DNA of 64,000 nucleotides from Heterostelium album PN500 (lineage: Eukaryota; Evosea; Eumycetozoa; Acytosteliales; Acytosteliaceae), in NCBI RefSeq assembly GCF_000004825.1, contig NW_008805072.1, positions 556,435 to 620,434 on the forward strand. Reading direction: 5' to 3'. The notes under the pieces were generated by a model, which had not been told where the DNA came from, ran no database searches, and saw only the letters and a program-made list of their open reading frames with translations. The translations under genes were made by a program, and so were the position numbers. Below, one piece after another: positions 1 through 64,000 of this stretch. Each line of letters starts with the position of its first letter. Positions within the stretch are counted from its first letter, which is position 1.

Positions 1-84
1 AAGAGAGTTTTGTTTTTTTTTTTATATATTAACACAACTTTCTTTTTAAAAACTTTTTTTTTAATAATATCTTGATATATTTAG

Positions 85-319
85 GGAAGGAATAGATTAT
101 GTTGGATTATTAAATACAGTTTTTGAGGAGAGTCAATTCCTAGAGTCATGGATGAATTGCTGTGAGAGTTTAGGAAATAACAATCTTTCGAGTCGACTAC
201 GCAGAGTTGGTGATTTCTTCTCTGTTGTAATATGTGCATTTGTTATGAAAGATTTTAGTATTATGTTGGAAAGATACATGCGAAAGAGTCTACAAAGCTT
301 TATTAAACTCAAAAACTAA
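85..319 (+). CDS. C-terminal exon of an unidentified gene (5' part lies outside the window)
   Basis: The open frame begins right after a TTTAG acceptor (phase 1) and ends at TAA 317-319, giving about 78 residues. It starts EGIDYVGLLNTVFEESQ and ends MRKSLQSFIKLKN. The middle has a hydrophobic stretch (GDFFSVVICAFVMKDF) that could be a buried helix or a membrane segment. The composition is ordinary protein without Asn or Gln runs, and the acceptor is canonical, so it is most likely a real last exon. I do not recognise the family. The upstream exons are needed to name it. Confidence 0.6.
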
Positions 320-1002
320 AATGTTAAATAAATAAACAAAAAAAATAACATTGTTCGCTCAATCAACAAACAATATCAAACGAGATATTGCACACAATAA
401 CTAGTTATATATTCTAGGTGAACGAGTAGCAATCAAGATTGATATTATATTATGTTCATTTAAAATATTTTTTATAAAAACTATTAATAAATTTGTTGTC
501 AACTTCAATTTATTTAAACCATCATCATATACACACACAAATCACATATTCATCATTAATGATGGTTTTGTTACATTTTAACAAAAAAGGATAATTGTAA
601 TTGTTTTTTGATTATCACTTTTTTGCAATTCCTTTCATTGGGTATCATCAAAATCATGCATAACAATTACAAACAAATAATAATTAAACACCAAGGTTAT
701 CTTCAAGTTGGATGATCATATGATCAATATTGTGATAATCTAATATCTTATCGATTTTTATTATAATAGAGTTATAAATCTATATTGTGATAGGTAACAA
801 ATTAAAATTTTAGGTTAACTATATTGTTGATGTATATCCCAACGAGGATCGTTCTAAATTTGGAATGTTAAATAAAATAGTATATTAAAAACAATTTATT
901 ATGTTATTTTAAACTATTAATACTATCTATATTACTATATTATTATTATTTTCTTTATATTTTATCAATATATAAACAAAACAATTTTAATTTTTTAGTA
1001 CA
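320..1002. other. Intergenic region, no gene seen
   Basis: AT-rich spacer between the end of the first gene and the small secreted-protein gene. I see no reading frame of protein-like composition, no tRNA B-box and no clear repeat. A TTTTTTAG just before the next ATG could be the acceptor of a 5'-UTR intron. Confidence 0.6.
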
Positions 1003-1452
1003 ATGAAGATCTATTATATTTTAGTTTTAGTTATTTTTATAAATGTATCTCAATCTGTTGAATTGTGGAAGTACGAAGAGGATAGATGGATGCTTTACGC
1101 CTACGATAATGAAGATAGCAACTATTTAAGAGTGAAAGTGGATGTCAGTAAAGGAGAAACTATGAGATTTGCAATGATCTTCCCAGCATCACATACATTA
1201 TTTAAATATACACTCGATGTTAGATCGGATGATTTGGAGGAAAAAATAAACTATGTAGATAATCTAGGTCAGCACTATAAAGGAAACACTCCACATAAAT
1301 TTGAAAATTGTGGAAATAACCATTACGAATTCAGAATTATCAATAGAAATATCTTGTTTGATGGTGATTATGTTTTCCATATGAAGAGAGAAGGTCAGTG
1401 CACTGAAAAATCAACTCCTCAAAACCTTTTTTATGTATTGGATTCAAATTAA
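1003..1452 (+). CDS. Small secreted protein, function unknown
   Basis: Single-exon frame of 149 codons. Residues 1-18 (MKIYYILVLVIFINVSQS) form a clear signal peptide with a predicted cut after Ser18. The mature part is about 131 residues, rich in aromatic and charged residues. It holds only two cysteines (in ENCGNN and GQCTEK), spaced so that they could form one disulphide. There is no membrane segment after the signal peptide, so the product is probably secreted or lumenal. The segment KVDVSKGETMRFAMIFP suggests a beta-sandwich-like fold, but that is only an impression. I do not recognise the family. The ATG follows an A-rich leader typical of dictyostelid starts. Confidence 0.65.
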   Translation: MKIYYILVLVIFINVSQSVELWKYEEDRWMLYAYDNEDSNYLRVKVDVSKGETMRFAMIFPASHTLFKYTLDVRSDDLEEKINYVDNLGQHYKGNTPHKFENCGNNHYEFRIINRNILFDGDYVFHMKREGQCTEKSTPQNLFYVLDSN

Positions 1453-1687
1453 TAAATCTAATCAAACTCCTCAAAAGAAACAAAAAATAAAGTTTAGAAG
1501 TATAATTATATTTCTAGAAATTATTTTGTAAATAAAATATTATTCATTGCAATATAATGTGTAGACATTATAAGGCGAGAATAAATAGATACATATCTAA
1601 AGATTAAAATCAAGACAAAAAATAATTAACAATCTCTAACTAAATGATCTATAATAATATATTATCTATATATTTATTTAAAAAGTT

Positions 1688-4600
1688 TTAGACTATTGTT
1701 ATATCACCACTTGGATCTTTGCCCTTTGTTTCTGTAGTTTCAGTAGTTGCAATGGTGGGAGTATCAAAGTCTTTTTGTGCCATTGATGTAACATCATCAT
1801 CATTCATATACTTGGGTAATTGTTCAGGTTCAACATTTCTTCTCATTCTTCTTCGGACAAGAGTGACAACAAGTAAAACCAAACCTACAGCTCCACAGAA
1901 AGCAAAGAATGAAACACCAACTATCAGACCATAATTTGGTGAAGATATTCTACCACTATCGTTATTGTATGCCAAATCTATCTTGTATACTGAAAAGTCA
2001 TATGGATATTTCAATTCTTCTTTGTTCAAACCGGTTCTTGCTGCATGTGGATTTCCTACCAACATAAAAGGGAACGGTAGATTCAGTTCTTGTGTTAGCT
2101 GGTCATCGATCTCACCGCTATTCAACTGAAGTACAATCTTATCATCCGTTGTGTTGGTAGTGATAATGCTGCTGCCATTGCTATTGAGGTTGTCAAGAGT
2201 AAGATTTCCATTGATAGATGCTGGTCTGATAACCAACGAGCCAAAGCTCAACGTCATTCCATAGGATTTGATTTCCAAAGGTGAAAGACTATAACTATGA
2301 TTATCACTTGAATCCTGATCCAAATCTTGTAAATCATCTGTGAGATCCGGTTGATGTTCACTTGCACCCTGTTCACAGAAATACAAAGTTCCTGTTTTCA
2401 TTACAAAGCTTTTCTTTGTACTCTTAAACTCTGATGCATATGGTTCTATTTATAAAAAAAAAAGTATTGGTTAGTTAATGACATTTTAAATTTAGATTTA
2501 AATCATTTATATTTACTTTTATAAGGTAAGAAGTTTAGTCCCAACCTGTTCATGTTTGATACAGTTAGATCGCTACTGAATAGCGAGTCATAGTCAACGA
2601 GTTGTGGGGTAGTGTCAGATCTTACTTGAATATCACCTATTCTCATATAGATCAATGGTTTTCCTTTGCTATCGTATTGATTATAGAACTTCAACGAATA
2701 TAAATGGAGATTCGATGGTAGTGAACTATTAAAGAATGACAATGTCTGTTTATACTTTAACTTGTATTCGTCGATATGTACAAATTTTTGATATAGTTGA
2801 CTAAGTTATTAAAGTAGATAATGTTAGTATGCTATACATATTCAATATTATAATAATAAATAATTGTTAATATTTACATTGGTGGTTGTAATATTTGAAG
2901 TGATTGTTGTTTGGAATTCTGTGTTGCAGTCTCAATGGTATCAAGGTTCAAATAGAACTTTCCATCGATTCTTGCAAAGTCTTTGTTGGCAAATGATAAA
3001 CCTTTCCAATCATCTTGCATCAAAGTACGATGTACCATTATTTCCAAACCACCTTCGGTTGGAGAAGTAACTCCATGACTTCTCTCTGTGAAAATCTATA
3101 TATATATATTTAAAAGAAATAATAATAAGTATCAAGTTTTGTTGTTGTTTTTTTTATCAAATATTTTTAAAAATAAAATAGTAAGTACTTACTGTAAATT
3201 GTAAAGAATCATCTTTAATATGTGCAGAACTTAAAACAGGGAAATATTGGAAATTAATATAATTGTCGTTGAAATGTGATCTGGTACGTGATTCCAAACC
3301 ATTGTCTGTGTAGAATTTCTTTCCACTCTTGATGCTGGTTTGATAGTTGAATACGGTTTCACGGTTGCCTTCACCCGGCACAGAGTAACCGACTTCCACT
3401 AGTTTCTCTAGACTGCATGGTTGTGAGCTGTCGGACCTGTACACTCTGTGTAGTACGATGGTCTTTGGACTGCAGACGTCACCTCCGTATGAATAGACAA
3501 GCACCTGACTCAGAAGTGGACCAGTTATGTAGTAATACTTTTTCTTGTCGGAATTGCCACTGAAATCATTGGATTTGTCGTCGGGAATAAATAGATAGGC
3601 ACCACTCTTCATTGTGGTGTATTGTTGCATCGTTTCATTGAGTTGGACTGTGGTGGTGGCGGCGGCGGTCAGTTGTCTGGTGATACTATTGATAAAACCA
3701 TGTGAATTAAAGTTGATTGTCAAAAATTGATTTTCCAGCTTGTAGTTGGTGTCAAAGAAATAGTTTTCAGAGATCGTTGACCATGTATCTTTGTTCTCGG
3801 TTGACTCCAAAAGTAGATAATAAGTCGACGATCCCACTGGCGGCACCGAAGATATGAAATAAATGTTATACTCGTCTACGTTGTTCTTACATTCCAACTG
3901 CAAATTCACTGGAATAGTTTGTGTTTGTTTGACACTGAGAGTGTCGGCTTCGACCACTCTGATGCGACCGACCTTATCACGACTGCCCTTGACTCGAATC
4001 GAAGTATGACCGGTTCTGTTCCAAGCGAGTGTGTTTGTCAGTACCAATGCGTAGGATCCGCCTTTCTTTGTATCGCTACTCATCCAATTGATATCGAGAA
4101 CGTTCTTTATCTCCAGAACACCGTCGTTGTTGTCCGAGGCAACAGTGGTATTGACAACTCTCAAATACTCGATCGAGTTGACCAGAACAGACTCTACTGA
4201 TTCTCTTGCTTTCTGCAGCTTCACATAGTAGTCGTTCATTACATAGCTACGAGCTGTGCCAGTCACTGAATCGTGGTGTTGAGTAATCGCCAGGTTATGA
4301 CGCGCTTCCTCCAATCCAGGCGCCAAACCATTTATACCCTTGAGATGACTCGACTTTGACGATGATTTTGCAACGGCTAAACTATAGAAAATATCAGCGG
4401 AACGAACCATTGTCGATGTTTCTCTAATCTCTTTCTTTAGCAATGTATGACTGGAATAGAAACCTGTCCACGGCTCTTCATTCTTTGTGACGTATGGAAA
4501 AAAGTCATTTTTAAATAGCGGTAACGGCAGAGAACGTTCCTTAATATCCTTGAATAGCAACTCGAAATACTCTGACAATGTAGCGTATCTAATCTCCTTG

Positions 4601-5753
4601 ATGTTTCTCTTTTCTTTGTCGTCATTGAGCAAATCGATGAGTGTATCGGCACGCTTGAATTCATCTTCGGCATCGGCATAGGTGAAGTCGTCTCCCCATG
4701 GAATCATTACGATGTTTGAAAGTGTTGCGTCACGGTAGCGAGCGATGAGATCGTGCACCGCCTTGGCATAGGTCTCAACGTTGTTTAGGAATTTGGCGTA
4801 TGGTTCTTCGGTGTTGTAGATCTCCTGCGACGGATAACCATAGTGATAGTTCAGCAGATGCACAAACATTCTGCTCTTGTCGGCGAGCAGCGCAGAACCC
4901 TCCCAAATGAAATCCAACTGTCTAACATCACGCATCACCTCTTTCGCCTTGTCTGTGATTCTATTGCCAATCATCGCTTTGAAGCCGAGCTGAGCGAACA
5001 GTGTTGGAGTCAATGACGAATGTCCGAAAGGATCGATCTGCCAGCCATACTCAACGGTTCTATTGAAATGTTTGGCTATCCAGATGTGACCCTCGGTAAT
5101 CTGATCCATAACATCGTCAATGTTTGAAACTGCTTCATCGTTCTGCACCCAACCACCACCTATAAACTCAAATCTACCAGACTCTACTAAATCATGTACA
5201 CTATCTTTTATTTGTTGTTTTTGATTGTCCCACCATTTTCTAAAAAATGAACTGAAAAAAAAAATTGAAAGTTAATGGAGAAATGTCAGGATTTTCCACT
5301 TTTTTTTGCTAAAGTAATTTCCAACTAAATTGAAAAACATACATTTCAGACCAAATAAATCGTTTTGAATGATCTTTTTTAAGTTCAGAAATAACTGAAT
5401 CCAATATACTATAAACTTTATTATCATAATATTCCTAATTGGAAATAAAATAAAACAAAATAAATAAATTATATTAATAAATAGATGGTTTAATGTTTTG
5501 GATGTTATATAATTACTTCAAAAGTTTGTAACCAACCTGCATCACAATGAGAATGTGGTACAAGTAAAATGGTTGCAGGAGAAATTTCGGTTTGTACAAT
5601 TTTATTGACTCCATCACGGAATGCACCGTGGGATGTTAATTGACTATTATTGTTCGATGAATTATTTAAATAAAATGTAAACATTAGGGTGCCTATCAAT
5701 GCAAACGCCAACATCCTCAGGATGTTATCTCTATAAGTTTCCAATAATAACAT
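1688..5753 (-). CDS. Alpha-mannosidase, glycoside hydrolase family 38, with membrane anchor
   Basis: Six exons on the minus strand, phases checked: 5753-5517, 5434-5343, 5251-3193, 3095-2878, 2800-2517, 2445-1688, giving 1215 residues. It should trim alpha-linked mannose from N-glycans or from glycoproteins under degradation. GH38 hallmarks are visible. The zinc-binding HSHCDAGW is at about residues 67-74. FIGGGWVQNDEA lies in the catalytic domain. WQIDPFGHS at about 182 contains the catalytic nucleophile Asp. ITQHHDSVTGTAR is a later active-site His motif. ERSHGVTSP and LEIMVHRTLMQDD belong to the C-terminal beta region. The N terminus has one hydrophobic segment (MLAFALIGTLMFTFYL), a signal peptide or anchor. 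Near the C terminus a second one (LIVGVSFFAFCGAVGLVLLV) is followed by RRRMRR and a Thr-rich tail, so this is not a simple soluble lysosomal enzyme. Several GH38 paralogues exist in dictyostelids; I cannot say which this is. Confidence 0.93.
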
Positions 5754-7796
5754 TTTCGCTTAATTATTATTTAAAATATATCTATAAAGTTGAATACTTT
5801 AAAAAAAGTAAAGCAAATGGAAGAATCAGAGAGAATCGATTTTCTCTCTACACTTTTACAATGATTATATATTTTTTTGTAAAAAAAAAACAAAATAAAA
5901 TCAAGAAAATAAAAAAATTATCTTTAAATTATATAAATATCTTAAAAGTATGTAACTTGTAACTACTGATACTATTAAAAAATATTAATTTAATCTATCT
6001 AAAATAATATAAATAAATTAAATTATTAATAAATATTTAGATTTTATAAAACAGAAAATAGTTTAAAAAGAGGTGGAATTAAGTAAGGAAGGAAAGAAGG
6101 AAGGAAGCTATTAAAAAATTATATTTTATTTCAATTCTACTCTATTGACTTGTATTGTTTGGTTTGTTATTTTATTTTATTTGTTTAATCAATACAACTA
6201 ATTAAAAAAAAGACTAGTCTACAATTTTGTCTATAAAAAATAATTCATACATCCAAACAAACCAAACAGCCAACCAAATTTAAACAAAAAAAAAAGATAT
6301 AGTAAATAACATACATATATATAGATATTATATGTATCTGTGATTGATTCTTATTACTTCTTTAATATTTGGTAAATGACTGGATTTGGAATAATTATAG
6401 ATGTGGTGTGTGTTTGTGGTGAATTTTAAAAGGTTTTATTTTTTAATTGTTTTGTCATTCACTCATTCAATTTAATTCTATCTGTCTATTTTGTTTAAAA
6501 TTAATGTAATTTATTTATTAGTTTTTTTATTGAAAATAACAATTGAACACAATTTAACACACGAATTCACACCCAATATATAAAAGAGTAGTCCAACTTT
6601 CTTTTTTTTTGTGTTGTTTCAACTTTTAAAGGGTGAACGTAAAATTTGATTATTTGTTTTTCTCAAATTATGAGTGAATCAGCACAAATCCAATGAATTT
6701 AACCTTTTTTGATGATTAAATAGTTAAATTGTGAAGAAAAGAAATGAATGATATCTCTTCACAATAGGATATCAAATAAGATATTATTAAGTGAACTACA
6801 AATAGATTAATTATTGTAATTTATTATTTAATATATACATACTTTTTAATACTATTAAATATAAAAATAGATGCTAAACTAATGAATATTTATACATAAT
6901 CTTAAAATTAATTAATAAAATAAAAGTCTATTATTAAATAAAAATATAGTTATAACTTTATTTGAATAAAACGTGTAGAATATATAAAACAATTGTTAAA
7001 AGAAAAATATTATTAAATAAAAGATGGAAGTGGGTCTTAATTTTCGATGCCTTCCCGCACTTCTCTTCTTTTAAAACACAGACAAAACAACGAACTTTCA
7101 AGAAGACCGATTTCAGAGACCATCTTCTCATGAGTTTGTTTTGTTTTCTCTGACGGAGGAGATACCATGATGCAGAGATGTTATGATCATTTGTTTTAAA
7201 AATGACTCCAATAGTACCCCTTCATCAATTGTAACCAATCAAAGGTTTCATTCAAGAATGAGTTGTTTTATTTTTTACTATAAAAATACCCTCAATCTCG
7301 CCTTTGCTGTTGTGGAGTTTGAAAGGGTGATTTTATGTTGTTTGATTACATCATTACAAATAATCAATGCGTTTGATGGTCATCAAAAAGGACATTTTTT
7401 ACAATCCATAACTGGAATTCGTGGTGAATTCTCATTTTCAGACCTTGGATTGAATATCTTTCAAAAAATTAATAAAACCCCACACTGTTCATTAAATTAA
7501 TGAATCAGGACACTTTTTGTTGAAATCCTAAACATCACAATTATGAAAATTTGATTCACTGAGTATTTTTATTTATTAAAACTGCAAAGCAAGTCGCATT
7601 TCTCTTCGACGTCGAATTATAACCTGATAAATGAAATGAAATGAAAAGATATACGCATGAAGAAAAGCCTTGTTTTTGGTTATTGGGGTAAAAAAATTTG
7701 ATTTTATTTATAAAAAAAAAAAAAAAAAAATTTATTAAAAAACTAAAAAAAAAAAGTTTGATATATTTAAAAAAAGCAGAAAAAGTCGTTTGACTT
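5754..7796. other. Intergenic region (about 2 kb), no gene seen
   Basis: Lies between the start of the mannosidase gene and the end of ELOF1. Most is A/T-rich. The part at about 7020-7640 is less AT-biased and has a small EcoRI-type palindrome (GAATTCGTGGTGAATTC) near 7413. Frames in this part have no protein-like composition on either strand, and I found no tRNA or box C/D structure. It could hold an unrecognised ncRNA, without positive evidence. Confidence 0.5.
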
Positions 7797-8297
7797 TTAC
7801 GATGGTTTGTTTATCATTTCACAGGCATCGATCCAATCAGTGTAAATATCTATTGGGTCGCTTAGTTCTAAATTAATCAAATAATAATAAAAAATTAGTG
7901 CAAATTCAGATATTTCATTTCCACCTTGAAAATAAGGAAATTTGAAGATCTTCAAATTTCATAATAATATTTATATTTACCATTGATTTTTGTGCTGTAT
8001 GATGATTGACAGGATCTACATTTTGCAGTACCAACTTGTGTTTCTCTTTTTCTGAAAAATAAAGAATAGAAAAGAGAGTTAATTGTTAGTTAGTTTCACT
8101 CATCTATTGTTATTCATTCAATCTTTATCCACCAATCCAACTATAATCTCCAACAACTATCAACCAATCTTTTTCTATACATACAAGGTACATTCAACAC
8201 TTTGAGTGTGATCACAAAATGGACAATCAAAATATTTTGGAAGTTTAGTCATAATCTTCTTTTTGGGGGGTGGCTTGGCTGATTTTCTTTTTCCCAT
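7797..8297 (-). CDS. elof1: Transcription elongation factor 1 (ELOF1/Elf1)
   Basis: Three short exons on the minus strand, too small to show as a long frame: 8297-8185, 8051-7981, 7867-7797. They give 84 residues, close to the 83 of human ELOF1. The product is the zinc-ribbon elongation factor that travels with RNA polymerase II on chromatin. Visible features: a basic N-terminal tail [14 protein letters not shown], then zinc ligands CPFC (near residue 31) and CRSC (near residue 54), and the conserved C-terminal helix [12 protein letters not shown]. Phases sum to a whole number of codons and all junctions are GT/AG. The start is fixed by the family's MGKRK start. It is transcribed divergently from the hydrolase gene at 9246. 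A GTTGGCGCTT motif near 8357 lies just upstream and could be an E2F-like site. I am very sure of the identity. Confidence 0.94.
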
Positions 8298-9245
8298 TTT
8301 CTCAAGGTGGTTCTATTATTTATTTATATTATTTTTAAATTTAACTGAAATTTCGGGTTGGCGCTTGTTTGACTATCGATGTAAAAACTTGCGACTGATC
8401 GATCTTAAATGAAACTTTTGAAAAAAAAAAAACTGAAAAAAATTCAATTATTTAGATATGATAAGATGAGTGAAAATCTTATTTATTTATGCTTATAAAT
8501 GATTGGCTGATTGATTGACTATTTGCACCAAAGTGAAAAATATTGATTTTTTTTTTGTTGTTTTTTCTATTGTTATTTAACTTAATTATCTTCTTTTTAC
8601 TACGCTACACTACAACTAACTAACTAACTTAACTTATAAATATATATAAGAAAAAAAAAAAACTAATAATAAATAAATAAATATTTACAGATAAATAAAA
8701 CAAAAGAAAGAATAGAAAAGAGGAAAGAGAGAAAGAAAGAAAAGAAATAGATAACTATAACTAAGAGATAGAATAGTAAAATTTAATAATAAAAAATTAA
8801 TTATAGTTTTTCCTTTTTATTCGATAAAATTTTCAAATTTTCAAATTTAATTTTATTTATTATTTTATTTTTTTTTTTTATTAACAATGAATTGAATTTC
8901 AAAAATTAGTGATAGATTTTTAACAGTTTTTTATTTTCATCATTTTTTCGGTTACACATTATTATTATATATTTGTTTATTTATTTTCTGTGATAAAATT
9001 ACGTCAAATGAAATACCAATATTTATATAAACTTCAATATGAATTGTTTCCATTTTTATTTCATTTTTTTTATGATATTAATGTGATTTTACGAATGTAT
9101 AAAAAAAAATGAATATCAAATTAAATTAGATTTTTTTCAGAATTGAAAGATATTTACTAGCTCTATCTTTGGTTTAAGTAATTTTATTGTTTAAGTTTTA
9201 TTTTAGTTTTATGTTATTATTTATACCTTAAAAATAATAAGAAAT
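8298..9245. other. Divergent intergenic region between ELOF1 and hydrolase gene
   Basis: About 950 bp serving two divergent genes. It holds many homopolymer A and T runs and an A/G-rich tract at 8700-8760. The only GC-containing element is GTTGGCGCTT near 8357. No coding frame or RNA gene was seen. Confidence 0.5.
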
Positions 9246-10382
9246 ATGAATAAAATTAATCACAGTAATATAGTTATAGAGGAGAAAAAGTAATTAAAAT
9301 TGATTGTTATCTTGTGTCGTGGTTTACATTGTTATCTAATTAGATTTATTACTATTTTTTATTTTTTATTATTTCCTTTTTAATTAAAAAATAGAATAAA
9401 GTTGGATGTACCATCAAAGTTGTATAAACATTCGATCTACTATATAGAATGGTCGAATAAAGAGAGATCACCTGGCAAACCGGTTAGAATGATCTATTGT
9501 TTCCATAGGCTGATGGGTACAGGTCGTGATTTCGATGTATTGGCTACACGGTTGGTAAACGACATTCCCGAGGCCATTGTTATATGTCCGGATGTCGCAG
9601 GCCGAGGAAAATCGCAACGTCTTGAGAACTCCGATGACTATGCCTACCACACCTATGTGAGTGATGCAATCGAGCTGATCAAAGCAACCAGAAGGTCGAA
9701 CTGTACGGTTGACTTTATCGGTACTTCAATGGGTGGACTCATTGGTATTTTCGCACTGGGATCACCATCATCGTCATTGACATTCGATCGACTAATATTG
9801 AATGATGTTGGACCGTATGTACCGGTAGAATCTATCACCAGAATCAGCACTAGTCTACTGGCCAGCAGAGACAAGGTTTTCGAAACGAGAAGCGATGCAG
9901 TCGATTACTTTCAAACTATATACAAAGGATTTGGCTCTGATCTGACCAGAGACCAATGGGAGAATCTAGCGTACGAATGTTTTATCGAGGATCAGGCATA
10001 CGGTACTTTCAAATTTCACTACGATCCATTGATACTTAAAAACTTTGAGAAAATGGCAGAGAAAGATTTCGATATCTGGTCGGTTTGGGATAATACCATT
10101 AAAAATATAAAGAAATCCATTCTTATTATTAGAGGTAATTTATCTTTTTTATTTTATTTTTTTTAAATGTTTATTATTAGATTTGGTATTAACTAGATTA
10201 TCATAATTATTATATTAATAGGTAAAAGTTCTGATGTATTACCAAAAGATATCTATGAGAAGATGTTGAAATCCGATGAGAGAGTAGTAGGTATTGAATT
10301 TGAAACAGGACATGCACCTTCTCTAGTAAGAGACAATGAAGTCCAAGCGATTCTTACATTCTTATTGAATGAAAAGTTATAA
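9246..10382 (+). CDS. Alpha/beta hydrolase of bacterial type
   Basis: Three exons: 9246-9289, 9395-10134, 10222-10382, giving 314 residues. The middle exon has no ATG of its own at its start; a 44-nt first exon (MNKINHSNIVIEEK) restores frame and start. Serine hydrolase features: nucleophile elbow GTSMGG with Ser at about residue 126, an acid candidate in SSDVLP at about 265, and the catalytic His in TGHAPSL at about 290. LILNDVGPYVP follows the nucleophile, then FHYDPLI and DIWSVWD. These blocks are those I know from proteobacterial hydrolases with the pattern TSMGG.IG...LVLNDVGP...HYDP. The substrate is unknown; no signal peptide is present, so it is probably cytosolic. Transfer from bacteria or descent from the mitochondrial ancestor are both possible, and the gene now carries two ordinary dictyostelid introns. 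Confidence 0.85.
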
Positions 10383-10974
10383 TAATATTTTAAAGTACAA
10401 AGCAATGCATGTTATGTTATTTCAATAAAATATTATTTGTAAATTCATGTGGACATTGATTACCTTATTAAATAGTTGTCGTGTATTGCAAATGGAAATT
10501 TCAAAATCATTAAAATTTAATGAAAAAAAATCGGTTTTAGTGATTTTTGGTAGATAGTAGATGGTTTATCCCATGGGGGATCATATTCTAGAAAACCTTT
10601 AAAAAAAAATCAAAAAAAATCAATGCAAAAAAATAAAAAAAATGATGTACCACGCCCTCTGTATCAATGATGATCAAATTTAGCTTAAAAAAGTAATATA
10701 TATTGTTAATTTGCAAAAATAATTATCAATTTGAATTATTTAATTTAAAAAAAGAAAAAAAGAAAAAAAATGAACAATTATAATTGATATTATTAACACA
10801 CACACACATTCAACATCAAATTTATTTTCATTTTTTTAACACAAGATAATTAATTCATCTCCTCTTGTATATTATATAATATTTTATATTTTTATTTATT
10901 TTTTTTTGTTTTAATATATATATTAGTTTTTTTTTTTAATCACAACAATAAAAAGAGAAAAGAAAAGATAGAGA
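10383..10974. other. Intergenic region upstream of aconitase, no gene seen
   Basis: Spacer of about 590 bp with the 3' flank of the hydrolase gene and the aconitase promoter. It holds long A and T runs, a short CA run near 10798 and a TA-rich stretch at 10870-10925. No reading frame, tRNA or repeat of note. Confidence 0.5.
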
Positions 10975-13793
10975 ATGAGTAATCCATTTGATAAAATTAA
11001 AGATACACTTCCAAGTGGATATTCTTTTTATAACTTGCAAAAGTTGAATGATGAAAGAGTTGGTATGTATAAGAAGTATCTATTTATATATATTATCACA
11101 AACATATGTTAATTAACGATCAATAATACCAAATAGCACAATTACCATATTCTGTTCGTATCTTATTGGAATCTGCAATCAGAAACTGTGATAACTTCCA
11201 AGTCCACGAGAAGGATGTTGAAAATATATTGAATTGGAAGACAACTGCAAACAATGTTGAGATTCCATTCAAACCAGCAAGAGTTTTATTACAAGATTTC
11301 ACGTATGTATATATATATCACCTTTACTCTTATTTTTTTTTATTACTAACACTTTGTAATTTCAAAAATAATAATATATATTATAGTGGTGTACCAGCAG
11401 TTGTTGATCTTGCAGCAATGAGAGATGCAATGAAGAGACTTGGTGGAGATCCAAATAAGATTAATCCATTGGTTCCAGTTGATTTGGTTATTGACCATTC
11501 AGTGCAGGTCGATGTCTCCAGAACACCAGAGGCGTTGGAAGAGAATCAAAAGATGGAATTCCACAGAAACATTGAGCGTTTCAAGTTCTTAAAGTGGGGA
11601 CAACAGGCATTCAAGAATCTTTTGATTGCTCCACCAGGTTACGGAATTGTACATCAAGTAAACTTGGAGTATCTCGCCAGAGAGGTTTGCAAGGGTGAGG
11701 GTAACGTCCTCTACCCAGACTCTGTTGTCGGTACCGACTCGCACACCACCATGGTGAATGGACTTGGTGTCTGCGGTTGGGGTGTCGGTGGTATCGAAGC
11801 TGAGGCTGTGATGTTGGGTCAACCAATGTCCATGGTGCTCCCAGAGGTCATCGGTTACAAACTGACCGGATCCCTGCCAGATCTTGTCACCGCCACCGAC
11901 TTGGTGCTGACTGTCACCAAAGAGTTGAGAGCCAAGGGTGTAGTCGGTAAGTTTGTAGAGTTCTACGGTAGCGGTGTCGCTTCGTTGTCGGTCGCCGATC
12001 GTGCCACCATCTCCAACATGGCGCCAGAGTACGGTGCCACCATGGGTTATTTCCCAGCCGACAAGAACACCATCGCCTATCTCTCCAACACTGGTCGTAG
12101 CGAGGAGCAACTCACCTACATCGAGCAATATCTCAGCTCGCAACACCTCCTCTGCAACTACCAATCGGAGCAACACCCAATCTACAGTTCCACCATCGAG
12201 CTCGATCTCAGCACCGTCGTGCCAAGTATTTCCGGTCCAAAGCGTCCACACGATCGTGTCTCTGTCTCCAAGCTCCAAGAGGATTTCGCATCTTGCTTAA
12301 AGTCACCGGTCGGTTTCAAGGGTTACGGTCTCACTCCAGAGCAAATCGCCAAGAAGGCAACTCTCAACTTCAAGGGAAAGGAGTACACTATTACACACGG
12401 TGCCGTCTCGATTGCCGCCATCACCAGTTGCACCAATACCTCTAATCCATCGGTTATGTTGGGTGCTGGTTTGCTTGCTAAAGCAGCGGTCGAAGCCGGT
12501 CTCTCTGTCGCACCATACATCAAAACCAGTTTGTCGCCAGGAAGTGGTGTCGTCACTGACTACCTCGTCAAATCCGGTGTCCAACCATTCCTTGACCAAC
12601 TCGGTTTCAACTTGACCGGTTACGGTTGTATGACTTGCATTGGTAACAGCGGTGACTTGGCCGAGCCACTCGCCGAAGCCATCACCAAGGAGGATTTGGT
12701 CGCCGCCGGTGTCCTCTCTGGAAATCGTAATTTCGAAGGTCGTATTCACCCATTGTTGCGTGCCAACTACTTGGCATCGCCACCACTCGTCGTTGCCTAC
12801 GCCTTGGCAGGAACCGTCGATATCGACTTTGACAAGCAACCGATCGGAACCAGCTCCACCACCGGAAAACCAGTGTTCCTCCGTGAGATCTGGCCATCCT
12901 CTGCATTGATCCAACAAACCATTGCCAGTTCGATCCAACCAGAGATGTACAAACGTTTCTACTCGAACGTAACCGGTGGTAATCCACGTTGGAATGAAAT
13001 GCAAGTTCCACAAACCACCCTCTATCCATGGGACGACAAATCGACCTACATTCACAATCCTCCATTCTTCCAATCGATGGAGCTCACCGTTCCAAAGCGT
13101 GAATCGATCGCCAACGCCTATTGTCTCTTAAATCTGGGTGACTCAATCACCACCGACCACATCTCGCCAGCCGGAAACATCAATCGTAAGTCGCCAGCTG
13201 CCGATTACCTCAGAGCACACGGTGTCGATCCAGCCGATTTCAACACCTACGGTGCACGTCGTGGTAACGACGAAGTGATGGTGCGTGGAACCTTTGCCAA
13301 CACACGTTTGGTCAATAAGCTCGCTCCATCGGTCGGTCCACAAACCACACACATTCCATCGGGTGAAGTTCTCTACATCTCAGAGGCCGCCCAAAAGTAT
13401 ATCGCTGCCGGTTCGCCACTTGTCGTGTTGGCCGGTGCCGACTATGGAAGTGGATCGTCGCGTGACTGGGCTGCCAAGGGTCCATACTTGCAGGGAATCA
13501 AATGCGTCATTGCAGTGTCGTTCGAGCGTATTCACAGAAGCAATTTGGTCGGTATGGGTATCGTGCCATTGCAATTCAAGGAGGGACAGAACGCCGACAA
13601 ACTCGGATTGAAGGGTACCGAACAATTCAACATTGAAATCCCAGCGGAGATCAAGACTGGTCAAACCATCGTTGTAACCACCAGTAGCGGTATCAAGTTT
13701 GAAACCACCTTGCGTTTCGACACACCAATCGAAATTGAATATTACAGAAACGGTGGTATTCTACCATACGTATTACGTAGATTACTTCAATAA
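10975..13793 (+). CDS. aco1: Aconitate hydratase, cytosolic/IRP1 type
   Basis: Three exons: 10975-11062, 11137-11302, 11387-13793, giving 886 residues, the usual size of the AcnA/IRP1 class (mitochondrial aconitases are shorter and distinct). It interconverts citrate and isocitrate through a [4Fe-4S] cluster. The three cluster cysteines are visible in [10 protein letters not shown] (about residue 432) and [10 protein letters not shown] (about 498 and 501), with the spacing seen in IRP1. Other family blocks: [26 protein letters not shown], and in the swivel domain [13 protein letters not shown] and [13 protein letters not shown]. The N terminus [10 protein letters not shown] lacks a mitochondrial presequence. 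Codon use is strongly C-ending compared with neighbours, as expected of a highly expressed gene. The second intron contains no in-frame stop, so a longer frame reads straight through it, but family alignment shows it is removed. Confidence 0.96.
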
Positions 13794-14037
13794 ACTAATA
13801 ATATTTGCATATAAAACATCAAGACAATTAATAAAACGTTTATAATCATCCCCCAAAAAAAATTAATATAATTTATTGTATTGTTAAATTGATTGATTGC
13901 AGTGCAAAGATTCAATAAGTATGATATCCAAAAATATTATTAAAAAAAAAATAAAATAAAAATCATTCAATTTCGTTATTTTAATTTAATTAAAATTGGA
14001 TCTGATTGGTTTTTTTTTTTTTATATAGGATATCCAG

Positions 14038-16196
14038 ATGACAACAAATAGTAATATTATTACAAACAATAATAATAATAGTATATGTCCAAAATGTGAA
14101 TCAGATATAGATAGTAGTAGCAATGATAGTAACAGTAGTAATTCAAAAAGAAAAAGAAATGAATGTAAACATTTTCAAGAATTTAAATTGTCGGAAGATG
14201 TTGACTTTGTCAATACGATGAATGTAATCGTGCGGTATTTAATGGTTTGTAAGAGTGGTATGATTGAAACCAGTAGATTGCCACTGCCGAGCTGTCGTGA
14301 GTGTGGATCATTCAATGGTAGAATACACTGCTGTCTTCAGTGTGTCTATGCAGGCTGTTGGAAACACCAGCATATCATCAAACACTTCAATGAAGCCAAT
14401 CATTGTTTAGCGATCGATTCCAGTCTCTATCAGATCTACTGTCATCATTGTTCAGATTACATATACGATGATCAATACACTGAGATATTAGATAGTCTCA
14501 TTCAATCACAAACCATTACAATACAGGAATTAGCAAGTAAATTATCAAGTTTATCAAGTTTATCAATCAATTATTATAGTTTTACTAAAAAAATGATCAA
14601 ATCTTTCTATCAATATCAGATCCAATAAATAATAGAGCAAAATATCATAGTTGGAAACCAACACCTGAAGACACTGCAATCATTCAAAATAATTCGAATA
14701 TAAATAACTCTACAATGTTGGGTCTACGTGGATTAAATAATCTTGGTAATACGTATGTTGTCATATATATTATTATGTTTTAGTTATGTTAAAGTTTTAA
14801 CTTATTTTTCTATATGTATATATATATATATATAGATGTTTTATGAATGTAATACTTCAATCATTTATACATAATCCTATACTTAGAAACTATTTCTTGA
14901 GTGATATGCATAGTAATAGTAAATGTGAGAAACGACGTGAGAAAGAGATGAATAGAAGTAGTGGAGGTAATAGTAGTAATGATAATAGTAGTGACAGTGA
15001 ATCTTCATCATCGGTATCCACACCAACCAGTACAAATGGAAGTGGAAATGGAAATTGTAGTAACAGTGGCAGTAGCAGTAGCAATAATGGTAATGGTAGT
15101 ACTATCTGTCTTGGCTGTGAAATGGATATATTATTCACACAGGTATTCACGGGATTAAAGAATCCATATACTCCTCACCACTTCCTTTACAGTTGCTGGA
15201 ACTACTCGAACTACTTGGCATCGTACGAACAGCAGGATGCACACGAATTCCTCATTTCCTCACTCAATGGTATTCATCAGCATATCGGTGGTACTCACGG
15301 TAAAGATTGTAATTGTATCGTTCACTGTACGTTTGGTGGACTGCTTCGTTCAGAGGTAAAGTGTACCACCTGTCAGTTTACATCGTCGACAACCGATCCG
15401 TTCACAGATATCAGTCTGGACATTCCAAAGTCATCACATCATCATGGTAGTCATCATAATGAACATGATAGTAACAACAACAACAACAACAATAACAGCA
15501 GCAACAATCATAATTCACTGGAAGCATGTCTAGAAAGATTTACACAACCAGAGAAATTGGATGAGAAATACTTTTGTAGACAGTGTAACAGTAAGCAAGA
15601 ATCTACCAAACAACTTACATTCAATACATTGCCAGTGGTGATTTGTTTCCACTTGAAACGTTTTGAACAATCGAAAACCCATAGAAGAACACATAAAATT
15701 GATACTTTTATTGAATTTCCACCTGTTATTGATATGAGTCCGTATACTTCTTCGACTCATAAAAAGTAAGTAGTTTTTAACAGTTAATTATCGTTTATAA
15801 TTTAACATTTATAAATTTGTTATTTTTTAGAAATGAAAATCAAAATAATAATCAAAATGAAGAGAATCAAGATAGTAAATTACCAAATGATGAAAGTTTT
15901 ATTTATGAATTGTTTGCAGTTGTTAATCACACTGGAAAGATGGATGGAGGTCACTATACTTGTTTTGTAAAACACAACGATCGATGGTTTAAATGTGATG
16001 ATTCAATGATTACTTTTTCATCAATACAAAAAGTAATTCAAAGTAAAGGGTATGTTTGAAATTGAAATTTTAATAATGTTATATAGCTAATTTTTATTAA
16101 ATTACTCTTGTACAAAACAGATATCTTTTATTTTATATAAAGAAACAATTGGAATATAGAAAATCATCAGCAACATTAACAACCGTTATCGATTAA
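14038..16196 (+). CDS. Ubiquitin-specific protease of the USP22/Ubp8 (SAGA deubiquitinase) type
   Basis: Five exons with matching phases: 14038-14536, 14620-14752, 14836-15765, 15831-16049, 16121-16196, giving 618 residues. The N-terminal half is a ZnF-UBP domain with Cys/His pairs in ECKHFQEF, SCRECGS, HCCLQCVYAGCW, HIIKHFNEANH and YCHHCSDYIYD; DYIYD is typical of the USP22 branch. The USP catalytic domain follows. The Cys box NNLGNTCFMNVILQSF places the nucleophile at about 212, the His box is KMDGGHYTCF at about 561, and two CxxC pairs (KCTTC, FCRQC) form the structural zinc site. Asn/Ser-rich inserts at about 240-290 and a His/Asn insert at about 410-430 are dictyostelid expansions. It should remove ubiquitin from histone H2B within SAGA. 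It lies 244 bp downstream of aconitase in the same direction. Confidence 0.93.
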
Positions 16197-16742
16197 ATAA
16201 AATATATTTAGATTGTTTGAATTTTAATTTCTTTATGGTCTTAGATGATCTTCTCATCCAGATTCCAATGAGTGACTTAGTATGAGTAAAAATATTGGTT
16301 TCATCACGTTGCTCTTTTGGATTAGTGTGTGATGAGGTCAACTATCACAATCAACGTTGATATCATAACTACATCACAAGTAAATCAACAAACCAACAAT
16401 CGATAACTTTATAAAAACATGAAATATTCAATAATGCAACAAAATATAAATTAGAAAAACTGCACGAAAACAACATTAGTTTTCTGGAGCAATAAATAAA
16501 TAAAGATATATATATAGATTAAGTAAAAAGTTATTAAAGCGTATTAAGTGTATTTGAGATTATCAATAACCATCACAGGCTAAGCAATTAGCCAACCCAA
16601 ACCATCTCAGGATAAGCAATTCGTAAAAAAAACTCGAAAAAACAAATCACCTCTCAGGAGAGTGAATCACTTAATACCTAAATACTCAAATAAAAATCCA
16701 CAGGTGATTCCTTAAGATTGGAGAAAGGAAACCTTATAAAAA
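16197..16742. other. Intergenic sequence between USP gene and retroelement
   Basis: Contains a partial tRNA-Val copy at 16302-16333 (separate entry) and a short near-duplication at about 16570-16625, where CATCACAGGCTAAGCAATT recurs as CATCTCAGGATAAGCAATT. No coding frame. Part of this may be older retroelement or target DNA. Confidence 0.45.
16302..16333 (+). repeat. Partial copy of the tRNA-Val 5' region
   Basis: The 18 bases ATCACGTTGCTCTTTTGG here recur exactly at 17453-17470, where they are the 8 bases before the tRNA-Val gene plus its first 10. After that the match breaks up (ATTAGTGTGTGATGAGG against TGTAGTGGTTATCAC). It is a fragment or decayed tRNA copy lying on the far side of the retroelement from the intact tRNA, which suggests that the locus was duplicated during or before insertion. 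Confidence 0.6.
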
Positions 16743-17433
16743 TTTTTTTTTTTTTTTAAAGTATTCTCATATCTTGAAGAATACTCAAACGGATTTTATT
16801 TTTATTTGTTTATTTGCTGATGAGGTGAGATGGCGTTGGGAAGTTCCAGGTTTGGTGGTTCCAGATGAGTTTGAAGTCGTCTAGCTTCTTCAGCCATTTT
16901 GATTGATATTTTTGAATGTTTGAGTTGTTTCGACCGAAGTCTTGTTTTGATTTTCTGATTAGTTTGTGGTATTCTAGTTTAGCTAGTTTGTTAATGTTGT
17001 TGGTTGTTGCGTGGTAGAAGGTGGTGGGTGTGATGAGGGAGTTGTGCGCGAGTTTGCAGTGAAGAATCCAGACCTGGTGCAGTACGATAGCAATTACGTT
17101 TTGATGTAGCTCGTTTTTGCTTGTCATCTTGAGGATGTCGAACTCCCAGTCGAGAGTTTCCCCGGTAAATATGTGTATGATCCGTTTTATGATGGGTTTG
17201 TAGGTGTTGAGTATTTTGCATTTGAAGAGGTGGTGCTCGGTGATCTTGATCGGTGGGAGACCTGTGAATACGAATGGTAAGCAGTGTATACAGAAGGTGA
17301 GGTCGATCTTAGAGAGCGGTAGACATCTAGCGAAGAGTTTGAAGAGAGTTTCTCGCCCTTTTTGGTCTTTGATCTTGGCTATGGTGGTGAAGGTGTCCGG
17401 GAGGGAGAATCCTTTGCTGATACCTTATAAAAA
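16743..17433 (-). mobile_element. 5'-truncated non-LTR retrotransposon (TRE-like), C-terminal end of ORF2
   Basis: On the minus strand one uninterrupted frame of about 205 residues runs from GISKGFSLPDTFTT at about 17430 to WNFPTPSHLISK and a stop at 16810. It is followed by a short 3' tail and a 15-base A run (T's at 16743-16757 on the plus strand). The motif CIHC...ITEHHLFKC is the CxxC...HxxxC zinc finger that ends non-LTR reverse transcriptase ORFs. The element is truncated at its 5' end, as usual for target-primed reverse transcription. That end lies only about 28 bp from the tRNA-Val gene. Dictyostelid TRE elements are known to insert near tRNA genes, so the placement supports the call. 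The lack of stops suggests a fairly recent insertion. The TRE subfamily cannot be decided from this piece. Confidence 0.75.
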
Positions 17434-17460
17434 ATAAAAAACGTCTTGTATCATCACGTT

Positions 17461-17533
17461 GCTCTTTTGGTGTAGTGGTTATCACATGACCTTTACACGG
17501 TCAGGGTCGTGGGTTCGATCCCCACAAGGAGTA
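17461..17533 (+). tRNA. tRNA-Val (anticodon UAC)
   Basis: Complete cloverleaf without intron. Acceptor GCTCTTT pairs with AAGGAGT (first pair G-U), with discriminator A at 17533. D-arm GTGTAGTGGTTATCAC. Anticodon stem TGACC/GGTCA encloses loop TTTACAC, anticodon TAC at 17494-17496. T-arm GTGGG-TTCGATC-CCCAC contains a perfect B-box GGTTCGATCC. The A-box TGTAGTGG is intact, so it should be transcribed by RNA polymerase III. CCA is not encoded, as normal in eukaryotes. Confidence 0.96.
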
Positions 17534-17549
17534 GCTCTATTAAACTTGT

Positions 17550-18240
17550 GCACACCGCATGCGAACAGTACAATTCAACCAAGTACCCCGTGTCCACTGT
17601 ACTGAAAGTCAACTAACCGTCCAGATTGGTCCAATCTCAGTTCCTGCAAAGCGCCTATGCTACGTAACAGCATATTCCAGCTGTACTCTCACTCCTCCCC
17701 TTAAAACACAAGCACAATGGTCATGTCTGTTAGTTCTGTGGTGACCTTCACTGAACTCTGCAACCCACATGATCACTTCTTTAAATACAGGAATGTGGTT
17801 TCACAGCAGTTCCTTTATCAAACATGTATACCGCAAGTACTGTAGCTATAGACTTCGTAATTGGAAGCACTCAAGTTCGAAGGTCCTATTCGTACTACTG
17901 TCCACTTCACCCACCCTTACTGCTGCTATCGTACATTCGTTTTGGCAGGCTCTATCCTGTAAAATGTTTGGTGATGGTACCCATTACAAGCTGGAAAATA
18001 CCGACAAGAGAGCAGTCACCCATTACACCAAATTAATCGATGCCAATTACCACAAGCTTAGCTTCACAATAGCTAATTCTATCTCCCAACGAGTCACTGT
18101 TGATTGCTCTGCAATAACGAGTAAATTTAAATCTGATTGGAATCTAAATCCTTCCAACTACGTGCCACCACTTTATACTGTTGTTCATCAACACTCTACT
18201 ACTGTTAGATCTATTCTATCCTAATACTACTCAACTAATT
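17550..18240 (+). other. Unrecognised, less AT-rich sequence downstream of tRNA-Val; possible decayed mobile element
   Basis: About 690 bp of more balanced base composition than its surroundings, starting 17 bp after the tRNA. Its longest open frame is 151 codons (17769-18224: MITSLNTGMWFHSSSF to QHSTTVRSILS). Another frame of 61 codons lies at 17559-17744. Neither matches a family I know, and the join between them needs a frame change. The last 220 bp recur in decayed form at 18431-18648. The position next to a tRNA gene and the degenerate duplicate suggest a mobile-element remnant, but I cannot identify the protein. Confidence 0.4.
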
Positions 18241-18430
18241 AATTAATAATAACTATAAACAATAATAATAATAATAATATTTTATTGGCTATTTCTCATG
18301 GCCTGTGTGAGAATGTATATATTTAATATAAAACACGAACTAGCAGGTTAATATCAATACCTGCAATTTGTTTACTGATCAGGAATCAACAAATCTTTTT
18401 TTGAAAAACAAAAAAAAAAATCAAAGAGAA

Positions 18431-18648
18431 GTCACCTAATACATGTAAAATTGATCGATGCCAATTTCCTCAAGTTTAACTTCACAATAGCTAATTCTTT
18501 CTCCCAAGGAGTCACTGTTGATTGCTCTGGAATGTCGTGTAAATTCAAATCTGATTGGAATCTAAATCCTTCCAACTTGTGACCCCACTTTATACTTCAT
18601 CAAAACTCAGCTACTGTTAGATCTATTCTAATCTATTACTTCTCAACT
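18431..18648 (+). repeat. Degenerate second copy of 18014-18235
   Basis: The block from GATCGATGCCAATT through GATTGGAATCTAAATCC to TGTTAGATCTATTCTA matches the 3' end of the preceding segment in the same orientation. Small deletions and substitutions break the reading frame, for example at the Ser/Asn-rich end. Spacing between the copies is about 415 bp. The region from 18240 to 18430 between them is AT-rich and holds a short GCAGGT/ACCTGC hairpin near 18340. Confidence 0.7.
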
Positions 18649-18947
18649 TATTTTATGGAACAGTACTGCTCTATTGGAAAAGGGAAGTGATATAGAATAT
18701 AATAAATAGATTTCAATATATACGATAATAGAAAGGTTAAATGAAATTATAATCAATGAAACAAAAAAACAAAATCAATAAAAATAATATTTGTTAAAGT
18801 AAAAGGATAAATAGATATTGAAAAAATATAAATTTAAAATGAATAGATAAATCAAAGAATTGATATGGATGAAGATAATGAATTATTTCTTTATTAATAA
18901 ATGATAAACAAATGATTTATAGCATAGAATATCAGAAAATGATTATG

Positions 18948-19358
18948 TTAAACAAATTTGGCGATAGTGGATGATGCCTTCTTCTTTGGGTCGACCTTCT
19001 TGCTTGCGGTAGTAGTTGACTTCTTGACTGGAGTAGAAACAGCGGCAGCAGTGGTTGACTTCTTAGCAGTGTCAGACTTCGGCGGGAGTTTGTAGCTTAC
19101 CTTGACTTTGACGAGAGAATTGTTCTCCACAAGACGGTTCAATGCCAACCTCAAATTTGTGTGAAACGCAGTCTGATTGACATTGTAGTGATCCTCGATG
19201 TACTTCTTGATAGCAATGATCGAAGATCCAGTTCTATCCTTGTAATGTTCAATAGCCTTAGTGATCATAACCTTATAGGTTGGGTTAAAAGATTTCTTTG
19301 AGGTGCTGGACTTCTTGGTGGTGCTAGTTGATTTAAATGATTTTGATTTGGTTGACAT
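18948..19358 (-). CDS. Linker histone H1
   Basis: Single-exon gene of 136 codons. It has the three-part layout of linker histones. The N-terminal tail of about 22 residues is Lys/Ser/Thr-rich. The winged-helix globular domain (about residues 24-95) has the blocks YKVMITKAIEHYKDRTGSS, AIKKYIEDHYN, FHTNLRLALNRLVEN and LVKVKVSYKLP. The C-terminal tail is basic and Ala/Lys/Thr-rich with PVKK and PKKK. It binds linker DNA between nucleosomes in the nucleus. The ATG at 19358 has an A/T-rich leader. About 200-300 bp upstream lies a TTGATTCGTTAAC...AAAAATGGCGG module (separate entry) shared with two copies inside the repeat block. The absence of introns fits a histone gene. Confidence 0.95.
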   Translation of the reverse strand: MSTKSKSFKSTSTTKKSSTSKKSFNPTYKVMITKAIEHYKDRTGSSIIAIKKYIEDHYNVNQTAFHTNLRLALNRLVENNSLVKVKVSYKLPPKSDTAKKSTTAAAVSTPVKKSTTTASKKVDPKKKASSTIAKFV

Positions 19359-20160
19359 TGTTTGTTGTTTGTAAGGGTTGTTCTTTTATAATATAGAAAA
19401 TAAAAGAGAGAGAAAGAGTGTTAGTAAGAATATCAAAAATAAATAACTAACTAATAAAATATAAATATATATTATCTTAAAAATTAAATATTTGTAGACT
19501 AAAAAAAAAAAAAAAGAAAAAAGAAATTAAATCATAGTTTTTATAGAGTATTAAATTGATTCGTTAACTATAATATCGTAAATTCAAAAATGGCGGAAAA
19601 AGATAACAACCAATTTAAAAGTTCAAATTTAAAATATTACTTAATATTCAAATAAAGTGAAACAGTCTATTCTCAATAAATATACCTATCGTCTGAGTGA
19701 AGATGATGGTTCATTAATATTAATTAATTTGTGAAGGATATTCCAAAAAGAATTAAAAGAAAAACTATTCAAATGGGTGTTGCAAATAATAAATAAACAA
19801 TGTAACAAAAAATTAAAAAATTAATTAGATAGAAAAAATGAAATAAAATGATTATGTATTCAATTTATATATATTGAAATTGAAAGATAAGAGAATAGTT
19901 AAGAGCACTATCCATAATTTCTTGAAAATCTAAATTATTGTATCACTATAATATTATTATTTTATAGATATTTGATATTTTCACAATCATCAAACGATGA
20001 CTATTCTTTTTTATAAGATAAAGTTTATATCGATTTATCTTGTTCATATAGATGGTAGATATTTTATTATAATTTGTTTTATAACAATGAAACAAAACAA
20101 ATATAAATGATGATTTATAGTTGTGGATTAGATAATTGAAGTGTATTTTTAGAATTATAG
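19359..20160. other. Histone H1 upstream region and spacer
   Basis: Holds the H1 promoter, including the conserved module at 19556-19655, a long A run at about 19500 and AT-rich spacer. Short open frames here are of random AT-rich composition. GGGTGTTGCAAAT near 19775 also occurs in both inverted arms. Confidence 0.5.
19556..19655 (-). promoter_or_regulatory. H1-type upstream module with E2F-like site
   Basis: Reads TTGATTCGTTAAC, then TTCAAAAATGGCGG, CCAATTTAAAAG and TTAATATTCAAAT in order. The same blocks occur in the same order and spacing at about 21927-22015 and, inverted, at about 29935-30025. Read on the minus strand the core is CCGCCATTTTT, close to E2F-type sites. S-phase control of a histone gene would make sense, but the factor is an inference. 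Confidence 0.55.
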
Positions 20161-20167
20161 CTTTACA

Positions 20168-20290
20168 TACCTCAGAAGAGCTAATGCATTTAGAACACAC
20201 ACACTTCTTGGAGGTACTCCAACTGTATGGATTCCTTAGTTTCTTTGAAAGAAGTCTTAATATTGTTGATGTTCATTATACTTTCGACAT
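20168..20290 (-). pseudogene. Decayed exon fragment of an unidentified gene (copy 1)
   Basis: On the minus strand it encodes KTSFKETKESIQLEYLQEV, and after a one-base frame change CVLNALALLR, followed by a GTATGT donor. The second copy at 33708-33860 has the same exon intact (FNETKESVQFECLQEMCV). The two copies have the same orientation. The frame change shows that this copy is broken. The pattern is faintly reminiscent of TPR helices, but I cannot name the gene. Confidence 0.6.
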
Positions 20291-20584
20291 CTGAAATGTA
20301 GTTTCACTCCGATAGTATCTTAAACCTTTATTTTGTACCTGAAATCATTGAATACAAACGGTCGACGACCATCACTACCAACACCACTATTGTTTTATTT
20401 CACAGAACTTCTTGTATGCTCAATCGTAGACACTCTACAATTTGACTAGAAAGATAATGTAACTTATCTAAAGTTACTATTTTCGATACCAACTAAACTT
20501 AGTTAGCTTCAGATTAAGAGAAAGTTTAAAATTTAATTTATTTTAATTAATAGAATATTATTAATACTTTTCATTCATTTATTA

Positions 20585-20860
20585 TTAGAAGTACTTGGCC
20601 CAACGTATTGTACAATATAAGAAAGTTGAGATGCATCAATATACTAGTTCAGATCACATTTATCGGTTTATTTTCAATCTGATCTTTCAGATGATTTACT
20701 TATGATCTCTATTCAGGTTCTACCACTACTTACTAGATCGTGGATCCAGCTACAGTACAATCATCAGCTTCAAATCATTTATCATCATCATCAGCAACTC
20801 TATTTCTCAAATAAAAATAAAAAACAACAATAAAGTTAAATGTTGAGATTATAAAATATT
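20585..20860. repeat. Inverted-copy segment matching 33165-33620
   Basis: Blocks GGATCCAGCTACAGTACAAT, CATCAGCTTCAAATCATT and TGTTGAGATTATAAAATATT occur here on the plus strand and, reverse-complemented, at 33160-33620. Divergence with indels is moderate. Both copies look like exon debris of the same unidentified gene (for example a frame with DPATVQSSASNH in the right copy). No intact frame remains here. Confidence 0.65.
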
Positions 20861-20939
20861 CGATTTAAATAAAAAAGAATTTATTTTTATTTAGTAAATT
20901 TAAAGAACAATTTAAAAAAACTGATATCTGCTATTTTAA

Positions 20940-21760
20940 CACTGGCAAATACAGGAATGGATAGACAAGAGGTTGTGGGCAATGACTTATATGGTAGGTA
21001 ATGGTGATCAATGATAGAGATTAGGTGGACGGACAGAGTTTGTAGGCAATGACATAGATGGTGAGCAATGATAGAGATTGGGTGGACGACAAAGATGGTA
21101 AGTAATGACAGAGATAGTGAGCAATATAGAGGTTGGGTGGACAGACAGAGGTTGTAGGCAATGACAGAGATTGTAGTCAATGACAGAGATTGTAGTCAAT
21201 GACAGAGATTGTAGGCAATGACACAGGGTGGGTGGACGAACATAGATTGTAGGCAATGATAGAGATTGGATGGAGATGGACGGACAGAGATTGTGAGGAA
21301 TGACAGAGGAAATGACAGATGTGGTAGGTAATGACAAAGGTGGTAGGCAATGATATTGTGAGGAATGACAGAGATTGTAGGCAATGACAGAGGGTGGACG
21401 GACAGAGATGGTGAAAAATGACAGAGATTGTAGGCAATGACATAGGTTAGGTGGAAGGACAGAGATGGTGAGCAATGAAAGAGGTTGGGTGGACGGACAG
21501 AGGTTGTAGGCAATGACATAGATGGTGAGCAATGATAGAGGTTGGGTAGACGAACAGAGACGGTGAGCAAAGATAGAGATTAGGTGGACCGACAGAGATG
21601 GTGAGCAATGACAGAGGATGGACGGACAGAGATGGTGAGCAATGATAGAGGTTGGGTGGACGGACAGAGATCGTAGGCAATGACATAGATGGTAGGCATA
21701 CAGGCAGAGGTTGTATGGACGGAGAGAGATGGTAGGCAAAGAGAGAGAGACAGAAGAGAT
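20940..21760. repeat. Minisatellite, about 19 bp period (left copy)
   Basis: Irregular tandem units of the type TGACAGAGATTGTAGTCAA, with variants TGGTGAGCAATGA and TGGGTGGACGGACAGAG. The same family occurs reverse-complemented at 31410-31810. The period is not a multiple of three, and open frames of up to 243 codons on the minus strand arise only because the unit lacks stop triplets in any frame. I do not annotate them as genes. The array starts about 150 bp downstream (minus direction) of the H1-like module in the adjacent arm. Confidence 0.9.
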
Positions 21761-21762
21761 AA

Positions 21763-22182
21763 AGAAGAAAGAGATAAAAATAGATAAAATAAAGAGTTAG
21801 TAAAACAAAGATATAAATAAGTTAAAGTTATAATTAATAGTTATTACTTACAAAATTATTTGTATATGAAAAATAATGAAAAATGATATTGTGAATGAAA
21901 TTATAGGTTTATATAGTTTTAAATTTGATTCGTTAACTTACAGTTTGAACTCAAAAATGGCGGCAACCGTTAAGCGCCAATTAAAAGTATGAATTAATAT
22001 TCAAATTTGAAATATAAATATTAAAATTAATTAAATAATTCATTTTATTATAATATAATATTTAAAAATAAAAAAAACAGGCGATCATTACCAATGAAGA
22101 AACAACAAGCATAATTTTCAATTTTATTAATTTATTGAATTTGCAACACCCCACTTTTATTTGACAAATTCATCTTTTTTTT
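21763..22182 (-). repeat. Left arm of a large inverted repeat, containing an H1-like promoter module
   Basis: About 420 bp. Its reverse complement matches 29761-30185 almost base for base; I counted only a handful of differences and one short indel. It includes TTGATTCGTTAAC, CTCAAAAATGGCGG, TTAAGCGCCAATT and GGGGTGTTGCAAATTC (last on the minus strand). The near-identity in AT-rich, non-coding DNA implies a recent duplication or continuing gene conversion between the arms. The arms enclose about 7.6 kb. Confidence 0.93.
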
Positions 22183-23400
22183 GTTGCAAAAGTAAAAATA
22201 TGTTGTTTTTTTTTTTTTTTAATTAAAATAATTGAAGAAATATTAATATTTTAAAGATATTCTCAATGATAACTATTGAATAAATCAAATAGATTTGATG
22301 AATAAATGAATAGGTGTTTTGTGGTAAGTTAATCTTTTTGATAAGTTGTATAATTGAAGATAGATTGAAAGAAAGATTATTATATATTTTATAAAGATTC
22401 AATATTTACTACAAGTTGATATTTAAAAATAAAAAAAAGTATATCACTACAATAGGATCTAAATAAATTAATTTTAATTATTTATTTTAAAAGTGTCACA
22501 ATTTAATTGATTTGGTTCACGATTTATTGGAATTGAATAATGTGAAGTGGGTTTGGAAGATTGTGTTTTTTTATTTTTTTTGCAAAAAAACATCAACTAA
22601 ACTTTTAAAAATTTTAAATTTAAATTAAGACATCTCTATATATTTAAATATAATGGTGTATAATAGAGAGAGTATCGGATAAAATGACGTTAAATATTTT
22701 CAAAATTTGGCGGTTTCTTATTATTATTGATTATTTTTATATTCTATTAATATAATTAGTAAATACTATTAATATCGAAATTTTGCTTTTCATTATATGC
22801 AATATTCATATTAATTTGTTATTTATAAGTAAGTTTTATTAATATCACAATATTTTCAAGAAAAATATTTATCTAACTAACATTTATCTTTCAAATTTCT
22901 ATCAAATATAGTTTTAGTTAGTGATCGTTGATAATAATAAAGAGATAGTTGATTTCTCATTTACTTTCTTCTTTTAAAAATAAGAAATAAATTAATTTTA
23001 ATTTTATTTAAAGAACTTATCTTTATTTTATTTACTTTTTCATTTTATTATTGATAGTTTTCAATTATTGTCATAAAATTGTTGTTTTGCCACTTACGCA
23101 ATTGAAAGTGTTCAATCACTACTAGTGATTAGTGAAACTTTTTGAATAAACAAAAGAAATAATATCAGTATCATATCTATGTCCCTATACAATCAAAAAC
23201 AATATTGTATTGAGAAAAAAAAAAATTTTTTAAAAAATATATTGGGTGAAAAATTTCCAAATAAATTAGTATTATTAAATTACTTATATACATATATAGA
23301 TATTATAAATTTAGATAGTAGCTTTTAAATCGTTTTTAAATCATAATCAACATATACAACTCATAAATATATTTCATTACTTTCACAAATTAAACTAATA
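22183..23400. other. Spacer upstream of polyQ gene
   Basis: AT-rich sequence with long A and T runs. A second E2F-like element (AAAATTTGGCGGTTTC) lies near 22700. No coding frame of protein-like composition and no RNA gene was found. Confidence 0.5.
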
Positions 23401-23838
23401 ATGTCACAACAACTTAAATACCAAATTAATAATTTTCCAATTACCAGCTATTCATGGGAATTAGTTGGTATTTATTTCAAAAAGAAAGCTGAGCTCGAAG
23501 ATGAGGAAGATCGAATGAGTTTTTTTTATTATTTTATCCATGAATTCACAAGAGTCATGAAGGAATCCAAAGATCAACAGCAGCAACAGGAACCACAACA
23601 ACCACAACAAGAGATAGTTCATTATAAGTCACTTGAGGAAGTCATCAGAAGCTTTCCAATTACCAGTTTATCACTCGATTTGGTAACAATTTTCAACAAA
23701 AAGAAACTGGAGATTAAAGATGAGTCGGATCGACAGCTGTTCCTTATCTACTTTTCAAAAGAACGTTCAAGAATTGCGAGAGAACAAAAGAAACAACAAC
23801 AACAACAACAGCAACAGCAACAGCAATTTGAAACTCAA

Positions 23839-23883
<45 letters not shown>

Positions 23884-23973
23884 TTAGAACAACAAAAGAC
23901 TCAGCAAGAGCAGCAATTTGAACAAACACAAGCTCAGCAACAACAACAGCAACAGCAATTTGAAACTCAACAA

Positions 23974-24047
<74 letters not shown>

Positions 24048-24612
24048 AGTTGAGCTTCAGCAACAACATCAACAGCAATTAGAACAACAACAGACTCAAC
24101 AACAGCCACCACAAACAGTTGGACAAAAGCAAATGAACAATACATATCAATTTAAAAAACCAACTATAAATAATAAAAAAGAATATATAAACAACAATAA
24201 CAACAATAACTACGATAACGATAATATAAAATATAATAACAACAACAACAATAGCACTAAATCAATAGGAAATCAAAATACATATCAATTTAGAATTCCA
24301 ATAAATCAAAATAAAATAGAATACAATATTAATAACAACTATGTAAACAACATTGATAACATTCATAACATTAAATATTACATTCAAAACTATAAAATAA
24401 AATTCAATAACAGATCAACACCAAACCAAAACACCTTCCAATTTAGAAGACCAACTAGTTGGAAGAAGAACAACAACAACAAAATCATCAAAATCAACAC
24501 CAACATTGACAACACTGCCAATTACATTTTAAACATTATTAACAATATCAAAAACAAACCAATACCAAATAATAATACTTATCAATTTAGAATACCGAGC
24601 AATAAAAAGTAA
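23401..24612 (+). CDS. PolyQ/Asn-rich protein with duplicated N-terminal domain and four C-terminal YQFR motifs
   Basis: Single exon of 403 codons. Residues about 5-60 and 72-128 are two copies of one domain. Copy 1 has NNFPITSYSWELVGIYFKKK and EDEEDRMSFFYYF; copy 2 has RSFPITSLSLDLVTIFNKKK and KDESDRQLFLIYF. A Gln-rich tract of about 110 residues follows, coded mainly by alternating CAA and CAG. The C-terminal 150 residues are Asn-rich and carry four spaced motifs: NTYQFKKP, NTYQFRIP, NTFQFRRP and NTYQFRIP, the last just before the stop. No signal peptide or membrane segment. I do not recognise the domain. Conservation of both repeats against the Asn/Gln background argues that it is a real protein. 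It sits in the centre of the inverted-repeat block. Confidence 0.7.
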
Positions 24613-24669
24613 ATAAATAATAATAATAATAATAATAACTGGATGGAGTGGTCTGTATTATTGGAATGG

Positions 24670-25530
24670 TAATTGCTAGTCGTCTCTGGAACTTTGGGAG
24701 GATGGGTGGGCAAGGTAATCAATTGTAGAGATGTCTGGATTCTAGGTTCTGTGTTTGGTGGTTCTGGTGCTGGTACTTGTCGATGCATGGGTGGGCACCT
24801 TAGAAGGATAGTTGTAAAGGTAATATATTATTTATTTATTTATTATTATTTTTTATTATTTATTTATTTACAATGTTGTTTATATATTAATATCATATTT
24901 GTATATTATATTTAAAAAAGTAGATCAATGTTAGAGGAGTTTGGTTTCTTTGGTCATGGTCTTGGCTATATGGTGGTGGTACTGGTAGTTGCATGGGTGG
25001 CAGGGTGGGCACGATCGAAGGATCGTTGAAAAGGTAATATGTTATTATTAATTTATTTATTTATATTTATTTATTTATTTACAATGTTGTTTATATATTA
25101 ATATTATATTTGTATTATATGTAAAAAAGTAGATCAATTTTAAAAGAGTCTGATTTCTTTGGTCATGGTCTTGGCTATATGGTGGTGGTACTGGTCGTTG
25201 CATGGGTGGCAGGGTGGGCACGATCGAAGGATCGTTGTACAGGTAATATGTTATTATTTATTTATTTATTTATATTACAATGTTGTTTATTTATTAATAT
25301 TATATTTGTATTATATGTTAAAAAGTAGATCAATTTTAAAAGAGTCTGGTTTCTTTGGTCATGGTCTTGGCTATATGGTGGTGGTACTGGTCGTTGCATG
25401 GGCGGCAGGGTGGGCACGGCCGAAGGATCGTTGAAAAGGTAATATATTATTATTAATTTATTTTTTATTATTTATTTTCAATGTTGTTTATTTATTAATA
25501 TCATATTTGTATACTATATGTAAAGTGAAA
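24670..25530. repeat. Tandem repeat of about 200 bp, four copies
   Basis: Three well conserved units and one degenerate first unit. The core GGTCATGGTCTTGGCTATAT starts at about 24952, 25161 and 25357; GCATGGGTGG marks the first unit near 24784. Periods are about 207, 209 and 196 bp. Each unit has a G-rich core (GGTGGTGGTACTGG, GGCAGGGTGGGCACG) followed by an AT-rich half starting with a donor-like AGGTAATAT. Exon-plus-intron-like alternation is visible, but no unit has a convincing acceptor or protein. Confidence 0.85.
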
Positions 25531-25583
25531 TTCAGGTTAACGAAGCTCTAGGTTTTTTTTGTAGGTCTATTAAATAATTTATA

Positions 25584-25697
25584 AACGAATACAATTATAA
25601 TTGAAATTAAATATAAATAAATAAATATAATTATAAATTAATTTTATAAATATATTCATTTTATTTATATTTAATTTTAATTATTCTTGTATTCGTT
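25584..25697. repeat. Imperfect inverted repeat (hairpin), arms about 40 bp
   Basis: The left arm begins AACGAATACAATTATAATTG and the right arm ends TTATTCTTGTATTCGTT. The arms are nearly complementary over about 40 bases around a short AT loop. It marks the left border of the GC-rich island. Confidence 0.75.
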
Positions 25698-25849
25698 CTT
25701 TATTTATTTATTTATTATTTGTTTCTATCATTAATTAATACTAACAACTGACTACATTGTTTTTTTTTATTCTATATTCCAATATTACAATCAAGCTATT
25801 CCAAGTGATCCATTTCAATGGGTTCGTCCTTTTTTTTTTTCTTTCCAGG

Positions 25850-26427
25850 GTCTGGGATAACTGGGTGTCATTGCTTGTGATCCTTGCCTCTCTTATCAAG
25901 CGTGACGGCATGTCTCGATCAGTGAACCCACTGATGAGAGCCTAGTTATTAGAGAAACCTGGCGACCTGTACACCCGACCCGCCAGTTGGGGAGATTGTT
26001 GTGAGCGGTTGTCTGTGGACGGACGAAGTTAGGATGAGCGCACTTGCTTGCAGGTGGTCTTGCACATGGTAACCTCTGTGTTGATCTACAGGATGCATGG
26101 CACTGGGTCGATGGTAGGGAAACCTCCAACACATGTTACGGCTTCATATAGTCTGAAAGCAGGTGATACATACGCTGCTAGTCTGTCGCATCTTCGGGTG
26201 TGGCGACACAGAGCAGATGGAGGCGACATTCTCTGTACAGAAGGCAACGCCACAGCTATCACTTTCTTTGTTGCCTCTTCGAAGTTGTTTTATTTGCTTC
26301 GGCTTCTAACTCTGCTGTCGATTAGGAACAACAACAATTAAAGATGCTGCCGATGGTTTGTGGCAATAAATCCATCGGGGTCTCTAGGTGCCAGTAGACT
26401 CCACCTCCACGTGGTTGGCACCGGAAA
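25850..26427. other. GC-rich island of about 580 bp, nature unknown
   Basis: The base composition is roughly balanced, against the very AT-rich DNA around it. It contains no frame with a good start and protein-like composition; the longest are 97 codons or less. Complementary pieces include CTGGCG/CGCCAG (25958-25980) and GGTGCCA/TGGCACC (26387-26422), so a folded RNA is possible. It lacks the conserved blocks I know from 5S, 17S, 5.8S or 26S rRNA. It lies between hairpins at 25584-25697 and 26428-26519. Options are a structured ncRNA, the 5' end of an unknown retroelement, or captured foreign DNA. Confidence 0.5.
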
Positions 26428-26519
26428 CTCATGGATCGATAAGATTTAAAAAAATTTTTTTTTTTTTATATAGTAAAATATGTTTAAAATTAAAAAATAT
26501 TTTCTTATCGATCCATGAG
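26428..26519. repeat. Hairpin with perfect 17-bp stem
   Basis: CTCATGGATCGATAAGA at 26428-26444 is exactly complementary to TCTTATCGATCCATGAG at 26503-26519. The 58-base spacer is pure AT and itself partly self-complementary. It marks the right border of the GC-rich island. It could be a transcription end structure, a replication-sensitive palindrome or a mobile-element end. Confidence 0.9.
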
Positions 26520-26945
26520 GCTGAGAGAGTCTAAATTTTAATCTTTGCAGCTTTCGATCGATCGATGTTAACATTGATCTTGGATCACCCACACTTATAC
26601 TCACACACTCACCACACCGCAGCACAACTCAAAATTTTTTTTTCACTTTTTTTTTTTTTTTCCCTTTTTTTTTTTTCACCCAAGTCAAACACCACACATA
26701 ATTAATTATTTAATTAAAGTAATTCAAGCAACAATCGATCTATTTATTCATATTTATATATATTTTTAATTAACACTATTTCGATATAATAAAGTAAGTT
26801 TATATCATTTATGAAACATAATAATAATAATCATCATTATCATTATTATTTATAACTACTTTATTAGTAACTTATTAATTAACATTAACACATTTATACA
26901 TTTTTTTATTTATATTATTTATTCTATTTATTGATTTTATTATAG

Positions 26946-27603
26946 GCTCTTGTTGAGTGTCAATCATATAGATTATCATTGAATGATGTACTAGAATATC
27001 TCTAAATATATCGCTGGAATTCAACAAGTAAATATACTTTGAACAAAACAAAAAGATTATAGCGATCGAGTCAAATATTGATACTAATTTAATGAATTTT
27101 AAACAATTGTTATAGAGATACACAAAGTGGTCTAACACCACCATTCGGTATTTCTACATTGATTGTCGGTTTCGATTCAGACGGTACACCAAAACTTTTT
27201 CAAACAGATCCACCCGGTTCATTGAAGGAACAGGCAGCCGCCATCGGACGTAACTCAAAGACTGTCAGTGAATTTTTAGAGAAGAACTTTACAGATGAGA
27301 GTGATACTGCTTCAATTAAATTGGCTGTTAGAGCATTGCTTGAGGTAATAATATATTATTCATTTATTACTATAAATATAGTAAACAACAATGACTAACT
27401 ATTATTACTATTAATACTATTGTAATATTAACAAATAAATAGGTTGTAGAATCAGGAAATAAGAATATTGAAATTGCTATCAATAAATGAAATGAACCAA
27501 TTAAATTCTTCAAGGAATCCGAAGTCGAATAGTTGGTAGATGAAGTCGAAAAGGAGAAGGATGAAGAGAAGGAAGCTACTGCAACCGCTCCAAAGAAATA
27601 AAT
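26946..27603 (+). pseudogene. psmA7: Broken, N-terminally truncated copy of proteasome subunit alpha type-7 (alpha-4)
   Basis: Matches the C-terminal half of PSMA7. Exon 1 at 26946-27027 encodes ALVECQSYRLSLNDVLEY, then runs into TAA; a shifted frame restores SKYIAGIQQ. Exon 2 from 27116 begins out of frame: its opening R-Y-T block appears to have lost a CA dinucleotide. It then continues [18 protein letters not shown] and [16 protein letters not shown] to VRALLE (27342). Exon 3 (27443 on) encodes VVESGNKNIEIAINK and then meets TGA, and later TAG, inside the normal tail (LVDEVEKEKDEEKE). The lesions are two frame changes and two stops, and the N-terminal half is absent. Introns are kept, so the copy arose by DNA duplication and not by reverse transcription. 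A working gene must exist elsewhere. Confidence 0.92.
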
Positions 27604-27864
27604 GAGAAGATTAACATAAAATTAGTTAACATTGTCAATCAATCAATCAACCAATATATAAAACATGTAGTTAATAATAATAATAATAACAACATTGTTT
27701 TCTTCACCTACTTCTACTTTTATTAATAATAATACTTATTTCCTTGTTGATAACATAATACACACTCATAAATTAAAACTTAAAACAACAATATCAATCA
27801 ATCAAATTTTAAATAAAAAGTTGATATCTTTCAAATTCTTTTTAATTATTTCTTTTATTAACAG

Positions 27865-28980
27865 AGTTGATTGCACTTAGTTGCTGGACTGAGTTACCGG
27901 ACTGAGTTCCCAGATTGAGTTAGTTACCGGACTGAGTTACCGGACTGAGTTGCCGGACTGAGTTACCAGATTGAGTTAGTTACCGGACTCAGTTACCTGA
28001 CTCATTTACCGGACTCAGTTACCGGACTGAGTTACCTGACTGAGTTACCTGACTGAGTTACCTGACTGAGTTACCAGATTGAGTTAGTTACCGGACTCAG
28101 TTACCTGACTGAGTTACCTGACTGAGTTACCTGACTGAGTTACCAGATTGAGTTAGCTACCGGACTCAGTTACCTGACTGAGTTACTAGACTGAGTTACC
28201 TGACTGAGTTACCAGATTGAGTTAGTTACCGGACTGAGTTACCAGACTGAGTTACCTGACTGAGTTACCTGACTGAGTTACCAGTTTGAGTTAGTTACCG
28301 GACTCAGTTACCTGACTCAGTTACCAGATTGAGTTAATTATCGGACTCAGTTACCTGACTCAGTTACCAGATTGAGTTAGTTACCGGACTGAGTGACCTG
28401 ACTGAGTTACCAGATTGAGTTAATTACCGGACTCAGTTACCTGACTGAGTTACTGGACTGAGTTACCTGACTCAGTTACCAGATTGAGTTAATTACCGGA
28501 CTCAGTTACCTGACTCAGTTACCAGATTGAACTAGTTACCGGACTCAGTTACCGAACGATTGAATTAGTTACCGGACTCAGTTACCAGACTGAGTTACCG
28601 GTCTGAGATACCTGACTGAGTTACCTGACTGAGTTACCTGACTGAGTTACCTGACTCAGTTACCAGACTGAGTTACCAGACTAAGTTACCTCACTTAGTT
28701 AGTTACCGGTCTCAGTTACCTGACTGAGTTACCTGACTGAGTTACCTGACTCAGTTACCTCACTTAGTTAGCTACCGGTCTCAGTTACCTGACTCAGTTA
28801 CCGGACTCAGTTGATGACTTAGTTGACTTAGTTACCTACTGAATTATGAGTTACCGGACTTAGTTAGTTACCAGACTCAGATGATTCCATTTAGATACCG
28901 GACTGAGTTAGTTACCGAGCTGAGTAACTGGACTGAGTTGATGACTCAGTTGACTCAGTTGACTCAATTGCCATACTTAG
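27865..28980. repeat. Minisatellite of 13-bp period, about 1.1 kb
   Basis: Around 80 units of the form ACTGAGTTACCTG, with variants ACTCAGTTACC, ATTGAGTTAGTTACCGG and ACCGG/ACCAG endings. Longer super-units recur, for example the ATTGAGTTAGTTACCGG variant returning every few units. The period is not a multiple of three and frames are interrupted, so it is not coding. It begins about 260 bp after the pseudogene's last codon. Confidence 0.95.
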
Positions 28981-29181
28981 TTGCCCGAAGCCATAGTTTC
29001 CGTTAACTCCACAACTCAGATACTATTGATACTTACTTCAACTACATATCTTAGTTTCGATCAACTCTACAATTCAATTCCCTTCAACTCCATAACATGG
29101 TTACCGATGAACACACCACTCTCAATTTCCATCTGCTCATCTACTCCTTACCATCAATTTCACAAATCGATAAAATAAAAT

Positions 29182-29760
29182 CAAAAGATAAAATTATAAA
29201 GGTAGTTTAAATTTTTATTGAAATAGTAATTTTGTTGAATCCAAACACTCATAAATGTTAAATTACTTGACCAGGAGCAGAAGTAGCAAAAGTCATTCTA
29301 CTACCACTAATCCAACAACATCATCAACCTCAACTTTATTAAATATTTCTGGTAATGAAGTGTTGATGAATTATTTGTTGTTGTGGTTCAGTTTTGTCTA
29401 AATGTTTATATAAAATCTTTAATAATTTTATTTGATCTCTGAGTAATTAAGAACTTAATTCTGAAACAACTGATTTAATTTAATTATAACTGTGAAGTGA
29501 AACCATTCAACCTATAAAAAGATTTAAATTTAATATAATATAAATTAATGAAAATAATGATTTTAGATATTTTAAAAAGAATCTAGTATCTATTCTTTTT
29601 ATAAATTCATGATCAATAATATGAATAATAATAAATGAAAGAGATTTTTATAACATATAGAATTACTTATTGTATCTTTTATTATTAATCATATCTTTCA
29701 AAAATTAAATTTTTAATTAGTCATTTAAAAAAACCAACATTTTTTTTTTGAAACACCAGC
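29182..29760. other. Spacer between the 13-bp minisatellite and the right inverted arm
   Basis: AT-rich. The only candidate frame is 29255-29401 (49 codons, MLNYLTRSRSSKSHS to LLLWFSFV), Ser/Thr-rich and unrecognised; I do not call it a gene. Confidence 0.45.
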
Positions 29761-30185
29761 AAAAAAAAAAAGATGAATTTGTCAAATAAAAGTGGGGTGT
29801 TGCAAATTCAATAAATTAATAAAATTGAAAATTATGCTTGTTGTTTCTTCATTGGTAATGATCGCCTGTTTTTTTTATTTTTAAATATTATATTATAATA
29901 AAATGAATTATTTAATTAATTTTAATATTTATATTTCAAATTTGAATATTAATTCATACTTTTAATTGGCGCTTAACGGTTGCCGCCATTTTTGAGTTCA
30001 AACTGTAAGTAAACGAGGATCAAATTTAAAACTATTTAAACCTATAATTTCATTCACAATGTCATTTTTCATTATTTTTCAAATACAAATAATTTTGTAA
30101 GTAATAACTATTAATTATAACTTTAACTTATTTATATCTTTGTTTTACTAACTCTTTGTTTATCTCCTTTTATCACTTTCTTCTT
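29761..30185 (+). repeat. Right arm of the large inverted repeat, containing an H1-like promoter module
   Basis: Inverted partner of 21763-22182. It carries the same blocks in reverse: GGGGTGTTGCAAATTC, TTGGCGCTTAACGG, TTGCCGCCATTTTTGAG. The differences from the left arm that I can see are mostly near GTTAACG versus GTAAACGAGG and in the terminal TTTATC tract. It leads directly into the 22-bp minisatellite, just as the left arm leads into the 19-bp one. Confidence 0.93.
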
Positions 30186-30194
30186 TTCCAAGTC

Positions 30195-31405
30195 CGCTTT
30201 ACCATGCCTGTTGCCTCCTTACTATAAGAATGCCTCGTTGCTATTCCGGTTTCCTCTCGTAGTTATGCCGGTTTCCTCTAGTCGTTATTCTGGTTTCCTC
30301 TCTTCGCTATACCGGTTTCCTCTCGTCGTTATGCTGGTTTCCTCTCGTCGTTATGCCGGTCTCCTCTCGTCACTATGCCGGTTCTCTCTCGTTTCTATGC
30401 CGTTTGCCACTCGTCACTTGCCGGTTTCCTCTCGTAGTTATGCTGGTTTCCTCTCGTCGTTATGCCGGTTTCCTCTCTTCGTTATGCTGGTTTCCTCTCG
30501 TCACTATGCCGATTTCCTCTCGTCACTATGCCGATTTCCTCTCATCACTATGCCGATTTGCTCTCGTCACTATGCTGGTTTCCTCTCGTCACTATGCCGA
30601 TTTTCTCTCGTCGTTATGCTGGTTTCCTCTCGTTTCTATGCCGGTTTCCTCTCGTCGTTATGCTGGTTTCCTCTCGTTTCTATGCCGGTTTCCTCTCGTT
30701 GTTATGCTGGTTTCCTCTCGTTACTATGCCGGTTTTCTCGTCGTTATGCTGGTTTCCTCTCATCACTATGCTGGTTTCCTCTCATCACTATGCCGGTTTC
30801 CTCTCGTCGTTATGCCGATTTCCTCTCTTCGTTATGCTGGTTTCCTCTCGTCACTATGCCGATTTCCTCTCGTCACTATGCCGATTTCCTCTCATCACTA
30901 TGCCGATTTGCTCTCGTCACTATGCTGGTTTCCTCTCGTCACTATGCCGATTTTCTCTCGTCGTTATGCTGGTTTCCTCTCGTTTCTATGCCGGTTTCCT
31001 CTCGTCGTTATGCTGGTTTCCTCTCGATTCTATGCCGGTTTCCTCTCGTTGCTATGCTGGTTTCCTCTCGTTACTATGCCGGTTTTCTCGTCGTTATGCT
31101 GGTTTACTCTCATCACTATGCTGGTTTCCTCTCATCACTATGCCGGTTTCCTCTCGTCAATATGCTGGTTTCCTCTCGTCAATATGCTGTTTCCTCTCGT
31201 CACTATGCCGTTTTCCTCTCGTCGTTATGCTGTTTTCCTCTCGTCGTTATGCTGGTTTCCTCTCGTCGTTATGCTGGTTTCCTCTCGTCACTATGCCGGT
31301 TTCCTCTCGTTTCTATGCCGGTTTCCTTCTCGTTTCTATGCCGTTGGTCTCTCGTTTCAATGCCAGTCGCTTCTCGTTTCTATGCCTGTCCCATCTCGTA
31401 TTTAT
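30195..31405. repeat. Minisatellite of 22-bp period with higher-order structure
   Basis: About 55 units of GGTTTCCTCTCGTCGTTATG plus CT, with variants (TCACTATGCCGAT, TTTCTATGCCG). Since 22 is not a multiple of 3, every frame cycles through the same 66-nt series, so all three plus-strand frames are open for over 450 codons and spell the same cyclic 22-residue peptide (for example RYAGFLSSLCWFPLV). That is expected of the repeat and not evidence of a protein. A segment of about 350 bp (16 units) is itself duplicated: the rare GATTTGCTCTCGTCAC variant is at 30555 and again at 30905. Confidence 0.95.
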
Positions 31406-31409
31406 GCCA

Positions 31410-31810
31410 GTCTCCTCTGTCCGTCCATCCAATCTCTGTCATTGCTCACAATCTTATCATTGCTCACCATCTCTGTCCGTCCACTCACCCTCTGTTATTG
31501 CCCACAATCTCTGTCATTGCTCACAATCTATATCATTGCCTACCATCTCTGCCATACAATCTCTGTCATTGCTCACAATCTCTGTACTTGCCTACCTCCT
31601 CTGCCATACAATCTCTGTAATTGCCTACCATCTCTGCCATTGCCTACAATATATGTTCGTCCACCCACCCTATGTCATTGCCTACAATCTCTGTCATTGC
31701 CTACAATATATGTTCGTCCACCCACCCTATGTCATTGCTCATAATCTCTGTCATTGCCTACAAACTCTGTCATTGACTACCATCTCTGTCTGTCGATCGA
31801 ATATCATTCC
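31410..31810. repeat. Minisatellite, 19-bp family (right copy, inverted)
   Basis: Units such as CAATCTCTGTCATTGCCTA and CTCTGTCCGTCCA are the reverse complement of the array at 20940-21760. It joins the 22-bp array directly. The right side is therefore arm, 22-bp array, then 19-bp array, whereas the left side has only arm and 19-bp array. Confidence 0.9.
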
Positions 31811-32859
31811 TTCAATGATTGTCTGAATTTACCTCTTTTGACACTTATCTCAATATTTTCGCACTATTTCAACCAAATAAGGACCAAGAATCAAATAAGA
31901 GTACTCGATTCAAAATATACACTCGTCATCCAAGCTGATTCTCAAAAAGGTGGTTTCAAATATAAAAAGCAAGAAAGATCAAATTAATAATTAACAATTT
32001 TGTAATTTAATTTAATCAATATCTACTAAAGGTATATATTTAATATAATAAATAAATAATGAATTCATAGCAATCGATTGAGCAACTGTTTTGGCGTACT
32101 AAAGAGTCTTAAAATATCAACCTCTTTATTCTTCAATCGCTTTCTCTATGCATAACCTGAAGTGAGTTAAATTGTTATAATACTTTAATTCAATACACAT
32201 CTTTTTAAATGACCACGGTTGAGTTCTGTTGTGGGCAATCTGCAGGAAAAATTTTTAATAAGTCACCCCAATTTAAATTCTTTCTTTGTAAAACCAACCA
32301 CGGTGCAATATATTTTTACCCCTTTGTTACAAACAACTTTTAAACAAATGAACAAGAGTTTAATTTTTTGTAAATTGACAATTTTTTATCTTTAATTAAT
32401 CTATCTCTAATATTTTAATAAGATTCGATGTTTTTGACAATTTACAAAACCACTGGTCGTTTTGAAATTTTAATATCCTCCTTTTGTTTACTTTAAATTA
32501 AATTAACAAGAGTTTAATTTTATGTAAATTGGCAAATTCTATTTATATCATTAATTAAGTATTTAATAGTTGATGAGCTTTCTTCTATCATTAGAAACAA
32601 AAAACAAAACAATAATAGTTATATATAAATTCTTAATATTTACAAAAACTTCTAAAAAATAAATATGGATAGTGGTGGCAACTCTGGTGATATTACTATA
32701 TGATGGTTCTGTTATTAAAAATATAAGAATGGTAGTTTCAAATAAATAATAAAAAAAAAAGACTGTGTTGTTTTTGAGTTGGGAAGTGCAATATTGCACG
32801 ATTCAAGCTCAGATAAATATAAGATGGAAAAATAAATTGATAAAACCTTAACGAAAAAG
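31811..32859. other. Spacer within the repeat block, no gene seen
   Basis: AT-rich with scattered short frames. ACAAGAGTTTAATTTT followed by TGTAAATTG occurs twice (near 32351 and 32508), a small direct repeat. Nothing else identifiable. Confidence 0.45.
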
Positions 32860-33000
32860 ACGTAGTTTAATAGAGGAAAACTTTAAAGCAGAAGGAAAGG
32901 TATGTCCTTTATGTCATAAGTTAAATCATCACATTTTAATTAAACACGTTTATAAGTATTGTATGTCTGTTAAAACTTGGGATATATCTGTTTATTAATT
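32860..33000 (+). mobile_element. Remnant of a non-LTR retroelement zinc-finger region
   Basis: A frame without start reads LIEENFKAEGKVCPLCHKLN, continues HHILIKHVYKYCMSVKTWD and then stops. CPLC...KYC with two His between follows the CxxC...HxxxC layout at the end of non-LTR reverse transcriptases. Frames upstream are broken by stops. Only this short piece is recognisable, so it is an old relic. Confidence 0.45.
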
Positions 33001-33164
33001 GCAATATCAGAATTGATTTAATCCAAATAGAATTCATAATGTGGTTGTTGATGATGATCGATATTGATTTAGATTGTTATATTTGAAACTCGACAAACCA
33101 GCAAATGTTAATATAAATTCACTAAATAAAAATAAATTCGTTAATATTAATATCATTAGTGATT

Positions 33165-33620
33165 TGCGCTATGAGTATTTTATAATCTCAACATTCAACT
33201 TTATTTAATTTTATTTAATCACTTTATGTCGTTAATCTTTCTTTCTATCAATAATTTATATTATTGTTATTTTTTATTTTTGTTTGAGAAAATAGAGTTG
33301 TTCTTGCAGTTGATATATTAGTTGTTGTTCGGAATGGTGATCGACTATTTGTGTGGCAGGTGCTTACTACATAAGTGATATGTCTTTTGTCCTGTGTCAT
33401 TGTTGATGCTTGGAATAGCTATACTGAATGGTGTCATCGTTGTTTGTTGTTAATTATGTTGTTGCTGCTGATGATGAATGATTTGAAGCTGATGATTGTA
33501 CTGTAGCTGGATCCCACCATCTCGTAAGTAGTGGTATCACTTGATATATCGAGGGTAGGCCAAGTATCTGCAACTTATATTTACAATACGTTTGGCCAAA
33601 GTACTTCTTATAATAAATGA
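33165..33620. repeat. Inverted-copy segment matching 20585-20860
   Basis: Reverse-complement partner of the left segment, sharing ATTGTACTGTAGCTGGATCC and the AATATTTTATAATCTCAACA-like block. On the minus strand a frame with RWWDPATVQSSASNHSSS is partly open, which suggests exon debris of the gene whose other exon lies at 33708-33860. Confidence 0.65.
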
Positions 33621-33707
33621 ATGATCATTATTGGTTCTCTATATATAAAAACGATTCCAGTAAATTAGATAATTGCAGTATATTTTTAATATTATAAATT
33701 TAATTAC

Positions 33708-33860
33708 CTCAGAAGAGCTAATGCATTTAAAACACACATTTCTTGGAGGCACTCAAACTGTACTGATTCTTTGGTTTCGTTGAAAGCAGCGTCTTGATAT
33801 TGTTGATGATCATTGTACTCTTTCAACATCTGAAGTGCTCTTGTATAATATAATAACTTG
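33708..33860 (-). pseudogene. Exon of an unidentified gene (copy 2, better preserved)
   Basis: The minus strand encodes KLLYYTRALQMLKEYNDH, QQYQDAAFNETKESVQFE and CLQEMCVLNALALLR, then a GTAATT donor. The reading frame is intact over about 50 residues, unlike copy 1 at 20168-20290. Helical, possibly TPR-like. The neighbouring piece at 33440-33620 could be the next exon. No complete gene can be assembled, so I treat it as a fragment. Confidence 0.5.
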
Positions 33861-34040
33861 CAACACTTTCTTACATTGTTGTTGATCTAGTGACCAAGAG
33901 TATCAATACAAACAATAAAGTTATTTATGATTGGTTTGATATATACCATTTGTAAATAAAAAAACAAGATTAAGATCACGATTACTCTTGAAAAAAAAAT
34001 TTTTTTTTTTGATATTGTTTTAAACAAAAATAATCTTATC

Positions 34041-34073
<33 letters not shown>

Positions 34074-34415
34074 GAAAAAACGATCAATGTTTGTGAAAAT
34101 AAAATGGTGTTGGTTTCCTAAAAAAAAATAGCTCTCACCACCCACTGGTAATAGACTACAACTAATCTCGCTGGACTATACTTTTATAACTATTTATTTA
34201 TTATTTTTTAATTATTTATTTTTTTGAATCTGTTCCAATTAATAATTCTATTAAAAACAATTGTCATTTATTTACTTTTATTTTTACAACCCATTTGTTT
34301 AGTTTTTAGTAGTGGTATAAATATATACCTAAAAATTTATAAAACAATAAATATAATAATAAAGAACTATAATATAATAAATAAGATATAGAAATAGATA
34401 GATAGAGTTGCAAAA
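33861..34415. other. Spacer and methionine synthase promoter
   Basis: Very long T runs at 34000-34075, including a T stretch of about 29 bases at 34044-34073, then AT-rich promoter sequence. No gene seen. Confidence 0.5.
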
Positions 34416-37400
34416 ATGATATATAACAAAGAGGAACCAGGTAAATATCATCATTTGTAGTTTGTTTGTTTGTTATATATTAATCAAATGCTTATTAATA
34501 ATATTTAATATATATATATATATATAATTGTAGAGATATTCGAACAGTTGAGATCAATTCTCAAAGAGAGAATTATGATTCTCGATGGTGCTATGGGTAC
34601 AGAGATCCAAAAGTTCAAACTTAAAGATGCCGACTATCGTGGACAAGAGTTTGTCGATTTCCCTCACGAGTTGGGTGGTAACAATGATTTACTTGTACTT
34701 ACTCAACCTCATATTATAAAGGAAATTCATAAGGTAAAATAACAATTTATATATAAAACAAAACAATAGTAAAATCAAAACTAATTAACAATATCTATCT
34801 ATCTTGATAACTTTAGAAATACTTGGAAGCAGGTGCAGATATTATCGAAACAAACACATTCAATGGTAATATATTTTCACAGGCAGATTACAAGATGGAA
34901 CATTTGGTAAAGAGAATCAATAGAGAAGCCGCTCGTATCGCAAAGGAAGCAGCTCAAGAGGTGATGGCTGCCGATCCATCGAAACCTCGTTTTGTTGCTG
35001 GTGCAGTCGGTCCCACCAACAAGACCGCTTCTATCTCGCCATCGGTAGAACGTCCAGAAGCTAGAAATGTGTTGTTCGATGAGTTGGTCGATGGTTACTT
35101 TGAGCAGGTGGAAGCGTTGGTCGAGGGAGGTATCGATATACTGTTGGTCGAAACAGTTTTCGATTCTCTCAATTGTAAGGCAGCTCTGTTTGCCATTGAA
35201 AACTTCTTTAAGAATCACCCAAGAATCCCAGTGTTTGTCTCTGGTACTATTGTCGACAAGTCTGGACGTACATTGTCCGGTCAAACCGGTGAGGCATTCT
35301 ACACATCGACTGCACATGCCGACCCAATGGTGTTTGGTTTGAATTGTGCGCTCGGTGCCAATGAAATGCGTCCATTCCTTCAGAACATCTCAAAGTGTGC
35401 AGAGTGTTTCGTTCTCTGCTATCCAAACGCCGGTCTTCCCAACACTTTTGGTGGATACGACGAAACACCAGAGATGATGGCCGTACAGATTCAAGAGTTT
35501 GCAGAGTCTGGTCTGCTCAATATTGTCGGTGGTTGTTGTGGTACCTCACCGGATCATATTCGTGAGTTTGCACGTGTAACTAAAGGTGTTCAACCACGTC
35601 AGATTCCATCGTTGCCACCATACACCACTTTGTCTGGTCTCGAACCACTTGCATTCACTCCAACACTAAACTTTGTCAATGTCGGTGAGCGTTGTAATGT
35701 TTCGGGTTCGCGTCGTTTCGCCAACTTGATCAAGGCAAACAAATACGAAGAAGCTATCTCTGTTGCCAGACAACAGGTTGAAGCTGGTGCACAAATCATC
35801 GATATCAATATGGACGAAGGTATGATCGATGCCGTTGCTGCCATACAAAAGTTCCTCTTCTTTATCGGTTCGGAGCCCGAGATTTCCAAGGTTCCAATCA
35901 TGTTGGATTCATCGAATTTCGCTGTCGTTGAAGCAGGTCTCAAGTGTGTACAGGGTAAATGTATTGTAAATTCAATCTCTCTCAAGGTCGGAGAGGAACT
36001 CTTCATGGAGCAAGCGAGAATCTGTAAGCAATATGGTGCTTCCGTTGTGGTCATGGCGTTCGATGAACAAGGACAAGCCACTTCCAAAGAAGAGAAAGTG
36101 CGTATCTGTTATCGTTCCTACAAGATTTTGGTGGAGAGAGTCGGTTTCAAACCACAGGATATCATTTTCGATCCAAATATCTTGACCATTGCAACTGGTC
36201 TCGAAGAACACAACAACTATGGTGTCGAGTTTATTGAGGCGACTCGTGAGATCAAGCGTTTGATGCCATTGACCAAAGTCAGTGGTGGTGTTTCCAATCT
36301 TTCTTTCTCTTTCCGTGGTAATGAACCATTGCGTGAGGCTATGCACTCTGCTTTCTTGTTCCACGCAATCAAAGCCGGTATGGATATGGGTATTGTCAAC
36401 GCTGGTCAACTTCCAATCTACGACGATATCGAGAAGGATCTACTCACAATGGTAGAGGATGCCATTCTCAACAGAACAAACGATGCCACCGAAAGACTAT
36501 TGGAGCATGCTCAAAAGAATGCTAAAACTGAAAAAGCAACTACCGAGGTTGAAGAATGGAGAACCAAGGATGTTTCCTCGAGAATTACACACGCCCTTGT
36601 CAAGGGTATCACTAATTTCATTACTGAAGACACAGAGGAGGCCAGAAACACTTTGCCTTCTTCACTCTCTGTTATTGAAGGTCCATTGATGTCCGGTATG
36701 AATGTTGTCGGTGATCTTTTCGGTGCCGGTAAGATGTTCTTGCCACAGGTAATCAAGAGTGCACGTGTCATGAAAAAGGCCGTTGCTTATTTGATTCCAT
36801 TCATGGAGGAGGAGAAAGCTGCCAAGAGAGCACTCAATGCCGACGCTGTCGTTGAGGAAGCAGAGAATGCCGGTGTCTGTGTGTTGGCAACCGTAAAGGG
36901 AGACGTGCATGATATCGGTAAGAATATCGTAGGTGTAGTACTTGGTTGTAATAACTACAAGGTTATCGATCTTGGTGTAATGTGTCCATGTGAAAAGATC
37001 TTGGCTGCTGCCATCGAACACAAAGCCGATATCGTTGGTTTGTCAGGTCTTATCACCCCATCGCTTGACGAGATGATCTACGTTGCCTCTGAGATGGAAC
37101 GTATGAAATTCAAGGTACCATTGTTGATTGGTGGTGCTACAACATCACAGATTCACACTGCCGTCAAGATTGCTCCACATTACTCACAACCAACCGTGCA
37201 TGTTCTCGATGCATCTCGTTCGGTCACTGTCGTTTCCAGCTTGTTGGACGTCAACAACAAAGAGAACTTTGCAGACGATGTCGCCACTCAATACCAAGAG
37301 TTGCGTGAGAAGCATTATGCCTCATTGAAGGATCGTAAGTATATGACTCTGGAGAAAGCAAGAGCACTCAAGCCAAAGACAGAGTGGAAATCATTGACAA

Positions 37401-38353
37401 CCCCAACCGTTCCATCTTTCCTTGGTCAGAAAATCATTAAAGACTATCCATTGGAGAAACTTCTCGCCAAGATTGATTGGAATCCATTCTTTGCCACTTG
37501 GCAACTCCGTGGTAAATACCCAAATCGTGGTTATCCAAGAATCTTTAATGACGCAACCGTAGGAGCTGAAGCTCAAAAGTTGTTTGACGACGCACAAGCA
37601 ATGTTGAAGGAAATCATTGAAAAGAAGTTGTTGAATGCTCGTGGTGTTATTGGTTTCTACCCAGCAGCCAGTCAAAATGAAGATGTCATTCTCTACACTG
37701 ATGAAAGTCGTACTACACCTCTGGCCACACTCTATGGTTTGCGTCAACAATCGGAAAAGGAAGTCGATGAACCATATATCTCGATGGGTGATTTTGTTGC
37801 TCCACACGACTCTGGTGTCAACGATTACATTGGTTTGTTTGCTCTTTCCTCTGGTTTCGGTTTGGAAGAGATGGTAGAGCGTTACAAACAAGAGAACGAC
37901 GACTACTCATCGATTATGGCAAAGGCTTTGGCCGATCGTTTGGCAGAGGCACTTGCCGAGCACGTCCACGAAGACGTCAGAAAGGAACACTGGGGATACG
38001 AAAAGAACGAACAACTCACCGCTGAGGATCTCTTCAAGGTTAAATACCGTGGTATCAGACCTGCACCAGGTTATCCAGTGCAACCGGATCACACCGAAAT
38101 GAAGACCATCTGGAAGGTCATGAACGTCCAAGAGACCACCGGAATCGAATTGACAGATCACATGGCTATGCTTCCAGGTGCCGCTGTTTGTGGTATCTAT
38201 TTCGGAAATGAAAACTCCAAATATTTCTCTGTCGGTAAGATTTCCAAAGATCAAGTCGAAAGCTATGCAACCAGAAAGGGTATCCCAATAGAAGAAGCTG
38301 AGAGATGGTTATCAACCATTCTTTCATATGATAGATTACCATTGGCCAAATAA
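34416..38353 (+). CDS. mtr: Cobalamin-dependent methionine synthase
   Basis: Three exons: 34416-34440, 34534-34733, 34817-38353, giving 1253 residues, the normal size of MetH/MTR. It transfers a methyl group from 5-methyltetrahydrofolate via cobalamin to homocysteine in the cytosol. All four modules are present. The homocysteine domain has [11 protein letters not shown] and zinc cysteines in GLNCALG (about 250) and GGCCGTS (about 315-316). The pterin domain has [15 protein letters not shown]. The B12 domain has [19 protein letters not shown] with the cobalt-ligand His at about 771. The SAM reactivation domain has [17 protein letters not shown]. The first exon has only 25 nt (MIYNKEEP), so the start rests on splice phase and an A-rich leader. 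The gene ends 89 bp from the convergent hydroxymethylbilane synthase gene. Confidence 0.97.
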
Positions 38354-38442
38354 ATAAAATAAAAATTATAACAACAACAATTATATATTATTTATAATAA
38401 CAAGCAGGAAAAGTATTATTTATTATCTTTTTAAAAACTATA

Positions 38443-39499
38443 TTATGAATTTTGGACTGTAGCAGCCAACTCTGCTAGAATTTCAGTTGCACCTTTTTCT
38501 TTCAACATTAAAGCCAATTGTTTTCCAACGATTTCCGGTTGATCTATTTCACCTCTATGTGATAAACGAATTGATTTTGTACCATCTAAACTTAAAACTA
38601 CACCTTCGATCGACAATATACTATTATTTTGTTCGAGTGTTGTGTTTACACCGATTGGGACATGACATCCACCCTCCAACTCTCTGAGCATTGCACGCTC
38701 TGCTGCACAACATTGCGCGGTTTCATAGTGATTGAGTGGTGCCAACAATGATTGTACAAACTCGTCATCGGAACGACATTCAATACCCAATGCACCTTGT
38801 CCAACTGCATACAATGATACCTCTGGTTGAAGAACCTCAGTGATTCTGTCGGTCCAACCCAATCGCTCAAGTCCAGCAACTGCCAGAATCATACCGTCAT
38901 ATTCACCGGATGTCTCCAACTTGTTGAATCTTGTATTTAAATTTCCTCTGATATCCTTAAATTGTAACTGTGGATATGCTCTCTTTAACTGACTTACTCT
39001 GCGCAGTGACGAACTTCCAATCACTGCTCCTTCGGGCATCGATGATAACCTTGCATCCTTACCATACTTTGGATGAGCAATGAAAGCATCAAAACAATTC
39101 TCTCTCTTTGTAATTGCACCTAATGATAATCCTTCTGGGAATCTAACGATTGTAATAGTAGATATATAAGGAAGTAAGTAAGATAGTAATTTATAGTAGT
39201 AGTTGCGAACAAAAGTGATCTTACTTTGTTGGTAAATCTTTTAATGAATGTACAGCAATGTCGATATGACCAGATAGCATTAGATCTTCCAATTCCTTTG
39301 TAAATAGACCTTTATCACCAATCTTTGAGAGAGCAACATTCAAAACACGGTCACCAACGGTATCCATTGTCTTGATTTCAAACTTTAGATTTGGATGAAG
39401 CTCTTGTAGTGATTTCATCACAGATTCTGTTTGAACCATTGCCAACTGTGACTTTCTTGATCCAATTATAATTGTATCTCTATTTTTATTGTTTGACAT
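38443..39499 (-). CDS. hemC: Hydroxymethylbilane synthase (porphobilinogen deaminase)
   Basis: Two exons on the minus strand, 39499-39225 and 39142-38443, giving 324 residues. It polymerises four porphobilinogen units into hydroxymethylbilane in haem synthesis. Family blocks: [14 protein letters not shown] (start of the fold), [28 protein letters not shown] across the splice site, [29 protein letters not shown] and [10 protein letters not shown]. The dipyrromethane cofactor Cys sits in [10 protein letters not shown] at about residue 248. Phase 2 at the splice junction is exact. No transit peptide is visible (MSNNKNRDT), so it is likely cytosolic. It converges on methionine synthase. Confidence 0.97.
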
Positions 39500-39691
39500 A
39501 TCTGTATTATATTTCGTTTTTTAATTCTTTAATATATAAAGTCAGAGATATTTTTTTTAAAAACTGATATCAAAACTTTTTTTTTTCGTTTTTTAATTTA
39601 TATTAATTAATTTTTATTTAAAACAACATTCAACATCATCATTATTATTATTATTCTGTCAACATTTCATAGAAGTAAAAAAAGAAAGAGA

Positions 39692-40159
39692 ATGAGTGAT
39701 ATTGATAACCAAAAACAACAACAACAACAACAACAAATATATTCAGATGATACTCAATCAAAGAGTGATTTAGATTCGTTCGATGATCAACGTCACAATG
39801 AATCAATCAACTCTGATGATCAATATAATAGATCCGATGATGATTCTGACGATGCCGATTACCAAGATGAACATCAAAACAATAATAGAAATAATGGATC
39901 ATTAACAACAATAGCCAAATTCAACAATTTCAGTAACGACAATAATCTTTTATACATATCAAGCACCAAGAAGGAAATTGAACTATATGGTGATAGTGAT
40001 ACTAGATATCAAAATACAACAACTGTTCCATCAGTGGTATTTCAATTCATCCCAACCAATAATAACAACAACCAATATAACAACAGAAATAGAGATAATA
40101 ATCATAATAACTATAACAGAAATAGAGATCATCATTATAATCAACAACATAGAAACTAA
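39692..40159 (+). CDS. Asn/Asp/Gln-rich hypothetical protein
   Basis: Single exon of 155 codons: a Gln run at residues 8-15, an acidic Asp/Ser/Asn region (about 18-65), a non-repetitive middle (LTTIAKFNNFSNDNNLLYIS, then KKEIELYGDSD and TTTVPSVVFQFIP), and an Asn/Arg-rich tail. The middle looks like real protein sequence. I do not recognise it. No signal peptide or membrane segment. It could also be the first exon of a longer gene, though a stop ends it cleanly before the UBL5 gene 130 bp downstream. Confidence 0.6.
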   Translation: MSDIDNQKQQQQQQQIYSDDTQSKSDLDSFDDQRHNESINSDDQYNRSDDDSDDADYQDEHQNNNRNNGSLTTIAKFNNFSNDNNLLYISSTKKEIELYGDSDTRYQNTTTVPSVVFQFIPTNNNNNQYNNRNRDNNHNNYNRNRDHHYNQQHRN

Positions 40160-40288
40160 TAACAAAAAAAAATACAAAAAAAAATAATTAAAAAAAACAA
40201 AAAAAAAATAGAAAGATAAACAAAATTTTGAATCATTCAAATAATTTCAATAATCGTTAAAACTATCATTTATAGGTTATATAGAAAA

Positions 40289-40721
40289 ATGATAGAAGTT
40301 GTATGTAATGATCGTTTAGGTCAAAAGGTTAGAGTTAAAGTAAAGTAAGTATCTCATTATTATTATTATAAGATTATAGTAGAAAACAACTCCTAATTAG
40401 AAACTATTTAGTCCTGATGATACAATTGGTGATTTAAAGAAAGTCATTGCTGCTCAAATAGGTATTAGACCAGATAAGATTAGATTACAAAAGTGGTACA
40501 ACGTATATAAAGATCATATTACACTTGAAGATTGTGAGTTAAACTAATCATGTCCATTCTATTGAAAATCATTTATTAACTTTTTGTTTTTTTTTTTAAT
40601 ATAGACGAAATTCATGATGGTGATGGACTTGAATTATATTGTATGTATCTAAATAGATCGATTATTATATTCTCTATTGAATTACTAATAATTCTGACAT
40701 TATTTTATTTTAGACAATTAA
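40289..40721 (+). CDS. ubl5: Ubiquitin-like protein 5 (UBL5/Hub1)
   Basis: Four very short exons: 40289-40344, 40412-40533, 40605-40640, 40714-40721. They give 73 residues, exactly the length of human UBL5. Hub1 is a ubiquitin-like modifier that binds spliceosomal proteins non-covalently and affects splice-site choice. Visible: [17 protein letters not shown] at the start, [14 protein letters not shown], then [20 protein letters not shown] and the C-terminal LELYYN. It ends with the YY dipeptide plus one residue and not with Gly-Gly, as Hub1 does. The last exon encodes just the end of a Tyr codon, Asn and the stop. It converges on the glutamine synthetase gene. Confidence 0.96.
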
Positions 40722-41001
40722 AAAAAAAATAGAAACACTAAAGCAATAAATATAGATATCTAAAATTCTCTTGGAGAAAGTAATTAAATAAAGAAACCAT
40801 TGGTAATATATATACCTTTGGATATTGTAAATAATATTTATACACAAAACTATAACTTTTCTTAATCTATTTATACATATTTATTGAAAGAGTATAATTA
40901 CAACATTATTATTATTATTATTATTTTTATAATTGTATCATTTTTTTTTCTATTTAATTGTTATTCTGTTTGATTGAATATAATAAGCTATAACTATGAT
41001 A

Positions 41002-42492
41002 TTATATGATTTCAAAATATCTTTCATGTTCCCAACGGTGAACTTGATGATTGAATTGACGGTATTCCCAACGTCTAGTATTTACAAAGTGATCTACGAA
41101 TTCCTCACCTAATATCTCCTTGGCAATCTTTGATTTGGCAAGGAGTTCGGTCGATTCACTTAGGGTTCTTGGTAGACGAGTGACCAATCCTTGTTTGTAG
41201 AGATCGTAACTGTTTCCTATGACTGGCTTTGACTTGAGTTCCAACTTGTTCTTGACACCGTAGAGACCTGCTGCGAACGATGCTGCAATAGCAATGTATG
41301 GATTGACATCGGATCCGGTCACTCTGAACTCTGAACGCATTGCCTTTCCGCCCTTGATAACTCTAATGGCGACGGTACGATTGTCATAGGACCAGGTTGG
41401 GGTGGTTGGTGCCCAGTATCCATCGACCAGACGCTTGTAGCTGTTGATTGTCGGTGCAAAGAATGGCAAGAACTCTGGTAGCAACTCCAACTGACCGGCA
41501 ATGAAGCTCTTAAACATTGGACTCATCTCATCGGGATTGTCCTTATCGATAAAGAGATTCACTGATTTGTCGAGAGTCGCAAAGTTTTGATGCATATGTC
41601 CACTGCAACCTGGCAAATCAACCGATGGTTTCGCCATGAAACTTGCCATGATTCCGAGTTTGGCTGCGATTTCCTTCGCCGACAACTTGAAGAGAATGGC
41701 ACGGTCAGCTGCTTCCAATGCCTCGGAGAACTGGATGGCCACTTCATAGACACCTGGTCCAGTCTCTGTGTGGAGACCCTCCAATGGAATACCGTAGTGC
41801 TTCAAATTGGCCAGATCCTCCATGTAACGAGAGTTCTCAGAGATACGAATCATACTGTATCCAAACATTCCTGGTGTCAGCGGGGTTGGCTTGGTGAAGT
41901 TCTTTTGTTGGATGCTCTTGTTGGTCTCTGCATAGTTGTACCACTCGAATTCCATACCCATCATTGGCTCAAGCTGTTCAGCACGACAATCGGCAATTAC
42001 CTTTTTGAGCAAGTTTCTTGGACATATGGGGAGAGGCTCTCCGCTGTTCTTGTAAAAGTCGATTAAAAAGAATGGAATGTTGTTCTCCCATGGGACTTGA
42101 CGATAGGAAGACAAATCTACTTTGGCAGTGATGTCAGGATAACCAGTGTGGTTTCCAGTGAATTTAACATTGTCGTAGGTGACATCATTCGAGTCCCAGC
42201 CAAAAATGACACTGCAGAATCCGAAACCTTTTTTTACGGAAGAGGTGAACTTCTCCTTCTGGAGGTACTTTCCACGTAGAATACCATCGACATCGGATCC
42301 ACAGACTTTGACCATTGGAGAGGCACTATTCTTGACTTGATTTACAATCAGATCCTCTGGTGTCATGTGATAGTTGTCTGAATCAGACGATTTTGAATAG
42401 AATCTATTTAAACCTCCTACCAATCCATTGTTACTATTATTGTTTTTAAATCTACAAATATTATTTGAAATTAATTTATTTATTTTTAACAT
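41002..42492 (-). CDS. Glutamine synthetase, type I-like (GSI/lengsin group), probably mitochondrial
   Basis: Single exon of 496 codons. The core from about residue 40 follows type I glutamine synthetase and not the shorter eukaryotic type II. Visible: an N-terminal beta-grasp region (KVCGSDVDGILRGKYL), MGMEFEWYNY with a metal-binding Glu, LHTETGPGVYEVAI with two more Glu ligands, ASFMAKPSVDLPGCSGHMHQ with the ammonia/ATP His site, then RVTGSDVNPYIAIAAS and the C-terminal RWEYRQFNHQVHRWEHERYF. Residues 1-35 (MLKINKLISNNICRFKNNNS to RFYSKS) are basic, lack acidic residues and have an RFYSK site, as in mitochondrial presequences. Activity may be ligation of glutamate or another acid with ammonia; some GSI-like eukaryotic members have lost it. 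The active-site residues appear present here. Confidence 0.92.
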   Translation of the reverse strand: MLKINKLISNNICRFKNNNSNNGLVGGLNRFYSKSSDSDNYHMTPEDLIVNQVKNSASPMVKVCGSDVDGILRGKYLQKEKFTSSVKKGFGFCSVIFGWDSNDVTYDNVKFTGNHTGYPDITAKVDLSSYRQVPWENNIPFFLIDFYKNSGEPLPICPRNLLKKVIADCRAEQLEPMMGMEFEWYNYAETNKSIQQKNFTKPTPLTPGMFGYSMIRISENSRYMEDLANLKHYGIPLEGLHTETGPGVYEVAIQFSEALEAADRAILFKLSAKEIAAKLGIMASFMAKPSVDLPGCSGHMHQNFATLDKSVNLFIDKDNPDEMSPMFKSFIAGQLELLPEFLPFFAPTINSYKRLVDGYWAPTTPTWSYDNRTVAIRVIKGGKAMRSEFRVTGSDVNPYIAIAASFAAGLYGVKNKLELKSKPVIGNSYDLYKQGLVTRLPRTLSESTELLAKSKIAKEILGEEFVDHFVNTRRWEYRQFNHQVHRWEHERYFEII

Positions 42493-43019
42493 TATTATTT
42501 ATTAAAACTTTATATAAAAATATTATAAATAAATAAATGTTAAACTAAAAATTGAAAAATAAAAAGGAAATATATAAATTAAATGGTAAATTTCCTTATT
42601 ATTAAATAAAAAAGTTTCTTTGTGATATTTTACAAACCACATGATTGAAAATCATCTACCATTCCAATGTTTAAAATTTAATTAAAAAATTAATAAAATC
42701 ATTTACTGGTGTGGGGGTGAAGCTCATTTACTTCAAAAATTGTTCGAAAAAGGCATTAAATGAGGTAAGAATAAAATTCCGGCTACAAATTCCTAAATCA
42801 TATTTTTTGGTAAAAAAATATATATTTTTGAAATGAAGATTTACAAACCAATTGATTTTATTTATATATTAACTTGTTGTTTTATTTGTCATTTGTATTG
42901 ATATGTTTTTTTATTTTTTATTCAAACCTCTTCAAAAGAAACCAAGAAAAGTAAAAACTGTTATTTATTTTTTTTGTAATATTATAAAGGGGTTTTTTTT
43001 ATTATATTTATTTGTTTAT
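42493..43019. other. Intergenic region, no gene seen
   Basis: Spacer between the tandem minus-strand genes for glutamine synthetase and inositol monophosphatase. A short G-rich patch (GGTGTGGGGGTGAAGC) lies near 42710. Nothing coding. Confidence 0.5.
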
Positions 43020-44074
43020 TTATAGTGGCTTTCTTACACCAAGACACTTTGAAACAAGATCGCAAATCTTTGGATTTCCGCATAAAACTCTTCTACCCTC
43101 CATTTGAACTGGTCCACCCGATGGATCTAAAACAACACCACCAGCCTCAGTGATCAAAATCGATGAAGCAGCAATATCCCATGGATGAATACCCCACTCG
43201 TAGAAACAATCTAATCTTCCACAGGCAACACTTGCCATTTCCCATGCTGCAGTACCAGACATTCTTATTGATTGTACATTTTGTGATAAAATATTCTTAA
43301 TATTACTTTTGGTTTTGAAATTGACGATAAATGTTAGTTAACTTGATTGATATAGTTAGAAATTAATTGAAATTAAATAATATAATATTACCTTAACATA
43401 AACTCTACTCCATATTCAGATCTATCGTAACCGACATTGGTTGCAATGACAGCTTGTTGCAAATTATCAACATTTGTAACATCCAATTTTACACCATTCA
43501 AATAAGAACCACCTCCTTTGGTGGCAGTAAACATTTCATTCAACACTGGACTGTAGATCATTCCTACAACGATTTCCTTATTAATAGATAAAGCAATTGC
43601 TACACAAAACAATGGGAATCTTTTAGAATAAAAGATAATGTATAAATATATTGATTTGATTACTTTTCAAAAAAAAAAATAATTAATTAACAACTTACCT
43701 ATGAACAAAATTAGTTGTACCATCGATTGGATCAATGATCCAAGTTGGCTCGTTACCCCAATTGTAAATACCATCCTTTGTAGATTCTTCACCTAGAATC
43801 TTTGTATGTGGGTACTCTGTTGTCAATGCCTTGATGATGGCTTCTTCAGTATCTAGAAGTGAAAAAAAAGCTAAGTATTTTGAACAGCAGTAGTGGGTAT
43901 TTAAAAGAACAACATACTTTTATCAGTTTCAGTGACTAAATCGACAGCACCTTTATATTCGACTTTTTTATCACGGTTGCTGTAGTTCTCCAAAATCTTT
44001 GGTCCTACTTCTCTTGCAATCTTAACAGCCGACTGTAAGTATTGTTCATAGCTAATATTATTGGGTGTATCCAT
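43020..44074 (-). CDS. impA: Inositol monophosphatase
   Basis: Four exons on the minus strand: 44074-43918, 43852-43699, 43619-43392, 43305-43020, giving 274 residues, the usual length. It hydrolyses inositol monophosphates to myo-inositol with Mg2+ in the cytosol and is the lithium-sensitive enzyme. Motifs in order: DLVTETDK, ILGEESTKDG (metal Glu), IDPIDGTTNFVH (metal Asp pair), LFCVAIALSINKEIVVG, ATKGGGSYLNG and GIHPWDIAASSILITEAGG (third metal Asp). All phases agree. The start at MDTPNNISYEQYLQSA matches the family N terminus. Confidence 0.95.
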
Positions 44075-44751
44075 CGTTTTTTTATGATATAAATAAGCAA
44101 ATAAAATGAAAGAAATTAATTAAATAAATATATCTCTTTGGAATGAATTTAAAAAAAAAAGCAAAAATCATTTAAACTTTAAATGAAAAAAAAAAAAAAA
44201 TTAAATTCAAAAAAAAAAAAAAAAAATTAAAAATACACTCGTCAGAAATTCTACGTGAAAGTTGTGGTGTGGCATTAGCAACAGAGTCAATCATGACCAC
44301 CTAAGAAATCAACAATCATCAGATCAGAATGATGCAAAAAATAATAATAAAAGAATGTTTTTTGTTTTAGGAAAAAATAATATATATATGAAATTTGATT
44401 ATATATGTTTTTATTATATTAATAATAATATGATCGATGGGATTGTAAGTGTCATGATGACCATCTTCGGACAACTTGGTTGGTGCGAGCTGAGTTTGTT
44501 TTAGAATGGGTGGATCACTAAAAAGCAATCAAACTGTACATTTGTTTAAAACCAATCTAACATTGAAATCACAATCTTTTGATTACCTGAAAGATGTGAG
44601 TTTAAAGGTGTTGTTGGTTTTGGTTGTTTTTTAAAAGGCGATATCTTGTTCTACTGATATATCCCTTTTTTCTTGCTGGTGGTATGGTTGGAGTGATATA
44701 TGTGTGGACTGTGTTACTATTATTATTACTATTATAAATATGATATATTTC
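44075..44751. other. Intergenic region, no gene called
   Basis: Upstream of inositol monophosphatase and downstream of the akirin gene. It has long A runs at 44150-44230 and a less AT-rich patch at 44440-44510. The patch has an ATGATGA followed 29 bases later by CTGA, considered as a box C/D snoRNA and rejected. The 80-codon frame at 44262-44504 has random composition. Confidence 0.45.
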
Positions 44752-45474
44752 TCAAGACATATAGCTGAATTCGCTTTCTCTAATTTGTCTGGAAATATAA
44801 CTCTCGTTGTATTGTGAAAAACTGTGGAATTGTTCTAAGAGCTTCTGTTGTACTATATCCTCGTATTCTCTACGTAGTTTGGCTTCGTGTTCTTCCAATG
44901 CTTTCTTTAAAATCTCTCTGACCTCCTCCAAAGAAAAAAGTTTTTTATCGTTATTATTATTATTGTTACTGTTTTCATTATTATTGTTGTTACTATTTAA
45001 AATATTTTTGTTGTTGTTGTTGATGTTGTTGATATGTGATTTTGCATCTGAATTAAAAACGATTGGTTGAGCTGGTTGTTTCTTAATGGTAGGCTTATAT
45101 TTATCCAAATTTGATACTATATTCGAAATTGGTGACTGAATATTGTTGAAATAAGAGTAATCTGATGATCTGGTGACATTGACCTGGGCATTGTTTAATC
45201 TTGATCTCTTTAATGGAGCGGTATCAAGTTGGTGTTGTTGGATTTGTTGTTGTTGTTGTTGTTGGGCTTGTTGCTGCTGGTATTGTTGTTGGGCTTGCTG
45301 TTGAGCTTGTTGTAGTTGTTGTTGTTGTTGTTGAAGTTGATACTGTTGCTGAGCTTGTTGTTGGAATGGATTATTTGGTATATTGCTTTGTGAAAAGACA
45401 AAAGGTGTGCATGAGGTTGGGGGTGTTTCCGGAGTGAATGCATCAAAATGACTTCTCTTTGTTAGCTTTAACAT
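44752..45474 (-). CDS. Akirin homologue
   Basis: Single exon of 240 codons. The N terminus LTKRSHFDAFTPETP recalls the akirin start (LKRTMDFD...SP), and a basic LKRSRL at about 85 may be the nuclear signal. A polyQ region at about 38-82 and an Asn-rich region at about 155-178 are dictyostelid insertions. The C-terminal 60 residues match akirin well: LFSLEEVREILKKALEEHE, AKLRREYEDIVQQKLLEQFH and an end in YMS, as the animal proteins end in YVS. Akirins are small nuclear proteins linking transcription factors with chromatin remodelling and, in animals, guiding proteasome import. The function here is inferred from that family. Confidence 0.85.
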   Translation of the reverse strand: MLKLTKRSHFDAFTPETPPTSCTPFVFSQSNIPNNPFQQQAQQQYQLQQQQQQLQQAQQQAQQQYQQQQAQQQQQQQIQQHQLDTAPLKRSRLNNAQVNVTRSSDYSYFNNIQSPISNIVSNLDKYKPTIKKQPAQPIVFNSDAKSHINNINNNNKNILNSNNNNNENSNNNNNNDKKLFSLEEVREILKKALEEHEAKLRREYEDIVQQKLLEQFHSFSQYNESYISRQIRESEFSYMS

Positions 45475-47435
45475 TTTTTATTATTATTCTGGTGGTTGAT
45501 TACTACTAATTAATCCTAGGATTGTGATTGATGATATTTATGTGATGATTGATATTAAATCTGTTGTTAAAGACAACAATTGTATTATTATTATTATTAT
45601 TAATGCTTAGTAAATATTTATATACACAATTATTACTGCTGTTAATACTAAATCTAAAAATAAATATATTAATATTTAATTTTATTTTATTTTTTAATAA
45701 AAAATAATAAATATTAGATATTAAGAAAAAAAAGAAACAATTAAATAATAATAGATTCTAAAAATGATGAATAGATTCTACTCGGGTAGAGATAACAATT
45801 GTAAAAAATTAAATAAATGAAATAATAATATTTATTTTTAAATAAATAAATAAAATAATTAATTAATTATATGTATTGTAATATATATATAAGTGTGTTG
45901 TCGGTCAGAACAAATAATGAAAATAATAATATATTTTTTTGTTTTTATTTTGTTTTGGTAAAAAAAAAACAAAAAACCAAGAGTATCAATTTTTTTTTAA
46001 ATGTTGAAAAAATTAAAAAATAATGAAAAAAATAGAATTTGACAAAATATTGTTTTTTTTATTTTTATTAAAATTATTAAATTAATTTTTGAATGATTTA
46101 TTTATATAAGCTTAAATAAACTACAACTCGTCACATCAAGTGCTGAACCAAATGTTTGCATCTATTCATTATTCAAATTATTTGTGTTTATTTGGTTGTT
46201 GTTGTTGTTGTTATTAGGTTGGTGGTGTGTTTGTTGGGGTGTTCCATGATAGTTGAGTGTGTTGTAAATAAAATAGAATAGAAATGAATAGAATGAACCA
46301 ATTTCAATCCATTTCAAAGTTGTTGGTGGTAGTATTATATATCATAAATAAAAAGAAGTAGTAGCAGTAGGATGTTATAGTGATATTGACATTGAGTTAC
46401 ATTATCGTTGATAGTTATATATTTGTTTTTTTTTTGATTTTAAAATTAAATGATAATGATAAAATACAATTGTCAGTGGAGCATTATTGAAGTGTTAAAA
46501 TTCGCAGTGTAACACAATCATCACAAACAAACAACAGGAAATTTTTTTTTTGAATAGATACATACCAGAAATATTGAATGTTAAATGGAGAGAAATGTAT
46601 TTGGATAAGTCAAAAAAAAAAAGAGAGAGGATTAGATTATTGTTAGTTATGATAGAGTTGTGTGTAGATTAGATTGACTTTTCTTCTTTGTTGATTGTTT
46701 AAAAAAGTAATTGAAAGAAATACAAAATGGATATTAAATTTTTTAAATAAATATAATTGATTTGATTCGTTTGTTGTTTTTTTTTTTTTTTTAGTAAATT
46801 AAATGGTAATCAAAAAAAAATGGGCTTTTTCTACAAAGAATTTAGGTGGACTGCAAGACTCGATTGGGAAGTTAAAGATAAAACCGTGAGTGCTTTTTTT
46901 TTGGTTTTCACGTGGTTTGTAATGGAAGAGGGTGTTTTTGTTTTTTTTTGCTGTGACTGTTTGTGAATAACCATGATGAGCTGTTGTTGAGAAATGTGTG
47001 AAGTTTTTTTTTTTTTTTTTTTGGAAAAAAAGACCAATTGGGCAGTATGGTTAATATAGCCAACAGCAATAGAAAATATGGATGATGCAAGAGGATAAAC
47101 AATAGTGGCTGTGGTTAATATCTGATGAATTGATGGAGGATATATAAAAATTTCTACTATTACTACTGCTTGCTAACAATAGTTGTTGGATGAAGCACAC
47201 AGTGGTAATAACCTTGATTGATGACGCACAAAAATGTTGTATTTGACTGGATAGAAACGCAATAAATATATTGATGAGTGAATGAATTATGTGTGTGAAT
47301 ATTTTTGGTTTTTAGAAAGTGTTTGTTTAAAATTAAGAGATAGTGTGAGTGATGGGCGTAGAATGATTAATTTAAAATGAAATGAATTGCACATCTGCCT
47401 ATCTAGATAGATCTTTCAATCTTTTGTTGTTGTTG
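45475..47435. other. Intergenic region (about 2 kb), no gene seen
   Basis: Between the akirin and PIG-B genes, both on the minus strand. Dominated by A/T runs, including T runs at about 46780 and 47005, and GTT repeats near 46200. Short frames such as those at 46831-47102 are low-complexity. I looked for tRNA boxes and found none. Confidence 0.5.
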
Positions 47436-49449
47436 TTATTGTGTTTCGAAGGAGTCAATCTAATTTCAAAAAAGAAAAATAATCGAATAAATATAAGATA
47501 GAAACACATACCTGTTGATAATGATGACCAAGCCAGCTTTGAGTGAAATCATTTAAAACGTCATCTCTAACAACGAAATAGTTGGGTAGTTTCAGTTTGT
47601 GTGGTTCTATGATGAATGAATTTTGTGACTGATACTGTTCAAGTGTTAGATCACCGTCAACCGCATACGTTTTCAACAAGTACATCTGTGGATTATAAAA
47701 GAATAAGTCTTTTTCTGTGAATACTCTATTTTTGTTGGAATCGAGACTGTTTTGGTATCAAAACAACAATTAGTTTAGGTTAGGTTAGGTTAGCGTTAGA
47801 TCTAAGTAATAATTATAATATTACATACGGTGGTGGACATTCTAATATTTTCAATTCTAAATATGGATTGTGAATATATGATTGATAGGGTGTGGCATGA
47901 CACGATGTGAGGAAGTGTATCGATGCGTTGGCGTTGGGTGACTGGTGGAGTGGCGACACTTCAGAGTTGATATAGTGTATCACGTCGATCGGTGACTTTT
48001 GGTGGATGTTCGAGAAGAATACGATCAGTGGGATGTTGATTACGATGAACGAACCAATGACGATCTTGTAGAGATTGCTCTGTGGGTACTTCACTTTGAG
48101 TGATGCAACGGCAAGACCGGCATACATCACAGCGAGAGGCAGTATCGGGAAGATGAATCTAAACTCTTTGTGTGCCAGCAGACTGTAGAGAGCAATCGTT
48201 GACATTGCGCAGTAGGCGAGATGCAGCCGATTAGGTACGTCTTTCTGTTGGAGTGACCACAGACGATAGACACCGTATGCAAACAACGGAAGCACTGCAG
48301 AGGCAATCGTTGGGAATCCAGCGACGAAATACCACCATATTGGATGTGTGCCATAGAGCGCAGAGATGTTCTTTATCACATTGAAGTAGAGAAAGTTGAA
48401 CGGTACCAGTGTAATCTCATGATAGAATAGATAGTCAACGTAGATCGATATCGTCAAGACACAGACTGCCACCAACAACACATCTCTAAACACAAACAAT
48501 AACAGTTGTTTCAACGATCTGATATTACTATAGAGATACAAAGGTACCAAATACAACCACATAATGGCAGTGGTAGGTCTAATGATGAAAGCAAACGATG
48601 TCAATATCACTGATATTTGAACATTATTGAATATCTTGTAGTTGGCTTCACTTGGTCTTGAATAATAATAATAATGATTAGATTAGATCGCCTTTATATA
48701 CTAATCATAAATATTTAGGTTAACCTACTGAGTTTTACCAGGTAATGGCCAATAGTAAAGTGATATTACAAACAAAACAGTTTCAATTGAATTCGAATAG
48801 GTTCTAACAATACATACAAATGTATACCAATTAATAAGGTTGATAATAAGCTAAGTAAATAAAAGTTTAGTAAATATTCACACCTAATATTAATATATGA
48901 TATATATATATTTACAGTCCATTTTGCACATTCTTTTCCAAAGATTGCTTTACTTAGTTTATAAAGATAGATATCACCGACAGCTGCAACTATACCTTGT
49001 AACAATTTTGGTACTATAATCTAGATTATTATTATTATTGTTGTTGTTATTATAGTTGAATTATGAGTGAGTATTTCGAAATGAAATGAAAAGTTAATCA
49101 ATGAATCAATGTATGTAATACATACAACAGCGTAGGGTGTATCTAGTTTGAAGAGTAACAACAATTTATAGACGATAGCAAATAGCATTGGATGTAAGAA
49201 ACTTCTGATCTTTGCAGACCACTCCCAAGTAAGATAACCATATCCAAAAACAGTTTGATGTGCCACCTCTAGACTCTGCCAGTATTCATCGGGATCAAAG
49301 AATGTATTGATCAACAATGAATTTATACATCTAAAGATAATCATCAAAAATACAAATACCCATATATTCCTATCTATTATATCGAATATTCCATTCGATT
49401 GTTGTTGTTGTTGTTGTTGGTGATGATGTGTCTGTTGTTTTTTTGTCAT
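47436..49449 (-). CDS. pigB: GPI mannosyltransferase 3 (PIG-B), family GT22
   Basis: Six exons on the minus strand: 49449-49126, 49020-48916, 48850-48729, 48656-47829, 47746-47512, 47459-47436, giving 545 residues. It adds the third mannose to the GPI-anchor precursor in the ER lumen, using dolichol-phosphate mannose. Visible: the GT22 signature FFDPDEYWQSLEVAHQTVFG near the N terminus after a polyQ run, YLTWEW, then VRTYSNSIETVLFV, FAFIIRPTTAIMWLYL, FNFLYFNVIKNISALYGTHP and LLAHKEFRFIFPILPL, all typical of PIG-B. The C-terminal part has a CHATPYQSYIH block found in this subfamily. About ten hydrophobic segments make it a polytopic ER protein. The last exon has only 24 nt (IDSFETQ), so the exact C terminus is less sure. 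Confidence 0.94.
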
Positions 49450-49882
49450 CCTTTATTTATTTGACAAATTTGGTAATAAACAATCAATGCAATCTATTTA
49501 ATTTTGAAGTTGACCCAAAACTCATCCATTAATTAAAAAATACTTGAAAACAATGAACTTCTTTTGTTTTTTTTTTTTTGTTTTTGTTTAAATAAAATAT
49601 ATTTTAATGATACAGATTTTAATTCTACTATTTTTGGTTGATTTGATAAATTTCTACATAAAACAACATGGATTAATTATATAGAGTTGTATGGTATGGT
49701 ATTGATTGGGAAAAATTGTGTTGTTTGGCTTTCTGGATTAATATTGTTGTTTTAGATTATGGCTGAGGTTTTTGTGGATTGTTGATACATTATTATTACT
49801 TTGTTTACTACGACTATATATATATATTTATAAATTTTGATTAATTATTTGTTAAACTAGATATATTATTATTGTTGTTAAT
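49450..49882. other. Intergenic region, no gene seen
   Basis: AT-rich spacer between the PIG-B start and the erkB 3' end, containing both 5' and 3' flanks. No features beyond T and A runs. Confidence 0.5.
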
Positions 49883-51210
49883 TTATACTGGTTGTGCTGT
49901 AAATTGATCTGCTCCGGGTGCAGGAGTCATAGTTTGATCTGTATCTATTGGTTTCTGTGAGTGGTGACGACGTCTTGTTTCTTTCTTCTTCTTGATGATG
50001 TCGTTGTACAGTTTGTTACGATACTCTGAGATTGGGAATTTCTGTGAGTCGTCGATTGGGATCTTGATGATACGCTCGACCGATGGTTCGTCGGCGGTGT
50101 TGTGGAACTGCGCGACAAACGGATGTTCCAATGCCTCTTCGGCGGTGATACGCTTGTCTGGGTTGAATTGGAGGAGTCGTCGCAGGAGGTCGAGTGCGTC
50201 TGGCGATGCGTGTGGATACATCTCTTGGAAGGAGCGTGGATTCGATGGAGGCAGTGACTCGAGCATTGTCGCGGCGAATGGCGAACGCACTGCTTCTATG
50301 TCTTCGGCGGTTGGACGTCCGGTTACCTCGATGATCAGATCGAGTTGGTTCATGGTGGAGTTACCGGGGAACATGGCTTTGCTGCCGAGCAACTCACCCA
50401 AGATGCAGCCGATCGACCACATGTCGACACCCTTTGTGTACTTTGTGGAACCGAGCAAGATCTCTGGTGCACGATACCAACGTGTGGCGACATACTCTGT
50501 CAGCACTGGATTGGCTTCTGTAACATTCTCAAGCGAGGCAATGGAACGAGCCAATCCAAAGTCGGCAACCTTTACCAAACACTCTGAATTCAGTAGCAAA
50601 TTACTTGGCTTAATATCACGATGCAATACATTTCCAGAGTGCATAAACTTCATTGCCTTTAAGATTTGATAGATTGTATATTGTTTGTGAATATCTTCTA
50701 GAATACTTGCTCTGATCACTGCATGTAAATCAGTCTCTAAAGTAAGAAAATATTATAAATCAGTTAGAACAAACAACTATATGGTAACATTAAATTTGTT
50801 TCTAAAAAAAAAGAAAAAAAGAAAAAAGAAAAAAAAGATATATTTACCCATATATTCAAAAATCAAGTATATATCTCTATCATTATCAGCTTTTAAAACA
50901 TTGAGTAATTTTATAATATTTTCATGTCCGTGTAGCTCTTGGAGGAACATAATCTCTCTGAAAGTTCTCTGTGCATCGGTTGCATTTTGAAAAGCATCAA
51001 AGATCTTTTTCAATGCAACTGTTTCTTTCGTCTTTTTATCGATTGCTTTCCAAACAATACCATATGCCTGTATTATTATTATTATTATTAGACCTAGGTT
51101 TTCAACTGTGGATTCTATGATATTTATTGTCAACTTACACCTTTACCCAACTTTTGTGAAACTTCATACTTTCTTAATACATGCTTATCGATATCTTCAC
51201 TTGATGTCAT
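49883..51210 (-). CDS. erkB: MAP kinase ERK2-type (ERK7/8, MAPK15 branch)
   Basis: Three exons on the minus strand: 51210-51139, 51067-50848, 50736-49883, giving 381 residues. The start [17 protein letters not shown] and the whole kinase domain agree closely with Dictyostelium ERK2 as I remember it. That kinase acts in cAMP chemotactic signalling downstream of receptors. Motifs: glycine loop GKGAYGIVW, VALKK lysine, [10 protein letters not shown] catalytic loop, VADFGLA, activation motif TEY in [14 protein letters not shown] at about 176-178, and the MAPK insert after [13 protein letters not shown]. The C-terminal tail after the kinase domain is short and basic, then polar. The first intron falls within the glycine loop. 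The 1.86 kb upstream region is long for this window. Confidence 0.95.
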
Positions 51211-53071
51211 CTTTTAAAGAAAATGTTTATGTTTAAATAATAAATAGATAGTTTTGATGTTGTTGCTGTTGTTGTTTGGTTTTTAGGTGATAATATTTAG
51301 TTGAATGGTTGATATTAAATGATTTATACAATTAAAGCTAATGTTGTGTAAAAAAAGAAGAAGAAGAAAAAAAAAACAATTTGTTTTGTTTTATATGTTA
51401 TTGTTTTGTTATATATATAACTGACTGATATGTATTATTTTGATTATTAATTAGTGATTGATTTTGATTGATTGATTGTGTTTGTTTGTTGTTGGTTAAA
51501 ACTAATAATTGTTTTGTTTTGTTGATTTTATTTAATTTATTAGTGTTAATTCTGAATGTTGCTGTTGTTGTTGTTGTGTGATTATTATATGATTGTTATT
51601 TCCTATTTGAAATCTCAGTGCACTCTATTTATTGTTAAATGTAAGATGTGTTATTTAGTGGGGGTGTTTGTGTTGGTGTGAGATCGACTCTTGTAATTGA
51701 ACGAGGGTGTGGGTATGTTTTATTGTTTAAAAAAAAAATTTTTGATTGTTGTTGGTTACTGTTAAATTATTATATATTTAGATTGTATTGTTTTGTTTGT
51801 TGCTAGTTATTGAAAACTGAGATTTGCAAATTGTTAACTATTATAGCTATATTCTCTTGCTTGATGTATTTGTTGTAGTTTGAATGTTTGTGTGTGTGAG
51901 TGCTATGTGTTTGATGATGAAAATGTTCTTTATTGATGCTTATGAAAAATGACAGAGATACTATCTCTCCTTTTTTTTTTTAGCTTAAAAACAAAAAAAA
52001 TTCACTCTGCTCTTTTACTTTGATTTACTTCTGCTCTATTATTGGTGGTAAGAAATGCTCACTGACAATGAGTAAAAGCCCAAAGTGTGAATAAGGTGTG
52101 AGTTGAATGAGTGTGTGGTGCTTGTTGTTATTAATAATGGTTGTTTGATGCACAATTTTTAAGATGAATGGTGCTGTTCCTTTTTTCTGTCTATCTTTAT
52201 GATTATAGTAGTATAGTTTTAAAGTTATTCAATAAAAAAGGAATAGTGGAGGTTTACTTTTTATTTTAATTATTTTAATTATTTTTTAATTCAATTTATA
52301 TTTATTTATTATTAATTATTGTTTATCAATAGAAATCAAAGCTTCAGTCGTTGGTTTGATTTGGTTTTTCAATATTTCAATCGAATTAATCATTTCGCAA
52401 GACATTTGTGCCAATAAACACTTTTGCCATGGAGCGCTCACTGTCTCTCATTGGTTTAATTCTGCCATTATAAAAAAAAACGGTAGTTAAAGGTTTGGCA
52501 AGCACTCATTCATTCTCATTGATTATTACCCCATTTATCAGTTTTAGAAAAATTGTTTTGTTTTTCGCAAAAATAAACCAATCCAATTTTTCCTTTGATC
52601 AAAAAAAAAAAAAAAAAAACCAAAAACATTGTTTCAAAATGAAATTTTTTGTATATCAAATGAGCACCTATTTTTGTAATCAAAATTTTTGCATATCCAA
52701 ATAATTGTGGGTGGGGGTCAAAGGTTTGCTTTTTTTTTTTTTTTTTCACGTTTACATTTAAATCTATTTTTTAGTTGGATTAATTCTGATAATAGAGATC
52801 ATCATCTGCTATCAGGTCCAAAATCTGAATCAAAGTCTTTTTTCTTAAATCTTGAAATTTTTTATATACCCCAACCAGGTGCATTTTGATTTGTTTTGAA
52901 ATCATATGATTAGTTTTGATTGAAGTTGTTGTTGCTGTTGTAAGGAATTGATTAGTTCTAAATTTGATTGGTCAGTTCTCAGAGACGAGAAAGCAAAAAA
53001 AAATTAAAAAAAAATTCATCATGTATATTTTATCAAAAAGAAAATTAGAATTTATTATTTAATATTTATTT
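51211..53071. other. Intergenic region (about 1.9 kb) upstream of erkB
   Basis: Holds GTT/TTG-rich repeats at 51250-51590, several T and A runs, and a GTGGGGGTCAAAGG patch near 52710. Open frames are low-complexity. No RNA gene recognised. The length suggests complex erkB regulation, but no site can be named. Confidence 0.45.
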
Positions 53072-56028
53072 TTATAACCACGCAGAGTTATAATTTAATG
53101 CTTGATATGCAGAGTCGGTATTGAATTGCCAATTGTTACTCCAGAAACCGGTAGCTACAATTCCACCGGCACCTTTGAATCCCCATTCGTTTCCGACAAC
53201 CATATAATCTGGAACGACAACACCCGATCTTTGTGGGATTGCTTTCACAGCTTTGAGGAATCCCTCTACAGAGTTACCGGAAACAACTAATATCAGACCG
53301 GTTCCACATTGGTTGGGAGCTAGTGTAGCCACACCCATTGTTGGATCTTCATAGTTGGTCGGTCCAATTGAGAATCCAAACTCGCTGTATGTCACTGGAA
53401 TCAGTGGTTGATATTTGTTGGTGACAGCATTTTCATAGGGCGAACCCAACAGGATGTAGTTGGAAGTGGCGCAGTCGGCGGTCGGCACAAACTCGGCGTC
53501 GCTAACAATCTGAGGCGAACCACGACCGTATGTTTGCCAGAAATTGGAGATGTACGAAGCTGCCCATTCGAAAACCTCGGTAGTTTCAACGCTGACGTTG
53601 GATCCGGTGACAATCGAGAACGGCTTCTCGAAAATTTGTCTCATCGGTCCGTAGGTGGAAGCAGAACGCTCCAACTGCTGCCAGGTGGTATCGTCCGATA
53701 CATTCCAGTAGATTCCATATTTATCGGGTGCTGTGAAATGATAGTTTGGCAAATAGGCAACTGAGAAGAGTTGTCCGTCGATTTTCACGTGTGTTGGCAT
53801 CACCTGTCGAACTGGTGTCGGTGCTATTCCGAATCTTCTTACGTTTTGAGTTGAGATGACCCAGTAGAGGTCGCCATTTGGCTGAGGAACCTGAGTGATT
53901 TGAATTCTACCAACACGGAATGGTGTTGTCAGTTGAAGAATTTCAATGTTGGCACGCTGTCCCGATGATGCAGGATTGTTCGTGGTGACAGTGAATGTCT
54001 TGGGAATGGGTGGATGTGAAAGTCCACCACTGATGATCGACTGATAGAATTGCTGCATGTATGAATCACCGAGAATTCCATCGAACCAATGTCCTTCGTT
54101 TGGAACCTCGCTAATGATAACTGACGATGCATTTCCGTTGGCTTCGGCAGTCATACGAGCCATACGACGCGAATGCCATGGATTCACATTGGTATCGTTC
54201 TGTCCATAACGTGCCATCAACGGCAAACCAGCCAAATTAGTAGTATACATATCGTTATCATTCTCTGCAATCGATGCCATCAACAATCCTTGAAGAATTG
54301 GATCAACATAAGAGTATCCTGGTTTGGTATTCATGAAAACATAGAATTGAAGTTTAACAAAACCGGCAGCACATGCACCACCCATTGCCAAATCACCGAA
54401 ATGTGATAACAGAGACCAACATCCATGTCCACCCATGCTATGACCAACAAACAACACTTTGGTAGCGTCAATTGGATATTCCGATTTGATATTCGATGGA
54501 ATACCTGGAAGGTTTGTTGCTAGGTATTGGAGTGCGTTGAATACGTTGATACGCGATGCCGACTCCCAGTCGTATCCCCATGAGCGACGACCTGTTGGAT
54601 AGAGGATATAGAGGTTTTGCTGACGTGGAATAGCGTCCATCCAGAATTGAGAGTTTGCCTCGACACCGGCACCATGGGTAGCAAGCATTACACCACATGG
54701 TTGTCCTTGACAGTCGATTGGAGGATTGGTAACAGCATACTGAACGGTGTTATCATAGTCCAAGAAAGTAAAAGTGTATGGATTTGGATATTGTGTACAA
54801 TTAAAGGTTGAGCTGACAGTTACAACGATTTGTCCATTCACCATAATGTCGATATCGGCTGGCAATGGACATTGCGACAAACTTACCAAGTCACCAAATG
54901 AAATATTGAGAGGAATTGCCAGTTTTTGATTTGGTGCAATGTTGAGGTTGTAGTTGACAGCTAAGCTGGTTGTCGATGACACACCTGAGATTCTTACGTT
55001 GGCACTGAGTGCACGTAGAATGCCTGGTGAAGTATTTAGGACGGTAATCGATGCATATGGTGAACTGAGTTGACCGTTCACAATGTCCGGTAGCAGAGTG
55101 TCTGCTCCGATCGGTTCAAGCAGTGAAGTTGCTTGTGTGAAAGAACAGGAGAACGATCCTAGTGGCGATTGATTCAAACGCACCGAACTGTCCATTCTCA
55201 CGACGAATTGGTATACTCCAGCCGGAAGAATGAGTGACTGTGCACCGGTGCCATAGGAATAGTAGTCACCATTGAACTCCAAGATCAAGTCAGAGTCTGG
55301 GTATCTAATGAAAATGGCACGTGTTCCAGTGCATTGGAGAATGTACGATCCTTTCTGGGCGACTTCCAGCTCACCGACGGCATAACCGTACCACAGCCAT
55401 ATATTCCATCCCCATACCGACTGTAAGAATTGCCAGGAGATCGAAGAACTCCAATCGATCGACACTGAACCCGGTGTTGATGCTGTGTATTGTGTCCATC
55501 CTACTTTACCATCGTTTCCAAGCTCCGATGGATACAATGTGTCATCGCCAATTGGAATATTCCAAATTCCACCGTAAGCTTCTAAAGTATCGTAACACTC
55601 CTCTCTTTCACCAATAGGAAATGGTCCAATAATATTAAATTTGATAGGTAAACTAGTATTTAATTGTTTATCTAATTTATATTAAAAAAAAAAATAGTAA
55701 AAAAATAGTAAAAGAAAAGTAAAAAATGATGATCAGATGATTAATTTTATTTTATTTCATTTTATTTTCTCTAAAATCACTGTAACCAAAACCTACATCC
55801 ATATTGTATCTTTGATGATTGAACTACTAATGATATCGATAGAATCAATAGTGATAGAATAACAATAATTGAGTATTTCATGTTATATCTATTACTACTA
55901 CTATTATTATTGTTATCGTTATGATTATTTGATTGTTGTCGCAACTTAATGAATTGTTGTTGCTGTAGAAGTTGATTTTTTGGTACTACAAATTTTGATA
56001 ATGAAAAAAGGTCCGAAAAAACCCTCAT
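53072..56028 (-). CDS. Secreted or membrane-anchored serine hydrolase (alpha/beta hydrolase, prolyl-oligopeptidase-like)
   Basis: Two exons on the minus strand, 56028-55797 and 55671-53072, giving 943 residues. A hydrophobic segment (YSIIVILSLLILSISLVVQ) lies at residues 51-69. If translation starts instead at the internal Met at 55881, the product is 894 residues with a perfect signal peptide, so this start may be the real one. The middle carries a hydrolase domain: VMLATHGAGVEANS (oxyanion region), GHSMGGHG with nucleophile Ser at about 489, ARYGQNDTNVNP with Asp at about 569, and NEGHWFDG with His at about 605. Family S9-like peptidases and esterases share this layout. The N-terminal 350 residues are beta-rich with aromatic motifs (WNIWLWYGYAVG), and about 300 residues follow the hydrolase domain. 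Substrate unknown. Confidence 0.85.
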
Positions 56029-56615
56029 TAAAATTTTTATTATCGGGTAAATATTATTTTAAAATTGAAAAAAATCCCAATGTAAAAAAAATTTCTTAAT
56101 ACAAACACATTATTGTTATTTGTTTTAATTTAATTTTTTTTTTATTTAAAAAAATTATTTTCAAAATTCAACTATATTTTTTTAAATAGATCATATGATC
56201 AATTTATTTGTGAACAATTTAATTTTCTTGTCTTTACAACTGCAGAGACAAAAGACAACAAAACTTGTAGGTTGGACATAAAAATGATAATTAAACAGAT
56301 CTGTTTAATTACCAATTTCATAAAAAATTTAAATTTAATGTTGTTTTTTGTGTAAGGATAAAATTAAATCTATCTGTGAGTGTGAGTACCAGTTGATCTG
56401 GACATGATCGAATTTTTTGATTATTTTTGGTTTTTTTTTTGGTTTTTTTTTTGAAAATTGTTTTGGGGCACAGATCTTTTTAGAATGGTCAAACAATAAA
56501 ATATTTCATTTTTTTTAAATTGTAATATTATAAGTATTATTAAATTGTATAACATTTATCATTTGTAATAATATAAAAGGAAGATACGAATTTATCTTTA
56601 AACGTTGACAGAGAA
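56029..56615. other. Divergent intergenic region between hydrolase and copine genes
   Basis: About 590 bp shared by two divergent genes. It contains TCATATGATCAATT, a CAGATCTGTTTAATT palindrome-like patch near 56299, and T/G runs at about 56430. No gene seen. Confidence 0.5.
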
Positions 56616-58606
56616 ATGATTGCACAACAGCCACATCCACCAACTTCAAAGGTTGAGCTCAGAATTTCATGTACTAATCTTACAAATAAAGATGTACTCT
56701 CCAAGTCTGACCCCAAGGTCTATGTATTTTCATCAGTATGTTACTCTATCTATATTATTTAAAAGTTTAATATTATTTACAAATTTTTTAAATTAAAATA
56801 CAATATTTAATATAGTTTGATTCTGAAAAGATGGTGCCACTTGGAAAAACTGAAAAGATTAATAACAGTTTGAATCCAGTTTTCAAAACACCTGTCTTCT
56901 CTGGTAAGTGTTTATAAAGTTGATGACCATTTATCTTTAAGATAAGATAGATTAATAATATTATTGTTTTTTTTTTTTTTTTTTTGATTCTAGATTATTA
57001 CTTTGAAAGAAATCAAAGATTAAAGTTCGTTGTAGTCGATATCGATAATGAAGATTGGAATGATAGTGATGATTTTATTGGATCTGTAGAGTATTCTATG
57101 GCTTCGATTGTCTCTGCCCCAGGAAGTACCGCAAAGCTTACCCTTCTCTCAAAGCATGGTCACCATGCTGGTAATTTGACCGTAAGCGCAGAGCTCATTA
57201 GAACCAACACAAAGATGAGTTTGGCATTCCGTATGAGTGGTGACAAGTTTGACAAGAAGGATCTCTTTGGAAAGAGTGACCCATACTTTATCGTCTCCAA
57301 GAGCACTCCATCCGGATTTGTTCAAGTCTACCAAAGTCAAGTTAAATACAACGTATGTTTATCAATCCTCCTAAAAGTTTAATTTGTTAATATTAACGAA
57401 ACAAAACAAACAAATTAGACATTGAATCCAGTTTTCGATTTAACAGAAATTAGTATGGATGAATTGACTGGTGGTGATGTAAAGAGAGACCTTTTATTCG
57501 CATTCTTTGATTACGATTCTATTGGAAAGCACGATTTCATTGGATCATTCCATACCACTGCAGAGGCAATTTTGAGTATGCCATTAAAGTTGGAGTTGAT
57601 CAACCAAAATAAAAAGGAGAAGAAATCGTCGTACCACAACTCTGGTACCGTCGAGATCTATGAAGCTCGTTTGAATAGAGCACCAGAGTTTATGGACTAT
57701 TTGATGGGCGGTTGTGAGATTTCATTGATTGCCGGTATCGATTGTACCGCTTCGAATCTCTCACCAGACAATGTCAAGAGTTTGCACTACAAGCATCCAA
57801 CCATTCCAAATGCCTATGCCAACGCAATCAGTTCGATCGGCAGTGTTTTGGCACCATACGATTTCGATGGAATGATTCCAGTGTTTGGATTCGGTGGTGA
57901 CCTCCCAGGATCGCCAGTTACCAACCATTGTTTCTCAATGAATCTCGACCCATCCTCTGGCAAAGAGTTGGATCCAAATGTTCGTGGTGTAGCAGGTGTT
58001 CTCGATGTCTACTACCGTAACATCACCGTTGTTTCACTCTCAGGTCCAACCTGTTTCGCACCTCTAATCAAGAGAGCATCGGAACTCTCCAACACCTCAC
58101 AGAGCAATCAGAAATATTCGATCTTGATGATCATTACCGACGGTGAAATCATGGATATGGAACAAACCATCGAAGCAATAATCAAAGCAACTGAAAAACC
58201 ATTATCAATTGTTATGTAAGTACTATTATTATTTTTAATCAAAGTCATAGCTGTGTAGTTTTAAATAGTTATTGATTTGACAATTGAATTATTATCATTT
58301 GTTTTTTTTTTTAGTATTGGTGTTGGAAGCGCTAATTTCTCAAGTATGGAAAGACTCGATGGTGATGGTGGACCTCTTTCGAATGGTGCTGGTATGATTG
58401 CCAAGAGAGATATCGTTCAATTCGTATCTCATGAGAGTTTCAGAGACAAGCCATTCTACATGTTGGCCGAGGAGACTCTTCGTGAGATCCCAAGACAATT
58501 CATGGAATACATGGAATGCAACAGAATCAGACCAAATCCACCACGTAAGTACGTTGAAGTAAATGCATCAGTTCCAGTTGCCCAAATGGCTAATCTATCT
58601 GTTTAA
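56616..58606 (+). CDS. Copine (two C2 domains plus vWA-like domain)
   Basis: Five exons: 56616-56735, 56816-56903, 56994-57352, 57419-58215, 58315-58606, giving 551 residues, normal for copines. These are Ca2+-dependent phospholipid-binding proteins that move to membranes when Ca2+ rises. C2A (about 14-135) has the Asp ligands in KSDPKVYVF and FVVVDIDNEDW. C2B (about 145-270) has KFDKKDLFGKSDPYFIV and LFAFFDYDSIGKHDFIG. The copine vWA domain follows, with the metal site IAGIDCTASN, then PVFGFGGDLPGSPVTNHCFS and LMIITDGEIMDM. Dictyostelids have several copines (CpnA-F); I cannot say which orthologue this is. All exon phases are consistent. Confidence 0.96.
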
Positions 58607-58712
58607 TTTTTCAAAAGATAAATAAAAAACAATAATAACAAATAAACTACTGGCAAATGAATTATAATTATACTATATACTACAACATTTTATATATTTA
58701 TATTAACTAGAT

Positions 58713-59936
58713 TTACATTGAAATATCCATTGAATTACTATCGTGATCAGTTGTTGTTGTTGTACTTTCATTAATAGCACCATTGAAGCTATCGTTTTGA
58801 TGGTCGTTGTCGTTGACAAGTTGACTATTGTTTTGTGCGGCTATTTGTAAGAGTATTTGTTGTTGTTGTTGTATATAGAATTCGTTTGTTACCAAATCGT
58901 CGATCAGCAATGAAGATGATGTCGAATGTTCATCGTAATCTTCATCGTTAGTCACTGACTGGTTCATGCTAATAGCCGATTGATTCATACTTATTGCCGA
59001 TTGATTCATACTGATTGCTGATTGGTTCATACTGATTGCCGACTGATCGTTTAGACTTGATTGGTTCAAACTTTGATTCATTATGCTTTGATTCATACTA
59101 ATACAAGACATATCCATATCCTCTTGATTTTCACTATTATTTTGTTGCAAATTACTTGTATTATTGAGATTGGTTATCAATGATGATTGTTGTGAGTGTA
59201 TGGATGAGTTGTTTAGAGATGACAATGATTCGGTAGTTTCAACGTCTATATCTGATATACTCTCTTCAACATTACTAGCCAATCTCAATAGATTTCTATA
59301 GGAGAATGTTTCGAATCTATTACTATTATTATTTGTTGTTGCTGGCGATGTTGTTGTATTATTATTATTTATCGACTCATTCATATCTGATACAATACTT
59401 AGATCTTCTGCACTTCTATCTTGTTGTGGTTGTTCTTCATCTTGTTCTTCTTCTTGATCCGTTATACTTTCTTCATCTATTTGTTCTTCTTCCTCCTCTT
59501 CAACATCTTCCTCTTCCTCTTCATGAACATCATTACGAATTGAAGATGTAGCAAATTGATTTCTATCACGTTGAGCTCTCTTGCCTTTTCCTTTGGTGCT
59601 GTTGTTACCATTGCCAGAGTTACTAATTACACCGATGATATACTTCTTTGGACGATCACCAAGTATCGAAGTATTTGATACTCTGGCATTGATATCGTTG
59701 AGCAAGATGTTCTCTTGTCTCTCTAACCACTCTTCCTCTAGATCTACAGTCAACTGATTCTCAAGCTTCGAGTATTGTTGTACCTGTTGTTGTTGTTGTT
59801 GATGATTCACTTGATTACGACCATCATTTGAACTTCCACCACCAGACTGTACTTTATGTATATATAAAGTGCCATCGACTAACGATGTACTTTGGAACAA
59901 TCCCAAATTAGTTGATTGATACAATGTTATATTCAT
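58713..59936 (-). CDS. Acidic, Asn/Ser-rich protein with a heptad MNQSAIS repeat; unknown
   Basis: Single exon of 407 codons. The first 105 residues contain non-repetitive sequence (LYQSTNLGLFQSTSLVDGTL, LTVDLEEEWLERQENILLND, RPKKYIIGVISNSG), then a basic KGKGKRAQRDR, a Glu-rich run (about 140-175), and Asn/Ser/Gln-rich sequence. At about 298-330 the unit SAISMNQ is repeated four times, coded by 21-bp DNA repeats at about 58955-59050. No membrane segment or signal peptide; probably nuclear. The DLEEEWLERQE segment may be the ordered part. I do not recognise the family. About 37-44 bp upstream of the ATG is a GCGCGCGC run (59973-59980), rare in this DNA and possibly an E2F-like site. Confidence 0.7.
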   Translation of the reverse strand: MNITLYQSTNLGLFQSTSLVDGTLYIHKVQSGGGSSNDGRNQVNHQQQQQQVQQYSKLENQLTVDLEEEWLERQENILLNDINARVSNTSILGDRPKKYIIGVISNSGNGNNSTKGKGKRAQRDRNQFATSSIRNDVHEEEEEDVEEEEEEQIDEESITDQEEEQDEEQPQQDRSAEDLSIVSDMNESINNNNTTTSPATTNNNSNRFETFSYRNLLRLASNVEESISDIDVETTESLSSLNNSSIHSQQSSLITNLNNTSNLQQNNSENQEDMDMSCISMNQSIMNQSLNQSSLNDQSAISMNQSAISMNQSAISMNQSAISMNQSVTNDEDYDEHSTSSSLLIDDLVTNEFYIQQQQQILLQIAAQNNSQLVNDNDHQNDSFNGAINESTTTTTDHDSNSMDISM

Positions 59937-60086
59937 TTAGATAAGAATAGATGAAAGGATAATTTGAAAATTGCGCGCGCTTTTTAAAATTTATTACTTC
60001 TGAAAAAATAATGATCGAAATAATATAAATATCATTTAATGGTACAGGTCAATAAATTATAAACCATAGAACAACACTTTTATTTA

Positions 60087-60527
60087 TTAACAATATCTCA
60101 AATTTTTGCAAATATGAATATTTGATGTATTTGTGTCTGCCAAATGTTGGATATCGTTGGCTCTCTCCAAAAATAGATCGCACTGGAAGTTTAACAAAAA
60201 ATAAAATAAAAAGGTTTAGAATTTTATTTAATTATCAAGATATGTAATTTAATTATAACTTACAATGAAAAGCATTGGCTTGTTTAGTGTCGCAGAGTAT
60301 CCCCTGTAAAAATCATTGTCTTTAGACCTACCACAGACACTCACCAAATTATTAAAATTTAATTTACTATTTAAAAGTCTGGGAAGTGACAGAGTGACCA
60401 AACGTGGCATCGTATCGAGGCATTCGCCGCATGTCAGATAAATATTTTCTTTTGCATTGGTTGACCATGACAATGATAAACATATGGTAATAGTTGATAT
60501 AATTACTATAAACAATGTTAATTTCAT
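60087..60527 (-). CDS. Saposin B-like secreted protein
   Basis: Two exons on the minus strand, 60527-60264 and 60182-60087, giving 119 residues. Residues 1-25 form a signal peptide (MKLTLFIVIISTITICLSLS). The mature part has six cysteines in saposin-B order: CGEC near the start with an additional TC, VC in the middle, FIC at the splice join, and ICKNLRYC at the end. That gives three disulphides joining four helices. Family members bind lipid or membranes in lysosomes or act as secreted amoebapore-like proteins. With a single domain and no other parts, the role cannot be chosen. Splice phase is 0 and the junction creates the conserved Cys. Confidence 0.8.
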
Positions 60528-60961
60528 TTTTTTCTTTTAATAAATAAAAAAAACAAAACAAAGATTACAAATGATGAAATAAATATTAATATTATTCGAT
60601 GGTGATAATAATAATAATATCTGAATTATTGATTGCTACATTCATTATCTGTTCATTTCCAATACGAAAATGTATACATTTCAACTTTTCTTGAACTTGC
60701 ACAATAAAACCACACCACCACATCAAAAATATCGTTTAAACACACATTCCAACACAACGAAAATTCTGTACTTAAGATTAATTGTGTGATGATGATGATT
60801 TTGATTTTTCTAAAGTTAGAAATAAGATAAGCTGATGTGTGTTGTGTGAGTGTATACAATTATATAACATATTCTATTACTTTAAAAACAAAAGATAGAA
60901 TAAGATAATGAATTAAATAAATAATAATAATAATTATAAAAATAGATAAATAAAAAACTGG
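60528..60961. other. Intergenic region, no gene seen
   Basis: Spacer between the two-TM protein gene's 3' end and the saposin-like gene's start, AT-rich with ATAATAATA repeats. The 68-codon frame at 60653-60859 has random composition. Confidence 0.5.
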
Positions 60962-62091
60962 TTAAACAATAATAGGACTTGATATAACATTGTATGAGGA
61001 GTGATGTGATTGCTGTTGAATTTGTTGTTGTTCTATCATCTTTTTCTTTTGTACGTAGAGTCTGTGTTTCCTAATGAAATGAACATCGAGCGCAAATGAA
61101 ACAACAATGAATAAAAATGAAATCGATATTAAAACAACTGATGAGATTGTAAACTTGGGTGCACTAAACCAATTGGCATTCAATTCCGTTCCATCTTGAT
61201 AGAAACACTTTGAATGATCTGAAATCTAAAAATTAATAAATAATAATAAAATAATAATAAGTATGTATATTGAATAGAATTGAATTGATTAAAAAAAAAA
61301 CAATAATAACAACATACAGGGAATGCATTTAGATAACCTTTAACCCATTCTCTCTCACTATTCCAAGTACCACTGATATTGGTTGACATTGTAGTCTGAT
61401 TACCTATTGAGTAGGTAACTTCAAACAATCCTTGAAAACAATTGATTCCTGTGATATTAGAGACTGTGCTACTGCTGCTGTCGGGATGACCTTCACTGCT
61501 GCTGCTGCTAGCGCTACTCTCGCTGCTGTAGCTGTAGCTTCCACTCATAAAACCGCTATAGGTACCAGAGTAACTACTACTGCTATTATCTATACTGCCA
61601 CTCGTGTCTGATAACAATAGCTCTAAAAGAGGAATAACATTCGAGCCAGAGTCGTTTGTGTAATTGCCATTCTCGACGACGTTATGATAGAATGCATTCT
61701 GTCCCAGCAGAGGATACCACCATATCTTGTGATTCAAAACTAAACATGTATCTGCATCGACGTGTTTCTGTTCCACCACATAATGATTGATAACCGTACA
61801 CTTTGTCGGTAGAAACTCTTTACCTGTTGCGATCTTTTAAAAAAACGATCGATCAATACAACCTCTGTCAATATATATATGTTTATTGATATAGAATATA
61901 TAGTAATAATATAGATTTAAATCTACTTGCTCTGTACATACACTTGGTAATAGATTGAGAAATATAGTCATTGCACAAGATGCAGAACCCAATATAATCA
62001 TAAAAGTGAGAATGTATATAATGATGATATCACGTACATGCTTATTATACTTTGATATCAGTGGCTGTTTCTCTAGAGGCTTTTTTGACAT
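60962..62091 (-). CDS. Two-transmembrane protein with large Cys-containing loop; unknown
   Basis: Three exons on the minus strand: 62091-61927, 61833-61318, 61225-60962, giving 314 residues, all phase 0. A short basic N terminus (MSKKPLEKQPLISKYNKHVR) precedes TM1 (IIIIYILTFMIILGSASCA). A loop of about 195 residues follows with cysteines in SVCTEQ, TKCTVI, DTCLVL, INCFQG and SKCFYQDG, glycosylation sites and a Ser-rich stretch (about 130-160). TM2 (FTISSVVLISISFLFIVVSF) and a Gln/Ser-rich tail complete it. Both ends should face the cytosol. The layout and the CFY-x-DG motif before TM2 recall BK-channel beta subunits, but the sequence resemblance is too slight to claim homology. The ATG is within an A-rich leader. 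Confidence 0.75.
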
Positions 62092-62327
62092 TTTTATTAA
62101 TACTATGATTCTAGTTAATACACACTTTCTATTCTTTTGTATATCAATCATATTAATATAAAAATTAAAAAGTTGTAAAAAATTTAAAAAATGATTCAGA
62201 AAATTCATTTCCTTTATTTTTTTTTTTTTTTTTTGTTTTGTAAGGTGGAATTTAGTTGTGTTTACGAGCGAAGTGGTGTTGGCGACCTATTAACAATTTA
62301 TTTCTTTTTGATTATAAAAAAAACTCT

Positions 62328-63379
62328 TTAATGAACAGGATCATTTATCACCTCTTCTTGTTGTTGTTGCTGTTGTTGTTGTTGTTGTTCTGCAGGTCTT
62401 CTTCCTCTAACTTGCTGTGCCATATCTTCATATCTTTGATTTGGATTATCAAACAGTTGTTTACTATTATTATTTTATTTAAAAAAATAAATATTATTAT
62501 TATTAATAATAATTGAAAAAAAAAAAAAAAAAAGCTAACAATGTTTAACTAACTTACATGAATGAAGGTGTTTTCAATATACGACGATTGCTAATCTGTG
62601 GATAGACATCCTCGAGGTAGTAATATACATGACCGACAACAATACCCATGATGTCAAATGCCAGACTATGATCCATCAGATAGCTGACACCCAAAATAAC
62701 CCAAGGTAAATAGGGTGCACTGAATGTAAACAAACCAAGGAAACTGATATGCATATTGGGATTTCTACGACTCCATATATAAACAATCATAAAAGCTAAT
62801 GATGGTGCTAAAAATAATATCTTTGTATATATTTTTGTATAAAATAAGAATGCATTCATAATCTATTATTAAAATGGAAATGAAAATGAATGTTAGTTGC
62901 TAACTATATCTTAACTATTGTGTGATTCTTCTTTTTTTCTTTAACATACCAACAAGAAAACAGCACCAAAAATCCACATAAATAAATAATCACCAGCTCT
63001 ACCTCTAAATGAACCTTCCTCTAACATCTTACTGTGTCTTACTCTATTGTTATAAAGTGATCAAGAGTTAATCATCATCATCATCACATCATCACATTAT
63101 CATCTGTGAATCAATCATCGATCGATCGATTTCTAATTATAACACTTACAAAAAATACATATGAAACAAGAAATTTAAACCAATCTCATCAAAGAATAAA
63201 AAGGTTGTCAATAATCTCCAAACTTCATACTTGTTGAATATGATTGGGAAATTAAGGTAGAGTTGCAGTGGATTTATAACATCTAGATATACAAATACAG
63301 ATGTAACAACACATGCACTCATATATATTCTCGTAACTATAGGTATACTTTTATACCAATCTTCGAATGGTTGTGCCAT
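62328..63379 (-). CDS. Derlin (Der1-like ER-associated degradation protein)
   Basis: Four exons on the minus strand: 63379-63150, 63043-62950, 62862-62558, 62463-62328, giving 254 residues. Derlins are rhomboid-like pseudoproteases that help move misfolded proteins out of the ER for proteasomal degradation. Visible: MAQPFEDWYKSIPIVTRIYM at the start, EVWRLLTTFLFFDEIGLNFL, the derlin signature KMLEEGSFRGRAGDYLF, YIWSRRNPNMHISFLGLF, and VVGHVYYYLEDVYPQ with NRRILKTPSF. These fit derlin-2/3 better than derlin-1. The C-terminal tail carries QQVRGRRPAEQ followed by ten Gln. About six hydrophobic segments are present. Phases agree at all junctions. Confidence 0.95.
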
Positions 63380-63972
63380 TATTATTATTACTGTTCTGTT
63401 TCTTTATTAATGTTTTTTATTATAAATAGTATATATATTATACAAAGGTAAAAATCGGTCTGCTACTCCACCACTACTACTTTTACTTTTTAAATTATTA
63501 ACTTTTTTTTTTTTTTTTTTTTTTTTGAAAGAAATATGTTTGATTCTTAAAAAAAATAGTGAATATTATAATGTTACAGTTTTTTTTATTTATTTGTATC
63601 GTTTTTAATGAAATTAAAATGTTGAGATTTATTTAATGAGGTGTTGTGGGTTTTTTATTATTGTAAATTTTGGAAGTTCAAAAAAAGATGAGTCATTGTG
63701 GATTGTGTGATGGTGTGAGTCAATGTTTTGTTGACACTTTTTTTTTTTTTGTTCATCAAGGTACTTTTTTTAAAAATTAAATCCTTAATTTTTTTTTTTA
63801 AAAAATTTTTTTTGTAAATTTTTTTTTATGTTCAAAGTTCATTTATAGAGTGACCTTGAAACCCCTTGCTGTTAAATTATATTGAGGATCACCATCATCA
63901 TCAAATTAAATAATATTGGTTTTTATATTTGTTATTAATTAGTAGTAACAGAAAAAAAAACTTTTATAGATA
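63380..63972. other. Divergent intergenic region
   Basis: Between the derlin gene (minus) and the gene starting at 63973 (plus). Several T runs of 20 or more bases. No gene seen. Confidence 0.5.
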
Positions 63973-64000
63973 ATGGCAACCACAACTGTCAATACCAAAT
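63973..64000 (+). CDS. Start of a gene running off the window (MATTTVNTK...)
   Basis: ATG in an A-rich leader (ATAGATAATGG), followed by nine codons reading MATTTVNTK, to the end of the window. The codons are protein-like, but nothing can be said about the product. Confidence 0.4.

Follow-up and report, generated by a model that had tools for sequence, protein, structure and literature searches.

Mobile DNA with long inverted arms that contain tandem repeats is represented in the literature by Tetris (PMC4079207) and Galileo (PMC3573991). HDV-like ribozymes of mobile elements belong, in the literature compared here, to non-LTR retrotransposons (PMC3774820, PMC4035085), and as far as those papers were compared this ribozyme class, known from R2 (PMC3774820) and L1Tc/ingi (PMC4035085), tolerates a long P4/L4 region. 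The titles and abstracts of open-access papers that we examined named no HDV-like ribozyme from dictyostelids or from DNA elements with inverted repeats. Dictyostelids harbour DIRS-1, an element with inverted terminal repeats (PMC5006619, PMC5633606), which according to the part of PMC5006619 consulted is missing from assembled P. pallidum sequences.

The window, a stretch of 64,000 nucleotides of the Heterostelium album PN500 genome, contains a satellite-rich block. It is accounted for by a mirror-ended repeat family with copies dispersed over the genome, of which the block is one. A preliminary description had set its extent at 14 kb. The named parts are present, but the unit proper is narrower and comprises the left and right 19-bp arrays with what lies between them (about 21.0-31.8 kb of the window); the pieces farther out are flanking material. 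The inverted symmetry reported for the two flanks was confirmed by self-comparison, which gave inverted matches in the arms, the 19-bp arrays and the gene-X debris. The 420-bp arms (21763-22182, + strand; 29761-30185, - strand) are an inverted pair, with 258 nt that are 99% complementary (21930-22187/29759-30016) and 143 nt that are 97% complementary (21787-21929/30019-30161). The outer part of the left arm is a 19-bp minisatellite (21001-21748, - strand). That of the right arm is a 22-bp minisatellite (30234-31412, + strand), present on the right only as the earlier claim of a gain by this flank had it, and outside it lies a 19-bp array (31415-31790, + strand) that is inverted relative to the left one. 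These two 19-bp arrays are joined by 22 of the 25 inverted pairs listed (47 in total), at 74-92%.

The flanking pieces also agree in orientation with the preliminary description. The gene-X debris, which we call flanking module gamma (20516-20857, - strand; 33104-33632, + strand), is inverted between the two sides and matches in three pieces (59-87 bp, 78-89%), the best ungapped core being 57 nt at 93%; neither gene-X piece has a Pfam match. The outermost copies (20127-20298 and 33664-33837) are direct and not inverted repeats of each other, 83.5% identical over 176 columns. The right-hand relic, described before as a retroelement that this flank had gained, is present as a dispersed repeat (31841-32679; 89% and 83% at C2:851137-851927), but it is secondary to the unit, and like the gene-X debris it is found at other genome sites. 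An assembly artefact was rejected as the origin of this layout: the window has no N, and other copies show the same layout. In copy F there is a gap of 100 N.

The core between the arms is about 7.6 kb long and holds the polyQ gene, GC-rich island and pseudogene that had been reported. The pseudogene is a captured fragment of a proteasome-subunit gene, with an intron (27096-27600, + strand; PF00227, E 8.1e-16). A 196-bp tandem repeat of 3.6 units (24789-25524) and a 13-bp minisatellite (27875-28812) also lie in the core. The polyQ protein frame (+ strand, ATG at 23401, stop at 24612) occurs family-wide and is the only long non-repetitive frame listed for the window core. Judged by a summed pN/pS of 0.33 over ten comparisons of five copies, this frame has been under purifying selection in the past; the calculation used five of ten copies, leaving out E and G (misfit of the end motif), B (frameshifted), and M and K (incomplete). 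The first 130 residues of the protein have no Pfam match, and AlphaFold without an alignment gave them a mean pLDDT of 47.7.

The GC-rich island (about 800 bp, 25800-26597, assigned to the + strand from the ribozyme motif) varies much less than any other part of the core. The preliminary description had listed it without this conservation and without the motif. It is 98-100% identical among eight copies, that of the window and seven others, and the seven others match the window copy at 98-99%. Of 697 island columns 21 are variable, vs 35 of 212 columns in the flanks (Fisher p 9.5e-11; seven copies, with copy F and all gapped columns left out). The whole-core divergence table is distorted at the right arm and, through copy J, in the island, and a finer table without J was used. 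A relic of the first 155 bp of the island, at C11:649509, is only 92% identical.

The island contains a candidate HDV-like ribozyme at 26387-26533 (+ strand), with helices and junctions named after the HDV-like plan. P1 (26387-26393/26416-26422), P2 (26395-26401/26527-26533), P3 (26402-26404/26411-26413), P1.1 (26407-26408/26423-26424) and P4 (from 26428/26519) follow one another in double-pseudoknot order. In HDV-like ribozymes J4/2 follows a CNRA-type rule, and here J4/2 contains the putative catalytic residue, C26521. The RNA is predicted to cleave itself between 26386 and 26387. The core positions are kept in all eight copies. It is possible, although we think it somewhat unlikely, that this is a non-cleaving fossil or look-alike. 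Its Rfam score is below threshold: the RF02682 match at 26387 reaches 27.9 bits (E 0.009; curated threshold 44), the match recurs at the equivalent place in six of seven further loci (not L013) with E 0.33-0.39, and Rfam puts its 3' part elsewhere, within the segment that we assign to P4. No compensatory changes were seen among 264 predicted pairs. Against a look-alike, all core parts are in register, and P1, P2, P3, L3, P1.1 and J4/2 are invariant in 8/8 copies. The motif is also rare in controls. A motif scan of 349,203 fetched bases (both strands; overlapping loci counted more than once) matched seven of the eight islands and no other place, and it found nothing in 3.84 Mb of random sequence; copy I was missed through a mismatch in P4. 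As the motif was written after the site had been seen, the scan measures rarity and is no independent prediction. Folding of the island's upstream 538 nt, with the ribozyme part excluded, does not surpass that of shuffled sequences (z -0.94). Assignment of the island to a known Rfam family was rejected, with no match to it at gathering thresholds; only a tRNA at 17461 passes.

The dispersal of the family bears on what kind of unit it is. A search of the 32.9-Mb genome with the 420-bp arm gave 28 matches, and 19 of them cover at least 386 of 420 bp. They make up eight inverted pairs with spans of 6.9-9.2 kb on six contigs (one pair has a partial arm), and the flanks of the dispersed copies differ except for shared modules alpha, beta and gamma. 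Each of the 20 examined arm ends continues outward into a 22- or 19-bp minisatellite in a single orientation within the first 1600 nt, with none opposite. A search with the 22-bp minisatellite gave 371 places, of which the first were listed. The unit therefore includes the arrays, as is the case in foldback elements. An insertion of the unit into a minisatellite already present was rejected, because it would leave one strand on both sides.

The copies could instead be segmental duplications of a host locus, spread by ectopic recombination with the arms as mere recombination substrates and no transposable element involved. The alpha, beta and gamma modules run on past the arrays to differing extents, so that the outer ends of the unit are unfixed, and outside the arms the intervals beside F and G share five pieces (106-1261 bp) at 90-99% identity. 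Across the family copies scanned, no transposase common to them was recognised. A Pfam scan of ten segments, covering part of the copies' frames, gave one DDE_Tnp_4 match, in copy H only. Copy H was considered as an autonomous partner, but this piece and hAT-like pieces, the latter recognised by eye, resemble other transposons that it has trapped. Inverted arms bounding a shared unit in all eight pairs and arrays outward at every arm end examined argue against duplication, and we consider it doubtful. In copy F, a Ty3-like frame was recognised by eye.

The reading of the block as a large mobile or amplified unit thus holds for a dispersed repeat family, with arms, arrays and core on several contigs, while its movement is something we infer because the copies are dispersed. 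End modules are combined differently from copy to copy. In the arm tree, a copy's own two arms are unpaired in C, D, F and G and paired in A, B, E and H, with varying support. Arms and end modules are mixed between copies, which suggests exchange among them. The proposed inversion hotspot is partly supported by the comparison of copies: relative to the outer alpha and beta modules, the core of C, D, F and G lies one way and that of E the opposite way, with a beta match of just 53-99 bp giving the orientation in E, and copy B has alpha sequence on both sides. Perhaps one core inversion occurred within the family. Nothing shows that the window copy inverts.

The island might also owe its uniformity to gene conversion among copies or to a recent spread, rather than to the importance of its sequence. 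The four-gamete test fails for sites within the island and so indicates recombination there; gene conversion may therefore have kept it uniform. However, at either side of the island the change in variation comes at roughly the same place, and conversion by itself does not account for such boundaries. In copy J the polyQ gene is present and the island missing, but its gap (25862-26690) does not match the island limits and thus looks like a deletion, not an empty site. We regard conversion or recent spread as an unlikely explanation. A protein-coding island, with a product of about 131 residues and incidental RNA features, is very unlikely: the frame is open in 7/8 copies and third positions hold a slight excess of its variable sites (7/16), but the window copy has a stop codon, Pfam gave no match, and the conserved block reaches well past the frame on both sides.

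Based on these results, we propose that the block is probably a copy of a low-copy foldback-type element whose core of about 7.6 kb would carry a self-cutting island RNA and a selected polyQ protein. The core is enclosed by a pair of long inverted arms, in each of which a conserved 420-bp segment is followed outward by a minisatellite. The island may be transcribed on the + strand, and its RNA would cut itself at the predicted site through an HDV-type ribozyme, so that an upstream RNA of at most about 540 nt would end at a fixed 3' terminus. This RNA and the polyQ protein may be what the element itself needs, whereas its DNA could be moved by a transposase acting in trans or via recombination between the long arms. 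A more speculative extension, which we think has rather little chance of being right, is that this is a selfish foldback DNA element in which selection keeps a catalytic RNA, as the main conserved product, and the polyQ protein, and not an encoded transposase. An HDV-like motif in the most conserved segment of an inverted-arm unit raises the question of what use it has for an element without its own reverse transcriptase. The family also offers a natural series of copies for studying exchange and inversion between long arms.

With DIRS-1 (PMC5006619, PMC5633606), as far as those accounts were compared, the unit shares inverted terminal repeats and a dictyostelid host; unlike DIRS-1, it has no reverse transcriptase or tyrosine recombinase recognised among the frames listed for the window core. 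The parts of the R2 (PMC3774820) and L1Tc/ingi (PMC4035085) papers compared show the same nested double-pseudoknot plan and the same setting in a repeated element. Their ribozymes lie at the 5' end of reverse-transcriptase elements, whereas our putative ribozyme lies in the 3' part of a conserved block within an inverted-arm unit. In structure the unit resembles Tetris (PMC4079207) and Galileo (PMC3573991), which in the portions compared also have members that seem non-autonomous, arrays whose length changes independently in the two arms, and chimeric copies ascribed to recombination. Their array units are about 210-220 bp vs 19 and 22 bp here. Unlike them, the window core has no transposase match and the unit's outer ends are unfixed, and unlike them it bears a ribozyme-like island and a polyQ gene.

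The inverted block in the window is one copy of a dispersed family. Across the 32.9 Mb of the genome (39 contigs, window included), the left arm (21763-22182) has 28 matches, counting the window's own, and 19 of these, 92-100% identical, extend over 386 bp or more of its 420 bp. Eight inverted arm pairs, spanning 6.9-9.2 kb, are spread over six contigs, with two each on contigs C7 and C12. We named the paired copies A (the window copy) to H, the right arm of H being partial; I to N denote partial or solo copies. Core pieces are common to A-G, I and J at 74-98% identity, and the core of copy H differs from the rest of the family. Between the arms of copy H (locus L015, C12:733800-741300) lie a DDE_Tnp_4 piece (E 3.2e-11) and hAT-like pieces recognised by eye. 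A Ty3-like polymerase frame was likewise recognised by eye in copy F.

Self-comparison of the window recovered at 19-35 kb the parts that the preliminary description had named. The two arms (the right at 29761-30185) are inverted, with stretches of ~400 bp that are 97-99% complementary, and the 19-bp minisatellite is also inverted across the block. As had been described, the gene-X debris (20516-20857 on the minus strand, 33104-33632 on the plus strand) is inverted between the flanks, in three pieces with 78-89% identity, and the outermost copies (20127-20298 and 33664-33837) are in direct orientation (83.5% over 176 columns). Tandem arrays with units of 13, 19, 22 and 196 bp were borne out. 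The 196-bp units (24789-25524) resemble repeated exon-intron pairs, a GC-rich part leading into GTAATA and then an AT-rich stretch. A diverged arm piece lies left of the block (19402-19653; 68% over 230 arm bases), and a second short dispersed repeat is found at 32807-33006 (91% at C5:909556 and 85-91% at three more places). Just past a tRNA-Val gene (17460-17535), a repeat at ~17700-18650 recurs at 90% in the right-hand flank of copy L and may represent an element that targets tRNA genes.

The minisatellite arrays belong to the unit. When 20 arm ends were set outward and repeat units counted in the first 1600 nt, array units ran outward at all 20 ends and in the opposite direction at none. 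Landing inside an existing array would leave one strand on both sides. For the 22-bp pattern there are 371 genome matches and, among the matches listed, all are at family loci except two, one at 93 kb of contig C3 (with a gene-X match 10 kb away) and one at 485 kb of contig C10 (adjoining a core match).

Outside the arrays, three modules recur: alpha in B, C, D, F and G; beta in C, D, E, F and G; and gamma, the gene-X debris, on both sides of A, on one side of E and L, and in I on the right with a short piece on the left. With cores set in one direction, C, D, F and G have beta left and alpha right, copy E has a short beta match on the opposite side, and alpha sequence flanks copy B left and right. 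The arm tree pairs a copy's own two arms in A, B, E and H and does not do so in C, D, F and G. Module layout and arm tree fit exchange between copies through the arms, and perhaps a single past inversion within the family; the window copy itself gives no sign for or against inversion. A segmental duplication links the sequence to the left of F's arms (C12, K to F) with that to the right of G's arms (C28, G to L): five pieces of 106-1261 bp match at 90-99% identity.

The core has also captured a gene fragment. Window 26840-27790, which contains a proteasome-subunit segment and an apparent intron, recurs in copies E, G and J at 93-94% and matches C11:469307-470285, ~113 kb from the window copy and possibly the functional host gene, at 90%. 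Given the apparent intron, the fragment was copied as DNA. Copies B, C, D, F and I have different sequence at this place.

The polyQ gene (23401-24612, plus strand) is a further part of the core. The first 130 residues of its protein have 14 genome matches, at family loci and at a relic at C3:1423767. Five copies have a frame that runs unbroken between two chosen motifs, and their summed pN/pS is 0.33; thus, the protein has been under purifying selection. At the relic locus (L043, C3:1422300-1425300) the gene has an inverted second part, and no arm or island match was found in the 3 kb read. The gene also runs off two contigs (C4:1-291 and C17:1301106-1301411). As both contigs break inside it, their ends may be adjacent in the chromosome.

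Besides the window's own, the GC-rich island (25800-26600) occurs in seven near-complete copies with 98-99% identity; copy J has kept the polyQ gene and lacks the island. Among seven copies, 21 of 697 ungapped columns vary in 25849-26545, compared with 35 of 212 in the sequence immediately to either side (p 9.5e-11), and variation drops over a few tens of bases at each edge. The left arm ranks second in low variability (~2-4%). A relic of the first 155 bp lies at C11:649509 (92% identical). Recombination within the island is evident from the four-gamete test, and therefore gene conversion may contribute to its uniformity. A 131-aa frame is open in seven of the eight copies and has a stop in the window copy. 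The 16 variable sites upstream of the ribozyme candidate described below fall 5/4/7 over its codon positions, a spread that leans slightly to coding and is far from clear. At its two ends the island has 8 complementary bases (25805-25812 and 26581-26588; one pair is broken in copy D), which could form a closing stem or be short inverted termini of some smaller unit.

The island contains a candidate HDV-like ribozyme (26387-26533, plus strand; predicted cleavage between 26386 and 26387). The Rfam model matches here at 27.9 bits, below its threshold of 44, and the match is repeated in six of seven further loci. By hand and script we found P1 (7 bp), P2 (7 bp, its 3' strand beyond a long P4 hairpin), P3 (3 bp, loop CUCCAC), P1.1 (two pairs) and, at the J4/2 position, C26521. 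The motif script was composed after the site had been seen and gauges rarity only. In both strands of the 349,203 bases fetched it gave seven hits, each in an island; 3.84 Mb of random sequence, first-order and with the island's composition, gave none, nor did 16 random sequences of 64 kb in an earlier run. Core positions are invariant in the eight copies, and P4 has three substitutions, one retaining its pair as G-U. Two results count against the ribozyme: no compensatory pairs were found among 264 predicted pairs, and the 538 nt upstream of the candidate are not unusually stable (z -0.94 plus, -0.44 minus; two other GC-rich window stretches gave -0.06 and -2.14). Folding of the whole island gave z -5.82 on the plus and -3.10 on the minus strand (20 shuffles each), a strong value that therefore seems to derive mostly from the hairpin region. 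In sum, the candidate agrees with the structural definition and falls below the curated Rfam score.

In its anatomy the block works like a foldback element, a class of which it may be a member. The literature covered was PMC4079207, PMC4908430, PMC4035085, PMC3573991, PMC3774820, PMC5006619 and PMC5633606. The block is probably a foldback-like element whose core would encode a conserved RNA, predicted and probably self-cleaving, together with a polyQ protein.
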